Part shown: in pieces, positions 1-42,345 of the stretch
How the letters are laid out: every line of letters begins with the position of its first letter
Numbering within the stretch: position 1 is the stretch's first letter
Source of the DNA: a virus
Virus record (IMG/VR): IMGVR_UViG_3300020467_000012
Span: 1-42,345 of that record
Direction: 5' to 3' (one strand)
DNA length: 42,345 bases
Translations under genes and position numbers: made by a program
Notes under the pieces: model-generated
What the model saw: the letters and a program-made list of their open reading frames with translations, nothing else
Told to the model about the DNA's origin: nothing
Databases searched by the model: none

Positions 1-545
1 ACTTGTTGTTGTGCAGAGAAGTCTCTTGATATATTAAGAATTGATTTAGGATAACGTGTTCCTTTATTCTCAAACTCTTTGCGTGGTTTCATACCATAAT
101 TGTGGTCATTCTTCTTACCTACATAACCTTCTGGGTTCTTACTCTTTCTTTTAAATGGTTCTCCTTTAGTCATTTGAGGATTATATGTACCACCAGCATT
201 TTTATAGAATATTAATATATTCTCATGCACTTTCATTGGTCTCTTTTTTGCAAGACCTGGTGATCCACACTTATTCTTATTCCATATAATCTCATACCTA
301 AACCAATCTATCTTAGAACATATTAATTGAGATGTAAATGGTTGAGAACCAAACAAACATATAATACCTTTAGGTTTAATTATCCTACCATATTGTTCCC
401 ACATCTTACTGTAATCTAGGATCTCATCCCATTTGATAGATGTAGTTCCGTATGGTAGATCACAACATATTAAATCAATAGATTCATCCTCTATTGATTC
501 CATAACCTCTAAACAATCACCCACATGTAAATTACTTGAAAGCAT
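1..545 (-). CDS. DNA methyltransferase, beta-class N6-adenine/N4-cytosine type (3' end outside window)
   Basis: The protein starts at an ATG at 545 and stays open to the window edge, so about 181 N-terminal residues are seen and the C-terminus is missing. Near residue 30 it has the motif IV signature DLPYG followed by TTSIKWD, typical of amino-methyltransferases that modify adenine N6 or cytosine N4. Motif IV near the N-terminus, with the AdoMet motif I expected later, is the beta-class order. The stretch RYPKSIL near the edge, followed by SRDF, is also typical of this family. The start overlaps the end of the upstream 209-residue gene by 14 bases, so the two are probably co-transcribed. No restriction endonuclease is visible, so this is probably an orphan methyltransferase that marks or protects phage DNA; the target sequence cannot be read from the protein. 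Confidence 0.88.
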   Translation of the reverse strand, partial: MLSSNLHVGDCLEVMESIEDESIDLICCDLPYGTTSIKWDEILDYSKMWEQYGRIIKPKGIICLFGSQPFTSQLICSKIDWFRYEIIWNKNKCGSPGLAKKRPMKVHENILIFYKNAGGTYNPQMTKGEPFKRKSKNPEGYVGKKNDHNYGMKPRKEFENKGTRYPKSILNISRDFSAQQQ

Positions 546-1161
546 TAATTACCTCATGTCTTCCTGCATGTGCTTGCTCAAATAGTGTAACAGATTCATC
601 TAATACTGTCAATAATTGTATAAATGCTTCTCTTTTGTTTTGATTCTTAGGAATCATATTGTCATTCCATTTAATTTGAAATGGTAAGTTATTACCATTA
701 GGTGTAAGTTTAGTTAATGTACTTAATTCATTAATGAATACTTTCTTAGTCTTCTTATTCTGAATGAGGAAATAATATGGACGATAAATCTCTTCAAACT
801 GCTCTGCTGTATAATCTGTATACTCATTAACCTTTGCCCAAAACTTCTGCCATTGTTGATACTTAGGCAAATCCTTTTCATCTATTTCACAGAAGGAATA
901 TAATATAGACAATTTAGCACTACAATTATCTGCTGTAGTAGTTGTAGTTGATTTCCAATTAAATGGATTGAATAATTTAAAATCAGCAAATAGTCTTGGT
1001 GGATATATTTCTAAGTCATCAAAAACTTTACTTGCATTTAATAAATTATGTTCTTCATCTAAAAGACTACCAATTCTTCCATCTCTAGTAGAATCATCTG
1101 TTACAAGATTTCCAGGAGTATTGAAATAGTTTTCTATTTCTTTGAACTGAGGATAGTTCAT
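532..1161 (-). CDS. Unknown protein, 209 residues, upstream of the methyltransferase
   Basis: I do not recognise this family. The protein is soluble-looking, without signal peptide or membrane segment, rich in aromatic and Asn/Lys residues, with a short Thr run (TTTTTT) near residue 75. It ends inside the first codons of the methyltransferase (14-base overlap) and starts just after an AT-rich stretch holding a TATAAT box at 1185-1190, so it appears to be the first gene of a two-gene unit. A partner role with the methyltransferase is possible from position alone. It is real by length, codon use and tight packing; its function is open. Confidence 0.75.
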   Translation of the reverse strand: MNYPQFKEIENYFNTPGNLVTDDSTRDGRIGSLLDEEHNLLNASKVFDDLEIYPPRLFADFKLFNPFNWKSTTTTTADNCSAKLSILYSFCEIDEKDLPKYQQWQKFWAKVNEYTDYTAEQFEEIYRPYYFLIQNKKTKKVFINELSTLTKLTPNGNNLPFQIKWNDNMIPKNQNKREAFIQLLTVLDESVTLFEQAHAGRHEVINAFK

Positions 1162-1184
1162 ATCAAAATTGCTTTAATAATAAT

Positions 1185-1190
1185 ATTATA
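1185..1190 (-). promoter_or_regulatory. Possible sigma70-type -10 box for the methyltransferase unit
   Basis: The minus strand reads TATAAT 23 bases before the ATG at 1161. No convincing -35 hexamer sits 16-18 bases upstream, so this is only a candidate. Confidence 0.35.
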
Positions 1191-1208
1191 CACGAACCCC
1201 ATGCAATG

Positions 1209-1222
1209 ACATGAGGTCATGT
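1209..1222. repeat. 14-base palindrome between two small-gene units
   Basis: ACATGA-GG-TCATGT is a perfect inverted repeat in the gap between the end of the 65-residue gene and the -10 box of the methyltransferase unit. It has no T run after it on either strand, so it does not look like an intrinsic terminator. It may be an operator or chance. Confidence 0.4.
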
Positions 1223-1231
1223 GTCACTTAG

Positions 1232-1429
1232 TTAACTGCCATACCCTAGATGTAATTTCTGTATCATACCCTCAAGTTGATACCTCACCTCCTGATATGC
1301 TTCAGCAGTTAATATCTTATCTTTCTTTGCTTTAATCTCTAACTCTTTAATATATGATAAAAAAGCATCCTTTAACAGTTGTTTCTCTTTATCATTTAAT
1401 AATATGCACTCAGGTAGTTCAATATCCAT
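1232..1429 (-). CDS. Unknown small protein, 65 residues
   Basis: I chose the ATG at 1429 (MDIELPE) rather than the longer in-frame ATG at 1453. TGGAG lies seven bases upstream of 1429, and this start shortens the overlap with the preceding gene from 35 to 11 bases, which is normal here. The protein is acidic/basic-mixed and probably helical (KEKQLLKDAF, LEIKAKKDK). I do not recognise the family. It is the last gene of a run of four small overlapping genes (1232-1950). Confidence 0.6.
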   Translation of the reverse strand: MDIELPECILLNDKEKQLLKDAFLSYIKELEIKAKKDKILTAEAYQEVRYQLEGMIQKLHLGYGS

Positions 1430-1625
1430 CTGAATACTCCATTTCTCTAACATTTTCTATCACTAGGTCTCTAAGTTGCATCAACTCATCATAACATTGT
1501 TGGTTATGAGAACAAGACCTTAAATGATTATCAGGTTTAAGCAATGACTCTAATAAAAGAGTCTTTGCTCTATCCCATTTTTCATATTTAGTTTCACTTT
1601 GAATAATAGTATTTTGATCTTTCAT
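1419..1625 (-). CDS. Unknown small protein, 68 residues
   Basis: The start ATG at 1625 shares one base with the stop codon of the upstream 51-residue gene (TAATG), and its end overlaps the next gene by 11 bases, so it is embedded in a translationally coupled string. The protein contains two Cys around residues 38-44 (RSCSHNQQCYDE) and a helical C-terminus. No family is recognised, and the function is unknown. Confidence 0.6.
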   Translation of the reverse strand: MKDQNTIIQSETKYEKWDRAKTLLLESLLKPDNHLRSCSHNQQCYDELMQLRDLVIENVREMEYSDGY

Positions 1626-1780
1626 TATAGTGATGTTGTATATTCTATTTCTACTCCATCAAATGAAGCATCATCATATTCTATATCAGAGTTATTCTCT
1701 TCATAGAATGTATCAGGGAATAGACCATGAAATTGATCCGACACATCAACTCCTGGTATTTTATTCTTTTTTAAGTCCAT
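1625..1780 (-). CDS. Unknown small acidic protein, 51 residues
   Basis: This short frame runs from an ATG at 1780 to a TAA at 1625. GAGGA lies nine bases before the ATG, a good ribosome binding site. Its start overlaps the end of the upstream basic protein by 10 bases, and its stop shares a base with the next start. The product begins MDLKKNKIPG and is then strongly acidic, with a cluster of Asp/Glu/Tyr/Phe. It fits the gap exactly and is most likely real. No family is recognised. Confidence 0.6.
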   Translation of the reverse strand: MDLKKNKIPGVDVSDQFHGLFPDTFYEENNSDIEYDDASFDGVEIEYTTSL

Positions 1781-1950
1781 TGTTGTTGATCCTCATAGTC
1801 AGTTTTAGATTTAGTTTTGTTTCTATAGTTGTCATAATTTCCTTCTCTAAATTCAGATCTGTTTGTACCTCGTTGCCTCTTATCTCGTAGTGATTTACCT
1901 GGTGAGGAATAACCCCTTTCAGCACCACCACGCCTATAAGTTTTACCCAT
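1771..1950 (-). CDS. Small basic Arg/Gly-rich protein, 59 residues
   Basis: I start this at the ATG at 1950 (MGKTYRRGG). The upstream extension to 2037 would overlap the previous gene by 41 bases and adds sequence without family character. The product is very basic and polar (KTYRRGG, KSLRDKRQRG, RNKTKSK), with a Gln/Trp-rich end. Proteins opening with MGKTYRRG are, from memory, common small unknowns in T4-like cyanophages. The composition suggests nucleic-acid contact, but that is inference. The ribosome binding site is weak. Confidence 0.6.
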   Translation of the reverse strand: MGKTYRRGGAERGYSSPGKSLRDKRQRGTNRSEFREGNYDNYRNKTKSKTDYEDQQQWT

Positions 1951-1996
1951 GAGTTTGTTTGTGCAATTTAATAGACTACATTTGTATGTATGCAGA

Positions 1997-2230
1997 TTAG
2001 TCGATTGACGACTGTGTTCTCCGATACTCATCAACATGTTCCGTTAAAAGAGTCTTAGAAGATTCGTCAGAACTAAATGCTTTAACAAGTTTTAACTCAT
2101 CATAGGCAAATCCTGAACCTCTAAGAAAATCATCAACATAATCAACCACTTCATCAATATAACATGATTCAAATGATTTAGTTGTCTTTGTACCATTGTC
2201 ATCAATGGATTGTAAATAAAATGAGGGCAT
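1997..2230 (-). CDS. Unknown small protein, 77 residues
   Basis: It begins MPSFYLQSIDDNG, a short beta-like start, followed by an acidic helix-rich body. No membrane segment, Cys pair or known motif is visible. The ATG follows directly after a long inverted repeat (2231-2266), with only AGAAAG as a possible ribosome binding site, so its translation may be structurally controlled. Family not recognised; probably a conserved cyanophage unknown. Confidence 0.6.
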   Translation of the reverse strand: MPSFYLQSIDDNGTKTTKSFESCYIDEVVDYVDDFLRGSGFAYDELKLVKAFSSDESSKTLLTEHVDEYRRTQSSID

Positions 2231-2266
2231 CTTTCTGCTATTATACTTCGCCAGTATAACAGAAAG
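2231..2266 (-). promoter_or_regulatory. Inverted repeat directly before a start codon, also holding a TATAAT box
   Basis: The arms CTTTCTG(CTA)TTATAC (2231-2246) and GTATAACAGAAAG (2254-2266) pair over 13 bases with a three-base bulge and a seven-base loop. The minus-strand copy ends at the base before the ATG at 2230 and includes TATAAT (2239-2244). It could be a promoter/operator, an RNA hairpin masking the start, or a 3' end of the upstream fibre gene. There is no T run, so a simple terminator is unlikely. Confidence 0.5.
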
Positions 2267-2295
2267 TTACCCTCTTTGTCTATAGCTATGCCAGT

Positions 2296-3627
2296 TTATT
2301 GTTTGGTTATCTTAATATATCCATCTCCTGTGTATGTACTAGCAGTATTACTTGTATTACCACCTGCCTGATTCTGTGCATTGGTTCCAGCATTGTAAGA
2401 ACCTCCACCACCTCCACCAGTTGATCCAGAAGACCATTGACCTGAAGTGCAACCTCCAGTCCAACCTCCACCAGCACCTGGTCCAGATAGTTGTCCTCCA
2501 CCACCTCCACCAAATCCACCTTTATTTCCTGATCCATAGCAACAGTTACCATCTCCACCTACCATACCATTATTAAATCCTTGACCACCGTAAGCAGTAC
2601 AACAATGACCACCGCCATTCTGACCACCAGTCAAGTATCCACCACCAGCACCACCCATGTATCCACCACTGGTATTTCCACCATACCCATTACTAGGTTG
2701 TGAAGGGTTATAGTAACAAGTTGGTCTTCCACCTGATTGTCCAGATTGACCTCTTGCCCATGATGTAGGTCTGCTACATGACCATCCCCAGTTGTTACTA
2801 GGAGATCCACCAGCACCACCAGCAATAAGAAGAGGAGATCCACTTGTAGCGTTCTTAACAAATGATCCTCCACCTCCACCTGCCTCATTACCATGAGGTG
2901 AATAGTACTGACCACCACCAACACCAACTACCATTTCAAGTTGATCTCCTTTAGTAAGTGAGAAAGTTCCTGTAATCTTTGCACCCCAATAATCAGTATA
3001 CCCATAATTATAGTCTCTTCCTCCTCTTGCTCCACCTGCTTCTATCTGATAATTAGCATCTTCAGGAACAGTCCATAGTTGATAACCTTGATAAGTTCCT
3101 TGACCAAAGTTAGTACCATCATTCCAAGGTTGACCACTATATTCTGAGGTCATTTGACTTTGGTTGGGACCAGTCTTACTACCTCTACTTACAATAGATT
3201 TGAATGTAAATGATGAGAAATCAAATAATTTTCCACCAGCACCACCTCCAAATGGTGTAATCCAACCTGCTTCCTCCTCCTCGTCATTATCTCCAGGTTC
3301 GCCTGGATCAAAGTATATCTCTATCTCTTCTATTTCTGTATTATATCCAATCAAACCATTTTGTAGATTAGTTGATGGTTTTGTTGATTCATCCCATGTA
3401 GGTAAAACATCAACTGCTCTACCCACCTCAATCCAAGAACTACCTGACCATACACATAAAGTTTCTTTCTCGTTATCATATATTAATGCACCTGAATGAG
3501 ATCCAGTCATTCCAGATGGTCGGTTAGCAGTAGTAACTGAAGGAACCATTATTCCTTTATTACCAGTTACCATACCACTTACGTTAATGGTACCTGCTGA
3601 TAGGAGTCTTGATGAAAATTCTGACAT
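2296..3627 (-). CDS. Glycine-rich tail fibre/adhesin with ALK/LTK-like glycine-rich domain (paralogue A)
   Basis: This is a 443-residue virion-type protein. Residues 1-125 carry two copies of the short fibre domain seen across this block (pattern RP-x-G-x-IYN...W-G-S-x-W). Residues 138-443 resemble the animal ALK/LTK ectodomain: GPNQSQMTSEY, then GYQLWTVPED, YQIEAGGARGG, TGTFSLTKGDQL, VVGVGGG, GGGGGSF and PLLIAGGAGG, then long Gly runs ending DGYIKITKQ. Seven Cys, including two CC pairs, lie in the Gly-rich part. The order of these blocks matches what I know of the ALK glycine-rich domain (Pfam Gly_rich, PF12810). The likely role is distal receptor binding, with Gly runs folding as polyglycine-II helices as in the S16 gp38 adhesin. 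A late promoter and GGAGG precede the start. It is close to 5613-6908 over its C-terminal two thirds. Confidence 0.82.
   Translation of the reverse strand: MSEFSSRLLSAGTINVSGMVTGNKGIMVPSVTTANRPSGMTGSHSGALIYDNEKETLCVWSGSSWIEVGRAVDVLPTWDESTKPSTNLQNGLIGYNTEIEEIEIYFDPGEPGDNDEEEEAGWITPFGGGAGGKLFDFSSFTFKSIVSRGSKTGPNQSQMTSEYSGQPWNDGTNFGQGTYQGYQLWTVPEDANYQIEAGGARGGRDYNYGYTDYWGAKITGTFSLTKGDQLEMVVGVGGGQYYSPHGNEAGGGGGSFVKNATSGSPLLIAGGAGGSPSNNWGWSCSRPTSWARGQSGQSGGRPTCYYNPSQPSNGYGGNTSGGYMGGAGGGYLTGGQNGGGHCCTAYGGQGFNNGMVGGDGNCCYGSGNKGGFGGGGGGQLSGPGAGGGWTGGCTSGQWSSGSTGGGGGGSYNAGTNAQNQAGGNTSNTASTYTGDGYIKITKQ
2450..2487. repeat. Direct repeat shared by the two adhesin paralogues, copy 1a
   Basis: A 38-base exact match to 5767-5804 inside the Gly-rich coding region, about 3.3 kb apart in direct orientation. 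With the copies at 2692-2733 and 3190-3227, it marks recent duplication or gene conversion. Confidence 0.85.
2692..2733. repeat. Direct repeat shared by the two adhesin paralogues, copy 2a
   Basis: A 42-base exact match to 6015-6056, covering the region that encodes the Cys-Tyr-Tyr-Asn-Pro-Ser-Gln motif. Confidence 0.85.
3190..3227. repeat. Direct repeat shared by the two adhesin paralogues, copy 3a
   Basis: A 38-base exact match to 6513-6550, encoding the start of the ALK-like module (FDFSSFTFKSIV). Confidence 0.85.
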
Positions 3628-3650
3628 GACTGTATACTATTCCTCCATTA

Positions 3651-3657
3651 TATTTAT
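3651..3657 (-). promoter_or_regulatory. T4-type late promoter -10 (ATAAATA)
   Basis: Minus-strand ATAAATA lies 23 bases before the start at 3627, followed by GGAGGAA. It overlaps the end of the next upstream gene, as most late boxes in this window do. Confidence 0.65.
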
Positions 3658-4784
3658 TGGTCTGAGGTGTTGGTACTTGGAAATGCTCTATCTGGTCCCC
3701 ATATAATTCTTACTGCACCTATACCACCATAAGAACCCCAAGAGTCGTTTGATCCAGCACCTCCACCATAATCACCACCTGGAACATCTGGGTCATTACC
3801 TGTGTTTCCTCCACCATTAGAACCACCTGATCCACCACGACCAGCACCACCACTACTGGAACTTACTTGTCCATTAGCACCTTGACCATTGAGACCTACG
3901 CCTCCACCGCCTCCTCCATAGGATTCGGAAGAACCAGCATATCCACCTGATCCACCGCCTCCAGCACCATTTCCACCAGTACCCCAACCTGAAGTATGGT
4001 GACCTCCATATCCTCCATTTCCTGAGTATCCACCAGCACCACCTCCACCACAAGATTGTCCTGTATCACTTAAACTACTTCTGTTACCATCTCCACCATT
4101 ACCACCAAATCCTCCACCTTGAGAAGATCCACCTGAACCACCAAATCCTCCACCTTGACCACCGTAACCTGGTCTACTAGCAGAACCATTTCTATCTCTA
4201 CCAGTTCCACCTCCTCCACCACCATACACAGTATTAGTGTCTATAAAGTATGAAGTTCCACCATTACCAGCATAATTTCCTGGAGATGCTGGTGTTCCTT
4301 TTGCTCCTACAAATACAGTATAACTCTGACCTGGTTGAACTGGGATAGCATTTGCCCATCCAAGACCACCACCTCCACCTGCACCTTGTTCATCTCTGGT
4401 AGAACCACCACCAGCACCAACAGCAACTACACAGACATCATAAACATTATCAGGACATGTCCATGAGAATGATCCTGAAGATGTCCATTTCTCTTGACCT
4501 GAAACAGTTGTTAGACCACTACCAGCACCACCTTGAGGATTTGTAACTGGTATCCATGTCTCACCATCGTATACTTCTATAGCAAGTAAGGTTTCATTAA
4601 TTCTTATCATCCCAACTTGGGGATTTGTTGGTCTTTGTCCTGTTGTGCCAGATGGTAGACATATCTGACCATTTTGTCCCATAGCAAACTGCCCAAAGAT
4701 ATTAAGATGGTCTTGACCATCCATCTGAAGCATCATCTCCGATTGCTCTGGACCATATAATTCATCAAATCTTATAATACTCAT
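3654..4784 (-). CDS. Glycine-rich tail fibre protein, GAVRIIWG-ending type
   Basis: This 376-residue protein has an N-terminal short fibre domain around residues 40-85 (TGQRPTNPQVGMIRIN, then YDGETWIP). A Gly-rich body follows, opening with SGSFSWTCPDNVYDV and PGQSYTVFVGAKG and ending GAVRIIWGPDRAFPS. That ending is common in glycine-rich fibre proteins of marine phages. The body differs in layout from the ALK-like paralogues (2296, 5613, 6945): it lacks their GPxxSQ and WTVP blocks at the start, so it is a second glycine-rich fold type (Gly_rich_2-like). The start directly abuts the stop of the 102-residue gene upstream. The role is presumably host attachment or fibre decoration; the receptor is unknown. 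Confidence 0.75.
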   Translation of the reverse strand: MSIIRFDELYGPEQSEMMLQMDGQDHLNIFGQFAMGQNGQICLPSGTTGQRPTNPQVGMIRINETLLAIEVYDGETWIPVTNPQGGAGSGLTTVSGQEKWTSSGSFSWTCPDNVYDVCVVAVGAGGGSTRDEQGAGGGGGLGWANAIPVQPGQSYTVFVGAKGTPASPGNYAGNGGTSYFIDTNTVYGGGGGGTGRDRNGSASRPGYGGQGGGFGGSGGSSQGGGFGGNGGDGNRSSLSDTGQSCGGGGAGGYSGNGGYGGHHTSGWGTGGNGAGGGGSGGYAGSSESYGGGGGGVGLNGQGANGQVSSSSGGAGRGGSGGSNGGGNTGNDPDVPGGDYGGGAGSNDSWGSYGGIGAVRIIWGPDRAFPSTNTSDQ

Positions 4785-5093
4785 TTATGGATCCTCCTCT
4801 TCTTCAGGTTCTGGTGCAGTATTAATCTTCCACCACTCAGTACCATTATAATATTCTAATCCAATAGTACTTCCTGTTTCGGAATCAGTATCAGTATTCC
4901 ATCTAAGATAACCTGTAAGTGGATTCTGTGGTCTCTGTGATGTAGTACCTGTTGGTAACTGAAATGCTTGTGAAGTACAATGACTTAAGTCAACAACACC
5001 ATCCACCTCAAAGGTATGACCAGCACTAACACTAACCTGACCTAATGTAGGACCAATACCAGATATTTTATGTGTCGTTACTTTCGCTGACAT
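4785..5093 (-). CDS. Short fibre-domain protein, 102 residues
   Basis: It contains the same short fibre domain as its neighbours (LPTGTTSQRPQNPLTGYLRWN ... YYNGTEWWKI pattern, residues 43-90) and stops after an acidic tail (EPEEEED) without any glycine-rich body. It may be a stand-alone fibre foot or linker that binds the partner encoded immediately downstream, or a remnant of a longer fibre whose C-terminal part now forms a separate gene. Its start shares a base with the stop of the coiled-coil gene upstream (TAATG), suggesting coupled synthesis. Confidence 0.7.
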   Translation of the reverse strand: MSAKVTTHKISGIGPTLGQVSVSAGHTFEVDGVVDLSHCTSQAFQLPTGTTSQRPQNPLTGYLRWNTDTDSETGSTIGLEYYNGTEWWKINTAPEPEEEEDP

Positions 5094-5380
5094 TACTCTT
5101 CAGGCGGTGTTGCTGGTGGATCTATATTATTAATAGGATCGTCTTCTGGATATGGTATAACAGCATTTTCTTCTTCATCCAATGCTTCCTGTGCTTTCCT
5201 ATTTGCAAGTGCAGCAGCATGTACTCCAGATTGTATATCTTTAGTAATAACTAAATCTGCCTCTAGTACAAACAATTCCCTTTGATGGCTCCTTGCTGTT
5301 TCTAGTTGCTCTTCCAAACTACGAATAGATGCTTCTATAGCGATTTGTTTTTCTTTTAGTTCTGAAGGTGTCATAATCAA
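5093..5380 (-). CDS. Small coiled-coil protein, 95 residues, fibre block
   Basis: Residues 5-50 are a strongly predicted alpha-helical heptad region (LKEKQIAIEASIRSLEEQLE), followed by an Ala-rich helix and an acidic, Pro-rich tail ending PPATPPEE. No enzyme motif is present. The coiled coil and its place between fibre genes suggest a trimerisation factor, fibre chaperone or linker; that is inference. A late -10 box lies 16 bases before the start. The start could also be the second in-frame ATG (MTPSELKE). Confidence 0.65.
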   Translation of the reverse strand: MIMTPSELKEKQIAIEASIRSLEEQLETARSHQRELFVLEADLVITKDIQSGVHAAALANRKAQEALDEEENAVIPYPEDDPINNIDPPATPPEE

Positions 5381-5396
5381 TAAACTATCCTGACAC

Positions 5397-5403
5397 TATT
5401 TAT
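5397..5403 (-). promoter_or_regulatory. T4-type late promoter -10 (ATAAATA)
   Basis: Minus-strand ATAAATA lies 16 bases before the start at 5380 and touches the stop codon of the upstream Cys-rich gene. Confidence 0.6.
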
Positions 5404-5609
5404 CACCATTTGTTAATGGGGCAATGTGCGTCTTTCATCTTTGTTTTTAATTGCATAAAGCATCCACACTTACGACATTGTTGAGTTGTTTGTTTGAATT
5501 GGTCACATGCTCTACACATGTCCATTCTTTCTTTTTTTAATTTTTCATTTGCAAATGGATTATAGGATGGATTTCCTCTCCACTTAAAACCATCATAATG
5601 AGGTGACAT
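5403..5609 (-). CDS. Small Cys-rich, probable zinc-binding protein, 68 residues
   Basis: The second half has MCRACDQF, QCRKCGCF and a final DAHCP, giving two CxxC pairs plus further Cys. This is the spacing of a compact zinc ribbon. The N-terminus (MSPHYDGFKWRGNPSYNPF) is aromatic and unstructured. It sits between fibre genes, directly downstream of paralogue B (three bases between). The role is unknown: it might be a small virion component or a regulator. I infer zinc binding from Cys spacing only. Confidence 0.65.
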   Translation of the reverse strand: MSPHYDGFKWRGNPSYNPFANEKLKKERMDMCRACDQFKQTTQQCRKCGCFMQLKTKMKDAHCPINKW

Positions 5610-5612
5610 AAT

Positions 5613-6908
5613 TTAGTTTTTAGTAATCTTAATATATCCGTTACCACTATATCCACCACCTTCAGATGATGAATTACCACCTTGTTGTGCTTGAGCATTG
5701 GTTCCAGCATTATATGAACCACCTCCACCACCATGAGTAGCACCAGATGACCACTGTCCTGAAGTACAACCTCCAGTCCAACCTCCACCAGCACCTGGTC
5801 CAGAGAGTTGACCACCGCCACCTCCACCAAATCCACCAGCATTTTGATCTGAGTTAGTATAGCAACAGTTACCTTGACCACCTACCATACCATTATTATA
5901 TCCTTGACCACCATAAGCAGTACAACAGTGACCACCACCATTTTGACCACCAGTTAAATATCCTCCTCCAGCACCACCCATGTATCCACCAGATGTGTTA
6001 CCACCATATCCAGGACTAGGTTGTGAAGGGTTATAGTAACAAGTTGGTCTTCCACCATATTCACCTGATTGTCCATATCCCCATGAAGTAGGTCTGCTAC
6101 ATGACCATCCCCATGATGCACCACCAGCACTACCTCCTCCACCACCAGCAATAATTAATGGAGAACTACCTGTCTTGTTAACAACAAATGATCCTCCACC
6201 ACCACCTGCTTCATGTCCATGAGGTGAATAGTATTGGTTACCACCAACACCAACAACCATTGATAATTCTGTTTCTTTAGTTAAAGCAAATGTTCCTGTA
6301 ATCTTTGCACCCCAAAGATTTGATTGTCCATAGTTTAAATCTCTACCACCTCTTGCTCCACCAACCTCAATAGTATAATTACCATCTTCAGGAACAGTCC
6401 ATACTTGATAACCTTGATAATCTCCTTGCTTAAAGTATTGTGATGCCCAAGGTTGTCCAGAATACTCGCTACTCATTTGACTTGAGTTTGGACCTTGCCT
6501 ACTACCTCTACCTACAATAGATTTGAATGTAAATGATGAGAAATCAAATAGAGCAGCACCAGCACCGTCAGCAGCATTAGAACCAAATGTTACCCAATCA
6601 GAACCATTGAAAATCTCTGCCTGACCTGTTGTTGTATTAAAACCAAACTGTCCTGTAGATGGTGACGTTGGTCTTCCTTCTTCTCCTGACCATGTTCTTA
6701 AATTACCAGCACCTAAACTTAACCAAGTACTTCCTTTCCACAACTCAACATCCTGTCCAGTTGTATTATAAATTATCACCCCTGGATCAGCACTAGCAGG
6801 TTTTCCAGCATCCGCATAATTTGGTGCTTTTAATGCGGTATTAGCGGATACCATTCCTGTCGCATGTACATTCGCTGCTGTAACGGTATCTACGTTGAGA
6901 TTACTCAT
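5613..6908 (-). CDS. Glycine-rich tail fibre/adhesin with ALK/LTK-like glycine-rich domain (paralogue B)
   Basis: This 431-residue paralogue of 2296-3627 has two short fibre domains in residues 1-110 (VIIYNTTGQ...WKGSTW and FGFNTTTGQ...FNGSDW). The ALK-like module spans residues 123-431: GPNSSQMSSEY, YQVWTVPEDG, IEVGGARGG, TGTFALTKE, VVGVGGN, GGGGGSF, PLIIAGGGGG, then Gly runs ending NGYIKITKN. All seven Cys of the paralogue's Gly-rich part are kept in the same contexts (SCSRP, PTCYY, HCC, NCC, GGCTS). The C-terminal domains are close to each other even at the DNA level, while the N-terminal fibre domains have diverged. That is the reverse of the usual fibre pattern. A late box lies 25 bases upstream. 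The likely role is host attachment. Confidence 0.82.
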   Translation of the reverse strand: MSNLNVDTVTAANVHATGMVSANTALKAPNYADAGKPASADPGVIIYNTTGQDVELWKGSTWLSLGAGNLRTWSGEEGRPTSPSTGQFGFNTTTGQAEIFNGSDWVTFGSNAADGAGAALFDFSSFTFKSIVGRGSRQGPNSSQMSSEYSGQPWASQYFKQGDYQGYQVWTVPEDGNYTIEVGGARGGRDLNYGQSNLWGAKITGTFALTKETELSMVVGVGGNQYYSPHGHEAGGGGGSFVVNKTGSSPLIIAGGGGGSAGGASWGWSCSRPTSWGYGQSGEYGGRPTCYYNPSQPSPGYGGNTSGGYMGGAGGGYLTGGQNGGGHCCTAYGGQGYNNGMVGGQGNCCYTNSDQNAGGFGGGGGGQLSGPGAGGGWTGGCTSGQWSSGATHGGGGGSYNAGTNAQAQQGGNSSSEGGGYSGNGYIKITKN

Positions 6909-6933
6909 AACTCCATCTATTACCTATCTTATG

Positions 6934-6940
6934 TATTTAT
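6934..6940 (-). promoter_or_regulatory. T4-type late promoter -10 (ATAAATA)
   Basis: Minus-strand ATAAATA, preceded by TT, lies 25 bases before the start at 6908 in a 36-base gap. Confidence 0.65.
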
Positions 6941-6944
6941 AATT

Positions 6945-8147
6945 TTAAACAGACTTAAGTGTTACTTTAACATATCCCCATCCTTGTTGCCCACCTTCAC
7001 TACTCGTATTATTTCCTTTATTCTGACTTGATCCTGCGTATAGTGAAGATCCTGTCCAAATATAGGATCCTCCACCACCTCCACCCCAACCGTTTCCTCC
7101 GTCACAACCAGATCCACCGCCAGAGTAACCGCCACCGCCTCCTCCACCGTTGTCTCCACCTTGTGCACCACCACCCATTCCAAATCCACCATAATATGAT
7201 GCTTGCTTTCCTCGGAAGTTAGATGTGTTACCACCTGATCCACCTTGGTTACCGTAGGAGTTCCACCCTCCTCCAGATCCACCATTACCATAGGTATCAC
7301 CACCTGAGTTACCACCAGAACCACCACTGGTTCCACAACCAGGAGATCCACCAGCAGTGCTACTACTTGTAGCATTATAACCATTACTGGTATTATAACC
7401 AGCACCACCTCCTCCACCTGCTGCTAGAAGTGGGTAAGAATCGCCTCTATTTACGTATAGAAATGATCCTCCTCCACCTCCACCATTCTGTGAATTTTGT
7501 CCCTGTTGTCCTACAACAATCATAACTTTATCACCACCATTAAAGGTGAAATCTCCTTCTACAGTATATCCCCAACCTGGTGTTCTATAACCACCATAAC
7601 CACTAGATTGTCCTCCCTTTGCACCTGCAACTTCAAACGTCCAAACACCAGTTCCAGGAACAGTCCATTGCATAACACCATCATATGATGGTGTAGTTAA
7701 ATATTCATTCTCCCAAGCATTAGAAGCATTATAACTGGAATGTGATCTTACACTATTAATATCGGGTGCTATGTATGTATTACTACTACCACCTCTTCCA
7801 CCAGAAGTGAAAGTAAATGATGATCCTGTTTCCCAAGGGTATAAAAATTCTCCTGCTGCATCTGCTCCATCAGCACCACTACTAATAATATAACCCCAAC
7901 CTCCTTTACCACCATGCTTCCAATATTCCAACTTACCTGTCTTTGTATTCATAAAAATAGATCCATAAACAGGATCTTGAGGTCTAGCAAAGACATTTGC
8001 ATCTGGATCACCACCAGGCACAGGCAAATAAGATTGATTCTGCAATCTTAAATCACTCTCCATCTTAAGAGTACTATCATTCGCCAAATTTATTTTAAAA
8101 TTAGGAGAGTTACCTTGTAATGCTGCTACTCTAAGTTCGCTTGTCAT
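6945..8147 (-). CDS. Glycine-rich tail fibre protein with ALK/LTK-like domain (paralogue C, diverged)
   Basis: A 400-residue protein. The N-terminal 1-100 holds one short fibre domain (ARPQDPVYGSIFMN, then LEYWKHGG). Residues 111-400 follow the ALK-like order: FTFTSGGRGG, MQWTVPGTGVWTFEVAGAKGG, GDFTFNGGDK, VVGQQGQ, GGGGGGSF, PLLAAGGGGG, then Gly runs ending GYVKVTLKSV. VGQQG is the same string I recall in human ALK. It has far fewer Cys (two) than paralogues A and B and no long DNA identity with them, so it split off earlier. It directly abuts the short fibre protein upstream (stop at 8148) and probably shares its transcript. Confidence 0.78.
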   Translation of the reverse strand: MTSELRVAALQGNSPNFKINLANDSTLKMESDLRLQNQSYLPVPGGDPDANVFARPQDPVYGSIFMNTKTGKLEYWKHGGKGGWGYIISSGADGADAAGEFLYPWETGSSFTFTSGGRGGSSNTYIAPDINSVRSHSSYNASNAWENEYLTTPSYDGVMQWTVPGTGVWTFEVAGAKGGQSSGYGGYRTPGWGYTVEGDFTFNGGDKVMIVVGQQGQNSQNGGGGGGSFLYVNRGDSYPLLAAGGGGGAGYNTSNGYNATSSSTAGGSPGCGTSGGSGGNSGGDTYGNGGSGGGWNSYGNQGGSGGNTSNFRGKQASYYGGFGMGGGAQGGDNGGGGGGGYSGGGSGCDGGNGWGGGGGGSYIWTGSSLYAGSSQNKGNNTSSEGGQQGWGYVKVTLKSV

Positions 8148-8570
8148 TTAGATTACACTCCATGCTGCTCCACTTTCTATAGTAACAGTGTAACCATTAG
8201 CAATAGTTACTGGACCAGCAGTAAATCCATTTGTAAATTTAGCATCATTATTTGCTGTTGGACCTACAGTAATATTTTCTGAAATAATATTATGATTCGT
8301 TCTTATAACACTTTCTTCTCCTAATGCTGGACCACCACCTGCAACTGGAGCCCATCCAGCAGCACCTGTTCCATCATCGTTAACATATATCTCTGCATTA
8401 TCTATCTCACTGTTATACCGTAAAGTACCAGCAACAACACCAACAGGTCTTTGTGCTATATTACCAGATGGTAATCTAAAGACACTGTTAGAGTTTAAGA
8501 AACTAAGTGTAGTGATAATTGCTTCAGTGGAAGTCGATATCTGATTTCCACTAATTCTTGAAACTGCCAT
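8148..8570 (-). CDS. Short fibre-domain protein, 140 residues
   Basis: The N-terminus (MAVSRISGNQIS) and residues 33-75 (RLPSGNIAQRPVGVVAGTLRYN ... GWAPV pattern) match the fibre domain in the neighbouring Gly-rich proteins. The C-terminal half is a beta-rich stretch (SENITVGPT, GYTVTIESGAAWSVI) of the type that closes small fibre and spike proteins. The ribosome binding site AAGGAGG is excellent and a CTAAATA late box precedes it, so this is likely an abundant structural protein and the first gene of the unit that includes 6945-8147. Confidence 0.72.
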   Translation of the reverse strand: MAVSRISGNQISTSTEAIITTLSFLNSNSVFRLPSGNIAQRPVGVVAGTLRYNSEIDNAEIYVNDDGTGAAGWAPVAGGGPALGEESVIRTNHNIISENITVGPTANNDAKFTNGFTAGPVTIANGYTVTIESGAAWSVI

Positions 8571-8590
8571 AAGACCTCCTTACTCCTTAT

Positions 8591-8597
8591 TATTTAG
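8591..8597 (-). promoter_or_regulatory. T4-type late promoter -10 (CTAAATA)
   Basis: Minus-strand CTAAATA overlaps the stop codon of the 1320-residue gene and lies 20 bases before the start at 8570, followed by AAGGAGG. Confidence 0.65.
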
Positions 8598-11500
8598 ATA
8601 GGTAATTCTAAAATATGAACTGTATCTGTATTCAATGGTGCATCACCTGAACTGAATACAATATTTGCACCAAGAGTATCAACAGTATAGTTAGTACCTG
8701 CTATCTGTGCTACACCATTCAAGAATACTAATACAGAGTCATCAGTATGTTGAATACCAGCACCATAAGTTGTTAATGCAAATGTTAATGTTGATCCATC
8801 ACCACTATATGATCTAGTAATATACTTATCGGATGCAACACCACCTCGACCAGTTACAACTAAGTCACCATCTACCTTAGCATTACCTAATATATCAACT
8901 CTAAAGTCAGCAGTTGCTGTCTTACCAATACCAATATTTTGAGTGTTACTAAAGGTAGAAATATCAATAACACCTGTGTCTGTTAATCCAAACTCTCTCC
9001 ACTCTTGAGAATAACGAATCCAACCAAGTGATTTACCTGGAACCCAGTTTATATTATAAACTAAGTCACCATCAGCAGGAGTATCATATCCTGTTATGTT
9101 AGAGAAGTCTGGTTGTCCAGTTGCTAGCTCTGGTGCTAGTAGAGTTTGCTTAATAACTGTACCATCTTGGTTGAAGTATGAAATCTTCTTAGCAGATAAG
9201 TTATCAGTAAACGTTGTCTGTCCTTGGAATGTAACAGGACCAGCGAATATAGATTCTAACTGGTTAGATGCTCCACCAATTACAGTTATCTTATCAGTTA
9301 TAACCAACTCAGAGAATGTTTCAATAGTAGTATTTTCTTCACCAACAACATTCAACTGTGCAATATCTTCGTTAGTGATCTGACCAGTAACAGGGTTAAT
9401 GACCTGGTTACCAATGAATAGGTCACCATTTGAGTTAAGACCAGAGTAGAACGCAACTCCTGCTGCCTCTTTAATAGACTGAGAGAACCTAACTTGGTTT
9501 TGTGTAAGAGTCTCAACCTGTGTTTGAGGGAACGCAGTTGAATAGTTACCTGGACCAAAACCAAGATACTCAAACGTATGGTTACCAGATCTTAGAATTG
9601 AGTGTCGTCTAAACTCTACTGCTATTGGTGCTACCGTACCATCATTATTCTGTCTTATCTTAATCTTTCTTACTTCCTCATCACCAGCACGAGCAGTTAA
9701 TTCAACGTTAGATAATCTACCATTAACTGAATCAAAGTTAGGTGTAGTACCTGGTTGTGTCCAACCTGTGTCTGCTAGTAAGAACTCCGTTGCTTCTTTA
9801 GTAATACTTCTTTGAGGATCTAAATTAGGAGTTGGAGTTGCACCATCAGTTGCATTAACTAAACCAATAATTTGGTTATCAGCAACAGATATAGCAGGAT
9901 CTGGATCAGCAAGAGGATTATCTCTATCGAATGTAGGATATACTTCGTTAACATTCTGAGAGAAGAATCTATCATTAAAGTTAGAAGTTGAAGGTGCAAT
10001 AGATGCACATAATAATGTTAGGTAATAGATACCATCATCAACACCTCGAACAAATGGTTGTACAACTTCAATATCGTAAATGTAATAACACTTAGATAAT
10101 GCATATGATGTAGTATCACTATTCAATGGTTGTAATACATAACCAGATAGAGGATCTCTTGGTAATGGGTTAGTCTTATCCTTATCAATTACATAACGGA
10201 ATCTATATGTTCTATCTTGTAAGTCTCTTGGGTCAGGTATTCTCTTAAGGAATGTAGTTGGTGTGAAGTTAACTGTATTGTAAGTTGCATTAGTTGATAA
10301 TGTATCATAGATCATGTTATTAACAGAATCTACAGAAAGATACCATCCACCAACTGTATCTGGTGCACCACCTATAGTATATGTTTGATTATCAAATTGT
10401 ATTGGAGATCCAGGATTACCAGCACCTACACCAGAAATACTAGGTCCATAAGGTGATATAGATGCAGTATGAATTGTTGCTTCATTTGCACCATTAGCAA
10501 CAAGTAAGCAGTTAATTTTATCTGCTACTGCACTAAGACCAGTACCATCTTGTCTAGCACCGATTGTATAACCCTGTACTCTTGTTGTTGGTGGTGATGC
10601 TTCTACAGTATAACCATAGAGATATAATCTAGTTCCTGGAGTACCACCTTGCCCTGCTAATGCAGAGTTAATTGTCTTAGTTCTCTTAATATCAACGTTA
10701 ACCCAGTTAACAGAAGTCTCTTCACCAAAAATAACATTACCATCAACAACAGCAGTATTAGTTTCTGTTAATGTAATAACTCTAGTATTGGTATTAACAG
10801 ATCCAACAGTTGCACCTATACCAATACCATTACCATGAACTGTCATTCCTTCAATAACACCATTAACAGATCCATCATTAGCTAATGTAATATTACCACC
10901 ATTATTCGCACCAGTAGCACTTGTTGATATAACATTAAGTGCTTTAGGTGGAATAACGTGAGTTAATGCACCTGCTTTATCTTTAGAGAATGATTTCTTC
11001 TTAAATCCAGCAGATCTAAGTGCAGTATTACCAAAGTTACTGTTACTGTTAGTAATTGACATGTCAGCACCATTATGTGCTGAGAAATGAGCATAGTATC
11101 CAACAGCGAACACCGAGACCGCCTGAATAAATGCGTCATTAGATGCAACAATGTGTCTATGACCCCAATCCTTTCTATATTCTGCATAACCATCTAAATG
11201 AGCACCATCTCCAGATGTTGCTACATCATAGTTACCAGTTGATGCGTTATATCTTACAAATGCTCTGTCGTCTTTTTGTAGTGATAGTCCAGTGAACTGT
11301 GCCACAACCATTGATTTGAAACCAGTTGATTTATTACCATCAGCATGCATACCATTCATACCCCACACTGATCTTAGTGATAGGTTGAAGGCATAAGGTG
11401 ACGCTGAGTCAACTGTATCAATCTCAGTCTTAACTGTTACGTTTGAACCAACAGCATTACCTGAAGGTTCTGCTGCCATTTGATAAGTGAATACGTTACC

Positions 11501-12556
11501 AGATGCAGATGTTACAGTAAATGAACCATTATATATTCCAGAGTCTAATTCTGATTGTGGTCCAGTTGAACCTGTAACTCCAGAAATATTAATGTTAACA
11601 CCAACAGAGAATCCATGATCTCTTGGGTTATCAAATTCATCAACAGTAACAGCAGTAGCAGTCTGACCGTTTCTTGTTATTTGTAATACTTTATATTCAT
11701 CAGAAATTGGACCAACAATTCTGTTTTCCTCAACCCTTGCCTGAATTTGGTCAGTTGAAGGATCACCAGATGTATCAGGAATTGTAGCAAATGCTTTAGA
11801 TATCTTCTGATAATATATGTCTAAGTCTGTTCTGTCTAAAATATTTGGAACAGCAGAGTAATCTGCATTAGGAACAGTTCCTTCAGCAATAAGTTGTGAT
11901 AGTGTATTTAAACCATCAGCAAACTCAAAACATGTAAGTCTATGATGTGAATACTTAGGTGGTAATGTCTCTACACTATCAGGTTTGAAATATACACCTT
12001 CTTCTGCTCCATCAAAGAATGAGAATTGCCAGAAGTAAGTACCACCAGTTACTTTGAAGATTGCAGTTCTTGCTGGTACTTGTGCTTCTGTGTTTATACC
12101 TTTAGCAGCGTATGTTGTAGGATAAGGAACATACTTTGGAATTATTTTAGTTCTTCTAAGGTCACTACCAACAACAGAACAACCTCTAGGTACGATAACA
12201 CCACCTTCGATTGAATTGTATTTGTAGAGTACATTATTAGGAGAAGTTAAGTCTAGGTTAGAGTTTTCATCAATAGGTGCAACGTTTGTATAAAGAATAT
12301 CTCCTGGTCTATTATCTATTTCATATACTGCTGGATATAAGTAAATTGAAAATGCGTCAAATTCGTCATTACTTAAACCGACTCTATATGAAAATCGTGC
12401 CACCTCAAGGAAAGCACGTTGCAAACTCTTAAACGGACGTAATGCCGAGTTACCCCTGTTATCAATGGCATCAGAAGCATCGAAATCATCAGGGTTTACG
12501 TAGATAATACGTCCAGTTCTGGACGTAATAATATTCTTTAACCTAGTTAGTGACAT
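8594..12556 (-). CDS. Large virion structural protein, 1320 residues, probable fibre or spike with beta-helix character
   Basis: The opening MSLTRLKNIITSRTGRII is a recurrent start of large cyanophage structural proteins. Residues 30-60 (ASDAIDNRGNSALRPFKSLQRAF) resemble the entry motif of right-handed beta-helix tail spikes, and the centre is rich in short Gly/Asn/Ser/Thr beta repeats. The last 70 residues (DSVLVFLNGVAQIAGTNYTV ... VHILELPI pattern) form a small C-terminal domain common at fibre ends. No membrane segment is present, and no catalytic pair that I can assign. It is the longest gene in the window, with its own late box 25 bases upstream. The likely role is a long tail fibre or baseplate-attached spike; which one cannot be told from sequence alone. 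Confidence 0.75.
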   Translation of the reverse strand: MSLTRLKNIITSRTGRIIYVNPDDFDASDAIDNRGNSALRPFKSLQRAFLEVARFSYRVGLSNDEFDAFSIYLYPAVYEIDNRPGDILYTNVAPIDENSNLDLTSPNNVLYKYNSIEGGVIVPRGCSVVGSDLRRTKIIPKYVPYPTTYAAKGINTEAQVPARTAIFKVTGGTYFWQFSFFDGAEEGVYFKPDSVETLPPKYSHHRLTCFEFADGLNTLSQLIAEGTVPNADYSAVPNILDRTDLDIYYQKISKAFATIPDTSGDPSTDQIQARVEENRIVGPISDEYKVLQITRNGQTATAVTVDEFDNPRDHGFSVGVNINISGVTGSTGPQSELDSGIYNGSFTVTSASGNVFTYQMAAEPSGNAVGSNVTVKTEIDTVDSASPYAFNLSLRSVWGMNGMHADGNKSTGFKSMVVAQFTGLSLQKDDRAFVRYNASTGNYDVATSGDGAHLDGYAEYRKDWGHRHIVASNDAFIQAVSVFAVGYYAHFSAHNGADMSITNSNSNFGNTALRSAGFKKKSFSKDKAGALTHVIPPKALNVISTSATGANNGGNITLANDGSVNGVIEGMTVHGNGIGIGATVGSVNTNTRVITLTETNTAVVDGNVIFGEETSVNWVNVDIKRTKTINSALAGQGGTPGTRLYLYGYTVEASPPTTRVQGYTIGARQDGTGLSAVADKINCLLVANGANEATIHTASISPYGPSISGVGAGNPGSPIQFDNQTYTIGGAPDTVGGWYLSVDSVNNMIYDTLSTNATYNTVNFTPTTFLKRIPDPRDLQDRTYRFRYVIDKDKTNPLPRDPLSGYVLQPLNSDTTSYALSKCYYIYDIEVVQPFVRGVDDGIYYLTLLCASIAPSTSNFNDRFFSQNVNEVYPTFDRDNPLADPDPAISVADNQIIGLVNATDGATPTPNLDPQRSITKEATEFLLADTGWTQPGTTPNFDSVNGRLSNVELTARAGDEEVRKIKIRQNNDGTVAPIAVEFRRHSILRSGNHTFEYLGFGPGNYSTAFPQTQVETLTQNQVRFSQSIKEAAGVAFYSGLNSNGDLFIGNQVINPVTGQITNEDIAQLNVVGEENTTIETFSELVITDKITVIGGASNQLESIFAGPVTFQGQTTFTDNLSAKKISYFNQDGTVIKQTLLAPELATGQPDFSNITGYDTPADGDLVYNINWVPGKSLGWIRYSQEWREFGLTDTGVIDISTFSNTQNIGIGKTATADFRVDILGNAKVDGDLVVTGRGGVASDKYITRSYSGDGSTLTFALTTYGAGIQHTDDSVLVFLNGVAQIAGTNYTVDTLGANIVFSSGDAPLNTDTVHILELPI

Positions 12557-12581
12557 TACGTATACGCTATTCCTATATGGT

Positions 12582-12588
12582 TATTTAT
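12582..12588 (-). promoter_or_regulatory. T4-type late promoter -10 (ATAAATA)
   Basis: Minus-strand ATAAATA lies 25 bases before the start at 12556, in the gap after the 480-residue gene. Confidence 0.65.
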
Positions 12589-14030
12589 TAGATCGCTGCG
12601 AAGACTCTAGCAGTAAATGCTGTGCTTGCATCCTCAAATCCAATAAGACTAAATGAGTTATTTGCAGTTGTACTGTTAATAATTAATTTCTCACCTGGTC
12701 CAATAACTAATGAAGTGATTCTATCTACTTCATTATTACCATTGGTAACACCATTAACAATATAATTTTCATCCTCAAGAACAGTAGTTGCTACATCAAC
12801 TGAGTTAACAGTAGCAGTATTTCTACTAAGGTTTTCTAGAAGTGGTGCATCCTTAAAGGTATCACTACCAGAAAAATCTGGAGAATTGTGACCTTTAATT
12901 ACTTTCAGAGTAGTTCCAGTATAATCACGAACATAACCATAAGCAGCACTCGCTTGAGCAGTTACAGTAAAGGTAGTTGCTGCTTGTGTAAATGAATCAG
13001 ATCCATTAGTCCAAGTACCAGAAACATCATAAACAAAGAAATCGGTGTATGTAAACTGTGCTGACATTGTGATGGATCGATCAGCACCACCATAATCAGC
13101 ATTACTAGCAGTACCTGATCCACCATCATAGAAATACATGACAGTTAGAGCAGTACTTGCTGTCCAATCATATTGAATATATGCACCACCAGATCCAGCA
13201 GTACCACCACTGGTCTTACCAGTAGTATATTCAACACCATCATCACCACCACCTATTACACCATCAGGACCCCATATTCCATTGACAGTACTAGAAATTT
13301 TAAAATCTCTACCACTCATAGAAGTATCTGAAAGATCAAACTTATAAGTACGATCAGTAAATGCTTCTAAAGGATCTCCAAGGAAAAGACTATATGTACC
13401 ACCAGCAGTTGTAGTTGAAAGTATAAAATCATTACTTGCAGCACCAATACCACCACTTGAGATAGTACCAGAAGCAGCACCAGAACTTACTGAATTACCA
13501 TCAGCAAATTCTGCACCACTACCATTAATAGTAGAAGGTCCAATGTAAAGAATAGTTCCAACAACACCATAAATTACTGCTGTTGTGTCATCAGGTGAAG
13601 TTCCTGTAGAAAGAGTTCCACCTGTTACAAAAGTACCTGTTACAGATTCTAGAGTTACTTGCCTTATTGATGCAGTCTTTACATACCATGTTGTTACATC
13701 AGGAACAGCAAATGATTCAAAGTAGAAACTCTTTTCAGAATCATCACTTGTAATTAAACTACCACCAGTAAAACCAGAAGTCGAATCCATCGCATTATTT
13801 ACTGTTACCTTATATCCTGTGATCAAATCACCCTTATGCAACCTATACGTTGATGCATCAAGAGTTAATTTTTGATCATAATCTTTTATACCAACTTTAT
13901 ATGCAGATCCAGTTCCATCATTCGCTACAGTCAATACTGTACTTGCAGATTTATCAACTGGAGCTGAATACAAAAGAGTATTTGTATTTGCACCTGGTTT
14001 AGATTGTGCTAAAAGTCCTTGATCAGCCAT
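12588..14030 (-). CDS. Virion structural protein, 480 residues
   Basis: The protein is beta-rich, low in Cys and dominated by Thr, Ser, Gly and Asp, like neighbouring fibre proteins. It opens MADQGLLAQSKPGANTNT and ends LIGFEDASTAFTARVFAAI. No enzymatic motif or membrane segment is visible. In other T4-like cyanophages proteins of this opening lie in the same structural block; that is from memory. There is no late box in the nine-base gap to the upstream gene, so it is probably read on the same late transcript as 14040-15359. The exact place in the virion is unknown. Confidence 0.68.
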   Translation of the reverse strand: MADQGLLAQSKPGANTNTLLYSAPVDKSASTVLTVANDGTGSAYKVGIKDYDQKLTLDASTYRLHKGDLITGYKVTVNNAMDSTSGFTGGSLITSDDSEKSFYFESFAVPDVTTWYVKTASIRQVTLESVTGTFVTGGTLSTGTSPDDTTAVIYGVVGTILYIGPSTINGSGAEFADGNSVSSGAASGTISSGGIGAASNDFILSTTTAGGTYSLFLGDPLEAFTDRTYKFDLSDTSMSGRDFKISSTVNGIWGPDGVIGGGDDGVEYTTGKTSGGTAGSGGAYIQYDWTASTALTVMYFYDGGSGTASNADYGGADRSITMSAQFTYTDFFVYDVSGTWTNGSDSFTQAATTFTVTAQASAAYGYVRDYTGTTLKVIKGHNSPDFSGSDTFKDAPLLENLSRNTATVNSVDVATTVLEDENYIVNGVTNGNNEVDRITSLVIGPGEKLIINSTTANNSFSLIGFEDASTAFTARVFAAI

Positions 14031-14039
14031 AGCTATTAA

Positions 14040-15359
14040 TTAAAATCCTGCGTAGAAAAATTGTTGTAGTCTTGTTCTTGAAGTTAAATTGGCAGCACCA
14101 ATACCAGCACCGAAGTTAACATCATCTACAGTTACGTTTTCAGTAGAAAGTAGTGTTGCATCCGCATCTGGGAACCTAATAGTCCTAGTAGAAGTTATAT
14201 TATCTACTGCAATAGTAACTTGTCCTGTTAGACCTGTTCCAGCAATAACTGGATTATAGATTGTTTTATTCTTTAAATCCTGTCCTGCTAACTCTGTTAC
14301 TATTGTATTGACATCACCATCATTATTTAGGTTTGATGTAGGTGGAAACTGAACAGATTCTATAGTAAGAGAGTTACTATTTGATATATCAAATAAGAAT
14401 CTCTTAGTAGGATCTATTGTATCAGATACAATCAAACCACTAACAGTTTTGTTAGTAAGAGTTTGAGTTGATTCTGTACCAACTAAAATTAAACTTTGGT
14501 CTGGACATGAAATAGTTCTGTTAGCACTTAATGCTGAAGTATTCCATTGAACCCAACTTGTTCCGTCATCTGCATTAGCAGCCATTTTCGGAGTGACTAA
14601 AGTCTTATTTAAAGTTGTCTGTTCCGTCTTAGTATCAAGTAGAGTAGAAGATGTTGCAGTAGGTTCTCCAGAAGTCGTTACTGCACCAGCATCAGGTAAG
14701 AAATATGATCTCCTAGTTCCTGACGTTGTTGGCCAGTTGATCTGAAAGATTGCTTCCTCAGTACCATCAACAATAACAAAATTATCCTCATCAATAAGAA
14801 GAGTTTTATTTGTTAACGTTTGAGTGGTATTGTCACCTACGATTGTAGTACCATTACCTTGAGTAATTTGAGGAAGTGTCATGATTCTGGTATTAGTACC
14901 AGTACCAACATTACCTACCTCAAATCTAACCTTTGGACCTTGAGAATCCTCCAAAACAAATGAAGAATCTTCAATTAGAAATTGTCCTGTTATCTTAACT
15001 GAACCTGTACCCTTTGGAGCAAAAACTATATCCGTATTCTGTGCTACATCATCAACTGCTGTAACATACAATGAAGTACTATCATTACCATTATCAAGAC
15101 GAGTGGCATATAATCCACCATCACCAAACGCTACACCTATCTGATTGTATGCATCTTGATACAATCCAGTGTCTCTATCAAGGTCAAAACATAAACCAGG
15201 TTCATTTTTTGTACCTTGACTAACTCCCTTCATTAACTGATTGACCTTTGCTTTCCTATTAGGAATCAAAGGATCAGAAACAACAACAGGAAGAATTGCC
15301 TCCCCCGACAAATTGGAGTCTGATATTGTTTCTAACTGTGATATCTTCTTAGTTGCCAC
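14040..15359 (-). CDS. Fibre-like virion protein with TLTNKT repeats, 439 residues
   Basis: It opens MATKKISQLETISDSNLSG, a start shared by many phage fibre or neck-type structural proteins. It carries repeats of the TQTLTNKT motif (near residues 180 and 303) with degenerate copies (TTLNKTLV near 253, QDLKNKTI near 358), spaced about 50-75 residues apart. Such repeats usually mark the beta-prism or shaft of phage fibres. A near-N-terminal segment (DRDTGLYQ ... QIGVAFGDGG) is also fibre-typical. A CTAAATA late box lies 27 bases upstream. The likely role is fibre or fibre-connecting protein of the tail. Confidence 0.7.
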   Translation of the reverse strand: MATKKISQLETISDSNLSGEAILPVVVSDPLIPNRKAKVNQLMKGVSQGTKNEPGLCFDLDRDTGLYQDAYNQIGVAFGDGGLYATRLDNGNDSTSLYVTAVDDVAQNTDIVFAPKGTGSVKITGQFLIEDSSFVLEDSQGPKVRFEVGNVGTGTNTRIMTLPQITQGNGTTIVGDNTTQTLTNKTLLIDEDNFVIVDGTEEAIFQINWPTTSGTRRSYFLPDAGAVTTSGEPTATSSTLLDTKTEQTTLNKTLVTPKMAANADDGTSWVQWNTSALSANRTISCPDQSLILVGTESTQTLTNKTVSGLIVSDTIDPTKRFLFDISNSNSLTIESVQFPPTSNLNNDGDVNTIVTELAGQDLKNKTIYNPVIAGTGLTGQVTIAVDNITSTRTIRFPDADATLLSTENVTVDDVNFGAGIGAANLTSRTRLQQFFYAGF

Positions 15360-15385
15360 GAATAATCATACGTTTTGCTACAGTT

Positions 15386-15922
15386 CTATTTAGCAAGCTC
15401 GTCAATAGTAAATAGACTAATGAAGTCTAATCCTTCTTGTTCCATAATGGCACGACAGTCATAATCTTGCCTATCAACTATAGTAACAACACGATCAACA
15501 ACATAACCTGCATCACGCAACACATACACTGCTTTTAATGCAGATTGTCCAGTAGTCGTAACATCCTCTAGGACTGTTACTTTAGCACCTTTAGGTAATA
15601 TTGGTCCTTCTATTTGTGATTGTGTTCCGTGACCTTTGGGTTCTTTTCTAATAATTAAACCATCAAGATCAACTTCATCTGCTGCTGATACTGTTACCAC
15701 TCCACTTACTAATGGGTCAGCACCCAGAGTAAGACCTGCTACTGCTAATGTATCCTCTTCTATACATTCAAGCAATAAACAACTAGCATAAAATAATCCT
15801 TTACCATTAAGTGTAACTGGCTTACAGTTAACATAATGAGTACTAAATGCACCAGAAGATAGTGTATACTCACCTTTACGATAAGCATCCCTCTTCAATA
15901 ACTCTAATAGTTCTTCTCTCAC
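15386..15922 (-). CDS. pyrE: Orotate phosphoribosyltransferase
   Basis: PyrE joins orotate to PRPP to make OMP, the fifth step of pyrimidine synthesis, in the cytoplasm. The diagnostic PRPP loop VLEDVTTTGQSA is at residues 117-128, the basic RKEPKGHGT segment at 92-100 supplies the mobile-loop Lys residues, and YTLSSGAFSTHYVN near residue 20 fits the substrate-binding entry. At 178 residues it is slightly shorter than typical bacterial enzymes (about 200-215), but all key blocks are present, so it should be active. It starts with GTG at 15922, overlapping the upstream TGA by four bases (GTGA). pyrE is a known accessory gene in some cyanophages and here would boost pyrimidine supply for phage DNA. 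Confidence 0.93.
   Translation of the reverse strand: MREELLELLKRDAYRKGEYTLSSGAFSTHYVNCKPVTLNGKGLFYASCLLLECIEEDTLAVAGLTLGADPLVSGVVTVSAADEVDLDGLIIRKEPKGHGTQSQIEGPILPKGAKVTVLEDVTTTGQSALKAVYVLRDAGYVVDRVVTIVDRQDYDCRAIMEQEGLDFISLFTIDELAK
15387..15393 (-). promoter_or_regulatory. T4-type late promoter -10 (CTAAATA)
   Basis: Minus-strand CTAAATA lies at the very end of pyrE, 27 bases before the start at 15359. Confidence 0.6.
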
Positions 15923-16071
15923 AGAAGAACAGCTCCAATAACAAAACCTTTAACGAAAGCAAGACATAACATCTGATAATCAGTCAAGTTAAACTTGTCC
16001 TGAAGTTTCTTTGCCATTGCCTTATCCCAGTCCTTAATCTTAGTGACTGCTGGTCCTAGTTTAATTTTCAT
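15919..16071 (-). CDS. Unknown small protein, 50 residues, with hydrophobic C-terminus
   Basis: It runs from an ATG at 16071 (AAGGAG eight bases upstream) to a TGA that overlaps the GTG start of pyrE by four bases. The N-terminal half is basic (MKIKLGPAVTKIKDWDKAM). The last 16 residues (LAFVKGFVIGAVLL) form a short hydrophobic helix that could insert in or lie on a membrane. Function unknown; coupling to pyrE is translational, not necessarily functional. Confidence 0.65.
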   Translation of the reverse strand: MKIKLGPAVTKIKDWDKAMAKKLQDKFNLTDYQMLCLAFVKGFVIGAVLL

Positions 16072-16219
16072 TTTGTTTCTCCTTAATGTCGTACTCTATT
16101 ACAATTTTTTTAGAGGATCTACCTGTAGAATTCAATGTATGAATTCTTGTAGCAGTACCTTCTAATTCAGCAGCAATACAAAGTATCTCTGAAATTAATT
16201 CACCTTCATTATCTATCAT
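16061..16219 (-). CDS. Unknown small protein, 52 residues
   Basis: The ATG at 16219 overlaps the TGA of the oxygenase upstream (ATGA), and the stop at 16061 lies 11 bases inside the next small gene. The product (MIDNEGELISEILCIAAELEG ... VIEYDIKEKQ pattern) looks like a compact alpha/beta domain. The tail of the gene supplies the AAGGAG ribosome binding site of the following gene. No family is recognised. Confidence 0.6.
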   Translation of the reverse strand: MIDNEGELISEILCIAAELEGTATRIHTLNSTGRSSKKIVIEYDIKEKQNEN

Positions 16220-16866
16220 CGGTTTTGAAATAAAATGTTAAAGGACAAACTCATTCTATCATATCCACTCTCATTTGTTGCTACTCCATGATCCAGATAT
16301 GCTGGAAATAATAGCAATTTACCCTGTTGAGGTATCTGAGATTGTTTATAAGCATAATGATTAAAAGTGAATGATGTAATCATTGATGGGCAAGGAGATT
16401 GAAAAAATAAATCTCCTGTTTCATCTTTATCATCACCTACTTTATAATAGTAAACACCAGAAATATCACAATGTCCATGATTATGGATATGTGCATAATC
16501 TCTTTTCTCAAATTTAGTTATCCAAGAACTAACAATATCATACTTTAAAGGATTCTCAGGGTTAAAATAACCACTCTGTTCAAACTCTATAGCATTAAGA
16601 TAATGATCAATATGCTTATGAATCTGTTCAGAGAAATTAACCATATTATGTTCTCCTATAACATTTGTTTTAAAACTAGGAGCAGATAATTTATGTGTCT
16701 GTCCAAAATTAGGATTGTATATGAATTCTAATTTATCACACACACCATCTATTTCACTTTGAACTCTTTCAAAATTATCAACCATTGCAGCATACACTGG
16801 GGTTGGAAATAAATGATATAATACAGATCTATCTGTAGGTCGCTTAACAGGTTGATGAAAATCCAT
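16216..16866 (-). CDS. 2OG-Fe(II) oxygenase family protein, 216 residues
   Basis: The protein fits the cyanophage/cyanobacterial oxygenase family with YxLFPTPVY near the N-terminus (TIGR02466 / 2OG-FeII_Oxy_5 type). The metal and cosubstrate region reads HIHNHGHCDISGVYY at residues 126-140. Then come P-Q-Q-G-K-LLLFPAYLDHGV (distal His193) and YDRMSLSFN (Arg204, which would hold 2-oxoglutarate). These are the expected positions in order, so the enzyme is probably active. The substrate is unknown; host or phage protein hydroxylation is possible. It is coupled with the 62-residue gene upstream (one-base overlap) and the 52-residue gene downstream. A second copy lies at 17227-17934. Confidence 0.85.
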   Translation of the reverse strand: MDFHQPVKRPTDRSVLYHLFPTPVYAAMVDNFERVQSEIDGVCDKLEFIYNPNFGQTHKLSAPSFKTNVIGEHNMVNFSEQIHKHIDHYLNAIEFEQSGYFNPENPLKYDIVSSWITKFEKRDYAHIHNHGHCDISGVYYYKVGDDKDETGDLFFQSPCPSMITSFTFNHYAYKQSQIPQQGKLLLFPAYLDHGVATNESGYDRMSLSFNILFQNR

Positions 16867-17054
16867 TATTTCATATTTTGTTCTACACTATCGATTAGAG
16901 TTGAAACTTCATTTAAACAATCTATTTTCATCATCATATCAGAAATATGCTTACTAATATAAGGTTTTTCACTTCTTGCTGCAAAAGCTAGTGCTTCTCT
17001 CAGTTTATCTTGTGCTTCATTTAAAGCAGTTTCTACTTGTTCAGATAGTGCCAT
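16866..17054 (-). CDS. Small helical protein, 62 residues
   Basis: Residues 1-60 look entirely alpha-helical, with heptad-like spacing (LSEQVETALNEAQDKLREAL, then DMMMKIDCLNEVSTLIDSV). It has no membrane segment or known motif. It sits between two oxygenase genes and overlaps the first by one base, so an adaptor role for the oxygenase is conceivable but unsupported. Family not recognised. Confidence 0.6.
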   Translation of the reverse strand: MALSEQVETALNEAQDKLREALAFAARSEKPYISKHISDMMMKIDCLNEVSTLIDSVEQNMK

Positions 17055-17059
17055 AATAA

Positions 17060-17200
17060 TTAATCAGTTGGTTTTTGTTTTTTCTTTTTGGTTAATTTCT
17101 TAACCTCTTTTGCGTAGAACACATCTTTCTTAGTATACCAGTCTGGGTGTTCTTTGGCAAGCTTTAATAATTTTTTAGCTGCTTGTCTGTCCGTAGTCAT
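17060..17200 (-). CDS. Small Lys-rich protein, 46 residues
   Basis: The frame runs from ATG at 17200 to TAA at 17060. It begins MTTDRQAAKKLLKLAKEHPDWY and ends in a Lys-rich tail (LTKKKKQKPTD). A perfect TATAAATA late box ends 27 bases upstream. Short basic proteins with this layout are common in T4-like cyanophages. Net charge suggests DNA or RNA contact, but this is inference. Confidence 0.6.
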   Translation of the reverse strand: MTTDRQAAKKLLKLAKEHPDWYTKKDVFYAKEVKKLTKKKKQKPTD

Positions 17201-17226
17201 ATTTCATTATATTCTAGGTATTTTAG

Positions 17227-17934
17227 TTATTTATACCCACCTGGCTCCCCACCATCAACACGATCTTGCACCAAATCTAAATTAAATGAACAAGAAATCC
17301 TGTCCTCATCACTCTTATTTGGTTCTACATGATGTCTAAGATGTGCAGGGAAAAATAACATTGTACCTTCTTGAGGTGGCATATAATATGACCCAAATTG
17401 TAAATGCTTTTCTTTAAATTCATCAGTATAATTATATAATTCTTCCCAAGCAGCATATGCTAATTGATTAGAAAAACATATCTCTCCACCAATAACACCT
17501 TCACCTTCAAGTTTAGTAGTTGAATAACCGTATACATTAATAGAACCACCACCAAGAAATTTTTCTGGAATAGGTGGTACTTTTATATACAATGCACCTG
17601 ACATATGACATGATGGATGATCATGTTGAATATTAAAATTCCCTTTACCATTGATATTAATCCAACAAGCTGTCAAATATAAATTAACATTAGGTTTAAA
17701 GACCTTATTATTATTGAGATAATATCCTAAAGTATCTAAAACTGCTCTTCTAACTGGGTTATCATGTAAATGGTAAGTATCATCAGATTGCCATCCACCT
17801 CTATTAGTTCTGTATATCTTTCCATCTGGGTCTTTACCCATTTCATCGTAACAATATTGCTGAAGTTCTTGTTTTCTATCTTGAAAATTATAAACTTCAA
17901 GATCATGTACAATGTTTGGAAATAATTTATACAT
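17227..17934 (-). CDS. 2OG-Fe(II) oxygenase family protein, 235 residues
   Basis: This second member of the same oxygenase family begins MYKLFPNIVHDLEVY. The metal segment QHDHPSCHMSGALY is at residues 103-116, the distal LFFPAHLRHHV (His201/202) near residue 200, and the 2OG-binding DRISCSFN with Arg212 after it. Thus all catalytic elements seem intact. A 30-residue insertion rich in Gly (GGGSINVYGYS to GGEICF) separates the two halves. It is only distantly like 16216-16866, so they are not a recent duplication. The substrate is unknown. The gene starts eight bases inside the preceding small basic gene. Confidence 0.85.
   Translation of the reverse strand: MYKLFPNIVHDLEVYNFQDRKQELQQYCYDEMGKDPDGKIYRTNRGGWQSDDTYHLHDNPVRRAVLDTLGYYLNNNKVFKPNVNLYLTACWININGKGNFNIQHDHPSCHMSGALYIKVPPIPEKFLGGGSINVYGYSTTKLEGEGVIGGEICFSNQLAYAAWEELYNYTDEFKEKHLQFGSYYMPPQEGTMLFFPAHLRHHVEPNKSDEDRISCSFNLDLVQDRVDGGEPGGYK
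17228..17235 (-). promoter_or_regulatory. T4-type late promoter -10, consensus TATAAATA
   Basis: Minus-strand TATAAATA, the exact T4 late consensus, 27 bases before the start at 17200. It overlaps the last codons of the second oxygenase gene. Confidence 0.72.
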
Positions 17935-18055
17935 TACGAAGTCTTTTCAATAATAATTTTTTAGTTTTTTTAAGTTGGCGCAAACGAGCAGACGCAGCAC
18001 GAGATTTAATATTTCGTCCTTGCTTTCTAGGAGTTTCATGGCGTTTGAGTCGCAT
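17927..18055 (-). CDS. Very basic small protein, 42 residues
   Basis: ATG at 18055 to TAA at 17927. The product is almost all Arg/Lys, Ala and Leu (MRLKRHETPRKQGRNIKSRA, then ARLRQLKKTKKLLLKRL). Two late -10 boxes just upstream (18087-18097) support it being expressed. The composition fits nucleic-acid binding, but there is no recognised family. The ribosome binding site is weak, so I hold it at moderate confidence. Confidence 0.55.
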   Translation of the reverse strand: MRLKRHETPRKQGRNIKSRAASARLRQLKKTKKLLLKRLRNV

Positions 18056-18086
18056 CAGTCTGCCCTATTGCTCAACCAGTATAAGG

Positions 18087-18097
18087 TATTTATTTAG
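18087..18097 (-). promoter_or_regulatory. Overlapping late -10 boxes (ATAAATA and CTAAATA)
   Basis: The minus strand reads CTAAATAAATA, giving two overlapping late boxes 31-35 bases before the start at 18055; it overlaps the end of the 72-residue gene. Confidence 0.62.
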
Positions 18098-18308
18098 CAG
18101 TGTCAAGGAGTTCTTTCTTAAATTCCTCAACTTGATCAATCACCTCTTGATCTACAGGAGGACCAGACTGTATTACAGGAGATAGTAAGCAGCAACTACC
18201 ATCTTCTCTACGTATACGCCAAACAGTTCTATTTCTCTGTGTCATACTTAAAAGAAAAGGCAGGTTATTAACCGCCTCTTCTTCTGTTACATCTTGTATA
18301 TCAGTCAT
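18090..18308 (-). CDS. Unknown small protein, 72 residues
   Basis: The product opens with an acidic helix (MTDIQDVTEEEAVNNLPF), then a beta-like stretch (TVWRIRREDGSCCLLSP) and an acidic C-terminal helix (VDQEVIDQVEEFKKELL). It has two adjacent Cys in the middle but no metal motif. It overlaps the upstream 53-residue gene by eight bases. I recognise no family; it may be a small regulator. Confidence 0.6.
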   Translation of the reverse strand: MTDIQDVTEEEAVNNLPFLLSMTQRNRTVWRIRREDGSCCLLSPVIQSGPPVDQEVIDQVEEFKKELLDTAK

Positions 18309-18462
18309 TAGTAAATTCCACGTTTAGTTTCGCATCAGATAAAGCACCGACCATATTCCATGCAGTCTCACCAGAGACCATGTTCTCATCGCAAAAATAC
18401 TGAACAGTATCCTCAAGAATTTCCTTGAGTTCTATTAGTTGTCGTTGTCGTAATTCATCCAT
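18301..18462 (-). CDS. Small helical protein, 53 residues
   Basis: ATG at 18462, TGA at 18301, overlapping the next gene by eight bases. The product is a predicted helix (MDELRQRQLIELKEILEDTV) followed by a short amphipathic region (NMVSGETAWNMVGALSDAKL). Similar short proteins are, from memory, frequent in T4-like cyanophages next to gp5. Function unknown. Confidence 0.58.
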   Translation of the reverse strand: MDELRQRQLIELKEILEDTVQYFCDENMVSGETAWNMVGALSDAKLNVEFTND

Positions 18463-18481
18463 AATAATATTATAGCATAGA

Positions 18482-21073
18482 TTAGTTCAAATGGATCTCT
18501 TTTGCAATTAACTTCATAGTCTCTGTACATTCTATAGTCATATCCTTATCAGCAAAAATAGTAGCATTTTTCTTACACTCCATAGACATAGGACCACCCT
18601 TAACATCTAACTTATAAGCACCTTCATCCTCAACAGTAGTATTCATTCCCTTCTCACCAAATACTAGTGTACATGGTCCATACTTATTGTCAATAGAATA
18701 TCTCGGAATCTCATCTTTTGAAGATCCACCATCCAACATAGTAGTTTCTATCGAACCTCTAACGACTCTAGTGATACCAGATTTTTCTGGTAAGGGATCT
18801 TTTTTTGGTTCATTAATCTGTTGGAATAAATGAGTTGTTAACATATTGATAGAGTTATCAGCAGTTAACGCCATTTCTATAGCAGAATTTTTTTGTATCT
18901 TACATGCATTATCCCATTCTTTACCAGTAATAGATACCTTCTGACCTGCTAACTTTATTTCAGAAGCATTCCATTCTAATTTTGAACCGTGGAAACCCCA
19001 GTCAACATCAGATCCAAATGATATAGTATGCTTCTGTACTTCATCACTCACTTTCTTACCCTTTTTATCTACTTGCTTAGGTGCTCCTTGAGCGTTCATA
19101 AGAAATGCACCACCCACTTCAAGATGCATATCACCAGTACATTTCAATCTAATATCACCTTGTACTGTTCTACATAAATCCAAATCAATAACTTTACAGT
19201 CATCACCATGAACTTCTTGAGTTAATGTTCCAGCATAAGAAATATGATCTGCCTGTAAATTACCTGTATCACTATCCTTACCAGTAGTATTTTTAACACT
19301 ATCTTTAGCCTGTGCCTCAATCTCTTCTTCAGTTAAATCTGGATTGCTCTCTTTAATACTTCTCTTAGCCATCCACTCTTGATGTTGAGTATTGTTTATG
19401 TTAACAGATGTCCAAGTAGTACCATTCTCTCTCTTCTGTTGAGTAGATTGACGACCAGGAGTACCAATGTATAATTCATAAGCACCATTCACCCAAGTTT
19501 TAGCAGTAGTTAAATATGGATCTGCCTCTTCAAAAATAGAATCATAGATACCTCCTCCACTACTCTTACTTCCACCTTCACCACTTTGACCATCACCACA
19601 CTTACCTCTACTATCACCCCTAAACTTATCAATATCTGCAAATTCTTCTGGAGTACAATGTGTTACACCAAGTAAAGGGAACCAACCAACATCATCTTCA
19701 CCACCTTTAGGTTTTCTCTCACAATTACCACCACCAAATAAATTCATAAAGAAAGAGAACAAACCAGATAGTGACAATTTCTCTTGACCAAATAGATCAG
19801 TAGCATTAGAAAATATCTGCTCACCAGATTGCCATGCATCCATGACTTCTTTAGCATCCTCAAGACTATCAAGTGCAGAAGTCACTCTTCCAATTATTGA
19901 TAAAAGAGAATCCAAAACACCCTGAACATTACAGAAGACTCTATCAATTACATCCTCCACTCCCTGTGCTACAAAAGTTGCTTTATCAATAGCACCTTGT
20001 AAAAAAGAATCCAATTGACTTGTAACAGCATTAAGAGGATCCTGTATAAACTGAGTTAATTGATTATCAACAATACACAAAGATGATAATAGTTCTGTAA
20101 CTGCTTCTTGAACCTCAGTGATTATAGTATAAGGAACACCATTTGACTTCTCTTTTAATGTATCAGTGTCCAATCCTTCAACAAGACTAGATGCTGCTCC
20201 TCTCATAGCACTTATTGCCTGAGTAAATACTGCACCTAAGAAATTTTGAATACCTGCTGTAAGTTCTTTTGCTGTAACAATTTTACCAGTAATTACATTA
20301 AAGAAATCTCCACTCTCATCCTTTACCAATAATGAAGATTTATCTGCCAAATCTTCTAACAGATATGATAATTGATAATCCACACTCTTCCAAGGACCAC
20401 CAACACCTTGTCCAGCAGGAATAGGTTTAGATGGTTGTCTAGGTTTAGTAGGATTACCACCACTACCGTTAACTCCAGGTGTTGTACCTATGTTAGAAGG
20501 AGATCCCTTTCCACCAATTTGTGTAGTTTTTGCTGCAGCAACAGTAGAAACACTATTATTTGCAACTCCAGGTCTCCTTACATTATCAACAGAAATACTA
20601 TTAGGATCTCCTGGTTTATTAGATGCTGGATTAATAGTACCTGTACTGGTTGAACTCATTGCTTCACCAGTAAAAGCAAATTCCTTCTTTTCTCTTGAAC
20701 CTGAAGATTTATTCAAACGCATAACACCTAAAACCAAAGGCATCTGTGCATTTTCACCATCCATAAAGAATCCCATAACAATTGCTCCAGGTTGCAACTG
20801 TCCAGAAGATTCACCTTGACCATCATTACCTGCTTGAGATGTATGTTGTAATACAGTAGCCCAAGGTAAATGATCTGTTTTTAAATCTGCAGTAGTACCA
20901 CCACGAATATTAGTATAATATCCAAGACATCTTACTTTAACCCTACCTAACTCCATAGGGTCTTCATTATCTTCAACTTCTCCTACCCACCACCAAAAAC
21001 CATCCTTACCTACAAAGTTAATCGTAGGTTCATTTACAATTCCATCAATTGAGGTAGCTTCTTGCTGTAACAT
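18482..21073 (-). CDS. gp5: Baseplate hub / central spike protein gp5-like, without a recognisable lysozyme domain
   Basis: Residues 20-125 match the OB-fold of T4 gp5: FWWWVGEVEDNEDPMELGRVKVRCLGYY lines up with the T4 start, and LPWATVLQ and GAIVMGFFMDG follow in order. This fold docks gp5 onto gp27 in the tail hub. In T4 a lysozyme comes next; here residues 230-460 are instead a long helical region. The C-terminus (about 610-863) has short beta repeats (GDIRLKCTGDMHLEVGG, DMTIECTETMKLIAKEIHLN) fitting the triple-stranded beta-helix needle. At 863 residues it is longer than T4 gp5 (575). A late box lies 19 bases upstream. It forms the membrane-piercing spike; wall digestion probably comes from another protein (see 23192-26356). 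Confidence 0.88.
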   Translation of the reverse strand: MLQQEATSIDGIVNEPTINFVGKDGFWWWVGEVEDNEDPMELGRVKVRCLGYYTNIRGGTTADLKTDHLPWATVLQHTSQAGNDGQGESSGQLQPGAIVMGFFMDGENAQMPLVLGVMRLNKSSGSREKKEFAFTGEAMSSTSTGTINPASNKPGDPNSISVDNVRRPGVANNSVSTVAAAKTTQIGGKGSPSNIGTTPGVNGSGGNPTKPRQPSKPIPAGQGVGGPWKSVDYQLSYLLEDLADKSSLLVKDESGDFFNVITGKIVTAKELTAGIQNFLGAVFTQAISAMRGAASSLVEGLDTDTLKEKSNGVPYTIITEVQEAVTELLSSLCIVDNQLTQFIQDPLNAVTSQLDSFLQGAIDKATFVAQGVEDVIDRVFCNVQGVLDSLLSIIGRVTSALDSLEDAKEVMDAWQSGEQIFSNATDLFGQEKLSLSGLFSFFMNLFGGGNCERKPKGGEDDVGWFPLLGVTHCTPEEFADIDKFRGDSRGKCGDGQSGEGGSKSSGGGIYDSIFEEADPYLTTAKTWVNGAYELYIGTPGRQSTQQKRENGTTWTSVNINNTQHQEWMAKRSIKESNPDLTEEEIEAQAKDSVKNTTGKDSDTGNLQADHISYAGTLTQEVHGDDCKVIDLDLCRTVQGDIRLKCTGDMHLEVGGAFLMNAQGAPKQVDKKGKKVSDEVQKHTISFGSDVDWGFHGSKLEWNASEIKLAGQKVSITGKEWDNACKIQKNSAIEMALTADNSINMLTTHLFQQINEPKKDPLPEKSGITRVVRGSIETTMLDGGSSKDEIPRYSIDNKYGPCTLVFGEKGMNTTVEDEGAYKLDVKGGPMSMECKKNATIFADKDMTIECTETMKLIAKEIHLN

Positions 21074-21087
21074 CTTCTAATAGGTTT

Positions 21088-21537
21088 TTATGTATTTATT
21101 CTATTAAACTTATAGATCTCATCTGCTCCCCAGATAATCTTGCCTTCAGAATCTATAAATCTATCTCTCATAAAAAGTTTATGACCAAAAACAGCGAGTT
21201 CTGCGTGACCAGTTACATTATCCATACTGGTATCAAACTTACCCATCCATGCGGATCCATCAAACTTTAGTATCATATCACAACTTTCATTCCGTGTAAA
21301 CCCACTATAAGTACCACCCCAATGCTCAAGTATAACTTCAGTATCGGATAGTACTTTTAGTTTTTTATTAGTTGTTAAATATGGATTTCGTTCTTCCTTT
21401 CTCCCCCAATGCACAGAATGTAGAAACTCTCCATCATCCTCCCATCTAACAAAAACTTGTTTGTACAGTAAAGGACTGGACTGTGCTTGAATTTTATTAG
21501 ACCAAGTTCCAAGTAACCATGATAAAAAATTGTTCAT
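21088..21537 (-). CDS. cpeT: CpeT/CpcT-like phycobiliprotein lyase
   Basis: At 149 residues it is shorter than cyanobacterial CpeT (about 200) but similar in size to the cyanophage type. The family order is clear: an N-terminal LLGTWSNKIQAQSSP (family W..xWSNxxQAxxxP); NPYLTTNKKLKVLSD near residue 52; CDMILKFDGSAWMGKF near 86 (family CNMxxxW.G..F.G); and MRDRFIDSEGKIIWGADEIYKF near the end. The G-x-W start is also typical of the calycin-like barrel of these lyases. CpeT attaches or chaperones bilin chromophores on phycoerythrin, so the phage copy may alter host light harvesting or pigment turnover. It is coupled to cp12 (one-base overlap) and sits between hub genes gp5 and gp27. Confidence 0.78.
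   Translation of the reverse strand: MNNFLSWLLGTWSNKIQAQSSPLLYKQVFVRWEDDGEFLHSVHWGRKEERNPYLTTNKKLKVLSDTEVILEHWGGTYSGFTRNESCDMILKFDGSAWMGKFDTSMDNVTGHAELAVFGHKLFMRDRFIDSEGKIIWGADEIYKFNRINT
21093..21099 (-). promoter_or_regulatory. T4-type late promoter -10 (ATAAATA) for gp5
   Basis: Minus-strand ATAAATA lies 19 bases before the gp5 start, inside the last codons of cpeT. Confidence 0.65.
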
Positions 21538-21764
21538 TAATCGTCATACACTAGGCACTCTGGCTCATCAGGATGCATTTCACAGAATAGTTCAATGGTA
21601 TTAGGATCATGATGGTCACCAGCATTGATCTCATCAATGTGATGCTCACGATAAGTTTCTAACTCATTTAATTCTTCTGCAACATGCCTACGAGCTGCAG
21701 GACTAGTTGTTGGGTTGTCAAGAATGTCTCTATCTTTCTGAATATGTTCTTCGATAGTTTTCAT
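21537..21764 (-). CDS. cp12: CP12, Calvin cycle inhibitor protein
   Basis: Starting at ATG 21764 (GGAG upstream) the product has 75 residues; an upstream ATG at 21794 is less likely. The C-terminal end reads ELFCEMHPDEPECLVYDD: two Cys (61 and 70) separated by eight residues and followed by the acidic Tyr tail, the hallmark of CP12. The core ARRHVAEELNELETYREH fits the CP12 AWD_VEEL-type helix. The N-terminal Cys pair of plant CP12 is absent, as in many cyanobacterial and phage forms. CP12 ties up GAPDH and phosphoribulokinase in an inactive complex. The phage copy would shut off carbon fixation and send NADPH and carbon to the pentose phosphate pathway for nucleotide production. A late box precedes it. 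Confidence 0.88.
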   Translation of the reverse strand: MKTIEEHIQKDRDILDNPTTSPAARRHVAEELNELETYREHHIDEINAGDHHDPNTIELFCEMHPDEPECLVYDD

Positions 21765-21798
21765 AATTTTAATCTCCGTTACTATAGGTAACAATAAC

Positions 21799-21805
21799 TA
21801 TTTAT
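21799..21805 (-). promoter_or_regulatory. T4-type late promoter -10 (ATAAATA) for cp12-cpeT
   Basis: Minus-strand ATAAATA lies 34 bases before the cp12 start, overlapping the stop of the gp27-like gene. Unlike most known cyanophage metabolic genes, this pair would thus be late-expressed. Confidence 0.6.
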
Positions 21806-23187
21806 CTTTTGCTAACCGAATCCTTACATAAAAACAGTTCTGTCTTCATTTTAGAACTTGATCCAACACCAGAGTGATTAACTCCAGCAATAACCCATTT
21901 ACCGTTATATTTTTTATCAGGTGCTGGTCTATCACCAGATAATTTTGTAGCTGGCATTTCAACTCTTACACCATTACCAGCATATAAGTCTAAATTACCA
22001 GGAACTGCTATAAACATCCTAATGTTTCTAAGGGTTTCTATCCTCATCCATTGGTATGCTTGCAATTCAACTAACTCCTCATAATTTGATTGTGGGTTAT
22101 TTTTATATTTGGGATCAAAAATTTGGTTAGGAAGCATAGTATAACGAACCCTCTTAGGAAAGTCAACTATGTTTTTGATTTCATCATCCATATTATTAAC
22201 TGGATTTATAGCATTAGATTTTCCAATATGAGACATCTTTCTCCATAATTTCTTAACACCGTAACGATACTGCTCTTCCTTCATATCAGTACTAACGCCC
22301 CAACGAGATTTAACTATATTAACTGGATCAAAACCAACACTATATCCAGACCAAGTACCATGCCTTAATCCCATTAGATAACTTTTCTCGTCAGGAAAGG
22401 TTACAGTATCAACAGTGTATTGGTCATCCGCTTCCTTTGTAAAATTTTTAGGTTTATATGTGTAAGTATACATCTTACCGAGACCTGTTTTAAAACTAGT
22501 ATCTGTCGTTCCATCATTATCGTTTATATCATCAATAATTTTATCAATAGATTTAAAGTTAAATCCAAGAGCATTTTCCCAAAATAAGAAACCATTTTGC
22601 AATGTCCCTCCTTTAGGATTCTTACGTACTGCTCTATTAGCACACCAGAAAATTGTATCAATTGCCCTCCAATTAGGAGAAACAAATGTTTGTTTATTAA
22701 GACTTTCTTCCAAATATATCTTTTTCTTACTATTCAAATATTTTCTACCTTTTACTAATACTCTAGTAATTTCTTCTGCTTTAATTTTATTATCAAAAAT
22801 TTTCTCACTTGAACCAAATACATTACTAACCTCATTTTTAACAAATTCATTTGAACAAGCATTAATTTGAAAGAAGTCAGTAGACTGACCAACTCTTACA
22901 CGAGATTCTATTTGATAAGTTCTAAAATAATAGGTTCTATCAGTCAATCCAGTCTTAACCATCAAACGAAATTCTTCTGTACCTGTTAAAGATTCTAACA
23001 ATCCACCTTGATCTTCTATAACAAATTTTGCTTCTTGGGTTGCTGAACTTATACTTTCAAATACTTCCCAACCAGCCAAATATTCTGTTAAATCATACTT
23101 ACCATTAGATGTCTCAACTCTTTTACCACTATTGTAAATACTAAATTCTACCTCGCAATCACCAGGACCAGTTCTTGTTATTGACAT
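21802..23187 (-). CDS. gp27: Baseplate hub protein, gp27-like
   Basis: A 461-residue protein beginning MSITRTGPGDCEVEF. It opens with a beta-rich first domain (residues 1-120, EAKFVIEDQGGLLES, VKTGLTDRTYYF), typical of the tube-like beta-barrel of gp27. A helical segment (AEEITRVLVKGRK, then WRAIDTIFWCANRA) and a second beta domain follow and end LDLYAGNGVRVEMPA. T4 gp27 forms the trimeric ring on which gp5 sits, and this gene lies in the hub cluster with gp5, gp26 and gp51. Sequence similarity to T4 is weak, so the name rests on fold-like order and position. Four bases separate it from the hydrolase-bearing gene upstream. Confidence 0.7.
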   Translation of the reverse strand: MSITRTGPGDCEVEFSIYNSGKRVETSNGKYDLTEYLAGWEVFESISSATQEAKFVIEDQGGLLESLTGTEEFRLMVKTGLTDRTYYFRTYQIESRVRVGQSTDFFQINACSNEFVKNEVSNVFGSSEKIFDNKIKAEEITRVLVKGRKYLNSKKKIYLEESLNKQTFVSPNWRAIDTIFWCANRAVRKNPKGGTLQNGFLFWENALGFNFKSIDKIIDDINDNDGTTDTSFKTGLGKMYTYTYKPKNFTKEADDQYTVDTVTFPDEKSYLMGLRHGTWSGYSVGFDPVNIVKSRWGVSTDMKEEQYRYGVKKLWRKMSHIGKSNAINPVNNMDDEIKNIVDFPKRVRYTMLPNQIFDPKYKNNPQSNYEELVELQAYQWMRIETLRNIRMFIAVPGNLDLYAGNGVRVEMPATKLSGDRPAPDKKYNGKWVIAGVNHSGVGSSSKMKTELFLCKDSVSKR

Positions 23188-23191
23188 TATA

Positions 23192-26100
23192 TTACCTCAA
23201 TGGATTATTAAATGAATTTAAAACTGCTGCAGTAGTTTTAATCAAAGCACCAAACATACCACCAGGAGCTTGAGCACTACCCTTACCAGGTGCATTACCT
23301 GATGTCCTCTTAACAATAGTAGTAACAGTTTGTTGTGCTCCAGATATATATGCTCTAGTTTGTGCGTTGGATTGTTCAACAGCACCTAAAGTTGTTTGAA
23401 CTATTTCTCTAGTTCTAGAATTAATCTCAGCTCTTGCCCTATTCCTTTCTCTTGTTGCTCTTTCAACCTTTGCTTGGTCATCTCTCTTTGCCTGTGATCT
23501 CTTTACATTTGATACATTACCTCGTTTTTGACCACCACCTCCTCGTTGATCACCACGAGGTCCGCCACCAAATACATTAGTTAACATATCAAATAAACCA
23601 CCACCACTCTTACCACCCATCATCTCTTGAGCACCACCACCCAATCCACCAAATAAACCACCACCTATTTGTCCAGTCTTCTTAGTATAAGCACTACCAG
23701 CTTTCTTAAGTTCATTCTTATCACCCAAACTAAGTGATTCTGGATTTAATAGTTTCTGGAATATTCCACTCTGCTTCTCAGAACCTGTCAAAAATCTAGC
23801 ATCTAGATTATCATTTCCAGCAGTATTAAAAGTATGATTCCCAAACTTAACTTGATTAACATCCTGAGATGGATCATAAGTAGCACCTGCAGAATAATTA
23901 CGGAATCCAGTTGCAGACATCAGTTTCATTAATTTTCTTTCATCAATACCACCAGTAGTCAAAATACCTTTCAGTCTTTCATGACTCTTTGCAATACCAA
24001 TAGCTCTATCAGCAAGACCTAATTCAGCAGGAGTAAACTTCTTGTCAATAGCACCATTTTGGACAGGAGAATATTGACCAGGTGCAGTAATAATATCCTG
24101 AAGAGATCCACTCTTTGCCATAAATGTTCCTGGATTGCCAGTTTCTTCAATAATAGCCTGTCTATTCAAAACAGATCTTGCCACCATTGCCATACCACCC
24201 AATCCTTCACCTCTAGCTTCCGCAAGAATTAATTTTTTAAACAACTCACGACTAGGATCTTCTGTTTTCTGTCCCTTCTTCTTCTTTTCAGCTACTTTCT
24301 TATTTAATGCCTTATCAGATATACCAGTAAATTTAGGAATACTTCTTGAAGTAGGAAGATGTAAAGCAGGTCCAAATTTACCACCATATTGGAACTGTGC
24401 TGCATTATTAGTACCATATCCAGGCGGAAACTCACCATGCTCCAGAATATATCTCTTCAATTGCATCTTATTAATAGTATTACCCATACTGGTCTGATCA
24501 GATACTTTATGATCTCTATCTTTTGCTAATCCAAACCAATTACCAAGTGTCTCAAATATACCACCTCCTTTCAACTTTTTAATACCAAGATCTTGAAGAT
24601 TGAATCCCATCCTCTTTGCTTTTTCTGCTTGCTTTGAAGTTATAAATGGATCTCTTCTTGTAGCAAAATTATCAAGTGGTATAACATATCCAGAACCATC
24701 ACCTTTAGTAGCAACATATTCTGTACCGTGACCTATAAAGGAAGGTGGTAATGATGGATGTAGAGAGACAGGATATCCAGAATTAGGTCCAGTTATTATA
24801 CCACTACCCATATCTCCTCTAACACCACCACCCATCTCACGTTTATCTTTATTCCAGAAACTAAACCCTTCCTTCATACTATCCCAAAAACTCTTAGTAT
24901 CCTTTTCCTGGAATCCCTTTTCAAAAGCTTTAAAACTACCAATAGCCTTATTAGTAGATTCTTGAATAGCATTTTCCTCACCAGTTAGAGAACCAAAAAT
25001 ACTAGAAACAGCACGAATAACATTAAATTTATGCTCATCACCAGCAGCATCCTTATCATAAGAATACTTTCTCTGCATATCCTTCATTGTACTATTTGCT
25101 AAGTCATTAGCAGCAGTCCAACCAGTAATCTCTGCTAGAAGACTCTTATTCTTATCATAAGCCTTATCATCATCAGATTTCCCTCCAAGAGTTTCTTTAA
25201 GTTTTCCAGGTAAATCTGTAATAGCCTTCCACCAAGGCTCTTTTTTCATCTGATCAGCTTTATTTTTTACCTTATCTGGTACTTGATCCTGATCTTTTAA
25301 TTTTATTTCTCCTTCTCTCCAATTAAGATTCTGATGGGAATCGTATACTCCATCATTTGTTAAATCTTCACCATAACGCTGAGTTGACATTGCAGCATCA
25401 ATAGATCTTTGATTCTTCTCAAGTTCTCCTACAGCATCCTTATCACCTGACTTTGCATAATGACCTCTAGTACTTTCATCATAACCCTCATCACCAGGTA
25501 AATTTCCAGAGGCATCCATTTCAGATTCTAGAGTACCCTCAGCAGTCTTACGTGGGAATAAAAGTTCCATTGCTGCCCACAACGCACTAGCACCAATAAA
25601 TCCACCAAGGAACCATTTCCCAGCTCTACCACCAGTCATCATAAGACGACCTTTCCTCTTTAAGAGCATTGATTTAGTTGCTCTACCTCTCCTATCAAAT
25701 AACTGCCAAACTCTCATAAAGTCGCCAATTATCTTCCACGGTTGGGTAAGATATCTAATTGCTAAAAATGCTCCTGCAAATTTAAGCCATATACTCACAA
25801 ATGACTTTATTTTTGTCCAAGGATCTGTTTCATCACTAAGAAGATTATACAGATCATCAACCATCCCAACAACTTGAGCACTAACAAACTTAGCAATAGC
25901 ACTAAAAATCTTATGTAATTTAATAAGAGTCTCCTCAATCTTATCATGATTTTTAGGATCACCCAACCATTTCAACAATGGCCAAACAACCATCAACTTA
26001 AATAAGGATCCCAATAATCCCATAAGACTATCAAAGAATCCTGGTGCTTTAAATGATCTTACATTGTTGAAAAACTTTTTAAATTTATTTGGTTTTATCT

Positions 26101-26356
26101 TACTATCACTAGGTTTTATTGTCCTTAATTCTTTCCTTCTTTCTTCTAATCTATCTTCTTCAATATTTTTGAGTTCTACTAAAGTAGTAATACATCCATT
26201 CAATACACTACCAATATTATTGATAGCCATTGTATTGAGATTGATAGTAGATACTAATTTATTCTCAGATTCAGCCTTAGTACCAACTCCTTTTCCTGTC
26301 GATTGTTTTTCAACATCGATAAACTTATACATGTTTATCTTTACAGTTTTTGCCAT
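23192..26356 (-). CDS. Tail protein with SleB-type cell wall hydrolase domain, 1054 residues
   Basis: The N-terminal 100-260 contains hydrophobic and amphipathic segments (FFDSLMGLLGSLFKLMVVWPLLKWLGDP) shared with the next gene upstream. Residues about 704-850 match Hydrolase_2/SleB (PF07486): LILAEARGEGLGGMAMVARSVLNR with the likely catalytic Glu713, and FGNHTFNTAGND near 840. SleB-type enzymes cleave peptidoglycan. The C-terminal 895-945 is Gly-rich and 950-990 is a highly charged helix. The domain would open the host wall during DNA injection, replacing the lysozyme missing from gp5. The gene lies between gp27 and the 1193-residue protein, directly abutting the latter. Tape-measure function is an alternative or additional role. 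Confidence 0.8.
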   Translation of the reverse strand: MAKTVKINMYKFIDVEKQSTGKGVGTKAESENKLVSTINLNTMAINNIGSVLNGCITTLVELKNIEEDRLEERRKELRTIKPSDSKIKPNKFKKFFNNVRSFKAPGFFDSLMGLLGSLFKLMVVWPLLKWLGDPKNHDKIEETLIKLHKIFSAIAKFVSAQVVGMVDDLYNLLSDETDPWTKIKSFVSIWLKFAGAFLAIRYLTQPWKIIGDFMRVWQLFDRRGRATKSMLLKRKGRLMMTGGRAGKWFLGGFIGASALWAAMELLFPRKTAEGTLESEMDASGNLPGDEGYDESTRGHYAKSGDKDAVGELEKNQRSIDAAMSTQRYGEDLTNDGVYDSHQNLNWREGEIKLKDQDQVPDKVKNKADQMKKEPWWKAITDLPGKLKETLGGKSDDDKAYDKNKSLLAEITGWTAANDLANSTMKDMQRKYSYDKDAAGDEHKFNVIRAVSSIFGSLTGEENAIQESTNKAIGSFKAFEKGFQEKDTKSFWDSMKEGFSFWNKDKREMGGGVRGDMGSGIITGPNSGYPVSLHPSLPPSFIGHGTEYVATKGDGSGYVIPLDNFATRRDPFITSKQAEKAKRMGFNLQDLGIKKLKGGGIFETLGNWFGLAKDRDHKVSDQTSMGNTINKMQLKRYILEHGEFPPGYGTNNAAQFQYGGKFGPALHLPTSRSIPKFTGISDKALNKKVAEKKKKGQKTEDPSRELFKKLILAEARGEGLGGMAMVARSVLNRQAIIEETGNPGTFMAKSGSLQDIITAPGQYSPVQNGAIDKKFTPAELGLADRAIGIAKSHERLKGILTTGGIDERKLMKLMSATGFRNYSAGATYDPSQDVNQVKFGNHTFNTAGNDNLDARFLTGSEKQSGIFQKLLNPESLSLGDKNELKKAGSAYTKKTGQIGGGLFGGLGGGAQEMMGGKSGGGLFDMLTNVFGGGPRGDQRGGGGQKRGNVSNVKRSQAKRDDQAKVERATRERNRARAEINSRTREIVQTTLGAVEQSNAQTRAYISGAQQTVTTIVKRTSGNAPGKGSAQAPGGMFGALIKTTAAVLNSFNNPLR

Positions 26357-29300
26357 TTACCCAAAGCCTCCTGCCATTCTATTTAACAACCCTCTCATAC
26401 CACCAGCTGTTGATAATTGTTCACCAACACCTGAACTAGAATCAACTGGAACAGGGGTTGCTTGTAATTTTTCAACAATAATAGGTATTGGTATCATTTC
26501 AAGAGCAGTCTGTAAAGCATATTCAGTATCAATCTTTCCATCTCTAAATACCTCTCCAACTTGATCAACGACACCTAGAACTCTCTTATCAACACCTAAT
26601 TCAGGTGCTAATTCTCTCAATCCAGATGCCATATCACCACCATCAACAACACCCATCATTGCTTTATAAATTCCACCCAAACCATGTTTTTCTGCCATAC
26701 CAGATACAAATGCAGCAGGACTAAAACCACCACTCACCAGAGAGTTAACTCCAGGAAGAGTATCCAATCCAGGAATATTTGCTATTGCTGAAGTAACTCC
26801 TGGTACCATACCAAGAACTCCACTCAATCCAGCAGCATCTATCTGTGCTCCAAATGCTGCAAGACCTTGCTCAAAACCAGTACCTTCAATTGCAGCACCT
26901 AAAGCACCTCCCCAATTTCCTTGAATTAAAGCAGCAGATACTTTACCAACTTTAGTCTCCATGAATCCATCATAGATAGATTTTCCTTTTTCCCATATAT
27001 TACTAAATTTACTTCCAATATTATTATCAAACCATGTAGTAACTTTATTACCAATATTTGAAAATGTTTCAGGGAATATACCAGCACCAGTATTCCACAA
27101 AGATATTACTGCTGCTATAGGGTTACCGTTTGATAATGCTCTGAAAGTATTCATTCCACTAATTAAAGTTTGAATCCATTTATATTGTGGGAATATAATA
27201 GGTAATGCAATTGATAATACCTGACCCAATTGACTATTCATTATATCATTGGCAATATTACCAAGACCTTCGATACCATCACCAATCCATCCAGCAACTG
27301 TATCCACTGCACCAGCAACCCACTCAAAAGGTTTTTTAACAAAATCAATGATACCCTTAAAGAAGTTCGCTTGTGGAATCTTACCATATCCACTAATAGT
27401 CTGACCTTTATACGTGGATGACAACGAGCCACCTATTTGCTTATTGCCACCCCAGAATTTCCACCAAGGTTTCTTGGTTTCTTTCTTTTTGGGCATATTA
27501 ACCATATCATCAACATCACTGCTGATTGTTCCTAATATACCACTACTACTACCTTTCGATTTCGTTTCTTTATTACCACCACCCCAGAATTTCCACCAAG
27601 GTTTTTTCTTTTCTTCCTTTTTATCATCATCACTACCACCATCTTTACCATTACCATATCGACGTAACTTCTCTTGCATAGACATGTTATGGTATTTGGT
27701 ATATTCATCCATCGAAACTTCTTTTCCGTTTATATACCCTTTCCCTGTCTTAACATCAAATCTAGAACTAACTTTACTACTACTACTTACTTTCTGTGGA
27801 GTTGCAGTTTCAACCTTTTTCTCAGGATCATCTTCTTTACCAGTTCCAGCCCATCCAAGAAAATCCCACCAAGCTCTTTTCTTTTTCTCCTGTTGTTTTT
27901 TAATCTCCTTATCAGCATTAACCATATCAGTAGCATCACTACTGATTGTTCCTAATATACCACTACCACTGGCATCAACCTTATCATCATCAACATCCTT
28001 TCCAGCAAGTATTTTATCAACTTCCTTAGATTTCTTCTGAGCAGAAGGACCAATCTGACCAGTCATTCTATCTACTAAACCTGTTAAACCAGGTATAATC
28101 TGCATGAGACCGCCATCCTGTTCCCACTGCAGAATAGCTGGACCAATTCCAGGAAGAATTCTAGCAAGTAAGTATGCATCAAGAGCAGTTCCAAGTGCTA
28201 TCATTGGACCACCCCAAGTAGCACCAACACCAGTTGCAGTACTAATACCACCACCAATAGTTAACGCACCAGCTATTCCTTCTAATATTCCACCTATATT
28301 ATCACCACCATCAAATGCTACTTTACTGAAATAGAAATTACCTAAACCACCAATAAAAGGTAATGCAGCATTTAATCTTCTACCCCATCTTCCAGTAAAT
28401 TTTCCAAATGATCCCCAAGTTATACCCCTCTTCCCTAGTGCCTCGGTCATCTTGCGGATGAAAGGAACCTTATTAATTGCTCCTAATAACTTATTACCAG
28501 CACTACCAACTGCACCAATTACAGGTTTAATAAACTTTTTGTAAATTGGACCAAATATTTTAGATTTTAATCCCTTCTCAATCTTACCAGGAAGATGATA
28601 TATACGCTTTAAGTTTCTTCCAGCCCAACCACCAAACGCTCTAGCACCTCTTCCAGTGTTTCGTACAGCAGTATTAAACATCCCTCTTGCTCTCTTGGAT
28701 ATTTCTGTCCCAAGTTCCAGAGCACCCTTTACAACTTTACTATCTTTCAGACCCTTAATATTCTTCCATGTCTTACCAAGATTCGACTTAATACCATCAC
28801 CAATTTGTCCAGGAAGTTTCCTTAACTTTTCTCCTATTTTTAAATCATCAATCTTAGTTCTAAATGAATTGATAATTGGTTTTGTTTTTGCTCCAAACCA
28901 ATCCTTTGCTTTACCTGGAAACTCACGAATCCCTTTTGGAATTTTCCACTGCTTAGCCTTTAAAAGATCATCACCCCTTGCACCCTTCTTAAATAATCCC
29001 CTTAAACCTATTTGACCTCTACGGAGTAATCTTAACCTATCTCCAAAATTAGAAGTACCTTTAATAAATCTTCTATAAGAATCTGCAGCTCTTGTAACTG
29101 AAGTTTTCTTTTTCTTAAAGAACTGCCACCACTTACTTTGCTTCTTCTTAAATTTTATCTGATTTTTTCCTTTTGGTCCCCTTATTCTATTTGGTCCTTT
29201 CCCTCTACCAAAATCAGGAACCCTCCAATTCATTATAAAGTCTAACAGACCTACAATATCACCAATTAGTGCAAAAGGATTGAGTAAGTATCGTAAACTA

Positions 29301-29938
29301 ATAAAACCAAATAAAAGCTTACCTAAATTCTTAACTTGACCTATGAATCCTATAGGATTACCATCTTCATCCTTACCACTAATAAGACCTGTTAACCCAT
29401 CCAGTATATTATCACCAATTATCCACTTGGCAAAATCAAATAATTTCTGTACAACGAATACAAATTTTTCTACAAATACTTGTAATTTTTCCTTATTATC
29501 TGGATCTCCAACCCATTTTAATAGGTCTTGTATGACATAAAAACTAAGAAGTCTTACTATAAACTTAGCAATAGGACCCCAGAGTTCTCCCATCCAACCA
29601 AATATCTTACCAAATTTATTTTTCTCCTTCTTAGTCGGTTTTCGTACTTTTCCCTTCTTATCATCAGTCAGTTTTTGCATTTCTGCAAAATCTTCTGCTT
29701 CTTGGTCTCTCTCTCTTTGACTCTTTCTACGTGCTAATCTTTTTTCTAAAACATCAAGTTTAACATTAGATATAGCAATATCTCTTAACGACCCAGCTAA
29801 ACTTCCAACAGAAAATGCAGTAAGACCTAACCTATTTTTAGCATATATTCCTTTTCTGGCTGCAAGAACCGCAGGAGTTGCCTTACCAGATGCTCCAGTT
29901 ACACTGACTAATTTATAGGGGTTAACTTTAGTAGCCAC
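26357..29938 (-). CDS. Giant tail protein, 1193 residues, candidate tape measure
   Basis: It begins at GTG 29938 (MATKVNPYKLV) and overlaps gp51 by 11 bases. The N-terminal 110-240 (LLKWVGDPDNKEKL, then LRYLLNPFALIGDIVG) parallels the SleB-domain protein, so the two are paralogous there. Basic residues dominate 240-520. A hydrophobic glycine-rich zone spans 525-600, and a second lies after residue 850. The middle holds internal repeats: SGILGTISSD...DMVN at 659 and 799 and Trp-Trp boxes at 269, 690, 781 and 825. Basic, repetitive, partly hydrophobic and over 1000 residues is what one expects of a tape measure inside the tail tube. T4 gp29 has that role but resembles this too little to name it. 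Confidence 0.7.
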   Translation of the reverse strand: MATKVNPYKLVSVTGASGKATPAVLAARKGIYAKNRLGLTAFSVGSLAGSLRDIAISNVKLDVLEKRLARRKSQRERDQEAEDFAEMQKLTDDKKGKVRKPTKKEKNKFGKIFGWMGELWGPIAKFIVRLLSFYVIQDLLKWVGDPDNKEKLQVFVEKFVFVVQKLFDFAKWIIGDNILDGLTGLISGKDEDGNPIGFIGQVKNLGKLLFGFISLRYLLNPFALIGDIVGLLDFIMNWRVPDFGRGKGPNRIRGPKGKNQIKFKKKQSKWWQFFKKKKTSVTRAADSYRRFIKGTSNFGDRLRLLRRGQIGLRGLFKKGARGDDLLKAKQWKIPKGIREFPGKAKDWFGAKTKPIINSFRTKIDDLKIGEKLRKLPGQIGDGIKSNLGKTWKNIKGLKDSKVVKGALELGTEISKRARGMFNTAVRNTGRGARAFGGWAGRNLKRIYHLPGKIEKGLKSKIFGPIYKKFIKPVIGAVGSAGNKLLGAINKVPFIRKMTEALGKRGITWGSFGKFTGRWGRRLNAALPFIGGLGNFYFSKVAFDGGDNIGGILEGIAGALTIGGGISTATGVGATWGGPMIALGTALDAYLLARILPGIGPAILQWEQDGGLMQIIPGLTGLVDRMTGQIGPSAQKKSKEVDKILAGKDVDDDKVDASGSGILGTISSDATDMVNADKEIKKQQEKKKRAWWDFLGWAGTGKEDDPEKKVETATPQKVSSSSKVSSRFDVKTGKGYINGKEVSMDEYTKYHNMSMQEKLRRYGNGKDGGSDDDKKEEKKKPWWKFWGGGNKETKSKGSSSGILGTISSDVDDMVNMPKKKETKKPWWKFWGGNKQIGGSLSSTYKGQTISGYGKIPQANFFKGIIDFVKKPFEWVAGAVDTVAGWIGDGIEGLGNIANDIMNSQLGQVLSIALPIIFPQYKWIQTLISGMNTFRALSNGNPIAAVISLWNTGAGIFPETFSNIGNKVTTWFDNNIGSKFSNIWEKGKSIYDGFMETKVGKVSAALIQGNWGGALGAAIEGTGFEQGLAAFGAQIDAAGLSGVLGMVPGVTSAIANIPGLDTLPGVNSLVSGGFSPAAFVSGMAEKHGLGGIYKAMMGVVDGGDMASGLRELAPELGVDKRVLGVVDQVGEVFRDGKIDTEYALQTALEMIPIPIIVEKLQATPVPVDSSSGVGEQLSTAGGMRGLLNRMAGGFG
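27447..27602. repeat. Internal direct repeat (Trp-Trp box) in the giant tail gene
   Basis: CCACCCCAGAATTTCCACCA and the following AGGT occur exactly at 27447-27470 and 27579-27602, 132 bases apart. They encode the two KKPWWKFWGG boxes. Confidence 0.85.
27494..27967. repeat. Internal direct repeat (GILGTISSD box) in the giant tail gene
   Basis: The segments ending at 27547 and 27967 share a long near-identical stretch, including CTGATTGTTCCTAATATACC, exactly 420 bases apart. They encode the two SGILGTISSD...DMVN repeats. Confidence 0.8.
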
Positions 29939-30083
29939 CGTATTGTCTCTTCTCTGTTGCTTGTTGTGCCTTCATTCTTTTCTCTTCTTCCTTAAGGAAT
30001 CCGACCAAAAGATTCATATAAACTTCTTTCTCCCAAGGCATTAAATTATCAATTGTATCAATTGACCATTTATGATGATGCAT
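29928..30083 (-). CDS. gp51: Baseplate hub assembly catalyst, gp51-like
   Basis: A 51-residue product from ATG 30083 (MHHHKWSIDTIDNLMPWEKEVY) to TAA 29928. Cyanophage gp51 proteins are small and share the string MHHHKW, then MPWE-K-E-VY and a charged helix, from memory; T4 gp51 is much longer (249). Position next to gp26 supports the name: T4 gp51 is needed to assemble the baseplate hub but is not part of the finished particle. In-frame codons upstream (VNFSL) resemble an extended N-terminus, but no ATG, GTG or TTG is available in a sensible place, so I use 30083. It overlaps the giant tail gene by 11 bases. Confidence 0.68.
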   Translation of the reverse strand: MHHHKWSIDTIDNLMPWEKEVYMNLLVGFLKEEEKRMKAQQATEKRQYGGY

Positions 30084-30133
30084 TAAGGAGAAATTTACTT
30101 CATAATAAGTTTGGAGACTTGTATGGAGAAGAG

Positions 30134-30844
30134 CTATCCGAAAAAACTAGCTAGACCCTCAAGTACTACATCACTTTCGACCTTAGTTTTTGGATTAGTA
30201 ACCTTAACAGTATGAGACAGTTTAGGCATAGTTTCAAAGAAATTTTGAACCATCAGAAACTGCTTACTACTCAATTGATCAAAGAACTCAACTAACTCCT
30301 CTTCGGTACTATCAGAAGCTTCGTATACTTCTTCAGCATCAGAGATTTGTCTTACACATGAAGCAGCCATCTTAAATATTTGATCAACTCCAGGTTCTTC
30401 ACCCAAGAAATTCATCTTAACAAAATTATCCAAACTAGGATATCCCATAGTTAGAATAATCTCAGGACTAAGTTTTAGATCTGTTTTATGACCTTTTGTC
30501 TTAGTAACTTTTATCTCATTTAAAGGTATTTTAACCTCAACCTGAGTTTCGTTATCATCAGGACAAACAACGGACACATCAACAGCTTCACCAACAGATT
30601 TTGTACGAATCTGAAGAAAAACAAATTCAATGTCAAATGTAGGAAGATCATCAATATCATGAATATCAGTACATTCAGTAATGATAGTCTTAATAGCTCT
30701 AATAATATCGGCTTGATCTCCTGTTTCAGTTGCTAATAGCAACAATTTTTCTTCTTTGACTAAGAATGGTCTGTAATTCACAGTTCTGCCATCAGAAGGC
30801 AGTTTCAATTTGTACTTAGGTACATTCAGCTTTGGTAATGCCAT
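30134..30844 (-). CDS. gp26: Baseplate hub subunit gp26-like
   Basis: A 236-residue protein opening MALPKLNVPKYKLKLPSDG and YRPFLVKEEKLLLLATETGD. This start is characteristic of the T4 gp26 family of cyanophages (T4 baseplate hub family, PF12322-like). The middle has beta-rich blocks (DDLPTFDIEFVFLQIRTKSVG, then PLNEIKVTK) and the end a helical LSSKQFLMVQNFFETMP. Its job is hub assembly, linking the central spike complex to the rest of the baseplate. A late box lies 22 bases upstream. A gap of 50 bases separates it from gp51. Confidence 0.85.
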   Translation of the reverse strand: MALPKLNVPKYKLKLPSDGRTVNYRPFLVKEEKLLLLATETGDQADIIRAIKTIITECTDIHDIDDLPTFDIEFVFLQIRTKSVGEAVDVSVVCPDDNETQVEVKIPLNEIKVTKTKGHKTDLKLSPEIILTMGYPSLDNFVKMNFLGEEPGVDQIFKMAASCVRQISDAEEVYEASDSTEEELVEFFDQLSSKQFLMVQNFFETMPKLSHTVKVTNPKTKVESDVVLEGLASFFG

Positions 30845-30866
30845 ATAGAATTCAATTCAGTAATTA

Positions 30867-30873
30867 TATTTAT
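30867..30873 (-). promoter_or_regulatory. T4-type late promoter -10 (ATAAATA) for gp26
   Basis: Minus-strand ATAAATA in the gap between gp54 and gp26, 22 bases before the gp26 start. Confidence 0.65.
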
Positions 30874-30877
30874 GAGG

Positions 30878-31960
30878 CTAAGTGACTAGTAATTGATTAA
30901 CTGTACTTGCAATTCGATGCTGGAGAAGACTTGCATCATCCACTGCAGCATTAAATGAAGAATCACGAGGAATAGTAATATCCTTCCGAGGTCCAATTTC
31001 ATCCACTTTTGAAAATTGAGCAGGGAAAAACCTATATCTTTCAAAATAAAATCCAACCGTTAATGTCATAGATCTTGCACGGTCATTATTTAATTGTATA
31101 CCACCAATATTGTATGGAAACGCTTTCCACAACTGCCAACATCCAGTTAAAGAATATAATCTACTTGCAGCTATACTAGTATTTGCAGATCCACCAGTAG
31201 CTACATGATCGGCAAATCCATCTGGTAAATTTCCACCTGCTTTTCTTTCCCACTTATAAATTGATATTTTAGGAGAAACATAAAAATTATAAAATTCTGT
31301 ATATTGATTTGCATCTGGAGCCATTAATTGCAACCATCGTTCAAAGAAATTTCTTGTATGCTGATTTCTAGGCATTATAAAGGTTGCACTTATTTGACTA
31401 AATGCTTGTCCTGTAGCATATTTTTGAGCAGCACCAATATTAACCAAACCACCAGTTGTCGCTTGTCTACTAGGAACATTTACTGTTTGACAATAATAAT
31501 TTAAAGCATTTCTAAGATTTCCTAATTCAGCAACAAAATTTCCTCCAGGTTGTCCAACACTATTCTGAGTTACAGCTAAATTGTCGTCTGATTGAGCATT
31601 ATTGAATCCTATAACATTCTGTAATATAGGTGGTGTTGCTATATGAAAAGACCAAAGGTTTGTATATGAAGGGGTGTAATCTTCGTTTTTAAGAGAAAAA
31701 GAAACGAATTCATTTAGTTTTGGATACTGAGCAGCACCAGGTGAAGGAACTGAATCCTGTGTCACATCCCATGAAGAATTATTCAGACCCAAAGTATTAC
31801 CACTAGTAGCAGTACTGGAATTACTACCACCAGCAGTGCTATTTCCAGCTCCACCACCACCTGATGATCCACCGCCACCTCCACTGCCAGAACCATTGCC
31901 ACTAGAAACAACAGCAGCTACTGCTCCAACCAACGTTGCTAAAATTGCTAATCCAAACAT
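30878..31960 (-). CDS. gp54: Baseplate tail-tube initiator, gp54-like
   Basis: A 360-residue protein. Residues 1-20 are hydrophobic (MFGLAILATLVGAVAAVVSS), followed by a Ser/Gly linker to about 75. The rest lines up in order with T4 gp54: LWSFHIATPP; CQTVNVPSRQ; SATFIMPRNQHTRNFFERWLQLM; LTGCWQLWKAFPYNIGG; and SMTLTVGFYFERYRFF (T4: FTGCIPIS...FDVTFAYRVM). gp54 starts tail-tube polymerisation on the baseplate. I assign gp54 here and gp48 to the plus-strand gene, but the two are distant relatives and could be swapped in other annotations. Its start overlaps gp4's stop by one base. The hydrophobic N-terminus is unusual for a baseplate protein. Confidence 0.75.
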   Translation of the reverse strand: MFGLAILATLVGAVAAVVSSGNGSGSGGGGGSSGGGGAGNSTAGGSNSSTATSGNTLGLNNSSWDVTQDSVPSPGAAQYPKLNEFVSFSLKNEDYTPSYTNLWSFHIATPPILQNVIGFNNAQSDDNLAVTQNSVGQPGGNFVAELGNLRNALNYYCQTVNVPSRQATTGGLVNIGAAQKYATGQAFSQISATFIMPRNQHTRNFFERWLQLMAPDANQYTEFYNFYVSPKISIYKWERKAGGNLPDGFADHVATGGSANTSIAASRLYSLTGCWQLWKAFPYNIGGIQLNNDRARSMTLTVGFYFERYRFFPAQFSKVDEIGPRKDITIPRDSSFNAAVDDASLLQHRIASTVNQLLVT

Positions 31961-32397
31961 TAGACTTTTAACTCCCTTTCGGTAATTATTTTAAAAATCA
32001 ATCCCCTATCTTTACAAAAATCATCTGCTGCATGCCATTTTGCTTTATTAATAGCATAGGTAAGAACTTCAGTAATATAAGTTCTTTTACCCCTTGCAGA
32101 CTTTCTCATTACAGGTTCTTTTGTTTCCCTTTCGGGTTTAACTTCGATAATATACTTTTGACCACCCATTTTCATATAAAAATCAGGTACATAACGATGA
32201 ACTCTTCCGTCAGATGGTTTAATGTAAGGAATTTTTATTTCCTCACTACCCCATTCAGTGACATGGGGAGTTCTCTCACAAAATAACATGAATTTAAGTT
32301 CCCAAGATGACCTATACCATACATTATTTGGGTCACCCCTATACTTTGAAGGTCGTGTTAATTTATAACGACCCTGTTTATATCGTTTAGACCGCAT
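31960..32397 (-). CDS. gp4: Head completion protein gp4-like with nuclease-type fold
   Basis: A 145-residue basic protein, similar in size to T4 gp4 (150), which completes filled heads so that tails can attach. It has the PD-(D/E)XK layout seen in TnsA-like nucleases: W32-E33-L, RYVPDFY with P71-D72, IIEVKPE with E85-V-K87, and a following helix (INKAKWHAADDF). The nuclease residues look intact, so it may trim or hold DNA ends at the portal. It is the first gene of the minus-strand hub operon, with a late box 24 bases upstream, and it diverges from gp48. Confidence 0.85.
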   Translation of the reverse strand: MRSKRYKQGRYKLTRPSKYRGDPNNVWYRSSWELKFMLFCERTPHVTEWGSEEIKIPYIKPSDGRVHRYVPDFYMKMGGQKYIIEVKPERETKEPVMRKSARGKRTYITEVLTYAINKAKWHAADDFCKDRGLIFKIITERELKV

Positions 32398-32402
32398 AAA
32401 TA
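32396..32402 (+). promoter_or_regulatory. T4-type late promoter -10 (ATAAATA), plus strand, for gp48
   Basis: ATAAATA lies 38 bases before the gp48 ATG and overlaps the start codon of gp4 on the other strand. Its facing partner is at 32422-32428. Confidence 0.6.
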
Positions 32403-32421
32403 AAATATATGATCACTATAA

Positions 32422-32428
32422 TATTTAG
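32422..32428 (-). promoter_or_regulatory. T4-type late promoter -10 (CTAAATA), minus strand, for gp4
   Basis: Minus-strand CTAAATA lies 24 bases before the gp4 start. The two late boxes face each other across 19 bases, so the transcripts overlap at their 5' ends. Confidence 0.62.
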
Positions 32429-32440
32429 CGTAGTAAACTA

Positions 32441-33580
32441 ATGCCTGTAAGAAATGGAAATGGGATATATACTTATCCATTAAGACCACCAGTTCCATCT
32501 GATCCTGATAATCCCGATTCTTGGGGTGGAACAGAAGCTATTGACTATGTGCGATTTAAGCAATATAGAATAAAATTTGATGATAATAACAAAACGGAGA
32601 TGAACTCCTTATATAATTACGGTGAAGCTGAGAAACAGTACGTTCAAGCACCTCAAGCGGTGTATCTCGCAATGCCTCCGCAATTAACTACCCAATACGC
32701 TGCTAATTATAGACAAATAGATCTTGGGGTTGGTGGTGTAGCACTAGGGGCAGCAGGTGGTGCTAGTGGTAGTGGTTTTGATGATATGAATGCTTTAACC
32801 AATACCCTTCAAGACGCTGCAAGAGCATCTGCTCCAGAATTCCTCTCAAGTACTTTAACATCAGCAGTTAATAGTATTGGTGGTATGATGGGACTGCAAG
32901 GTAGTGTTGATAAGCAATCTCTAGAATCAATGACAAGGGGAAGAATATTTAACCCCTACACGGAACAAATATTCAATAATATGAGTTTCCGTTCGCATAA
33001 CTTTAGTTTCAAAATGTTTGCTAGAGATCCTCAAGAAGCACAAACAATAGAAGAAATTATACATTATTTTAAAGCAGGTGCTCATCCAAGATATCAAAGA
33101 GGTGATATATTATCTGGAATGCCTTATGCAGATGGGCAAGCAAGATATGCTAATCAAGATGGAGAGGGAGTTGAAGAAAGATATAATAAAAGTAAAACCT
33201 CATGGGAAAACCTCTTTGGAAATAGTGAAAAATCAGGTATTTTAGGTGGTAATAGTGCTATAAAAAGTGCAGCAGAGGAAAGAAGATTCTTCTCCATCCC
33301 AAATAAATTTGAAATAGAATTTGTACGTTTAGCAGCAGATCCAGCAATTGAACAAGCAGTTCTACAACCAAATCTACATTTTAGAATAATGCCTTCAGTC
33401 TGTAGTAATATCACTGTTAACTATACTCCAGATAATCAATATAATGCATTAAAAAGAATTGCAAAGGATTCTGCTAATGACCCTACAATCAGGTCATTAA
33501 GTGTACCAGCAGTTATTATGAACTTATCATTTACAGAAGTAACACTACTTACAGCAGATAACTGCACACAGGGATATTAA
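32441..33580 (+). CDS. gp48: Baseplate tail-tube cap, gp48-like
   Basis: A 379-residue protein. The N-terminus is Pro-rich (YPLRPPVPSDPDNP) and residues 100-150 are Gly/Ala-rich. The C-terminal half is a tail-tube-like domain: RSHNFSFKMFARDPQEAQTIEEIIHYF lines up with T4 gp48 (FTWDLTPRS...IINIYQYF). FSIPNKFEIEFV, HFRIMPSVCSNITVNYTPD and PAVIMNLSFTEVTLLT follow, matching its end (TFTLEITMREI). gp48 caps the baseplate and, with gp54, starts the tail tube. It is followed after two bases by gp53 and, with it, is one of only two plus-strand genes here. Confidence 0.75.
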   Translation: MPVRNGNGIYTYPLRPPVPSDPDNPDSWGGTEAIDYVRFKQYRIKFDDNNKTEMNSLYNYGEAEKQYVQAPQAVYLAMPPQLTTQYAANYRQIDLGVGGVALGAAGGASGSGFDDMNALTNTLQDAARASAPEFLSSTLTSAVNSIGGMMGLQGSVDKQSLESMTRGRIFNPYTEQIFNNMSFRSHNFSFKMFARDPQEAQTIEEIIHYFKAGAHPRYQRGDILSGMPYADGQARYANQDGEGVEERYNKSKTSWENLFGNSEKSGILGGNSAIKSAAEERRFFSIPNKFEIEFVRLAADPAIEQAVLQPNLHFRIMPSVCSNITVNYTPDNQYNALKRIAKDSANDPTIRSLSVPAVIMNLSFTEVTLLTADNCTQGY

Positions 33581-33582
33581 TT

Positions 33583-34491
33583 ATGTCTTATTTTTCTCAC
33601 TTACCAAACGTATATGTTGGAAAAGGTATCACAGATGATGATGGATTTAACCATGATCTTGTCAAAAATATCTTCAGACGAGTTATACTAAGAGAAGATA
33701 TAGACAAATATGTAACTCAATTTGAATTACAAACGTTACAAGACGGTGTAAGACCAGAACAAGTTGCAGAAGCTGTATGTGGTACTGCTTATATGGATTG
33801 GTTAATTCTTATAGTAAATAACATAACTGATATTTACGAACAATGGCCTAGAAGGGAATCAGATCTACAAGCTTATGTAAATGAAAAATATGATACCGAT
33901 CCAGATGATTTACACCATTGGGAAACACGTGAAGTAATATGGGAGCAAGCAGGATTTGAAGATATTACAGTTGTTGAAAGAGGACATGAAGTTAATGAAA
34001 CTTTTAGAGCAAAACTTCCTGATGGAACAATAAAAACCAAAGAAGAATCAATATATCCAGTAAGTAACTATGAACACGAATCTAACTTAAATGATAAAAA
34101 GCGATTTATTAGAATTCCTACTCAAGGTCTAATTAACAAAATAGAAAGTGAAATTGATGAATTATTGATGTATGAAGATCATAGAGAGTTAGATGATGAA
34201 AATGATAAATTTACACCTTTGAGTGTTGCACAAAGATTCTTAAATACAAAAGGATACGTTTCTGGTTCAGAAACAATATCCTTAAGCCAACTTGGAACTA
34301 TAGTATCTTATGATAACGGTCCTGGAAGTTCAACTATAAAACTTGGTGAATCCTCAACTACTACAACTTCAACTTCAACAAGCACCACTACTGACACTAC
34401 AACAGATACAACTAGTTCTAACACTACAACTGATACCACCACTACAACTCAAACATTTGATGGTGGTGATGCAGCAACTGCCTCATATTAA
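33583..34491 (+). CDS. gp53: Baseplate wedge subunit gp53-like with Thr-rich tail
   Basis: Residues 1-110 match gp53: NIFRRVILREDIDKYVTQFELQ, RPEQVAEAVCGTAYMDWLILIVNNITDIYEQWP (T4: RPEELANAIYGN...YWVLLMCNDNYD). gp53 joins neighbouring wedges to close the baseplate ring. At 302 residues it is longer than T4 gp53 (196). The extra part includes an acidic region (residues 150-210) and a C-terminal run of about 45 residues composed almost only of Thr, Ser and Asp (repeating TTDTT). That run is unexpected in a wedge protein and may be an extended, surface-exposed tail. It directly follows gp48 and is the last plus-strand gene. Confidence 0.82.
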   Translation: MSYFSHLPNVYVGKGITDDDGFNHDLVKNIFRRVILREDIDKYVTQFELQTLQDGVRPEQVAEAVCGTAYMDWLILIVNNITDIYEQWPRRESDLQAYVNEKYDTDPDDLHHWETREVIWEQAGFEDITVVERGHEVNETFRAKLPDGTIKTKEESIYPVSNYEHESNLNDKKRFIRIPTQGLINKIESEIDELLMYEDHRELDDENDKFTPLSVAQRFLNTKGYVSGSETISLSQLGTIVSYDNGPGSSTIKLGESSTTTTSTSTSTTTDTTTDTTSSNTTTDTTTTTQTFDGGDAATASY

Positions 34492-34495
34492 AAAA

Positions 34496-34530
34496 ACCCT
34501 ACACACGAAAAAATGTGCCGAGTTTTTTTT
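34496..34530. terminator. Weak two-way terminator candidate between converging genes
   Basis: A small CACA/TGTG stem flanked by A7 on the left and T8 on the right lies just after gp53 and before the end of the oppositely transcribed small gene. The stem is only four pairs, so support is weak. Confidence 0.3.
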
Positions 34531-34577
34531 CCACTTATCTGGGAATAAAAAGTTGAATAATATATGACCCCCCCTCT

Positions 34578-34781
34578 TTATTCCTGCATGGGACTACCTG
34601 TCCTGTACCGTGCGTTAACAAACATAGTTTCAATCTCTAGGATATAATTTGTATCGATCCACCTAGACTGTTTAATTTCATCCATTGCAACGGATGCTTC
34701 GCAATATTTACTTAATGTTTCTTTTCCGTATTTGGTATAGTACTTAGACGGTTGAGCACCATGAAGATTATCGCCTGACAT
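34578..34781 (-). CDS. Unknown small protein, 67 residues
   Basis: The product begins MSGDNLHGAQPSKYYTKYGKE and is followed by a helical segment (LSKYCEASVAMDEI) and a polar end (YRTGSPMQE). It has no membrane segment or known motif. It converges on gp53 from the right. A strong plus-strand terminator (34820-34844) lies upstream of its start, so gp53 read-through would be antisense to it. Family not recognised; probably a small conserved cyanophage protein. Confidence 0.62.
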   Translation of the reverse strand: MSGDNLHGAQPSKYYTKYGKETLSKYCEASVAMDEIKQSRWIDTNYILEIETMFVNARYRTGSPMQE

Positions 34782-34819
34782 TAGATTGTGTTGAATTCTA
34801 CATACTATTTTATATTAGG

Positions 34820-34844
34820 AAACCCCCATAAAGGGGGTTTTTTT
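34820..34844 (+). terminator. Strong rho-independent terminator, plus strand
   Basis: AAACCCCC-ATAAA-GGGGGTTT with a run of seven T (34838-34844). On the plus strand it is a classic intrinsic terminator; on the minus strand only three T follow the stem. It therefore appears to end the gp48-gp53 transcript, 330 bases after gp53 and beyond a minus-strand gene. Confidence 0.85.
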
Positions 34845-34870
34845 ATAATGATTTAAGTTTTGCGTAACAG

Positions 34871-35401
34871 TTATTTATCGACTCTTATCATTTTATATGG
34901 TTGCTCTTCATACTCCACACGTATAAAAACTCTTCTTTTTTTATCAGTACAAGTAGATCCTCTGTACTTAATTCCTTCATCTAATACTGCAATAGAATTA
35001 GCAAGACTCTCAACCTTTATATTCTCCGATGAATATGAGGTATTACTATCTGCAATTTCAAGTACTCCATCATTACTATTAACATAATAAATTGCAGTCT
35101 TTCTTGTACTAGTAGTATACTCTTGCTGTATTATACTATCTGTATTTGCAATAGAGATTGCTTTAACAACAAATGGTTTAGAAACTTTTAATGCAGCCAT
35201 CAAAGGATCTAATATCAAACATGTACCAGCAGCAATTTCTCTATCTGGTTCTGGGTTCTCACCCTTAGCAGAATAAAAAACATGCTCATACTTACATGAT
35301 GGATCTTCTGATGAATAAAACCAAGGAAAATGACTTCCCATTATATAAGAATGTATAGCACCTGCTTCCTTCTGTGGAAGAAAATCATCATAAACGTTCA
35401 T
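34871..35401 (-). CDS. 2OG-Fe(II) oxygenase-like protein lacking the metal ligands, 176 residues
   Basis: It opens MNVYDDFLPQKEAGAIHSYI...FPWFY, a start found in cyanophage 2OG-Fe(II) oxygenases (DDFLP...FPWYY type). It keeps the family blocks KTAIYYVNSNDGVLEI (residues 101-116), VESLANSIAVLDEG and the Arg-containing CTDKKRRVFIRVEYE. But the HxD position reads IIQQEYTTS (residues 90-98), and the distal His position in the SNTxHSG-type block reads GIKYRGST. No His at all follows residue 40. So the 2-His-1-carboxylate site appears lost. The open frame is intact, suggesting a kept non-catalytic role such as binding, rather than decay. Confidence 0.65.
   Translation of the reverse strand: MNVYDDFLPQKEAGAIHSYIMGSHFPWFYSSEDPSCKYEHVFYSAKGENPEPDREIAAGTCLILDPLMAALKVSKPFVVKAISIANTDSIIQQEYTTSTRKTAIYYVNSNDGVLEIADSNTSYSSENIKVESLANSIAVLDEGIKYRGSTCTDKKRRVFIRVEYEEQPYKMIRVDK
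34872..34878 (-). promoter_or_regulatory. Possible late promoter -10 (ATAAATA)
   Basis: Minus-strand ATAAATA at the end of the degenerate oxygenase gene, 90 bases before the start of the 67-residue gene, with the hairpin at 34820-34844 in between. Confidence 0.4.
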
Positions 35402-35704
35402 TTAAAATCTCGGTATTTTTTGTACTAGTGGAAGGACTTCAGTCTCTACTTTCTCTGCAATCTTATCAACTATACTTATATCTATGTCCAGAAAAGGTGG
35501 GATAATACCAAGTAACCTTAGTGTGCCATCTAAAAACAATGCCAAACAAGTAAAACCGAGAATCATACTAATAATAGTAGCATCTCGGTTATGTTTACGC
35601 ATAGACTCTTCATCTATTGCTCTTGCTTCAGCAACAGCAGCCTCTATCATAAGATCAACTTCTTCTTTAGTATAACAAAGACTTTTGATCTTCTCTTCTG
35701 TCAT
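35402..35704 (-). CDS. Small single-pass membrane protein, 100 residues
   Basis: The N-terminal 40 residues are acidic and helical (KEEVDLMIEAAVAEARAIDEES). One membrane helix lies at about 44-68 (ATIISMILGFTCLALFLDG to LRLLGIIPP). The C-terminal 30 residues look amphipathic (VDKIAEKVETEVLPLVQKI). Holin-like roles are possible but unsupported. It abuts the degenerate oxygenase and lies four bases from the secreted glycine-zipper protein. Confidence 0.68.
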   Translation of the reverse strand: MTEEKIKSLCYTKEEVDLMIEAAVAEARAIDEESMRKHNRDATIISMILGFTCLALFLDGTLRLLGIIPPFLDIDISIVDKIAEKVETEVLPLVQKIPRF

Positions 35705-35707
35705 GGA

Positions 35708-36112
35708 TTACCCTCCATCAATATCACAACCTATCACACTACCACTGACAATTCCAAGAGGGATTGCCCACCAACGTCCATCTCCTTGAGATAGTGCTGC
35801 AGCAGCACCTCCACCTAAAATACCACCAAGAACTGCTCCTTCACTACACTCATTACCGTCAGGTGATGGTGGTCTTTGATAGATTGGTCTTGGTTCTCTA
35901 GGTTGTGATGATCTCCATGGCCTACATGGTACTTCAATAGTATCATGCCATGACTTAACATATCCTGGACTGTTTGCTGTACCAGGAACATACTCTTCTC
36001 TATATTCTTTGCGTATACATTTTCTCGATGAAGACCAGCCTGGTTGTGACTCGTACGCTTGAGCACTGCCAGCAATCAGAAATGGGAACAATAATAATGG
36101 TGCTAGTTTCAT
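35708..36112 (-). CDS. Secreted or envelope protein with glycine-zipper end, 134 residues
   Basis: I start at ATG 36112 (MKLAPLLLFPFLIAGSAQA), a clear signal peptide with a likely cut after AQA; the longer frame to 36148 would spoil it. The mature part has three Cys (CIRKEYREEY, VPCRPW, NECSEG), a Pro/Arg-rich linker, then AVLGGILGGGAAAAL and PLGIVSGSVIGCDIDGG. That is a glycine-zipper hairpin typical of membrane-inserted lipoprotein-like domains. It would be exported to the host envelope. The role might be envelope modification, superinfection exclusion or lysis support; none is shown by sequence. Confidence 0.7.
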   Translation of the reverse strand: MKLAPLLLFPFLIAGSAQAYESQPGWSSSRKCIRKEYREEYVPGTANSPGYVKSWHDTIEVPCRPWRSSQPREPRPIYQRPPSPDGNECSEGAVLGGILGGGAAAALSQGDGRWWAIPLGIVSGSVIGCDIDGG

Positions 36113-36133
36113 AATTCTCTTGTTAATATACTT

Positions 36134-36139
36134 ATTATA
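36134..36139 (-). promoter_or_regulatory. Possible sigma70-type -10 box
   Basis: Minus-strand TATAAT lies 21 bases before the start at 36112, immediately after the hairpin at 36143-36173. The -35 position (ACTTAA) is poor. Confidence 0.38.
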
Positions 36140-36142
36140 ACA

Positions 36143-36173
36143 GCACAAAGAGGATATTAAGTCCTCCTTGTGC
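36143..36173 (-). promoter_or_regulatory. 12-base-pair hairpin after gp32, no T run
   Basis: GCACAAGGAGGA on the minus strand pairs with TCCTCTTTGTGC across a seven-base loop, perfect apart from one G-U. It begins 11 bases after the gp32 stop. Lacking a T run, it could be an RNA 3'-end stabiliser or processing site, or a leaky terminator. Confidence 0.65.
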
Positions 36174-36183
36174 CAGTTTATAA

Positions 36184-37107
36184 TCAGTCCTCCTCTGCTA
36201 ATGATTGAAAGTATGAGAGGGTATCACTTTCAGATGCTGAAACAGAAGGTGTTGTTGCACCCACTTTTTCTCTGAAATCCGATACTTCTTTACCCCAATT
36301 AGCAGGTACTACTTCCTCTTCACTCTCATCAACAGCAACTGGTGCTGGTCGGGTAGCATTCTTACCCAATACCAAATTCAATCTTGACTTCAATTGCTCA
36401 TAAGTTTTGAAGTTCTTAGCAGCTTCAAACTCAGCAAGTGAATAAGACTGTTTCCAGATCTCCTCTAATTCACCATCATCAAATCCACCTAACGTTGCAG
36501 GTGCAGCGAACTCTGACTTATCATAGTTCCAATATCCATCAACCTTTCTAATCTTAACCTTAAAGTCAGCACCTTTCCATAGATTAAATGGATCAAGTGG
36601 TGTCTCATCAGCAAAAGCAGGTTGCATTGCTTCGACAAGTTTATCGAAGATCTTTTTACCATACTTATAAAGGAAGACCTTACCTTCATTCTCTGGATGT
36701 GCAGGATCTGACACAACATAGATGTTAGAGTAATAAGAAAGCTTACGCTTCTGTACTCTAGCAGTTGCTTTGTCAGACTCACGACCACTGTTCCAGAGTT
36801 CTCTGTTCAGTTCTCCAACGGGATCATCCTTACCTATAGTAGTAAGAGAGTTCTCGATGTACCACTGACCACCAGGACCCTTGAAAGAGTGTGACCAGAT
36901 CTTTGCCCAAGGCATATCCTCTCCGTCTGGAGCAGGAAGGAATCTAATAACAGCATAACCGTTACCAGATTTGTCCAACTCAGGTTTCCAAAGACGCTCA
37001 TCAGCACCTCCACCACCTTGAGGTTGGTTTAGTTTTTCTATCTCTTGTGTCAGTTTACTAAGAGTGCTACCAGCAGAGGCAGCTTTCTTTAGTGAAGCAA
37101 ATGACAT
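36184..37107 (-). CDS. gp32: Single-stranded DNA-binding protein gp32
   Basis: I start at ATG 37107 (MSFASLKKAASAGSTLSKL, GGAGA upstream), giving 307 residues; the frame to 37158 adds an unlike N-terminus. The basic N-terminus matches the gp32 cooperativity domain. The core matches T4 in order: GNGYAVIRFLPA; GGQWYIENS; VQKRKLSYYSNIYVVSDP; ENEGKVFLYKYGKKIFDK; GADFKVKIRKVDGYWNYD; and an acidic C-tail (SDTLSYFQSLAEED). Where T4 has its zinc site (H..CxxC) this protein reads SLTTIGKDDPVGELN, with no Cys, so it probably binds no zinc. gp32 coats ssDNA in replication, recombination and repair. It has both sigma70-like and late boxes upstream. Confidence 0.95.
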   Translation of the reverse strand: MSFASLKKAASAGSTLSKLTQEIEKLNQPQGGGGADERLWKPELDKSGNGYAVIRFLPAPDGEDMPWAKIWSHSFKGPGGQWYIENSLTTIGKDDPVGELNRELWNSGRESDKATARVQKRKLSYYSNIYVVSDPAHPENEGKVFLYKYGKKIFDKLVEAMQPAFADETPLDPFNLWKGADFKVKIRKVDGYWNYDKSEFAAPATLGGFDDGELEEIWKQSYSLAEFEAAKNFKTYEQLKSRLNLVLGKNATRPAPVAVDESEEEVVPANWGKEVSDFREKVGATTPSVSASESDTLSYFQSLAEED

Positions 37108-37148
37108 AATCGTATTCTCCGTATTGTGTGTATTAATGCTACTGTGTA

Positions 37149-37177
37149 ATCGTAGCATACTATTTAGGTATTGTCAA
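37149..37177 (-). promoter_or_regulatory. Sigma70-type promoter for gp32 with overlapping late box
   Basis: On the minus strand TTGACA (37172-37177) and TACGAT (37149-37154) are 17 bases apart, an excellent host-type promoter. A late-type CTAAATA (37161-37167) falls inside the spacer. Confidence 0.75.
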
Positions 37178-37515
37178 TCACGTTCTGATTGACTTTTTTC
37201 TGCTCTTCCTAACGTAACGAGCATAGCATCCATGCAGTCCAAGAGACTAGCATATCCAAATGCTTGAGACAAAGCATCAATCCTTACCCTCATGTCTGCT
37301 GCCTCAGCATCTTCTTTAGATGCTAAAGTTAACCTAGTATAAAAATTTCTTTGTTTATCTATCAACACTTTACACTTATCAATGTGTTCAATTCTTGCTT
37401 CTACATCCATCTTATGAAGATGATTAGTCATAGAAGCTATCTCATGATAAGTATTAAATATATCATTTAAATTTTCCTGAACTTGGTCTGATTCAAAGAA
37501 CGTTGCCTTTGTCAT
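37174..37515 (-). CDS. DUF1825-like protein, 113 residues
   Basis: FFESDQVQENLNDIFNTYHEI at residues 6-26 and the helical remainder (KMDVEARIEHIDKCKVLIDKQRNFYTRL) match the shape of DUF1825, a helical family of cyanobacteria and cyanophages (FFDSE-VQ-E pattern). The function of the family is unknown. The gene lies between gp33 and gp32 and overlaps gp33's stop by four bases (ATGA), so it is coupled to transcription/replication genes. A host-derived origin is plausible because the family occurs in cyanobacteria. Confidence 0.62.
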   Translation of the reverse strand: MTKATFFESDQVQENLNDIFNTYHEIASMTNHLHKMDVEARIEHIDKCKVLIDKQRNFYTRLTLASKEDAEAADMRVRIDALSQAFGYASLLDCMDAMLVTLGRAEKSQSERD

Positions 37516-37766
37516 AAGGGTAAGACTCCTTTAGTTGTTTGCTTCATATAATTAAGACGTTGAGCTTCATGCTTCAGTCTTTCTTTTAATGGTTTTGACA
37601 TAAGTTTTGGTACAGTTTCTATTTCAATCTCATTCTCTTGACAGTAAGTTACTACTGCTTCAATGTAAGTAATGAGACCACTGCTTTTATGTACCAACCT
37701 TTCAATCTCTGCAGAGAATTTGGTTGGAGTTAAGAATTTATCTTCAAGTAAATTTTCTTTAGGCAT
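37512..37766 (-). CDS. gp33: Late transcription coactivator gp33-like
   Basis: From ATG 37766 the product has 84 residues: MPKENLLEDKFLTPTKFSAEIERLVHKS, then ITYIEAVVTYCQENEIEIETVPKLMSKPLKERLK. This string is characteristic of cyanophage gp33. A longer frame to 37880 would overlap the exonuclease gene by 122 bases; the short start overlaps by eight. gp33 bridges host RNA polymerase and the sliding clamp to switch on late genes with sigma gp55, which is not in this window. It explains the late -10 boxes in front of the structural genes here. Confidence 0.85.
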   Translation of the reverse strand: MPKENLLEDKFLTPTKFSAEIERLVHKSSGLITYIEAVVTYCQENEIEIETVPKLMSKPLKERLKHEAQRLNYMKQTTKGVLPL

Positions 37767-38439
37767 TCTTTCCCCTAACAAATTCTTCAATGTAGGACTT
37801 AAGTAATTGTAGATAGTCATCAAGATTGTATTTCTGAAACACTTGTATAGATCCATCTTCAACCGCAATGAGTGTGACAATTTTCTTTACCTCAATACCT
37901 GTACGTTCGAGGAACATCGCTGCGTATGCAGTCTCTTGAACAAAGTAATGTTCAACCCAGTCCTCTTGTTTTTCTTTAGTGGAGGTTTTAAAATCAATTA
38001 CTGCTAACTCACCATCAAACTCTGCAATGCAGTCTACACGACCAGCAAGTCCAAGGTAATGTGAGTATAGGAAAGTTTCCAAACAGTGTATGTTATCAAT
38101 GCGGTCAAGAGTAGTCTTTGCCGACTGAAACATTCTAACAGATAATGGATTATTTTCCAAGTATATTTCAAGATTTAATTTATCTTTAATATAATCTTCA
38201 GTAATACTATGGAAGGCAGTACCTCTTTGAGTTGCTCTAGCAGTGATTTGATTAGCCTCATGCTCACCTACTTTCTTTCTCCAACCTGCGAAGAATGCTG
38301 CGTTCTTAAACGATGTGATTGAGGTAACACTCGGATAGTATTTATCCGCACCAGGAATAGGATAGAATCTTACTCCATCCTTATTAATTGGTTCAACTTC
38401 TATCGGTACGATAGGATCATCAACAAAGGTAAAGCTCAT
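37759..38439 (-). CDS. PD-(D/E)XK exonuclease, MGME1/RecB-like
   Basis: A 226-residue protein with the nuclease core in order: YYPSVTSIT near residue 35, RGTAFHSITEDY at 72-83, LAGRVDCIAEFDGELAVIDFKTS at 131-153 (Asp136, Asp149 and Lys151 are the catalytic set), and VQETAYAAM near 167. This is the layout of MGME1-type ssDNA exonucleases, found in many cyanophages near gp33 and phoH. The likely job is degradation of host DNA or processing of ends during replication and recombination. It overlaps phoH by one base. Confidence 0.85.
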   Translation of the reverse strand: MSFTFVDDPIVPIEVEPINKDGVRFYPIPGADKYYPSVTSITSFKNAAFFAGWRKKVGEHEANQITARATQRGTAFHSITEDYIKDKLNLEIYLENNPLSVRMFQSAKTTLDRIDNIHCLETFLYSHYLGLAGRVDCIAEFDGELAVIDFKTSTKEKQEDWVEHYFVQETAYAAMFLERTGIEVKKIVTLIAVEDGSIQVFQKYNLDDYLQLLKSYIEEFVRGKNA

Positions 38440-39203
38440 TAGAAACCAAGATTGTATTTTGTTATTAAGTATTGTTTGACTAGACCAGATCTTACGATGT
38501 CTTCTATGCCAAACTCAATGCAAGCAAAGTCCTTCATTTCCTGAAGGATCTGTATGAAGTCTGATATCTTAGACTTCTCTGCTTCTCTTGTTAGATCTGT
38601 CTGAGTGATGTCACCACAGAACATAATCTTAGAGTCTTCACCTACTCTTGTTATTATACTATCTAATTCATGAAAATTCAAGTTACTAAACTCATCAACT
38701 ATTACAATAGCATTATCTAATGTAGTACCTCTAATGAATGAAGTACTCCAGAAGTCAATGGTCTCTTGAGATCTTAGATTATCATACAACATCTCAAATG
38801 AATTATCATCAGGCATACCAAACATATACCTCACCATATTCTTGTAAGGTATTTGATATAAGTATGACTTATCTTCATGATCGCCAGGAAGAAAACCAAT
38901 CTCTCTAGTAGGTACTAGTGACCTTACAATGTATATCTTATCGTAAGGTGAAGTATCATCTAGTACCTCTTGTAATGCCAGGTAAAGCATAATAAATGTC
39001 TTACCTGTACCAGCAGCACCATGCAACAGAAGATTCTTACCTTTCTTATACTCATCGAAGGCAATTGTTTGATTATCAGTAAGAGGTTTGATCTCGGTCA
39101 TGTATGACCTATCAATAGGTTTCTTTCTCTTCATCATCTTCTTAGACATCGGTTGAATTGGTGGAGTACCATTACCGTTGGATTTCTTCTTTGCTCTTGG
39201 CAT
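38439..39203 (-). CDS. phoH: PhoH-like ATPase
   Basis: A 254-residue P-loop protein. Walker A GAAGTGKT is at residues 62-69, Walker B AIVIVDEFSN at 165-174, and the sensor-like motif CGDITQTDLT at 196-205. PYDKIYIVRSLVP and IGFLPGD match PhoH of bacteria and cyanophages. PhoH is among the most common accessory genes of marine phages. It was first tied to phosphate starvation, but its role in phages is unproven, and RNA-related activity has been suggested. The basic N-terminal 30 residues (MPRAKKKSNGN, then KKMMKRKK) may bind nucleic acid. Confidence 0.93.
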   Translation of the reverse strand: MPRAKKKSNGNGTPPIQPMSKKMMKRKKPIDRSYMTEIKPLTDNQTIAFDEYKKGKNLLLHGAAGTGKTFIMLYLALQEVLDDTSPYDKIYIVRSLVPTREIGFLPGDHEDKSYLYQIPYKNMVRYMFGMPDDNSFEMLYDNLRSQETIDFWSTSFIRGTTLDNAIVIVDEFSNLNFHELDSIITRVGEDSKIMFCGDITQTDLTREAEKSKISDFIQILQEMKDFACIEFGIEDIVRSGLVKQYLITKYNLGF

Positions 39204-39433
39204 TATGTGAATCTACTCAGGTTTGCAAGGGGATGAGCCTCCTGTACTTTAGACATGACTTCCTTAAATCCGTCAGAGGATTTAGGTTTACCATAAGTAG
39301 CAGAAGTTGCTTGGTTTCCAAAGTATCTTTCTAACTCTGGATGTTCTTCTTTGAACTCATCAAGTTTAGTCATCGACATACGGTGTTCAGTAACCTCACC
39401 TGTTTCCGTATTAATAAAATCGTAAGTAGGCAT
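39203..39433 (-). CDS. Small protein with FmdB-like start but no Cys, 76 residues
   Basis: MPTYDFINTETGEVTEHRMSMTKLDEF resembles the MPTYDF start of FmdB-type zinc ribbons. But none of the expected CxxC Cys are present: this protein has no Cys at all. It continues with an acidic helix and a polar end (VQEAHPLANLSRFT). It is a widespread small T4-like cyanophage protein as I remember it, of unknown function. It overlaps phoH by one base, so phoH expression is coupled to it. Confidence 0.65.
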   Translation of the reverse strand: MPTYDFINTETGEVTEHRMSMTKLDEFKEEHPELERYFGNQATSATYGKPKSSDGFKEVMSKVQEAHPLANLSRFT

Positions 39434-39445
39434 CTCTGGTATGTG

Positions 39446-40093
39446 TTATTTGGTGTGTACATATTCTAATGCTTCAGCAGTGATAGGGAATTGTTCTATG
39501 AATATTCCCCTTACTGCTTCTGCAATATCCATGTGTTCCTTTTGGGTTCCATGTGCAGAACGTAAATCTATGTAGTGAATCCACGAACGTATACTCCCAG
39601 TCATATACAATTTAGTTGGTGTAGCAAGAGGTAGTACAAATCTTGCACACTCCTTAGCAATACCAGCATCAAGCATCTCTTTATATAACTTCATTCCATC
39701 AACAAAATGTCTTTGCATTTTAATCTCAAAGTCTTGTTGCATTAATGGATCTATATCATCTATACTATTCTGTCTGTTCTTATCATCCTGTCTGCGTAAT
39801 GCTGGTAGTGGAATCTCTTTAGCAAGCATACTACTGTCAGCATACCTCTGAGAGAACTCTTGGTATGTAAATGATCTATGTCTTAATATCTGTGCAGCAA
39901 GACCTCTTGTAGTTGATATCTCTACAGTCATGTGTGCTTGCTCAAAGACACTCCAGTGTCCATGTTTAATACAATACTTTAATAGTCCAGCAACCTTTGG
40001 ATTGTCCTGATTCTTAGGGTTAGATACCCTAGCAACATAACCAATAGTTTTCTCTGCATCAGGAGTCACAGAGACCAATGATACTTTACTCAT
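39446..40093 (-). CDS. thyX: Flavin-dependent thymidylate synthase
   Basis: ThyX makes dTMP from dUMP using FAD and methylene-tetrahydrofolate. The signature [14 protein letters not shown] is at residues 71-84 (consensus RHR...S.NE.S.RY; the Asn is Gln here). Other matches are [16 protein letters not shown] at 44-59, [13 protein letters not shown] near 150 and the end [20 protein letters not shown]. The length of 215 residues fits the family. It provides thymidine for phage DNA and is common in cyanophages. Its start overlaps the upstream membrane protein gene by eight bases. Confidence 0.95.
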
Positions 40094-40328
40094 CGTAATT
40101 TACATCCTCATGATTAAATAAAATACGAGACATTATATAAAGACCAAAGGCTTGTAAGTATCCAATGGTTGCTAGTCCAAATAAACCTGGCATTATCCAG
40201 TTCCATAATAACATAAGAACTAATGGTCTGATAAAATTGGCTGCTGCTTCAGCACCCCTTTTAATATCATTTACTTCCTTCTTCTTTTCATCTAAGAGAT
40301 GTTCTTTCTTCTGAAAGTATACACTCAT
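40086..40328 (-). CDS. Small membrane protein, 80 residues
   Basis: I begin at ATG 40328 ([19 protein letters not shown]), which overlaps the upstream TGA by four bases (ATGA); an ATG at 40376 would give a 52-base overlap. A basic helical N-terminus is followed by hydrophobic stretches at about 33-70 ([35 protein letters not shown] pattern), enough for two short membrane passes. The end is acidic (NHEDVNYDE). Holin is one possibility from charge and hydrophobicity, but no family match supports it. Confidence 0.66.
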
Positions 40329-40600
40329 TTTGTCTTTGGTTTTTTGGGTGCTTTTGCTTTCTTTGGTGGGTTCCATAATGTTGGATTAATAATACCTGCA
40401 GTTTGTTTAAAGTTTTTAAAATCTTTTTTGTACTTATCATAGTAATGATCGAACAGTAGTACTTGACTACTTGCCATAGAAATATCGTAAGCAATACGAT
40501 CTTCTTTTTTATACTCTACTATGTAAGCACTATAGGGTAATTTTTTATTATTTGCAAGTGTTGGATCACAGTCTTCATGTAAGACTCGAATATCACTCAC
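40325..40600 (-). CDS. Unknown small protein with basic tail, 91 residues
   Basis: It starts with GTG at 40600, overlapping the TGA of the DUF6433-like gene by four bases (GTGA). The first 70 residues look globular (MSDIRVLHEDCDPTLANNK, then IAYDISMASSQVLLFDHYYD), and the tail is a Pro/Lys-rich strip ([14 protein letters not shown]) suited to bind nucleic acid or an acidic partner. No family is recognised. Confidence 0.66.
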   Translation of the reverse strand: MSDIRVLHEDCDPTLANNKKLPYSAYIVEYKKEDRIAYDISMASSQVLLFDHYYDKYKKDFKNFKQTAGIINPTLWNPPKKAKAPKKPKTK

Positions 40601-41064
40601 GATCTATTACCCCATTCAATAGCAGGAAATGCTTCTGTTACTACTGCTTTAGTAATACGTTTATACTTTGAGTTTAAGTTACCATCTTTAATAAGACATA
40701 ACAACTCTGCCTCTTCTTCTGCTAAACCTTCTAGCAACTGAACAAACATTGACTCACGCTTAAGTGACTTCAAACTATCTTGACCACCTTTTACAAAGCG
40801 ATAGAACCCTTTGTATTCCTGTTCTAAACGAGTGTGATCAGTCCCTACTGGTGCATCATTAGGTGTGTAAGGTACATCACCTTCAGGAAGCATAGAGATA
40901 ACACTCTCATCAAAGTTCCAAATCAATAAAGATCTTAGAGCTTGTGAGTTATGCTTCTGTAGTAGAGCAATCTTCTCTGCTTTAGTTTTTGCATTAGAGA
41001 CCTTTCTCAAGACCTCACTAATAAGTAATCTAGGATTACTATTTTCAATTGATTTTGCTGGCAT
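40597..41064 (-). CDS. Conserved cyanophage protein, possibly DUF6433, 155 residues
   Basis: A helical, soluble protein: LLISEVLRKVSNAKTKAEKI, then HNSQALRSLLIWNFDESVISMLPEG, followed by VQLLEGLAEEEAELLCLIKDG. These blocks match my memory of a conserved T4-like cyanophage family (DUF6433), with no known role. The block LPEGDVPYTPNDAPVG looks like a flexible loop. It is in a string of overlapping genes with the 91-residue protein downstream. I cannot confirm the family without a search. Confidence 0.68.
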   Translation of the reverse strand: MPAKSIENSNPRLLISEVLRKVSNAKTKAEKIALLQKHNSQALRSLLIWNFDESVISMLPEGDVPYTPNDAPVGTDHTRLEQEYKGFYRFVKGGQDSLKSLKRESMFVQLLEGLAEEEAELLCLIKDGNLNSKYKRITKAVVTEAFPAIEWGNRS

Positions 41065-41066
41065 AA

Positions 41067-41297
41067 TTAATCCTCAGTGTCATCATCTAATTCAGTTTCT
41101 TTACGTAGGTAAATTAATTCGTCATGAATTATATTACCATTAGCATCCATCATTTCAGGATGTATAACTGCTCTAGCATAGGCAGCGTTTTCAACGTAGT
41201 CTTCTACGTACCCCTTTGCTAACCAAGAAACAGTTACCCCAAGGATAAATGCTCCTATAACAACTAAAACAACCAGAGCAATAATGATTGGTTCCAT
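41067..41297 (-). CDS. Small membrane-anchored protein, 76 residues
   Basis: MEPIIIALVVLVVIGAFILG plus VTVSWLAKGY forms one N-terminal membrane helix (residues 4-27), followed by an acidic soluble tail (DDDTED end). The layout is a single-pass protein with its tail probably on the cytoplasmic side, since a Lys follows the helix. A late box lies 22 bases upstream and GGAG precedes the start. Function unknown. Confidence 0.68.
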   Translation of the reverse strand: MEPIIIALVVLVVIGAFILGVTVSWLAKGYVEDYVENAAYARAVIHPEMMDANGNIIHDELIYLRKETELDDDTED

Positions 41298-41318
41298 AGT
41301 TTTTCTCCGCAGCTATTT

Positions 41319-41666
41319 TTATTTAGAGAGTTTCTTACGACCTGGTTTTCGATCCAGTTCATATTGCCATGCATCACTCAGTATACCATGAAGATACTTT
41401 CGTAACTTTCTTGCTCTTGGTTTGCCTAAATGACCATATGCTTCTCTAAGTTGGCAGTGTTCATTGTCTGAACCACCTTTAATATATTGTTCTAGATCAT
41501 ACACTAAGAGAGCTAACTCTTTTGCTGTACTAGAATCAATAAATTCTTTCACTTGCTTACGAGTTGCCTTATTATGCTTAAGATAATCGTAACATTTGAA
41601 TAGGTACATCTCCTTTTCAAAAGCACAATCAATAGCATGTTCAACAAGGTCGTAAAATTCTTCCAT
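41319..41666 (-). CDS. Unknown helical protein, 115 residues
   Basis: The sequence is nearly all alpha-helical: MEEFYDLVEHAIDCAFEKEM, then KATRKQVKEFIDSSTAKELA, then a basic end (KPRARKLRKYLHG and RKPGRKKLSK). The basic C-terminus may contact nucleic acid. It shares a base with the glutaredoxin stop, so the two are coupled. I do not recognise a named family. Confidence 0.62.
   Translation of the reverse strand: MEEFYDLVEHAIDCAFEKEMYLFKCYDYLKHNKATRKQVKEFIDSSTAKELALLVYDLEQYIKGGSDNEHCQLREAYGHLGKPRARKLRKYLHGILSDAWQYELDRKPGRKKLSK
41320..41326 (-). promoter_or_regulatory. T4-type late promoter -10 (CTAAATA)
   Basis: Minus-strand CTAAATA overlaps the end of the 115-residue gene and lies 22 bases before the start at 41297. 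Confidence 0.58.
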
Positions 41667-41902
41667 TAGATAAGGTTCTTTTCTCGAAGGTATTTAACAG
41701 TATCACTACATCCACCAAGATTTTCGTTATTTAAAACGACTTGAGGGAATGTTGATCCTTCACCAAACTGATCATAGAACGCTTCTCTTTCAAAGTCAAC
41801 CCCCAATTTATAATCAACGTACAATAAACCTTTAGCAGACAAGACCTGCTTTACCTGAGAACAGTAGGGACAACCATCCTTTGAATAGACTGTAAAATTC
41901 AT
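41666..41902 (-). CDS. grx: Glutaredoxin
   Basis: A 78-residue thioredoxin-fold protein. The active site CPYC is at residues 11-14 after MNFTVYSKDG, followed by TFPQVVLNN with the cis-Pro near 53 and LGGCSDTVKYL near the end. This is the classical dithiol glutaredoxin layout. It would donate electrons to ribonucleotide reductase and other targets, as T4 NrdC does. It is the first gene after a terminator, with a late-type box at 41944-41950. Confidence 0.93.
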   Translation of the reverse strand: MNFTVYSKDGCPYCSQVKQVLSAKGLLYVDYKLGVDFEREAFYDQFGEGSTFPQVVLNNENLGGCSDTVKYLREKNLI

Positions 41903-41908
41903 ATGTAA

Positions 41909-41944
41909 TTAGAAAATAAAAAAGGGTATCCGAAGATACCCTTT
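41909..41944 (-). terminator. Strong intrinsic terminator after the outer-membrane-like gene
   Basis: On the minus strand AAAGGGTATC-TTCG-GATACCCTTT forms a ten-pair stem with a UUCG tetraloop, followed by a T-rich tail (TTTATTTTCT). It ends the transcript of the gene at 41965-42345. Confidence 0.88.
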
Positions 41945-41950
41945 ATTTAG
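41944..41950 (-). promoter_or_regulatory. Late-type -10 box (CTAAATA) overlapping the terminator
   Basis: Minus-strand CTAAATA ends at the base where the terminator stem begins, so a transcript starting here would include most of the hairpin. It lies 41 bases before the glutaredoxin start. Confidence 0.45.
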
Positions 41951-41964
41951 ATATTCAGTTCGAC

Positions 41965-42345
41965 TTAGAATGTGAACTTAAGACCAACCTTAGCACCCCA
42001 ATCTACAACGGTGTCGCCAGCAGCGTCTTCACCATTAGTAGCACCAGAGATCTCTCCGTATACATCAGTAGCTTCAGCAAGAGCATAAGAAGCACCAACC
42101 TTACCAGAAAGTTCTGTTTCTGTATCGTCAGTAGCATCACTATGGTTTAGTGAAGGACCACCTTGTACATAGTAGGCAACCTTACCTTCAGAAGCAACGC
42201 CCTCATATCCGATATGGATATCAGTAGCTGCAGATGAATAGTCTCCATCAGGATAAGAAAGGTTTGACTCAACATTCACATATGGACCAGCAAAAGCTGC
42301 ACCAGCGAATAGGAATGGAGATGCTGCAACAGCAGCGATTGTTGA
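41965..42345 (-). CDS. Secreted, outer-membrane-like protein, start outside window
   Basis: The visible 126 residues begin STIAAVAASPFLFAGAAFAG, the end of a signal peptide with a likely cut at AFA. A series of alternating beta-like strands follows (AYYVQGGPS, ELSGKVGASYALAEATDVYGEI), ending in WGAKVGLKFTF. The final Phe is the usual mark of outer-membrane beta-barrels read by the BAM complex. The mature form is small (about 105 residues) for a porin, so it may be a small barrel or a soluble beta protein. The true start lies just beyond the right edge, since the signal peptide is already partly shown. The phage may alter the host outer membrane with it. Confidence 0.72.
   Translation of the reverse strand, partial: STIAAVAASPFLFAGAAFAGPYVNVESNLSYPDGDYSSAATDIHIGYEGVASEGKVAYYVQGGPSLNHSDATDDTETELSGKVGASYALAEATDVYGEISGATNGEDAAGDTVVDWGAKVGLKFTF

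Follow-up and report, generated by a model that had tools for sequence, protein, structure and literature searches.

Do the glycine-rich proteins of a marine phage tail-fibre region contain a relative of the module through which ALK and LTK, two human receptors, bind their ligand, and, if so, what could such a module do there? The window, the whole 42,345-nucleotide stretch analysed (IMG/VR virus record IMGVR_UViG_3300020467_000012), comes from a marine cyanobacterial virus, and the proteins of interest belong to a T4-like cyanophage tail-fibre region. Three module-bearing open reading frames were confirmed, all on the minus strand, encoding the fibre-like proteins A (6945..8147, 400 aa), B (5613..6908, 431 aa) and B′ (2296..3627, 443 aa), each with an anchor followed by an ALK/LTK-type module (window positions 6957–7829, 5619–6548 and 2302–3225, respectively). 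The anchor of protein A covers approximately residues 1–106, and that of B contains two short stretches (residues 26–69 and 70–112). The module comprises a low-glycine TNF-like half (7500..7829 in A, 19% Gly; 6240..6548 in B, 17% Gly; 2914..3225 in B′, 17% Gly) and a glycine-rich insertion with a closing strand, found at 6957..7499 in A (39% Gly). These proteins adjoin a large tail fibre protein of 1320 aa (8594..12556, phrog_529), the counterpart of the "fiber" gene of Prochlorococcus phage P-SSM4, and the protein run starts alike in the window and in P-SSM4. A small phrog_7459 protein (8148..8570) separates the fibre gene from protein A and weakly matches the same anchor PHROGs as a 102-aa protein at 4785..5093, itself mostly of anchor type (residues 4–92; phrog_1325, E 2.7e-19; phrog_5636, E 2.8e-19). 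A glycine-rich fibre-like neighbour of another family lies at 3654..4784 (PF21722 Gly_rich_2, E 2.4e-8), and these four genes are likewise on the minus strand. Both a location in the tail-fibre region, within a series of small anchor-bearing proteins, and an anchor common to neighbouring fibre proteins were thus found.

A sequence-only reading of this DNA had described a series of ordered blocks in the three proteins and had pointed to the same order in human ALK. The order is present in all three, with small deviations from the consensus that had been claimed: LTKET stands in B at the place of GxFxLxxGD, and A carries WTFEVAGAKGG (for YxIExxGAxGG), GDFTFNGGD, GGFGMGGGA and GYVKV. The block GPxxSQMxxEY, attributed to two of the three proteins, was seen in two. 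Agreement with the block order of human ALK was borne out by a single alignment, in which profile positions 6–277 pair with residues 12–288 of the 7mzy chain at a score of 62.3 bits after subtraction of a 55-bit composition bias. A PDB search with a profile built from 40 copies, 38 viral and 2 cellular, retrieved LTK (E 2.5e-34), ALK (E 1.1e-31) and SCD-2 (E 2.3e-14), and the next match stood at 0.0015. Protein A as a single sequence (phmmer) also retrieved LTK (E 2.7e-9) and ALK (E 2.1e-7). The Pfam family PF12810 (ALK_LTK_GRD), which had been put forward as the check, was rejected as a decisive test because it is not sensitive enough here: protein B, at 20.2 bits, stays below the curated cut-off of 24.5 bits, A and B′ have no PF12810 hit, and 10 of 40 aligned relatives are matched at E ≤ 0.001. 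A PF12810 search of the window's own record gave no match, and the control likewise gave none.

Monomer models were obtained for proteins A (pLDDT 85.9, pTM 0.90) and B (pLDDT 80.2, pTM 0.72). As had been anticipated, both are predicted to adopt the beta-sandwich of ALK/LTK, with the glycine-rich insertion between sandwich strands and a closing strand. The best match of each model was LTK (A: Z 30.2, rmsd 2.2, 239 residues; B, residues 124–431: Z 33.0, rmsd 2.5, 261 residues), and identity to ALK/LTK was 29–33% over 235–264 aligned residues. ALK and LTK entries scored Z 27.9–33.0 and SCD-2 22.4–22.5, and for both models the 21 Foldseek matches at E ≤ 0.001 were all ALK, LTK or SCD-2; the Bxb1 tail tip scored Z 8.1–8.2. 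The anchor of protein B was modelled at low confidence (block means 31–69), and within it residues 26–69 resemble MTD (1yu0) and CBA120 TSP3 and residues 70–112 resemble TSP3, each over a short span (39–42 residues, Z 5.2–5.5). By analogy with S16 gp38 and Pam3 gp24 and from the likeness to ALK, we infer that the glycine stretches form a polyglycine-II-like helix bundle. By sequence and predicted shape, the window module is a true relative of the ligand-binding part of ALK/LTK; the observation first made from the letters is confirmed and its interpretation supported.

Convergence would account for the likeness differently, with glycine-rich sequences resembling one another and a common beta-sandwich supplying the rest. 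It draws on the many glycines in both halves, on the 40–58-bit bias carried by single-sequence matches of the glycine half, on the nonsignificant value of protein B alone in the PDB search (E 0.016) and on S16 gp38, whose glycine-rich tip sits on another kind of base (PMC9608196). However, the low-glycine half alone still retrieves ALK, and the homology is therefore not a glycine artefact: a profile of 18 rows (3 from the window and 15 from IMG/VR) matched ALK at E 4.6e-12, LTK at 5.8e-12 and SCD-2 at 3.3e-6, and one of 38 viral rows matched them at 6.8e-17, 7.5e-15 and 3.8e-10, with a composition bias of 0.8 bits in the ALK matches. The earlier statement that the likeness exceeds shared glycine content therefore holds, and neither of the two refuting outcomes named with it, loss of the profile match (examined here by leaving out the glycine-rich half) or another predicted fold, was seen. 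In two single-sequence controls, the 30%-Gly neighbour at 3654–4784 gave one match (E 2) and the reversed 6957–7829 module gave one match (E 0.28), neither of them ALK; these controls and the low-glycine matches together rule out glycine composition as the entire cause. The gap is also bridged by intermediates: human ALK is matched at E 3e-19 by a protein from the phylum to which a Nanohalarchaeota MAG belongs, and LTK at E 1.1e-14 by one from a Bacteroidota MAG. Convergence appears exceedingly improbable. We also think it very improbable that the module is just another glycine-rich tip of the Pam3 gp24 or S16 gp38 type, with ALK no closer. Such a tip would have the same general build, a TNF-like base with a glycine-rich end, and occurs in cyanophage; the ALK/LTK matches given above nevertheless extend over 235–264 residues, against Z 7.7–8.9 over 132–137 residues for the Pam3 fibre, and four profile searches with a limit of E 10 retrieved neither Pam3 gp24 nor S16 gp38. 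Closeness to Pam3 comes down to that distant fold match; S16 gp38 was not among the matches listed in sequence or structure searches, an absence that by itself excludes no likeness.

The relation between anchor and module was compared across six contigs. Protein B′ is a paralogue of B, with 82.4% identity in the glycine-rich half and 30.7% in the anchor. Across the six contigs, grouping follows the gene in the anchors of B and B′ (100/100) but the phage lineage in their glycine-rich halves (100/100), and in L013 the contig (97/96). Mean identity in the glycine-rich half is 82.8% between paralogues in one contig versus 65.5% between orthologues across the two lineages, and the corresponding anchor values are 31.7% versus 65.3%. 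Within a lineage, closely related phages still show pairing by gene in the glycine-rich halves (L014 with L015; B′ of the window, L008 and L009), and the TNF-like halves follow the lineage pattern in L014/L015 only. Variable blocks occur in both module halves, not just in the presumed distal loops. In contigs L013–L016, the anchor of protein A is retained (55–60% identical over the first 95 aa), and the C-terminus contains 10–11% Gly, aligns at just 24–27% and gave no match to the module profile; judged by sequence, the protein A anchor bears an unrelated C-terminus in these other phages. An anchor-plus-tip build, a replaced C-terminus and the lineage-wise likeness of paralogous tips are thus demonstrated at the level of alignments and models.

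The three proteins are candidate modular, exchangeable host-binding tail-fibre tips (adhesins), a role to which we assign a probability of about 0.75. Their N-terminal anchor is of a type shared with the surrounding small fibre proteins, and their C-terminal module is homologous to the TNF-like plus glycine-rich (TG) module of ALK/LTK, a predicted beta-sandwich holding a long inserted glycine-rich stretch and closed by the last strand. If S16 gp38 and Pam3 gp24 are a guide, the distal loops of the glycine bundle would touch the host surface and the fibre would be trimeric. Three copies and a Gly_rich_2 protein in series could instead be coat-like, the proteins then being structural or decorative parts of the fibre or baseplate (spacers, stabilisers). 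This is an unlikely reading, although one to be kept in mind: exchange of the C-terminus on a retained anchor, together with the lineage-wise similarity of paralogous tips, is the pattern of a receptor-binding part and so argues against it, as do the solved S16 gp38 and Pam3 gp24, which have a similar build and are described as host-recognition tips (PMC9608196). The direction of descent raises a further alternative, that the animal ALK/LTK module has a viral source, be it a phage fibre or some other virus. Copies of the module are common in phages, and it has fold matches in algal viruses, so that transfer from virus to eukaryote is conceivable; four viral sequences (L029, 51.0 bits; L018, 45.8; L030, 45.3; L033, 44.9) score higher against ALK than the cellular L048 (44.0), and L029 is on a par with a Bacteroidota gene (51.2/48.0). 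Against this, ALK and LTK group with cellular prokaryotic proteins in a tree with four such rows, all 47 viral rows falling outside (99/97). In a larger tree (94/86, not starred), they join 10 of the 19 cellular rows, archaeal and bacterial, again with all 47 viral rows outside; the other nine cellular rows, seven recoded G003 rows and two from Bacteroidota, are not part of the group with the animals. The trees are based on 105 columns, with two animal rows and a midpoint root. The FTTCG...C cysteine pair of the first-strand region, moreover, is shared by ALK, LTK and three of the four cellular rows, whereas all 47 viral rows, the three window proteins included, lack it. A viral donor is accordingly improbable.

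Of the two origins raised by the sequence-only reading, shared ancestry of the phage and ALK/LTK modules is supported, and the trees, within the limits of rooting and sampling, do not favour a phage as the donor of ALK. By the AU test, trees with the four cellular rows together and the animals outside (p 0.31), or with seven archaeal-phylum and four Bacteroidota rows together (11 rows, p 0.24), were not rejected. Joining the animals to the three window rows was rejected at p 6e-39, a value that says little because the window rows are themselves not one clade. Bacteria and archaea have relatives too, and the module therefore appears to be an ancient extracellular building block that is by no means confined to animals, one ancestral module having descendants in animals, in several prokaryotic lineages and in their viruses. 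We tentatively suggest that the ligand-binding module of ALK/LTK came from a prokaryotic extracellular adhesin, which nanohaloarchaea, Bacteroidota and a group of small-genome bacteria would still use on the cell surface or in secreted form, and phages as a host-recognition tip of their fibres, an adhesin having become a cytokine receptor.

No report of close sequence homology between phage proteins and ALK came up in searches of the open-licence PubMed Central literature. The present results are evidence, at the sequence level and controlled for composition, that a ligand-binding receptor module of humans has close phage, bacterial and archaeal relatives, and the origin of that module becomes testable by trees. 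Prokaryotic and viral homologues are offered for structural work, the window copies among them being without the cysteine pair. For phage biology, a class of fibre tip is added that has an exchangeable C-terminus and stays alike between paralogues. The relationship would also explain the name "receptor tyrosine kinase" on phage proteins: in BFVD, 9 of 50 fold matches at E ≤ 0.001 are named "receptor protein-tyrosine kinase", a label that annotation most likely transferred from ALK.

Among known systems, a phage sequence match outside cyanophage is WJZ48558.1 of Actinomycetia phage DSL-LC01 (tblastn E 2e-9, 40.3% identity, protein B residues 133–253), a protein of 2853 aa surrounded by collagen-like genes. 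Among cultured relatives, Synechococcus phage S-CREM1 (laboratory host CB0101) has a copy of the module, SCREM1_65. The glycine-rich tip of Salmonella phage S16, gp38 (6F45), serves host recognition (PMC9608196, PMC13243192) and has a beta-helix as its middle domain (PMC9608196); S16 gp38 and LTK/ALK have been named together as glycine-rich PPII bundles (PMC13243192). Pam3 gp24 (7ypx, 7yfw) is, like the window proteins, a myocyanophage fibre with a TNF-like base and a glycine-rich distal tip, and has a helical shaft and a separate chaperone (PMC9608196). A phage–ALK fold resemblance was already printed for it in 2022, its authors giving an rmsd of 2.6 over 125 residues to C. elegans ALK (7LIR) (PMC9608196); its fold match to the window module is far weaker than that of ALK/LTK. 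The TG module of ALK/LTK (7nx0, 7nx1, 7mzy, 9g5i) and of C. elegans SCD-2 (7lir) has the block order and predicted fold of the window module, and its profile match is significant both with and without the glycine-rich half. Unlike ALK/LTK, the phage proteins fall below the PF12810 cut-off, and nothing suggests that they bind ALKAL. They are 400–443 aa long, and no kinase family was among their Pfam matches up to E 10; the module that ALK and LTK share with them is carried here on a phage anchor.

The likeness of the phage fibre module to the TNF-like and glycine-rich ligand-binding part of ALK and LTK is homology. Single-sequence searches were carried out with 6945–8147 (protein A) and 5613–6908 (protein B); the former found both LTK (E 2.7e-9) and ALK (2.1e-7), split into two stretches, and the latter found ALK at just 0.016. 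A 15-module profile matched ALK at 9e-18 in one alignment spanning the module, and a 40-module profile matched LTK at 2.5e-34, ALK at 1.1e-31, and the Caenorhabditis elegans homologue SCD-2 at 2.3e-14, followed by a phospholipase C (8yk5) at 0.0015. The score of this larger profile was probably raised by two of its rows, from one MAG each of Bacteroidota (L035) and Nanohalarchaeota (L036); both were absent from the low-glycine sets, in which the glycine-rich part was excluded by keeping the first 93–111 residues per module (11–23% Gly). Eighteen such rows, three from the window and 15 from those IMG/VR contigs that hold the nearest relatives, found ALK at 4.6e-12, LTK at 5.8e-12, and SCD-2 at 3.3e-6 (next match, 0.0032), and 38 viral rows found them at 6.8e-17, 7.5e-15, and 3.8e-10 (next, 8yk5 at 3.9e-4). 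Neither ALK nor LTK was found in single-sequence searches with the composition-matched neighbour 3654–4784 or the reversed 6957–7829 module. The similarity thus exceeds shared glycine content, as the sequence-only reading had proposed: low-glycine profiles find the receptors, whereas composition-matched and reversed controls do not. The 8yk5 match (chain A, residues 521–570) lies in the G-x-Q-x-WTVP to GxFxL stretch and is the sole non-ALK entry at E < 0.01 in both larger profiles; it is perhaps a distant half-module.

Predicted structures agreed with the suggested receptor resemblance. With the 40-row alignment as input, the model of the 6957–7829 module reached pLDDT 85.9 and pTM 0.90; that of full-length 5616–6908 reached 80.2 and 0.72, its anchor being weakly modelled. 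With each model, all 21 Foldseek matches at E ≤ 0.001 were ALK, LTK, or SCD-2. VIA-align placed the models against LTK at Z 30.2 (2.2 Å, 239 residues, 32% identity) and Z 33.0 (2.5 Å, 261 residues, 31% identity), respectively, with all ALK/LTK rows at Z 27.9–33.0. SCD-2 followed (Z 22.5 and 22.4) and then, after a gap, the Pam3 fibre (8.9/8.4 and 8.2/7.7) and the tail tip of Bxb1 (8.1 and 8.2); proteins of the TNF family scored about 3–5. Two short stretches of the protein B anchor resemble known phage proteins (Z 5.2–5.5, 39–42 residues): amino acids 26–69 are similar to part of CBA120 TSP3 and to the beginning of the Bordetella phage major tropism determinant, and amino acids 70–112 to TSP3; this modelled likeness is suggestive only.

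The window, a virus record of 42,345 bases, encodes T4-like cyanophage structural proteins, and all but one of 243 phage records matching positions 8000–30000 are named Synechococcus, Prochlorococcus, or Cyanophage (identity 75–81% and query coverage 20–22% for the 15 records listed). The three open reading frames predicted earlier exist, all on the minus strand, directly downstream of a 1320-aa phrog_529 tail fibre. From this fibre (8594–12556, minus), the run passes through a small protein (8148–8570, minus) to proteins A (6945–8147) and B (5613–6908), a 95-aa ORF (5093–5380), an anchor-type protein (4785–5093, minus), and a Gly_rich_2 protein (3654–4784, minus; PF21722, E 2.4e-8), ending with protein B′ (2296–3627). 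The Gly_rich_2 protein is a second glycine-rich fibre-like protein, of another family, interleaved with the ALK-type ones. In P-SSM4, the run begins alike, with fibre, small protein, and unnamed proteins. Two IMG/VR contigs (L003 and L004) hold the run with identical spacing, B′ being truncated by the locus end, and in three more (L005, L006, and L007) B comes after A. Amid the tail genes lie two for 2OG-Fe(II) oxygenases (PF13759; 16216–16866 and 17227–17934), and genes so annotated are likewise close to the module in Synechococcus phage S-CREM1.

The anchors of the fibre-like proteins share PHROG matches with surrounding proteins, and the C-terminal module is exchangeable on the anchor. In four contigs (L013:854–1717, L014:863–1711, L015:867–1718, and L016:863–1711), the protein A anchor (55–60% identity, 95 aa) directly follows one and the same 140-aa protein and bears a C terminus that is not glycine-rich (10–11% Gly), aligns at 24–27%, and has no match to the module profile, a natural tip exchange. 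L013–L015 have an extra gene of 675–677 aa between the protein A-anchor gene and B.

In the six contigs holding both B and B′, the anchors separate cleanly by gene (support 100/100), whereas the glycine-rich halves follow phage lineage (100/100), with those of L013 grouping by contig (97/96). In the glycine-rich halves, paralogues of one contig are on average 82.8% identical and orthologues from different lineages 65.5%; in the anchors, the values are 31.7 and 65.3%. This pattern is probably the outcome of gene conversion or tip copying, which would keep both fibres directed at one receptor. Such a process would be occasional and tip-centred, because L014/L015, and also B′ of the window, L008, and L009, keep pairing by gene inside their lineages, and the lineage pattern in the TNF-like halves is limited to L014/L015. 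Alternatively, the likeness of the paralogous tips may have a structural reason. The proteins are presumed to be virion components that form trimers and bind the host; judging from S16 gp38 and Pam3 gp24 (PMC9608196), host contact would be made by distal loops of the glycine bundle.

Among viruses, the module also occurs in Actinomycetia phage DSL-LC01 (OQ999401.1, L001:5506–12357; tblastn E 2e-9), where it is labelled 'ALK tyrosine kinase receptor', in S-CREM1 (tblastn E 3e-6), and in at least 14 additional IMG/VR loci (L021–L034). A BFVD fold search returned 50 viral structures at E ≤ 0.001, nine of them named 'receptor protein-tyrosine kinase'; such names on phage proteins, in OQ999401.1 and BFVD, probably spread from the common module. 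One of the nine is A0A2P0VMX4 of the nucleocytovirus Tetraselmis virus 1 (E 1.4e-7); it and A0A7M3UP39 of Pyramimonas orientalis virus (E 1.4e-8) are matches in fold only, and these algal-virus proteins are a possible bridge to eukaryotes.

Cellular homologues were found in bacteria and archaea. L035, which comes from a Cryomorphaceae MAG and is 1362 aa long, has an N-terminal segment that looks signal-like by eye, and a search with just its module finds LTK at 1.1e-14. L036 is surrounded by genes that look archaeal by eye, and L047, which belongs to the phylum of L036, aligns with human ALK at 3e-19, the FTTCG...C motif included. At E ≤ 0.001, the low-glycine profile matched at least 14 of 395 genomes in the phylum of L035, 8 of 28 in that of L036, and 5 of 379 in that of L037, counts that include the starting genomes and several matches to just a portion of the profile, with at most 12 candidates scored in many genomes; the PF12810 counts were 5 of 296, 8 of 28, and 2 of 192. 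Under table 11, the module is interrupted by TGA in L037:2374–3501 and in seven other loci of genome G003 (L094, L099, L101, L103, L105, L107, and L109), a genome with several TGA-containing modules. With TGA as glycine (code 25), L037:2374–3501 becomes one 357-residue frame through 20 TGA codons, located in glycine runs, with a complete ALK-type module, so that G003 probably reads TGA as glycine. Arrays of mostly partial modules were seen in genomes G615 (11 matches in about 30 kb; L060, L072, and L074–L082) and G777 (L096 and the even-numbered loci L100–L112, eight matches that share one open frame of 7672 aa).

The sequence-only reading had raised either a phage origin or a shared ancestor for the receptor module. 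Against human ALK, the top rows are L047 (70.9 bits), L036 (53.6), and a Bacteroidota gene present as two loci (L040/L035, 51.2/48.0); viral L029 reaches 51.0, and viral L018, L030, and L033 stand above cellular L048 (44.0). Against LTK, cellular proteins fill the five top positions, which represent four genes. A tree of 53 low-glycine halves separates ALK, LTK, and four cellular rows from all 47 viral rows (99/97). In a 68-row tree, ten cellular and two animal rows group together (94/86, under the star threshold), with all 47 viral rows outside; the other nine cellular rows also fall outside: two from Bacteroidota sit at the midpoint root, and seven recoded ones from G003 lie among viral rows. 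Placing the animals outside the four cellular rows was not rejected by the AU test (p 0.31), eukaryotes being sampled as PDB chains. From these sequence groupings and the AU outcome, a common ancestor of the phage, prokaryotic, and ALK/LTK modules is supported and a phage donor for ALK/LTK is not favoured, so that the shared-ancestor half of the proposal stood; direction among prokaryotes, viruses, and animals is not set by the trees.

In open-licence literature, no account was found of close, composition-controlled sequence homology, archaeal and bacterial spread, or paralogous-tip likeness. Already known are the kinase-receptor names on phage members in databases and the resemblance of Pam3 to ALK: in PMC9608196, Pam3 gp24 is likened to C. 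elegans ALK (rmsd 2.6 Å over 125 residues), and in PMC13243192, S16 gp38 and LTK/ALK are grouped as glycine-rich PPII bundles.
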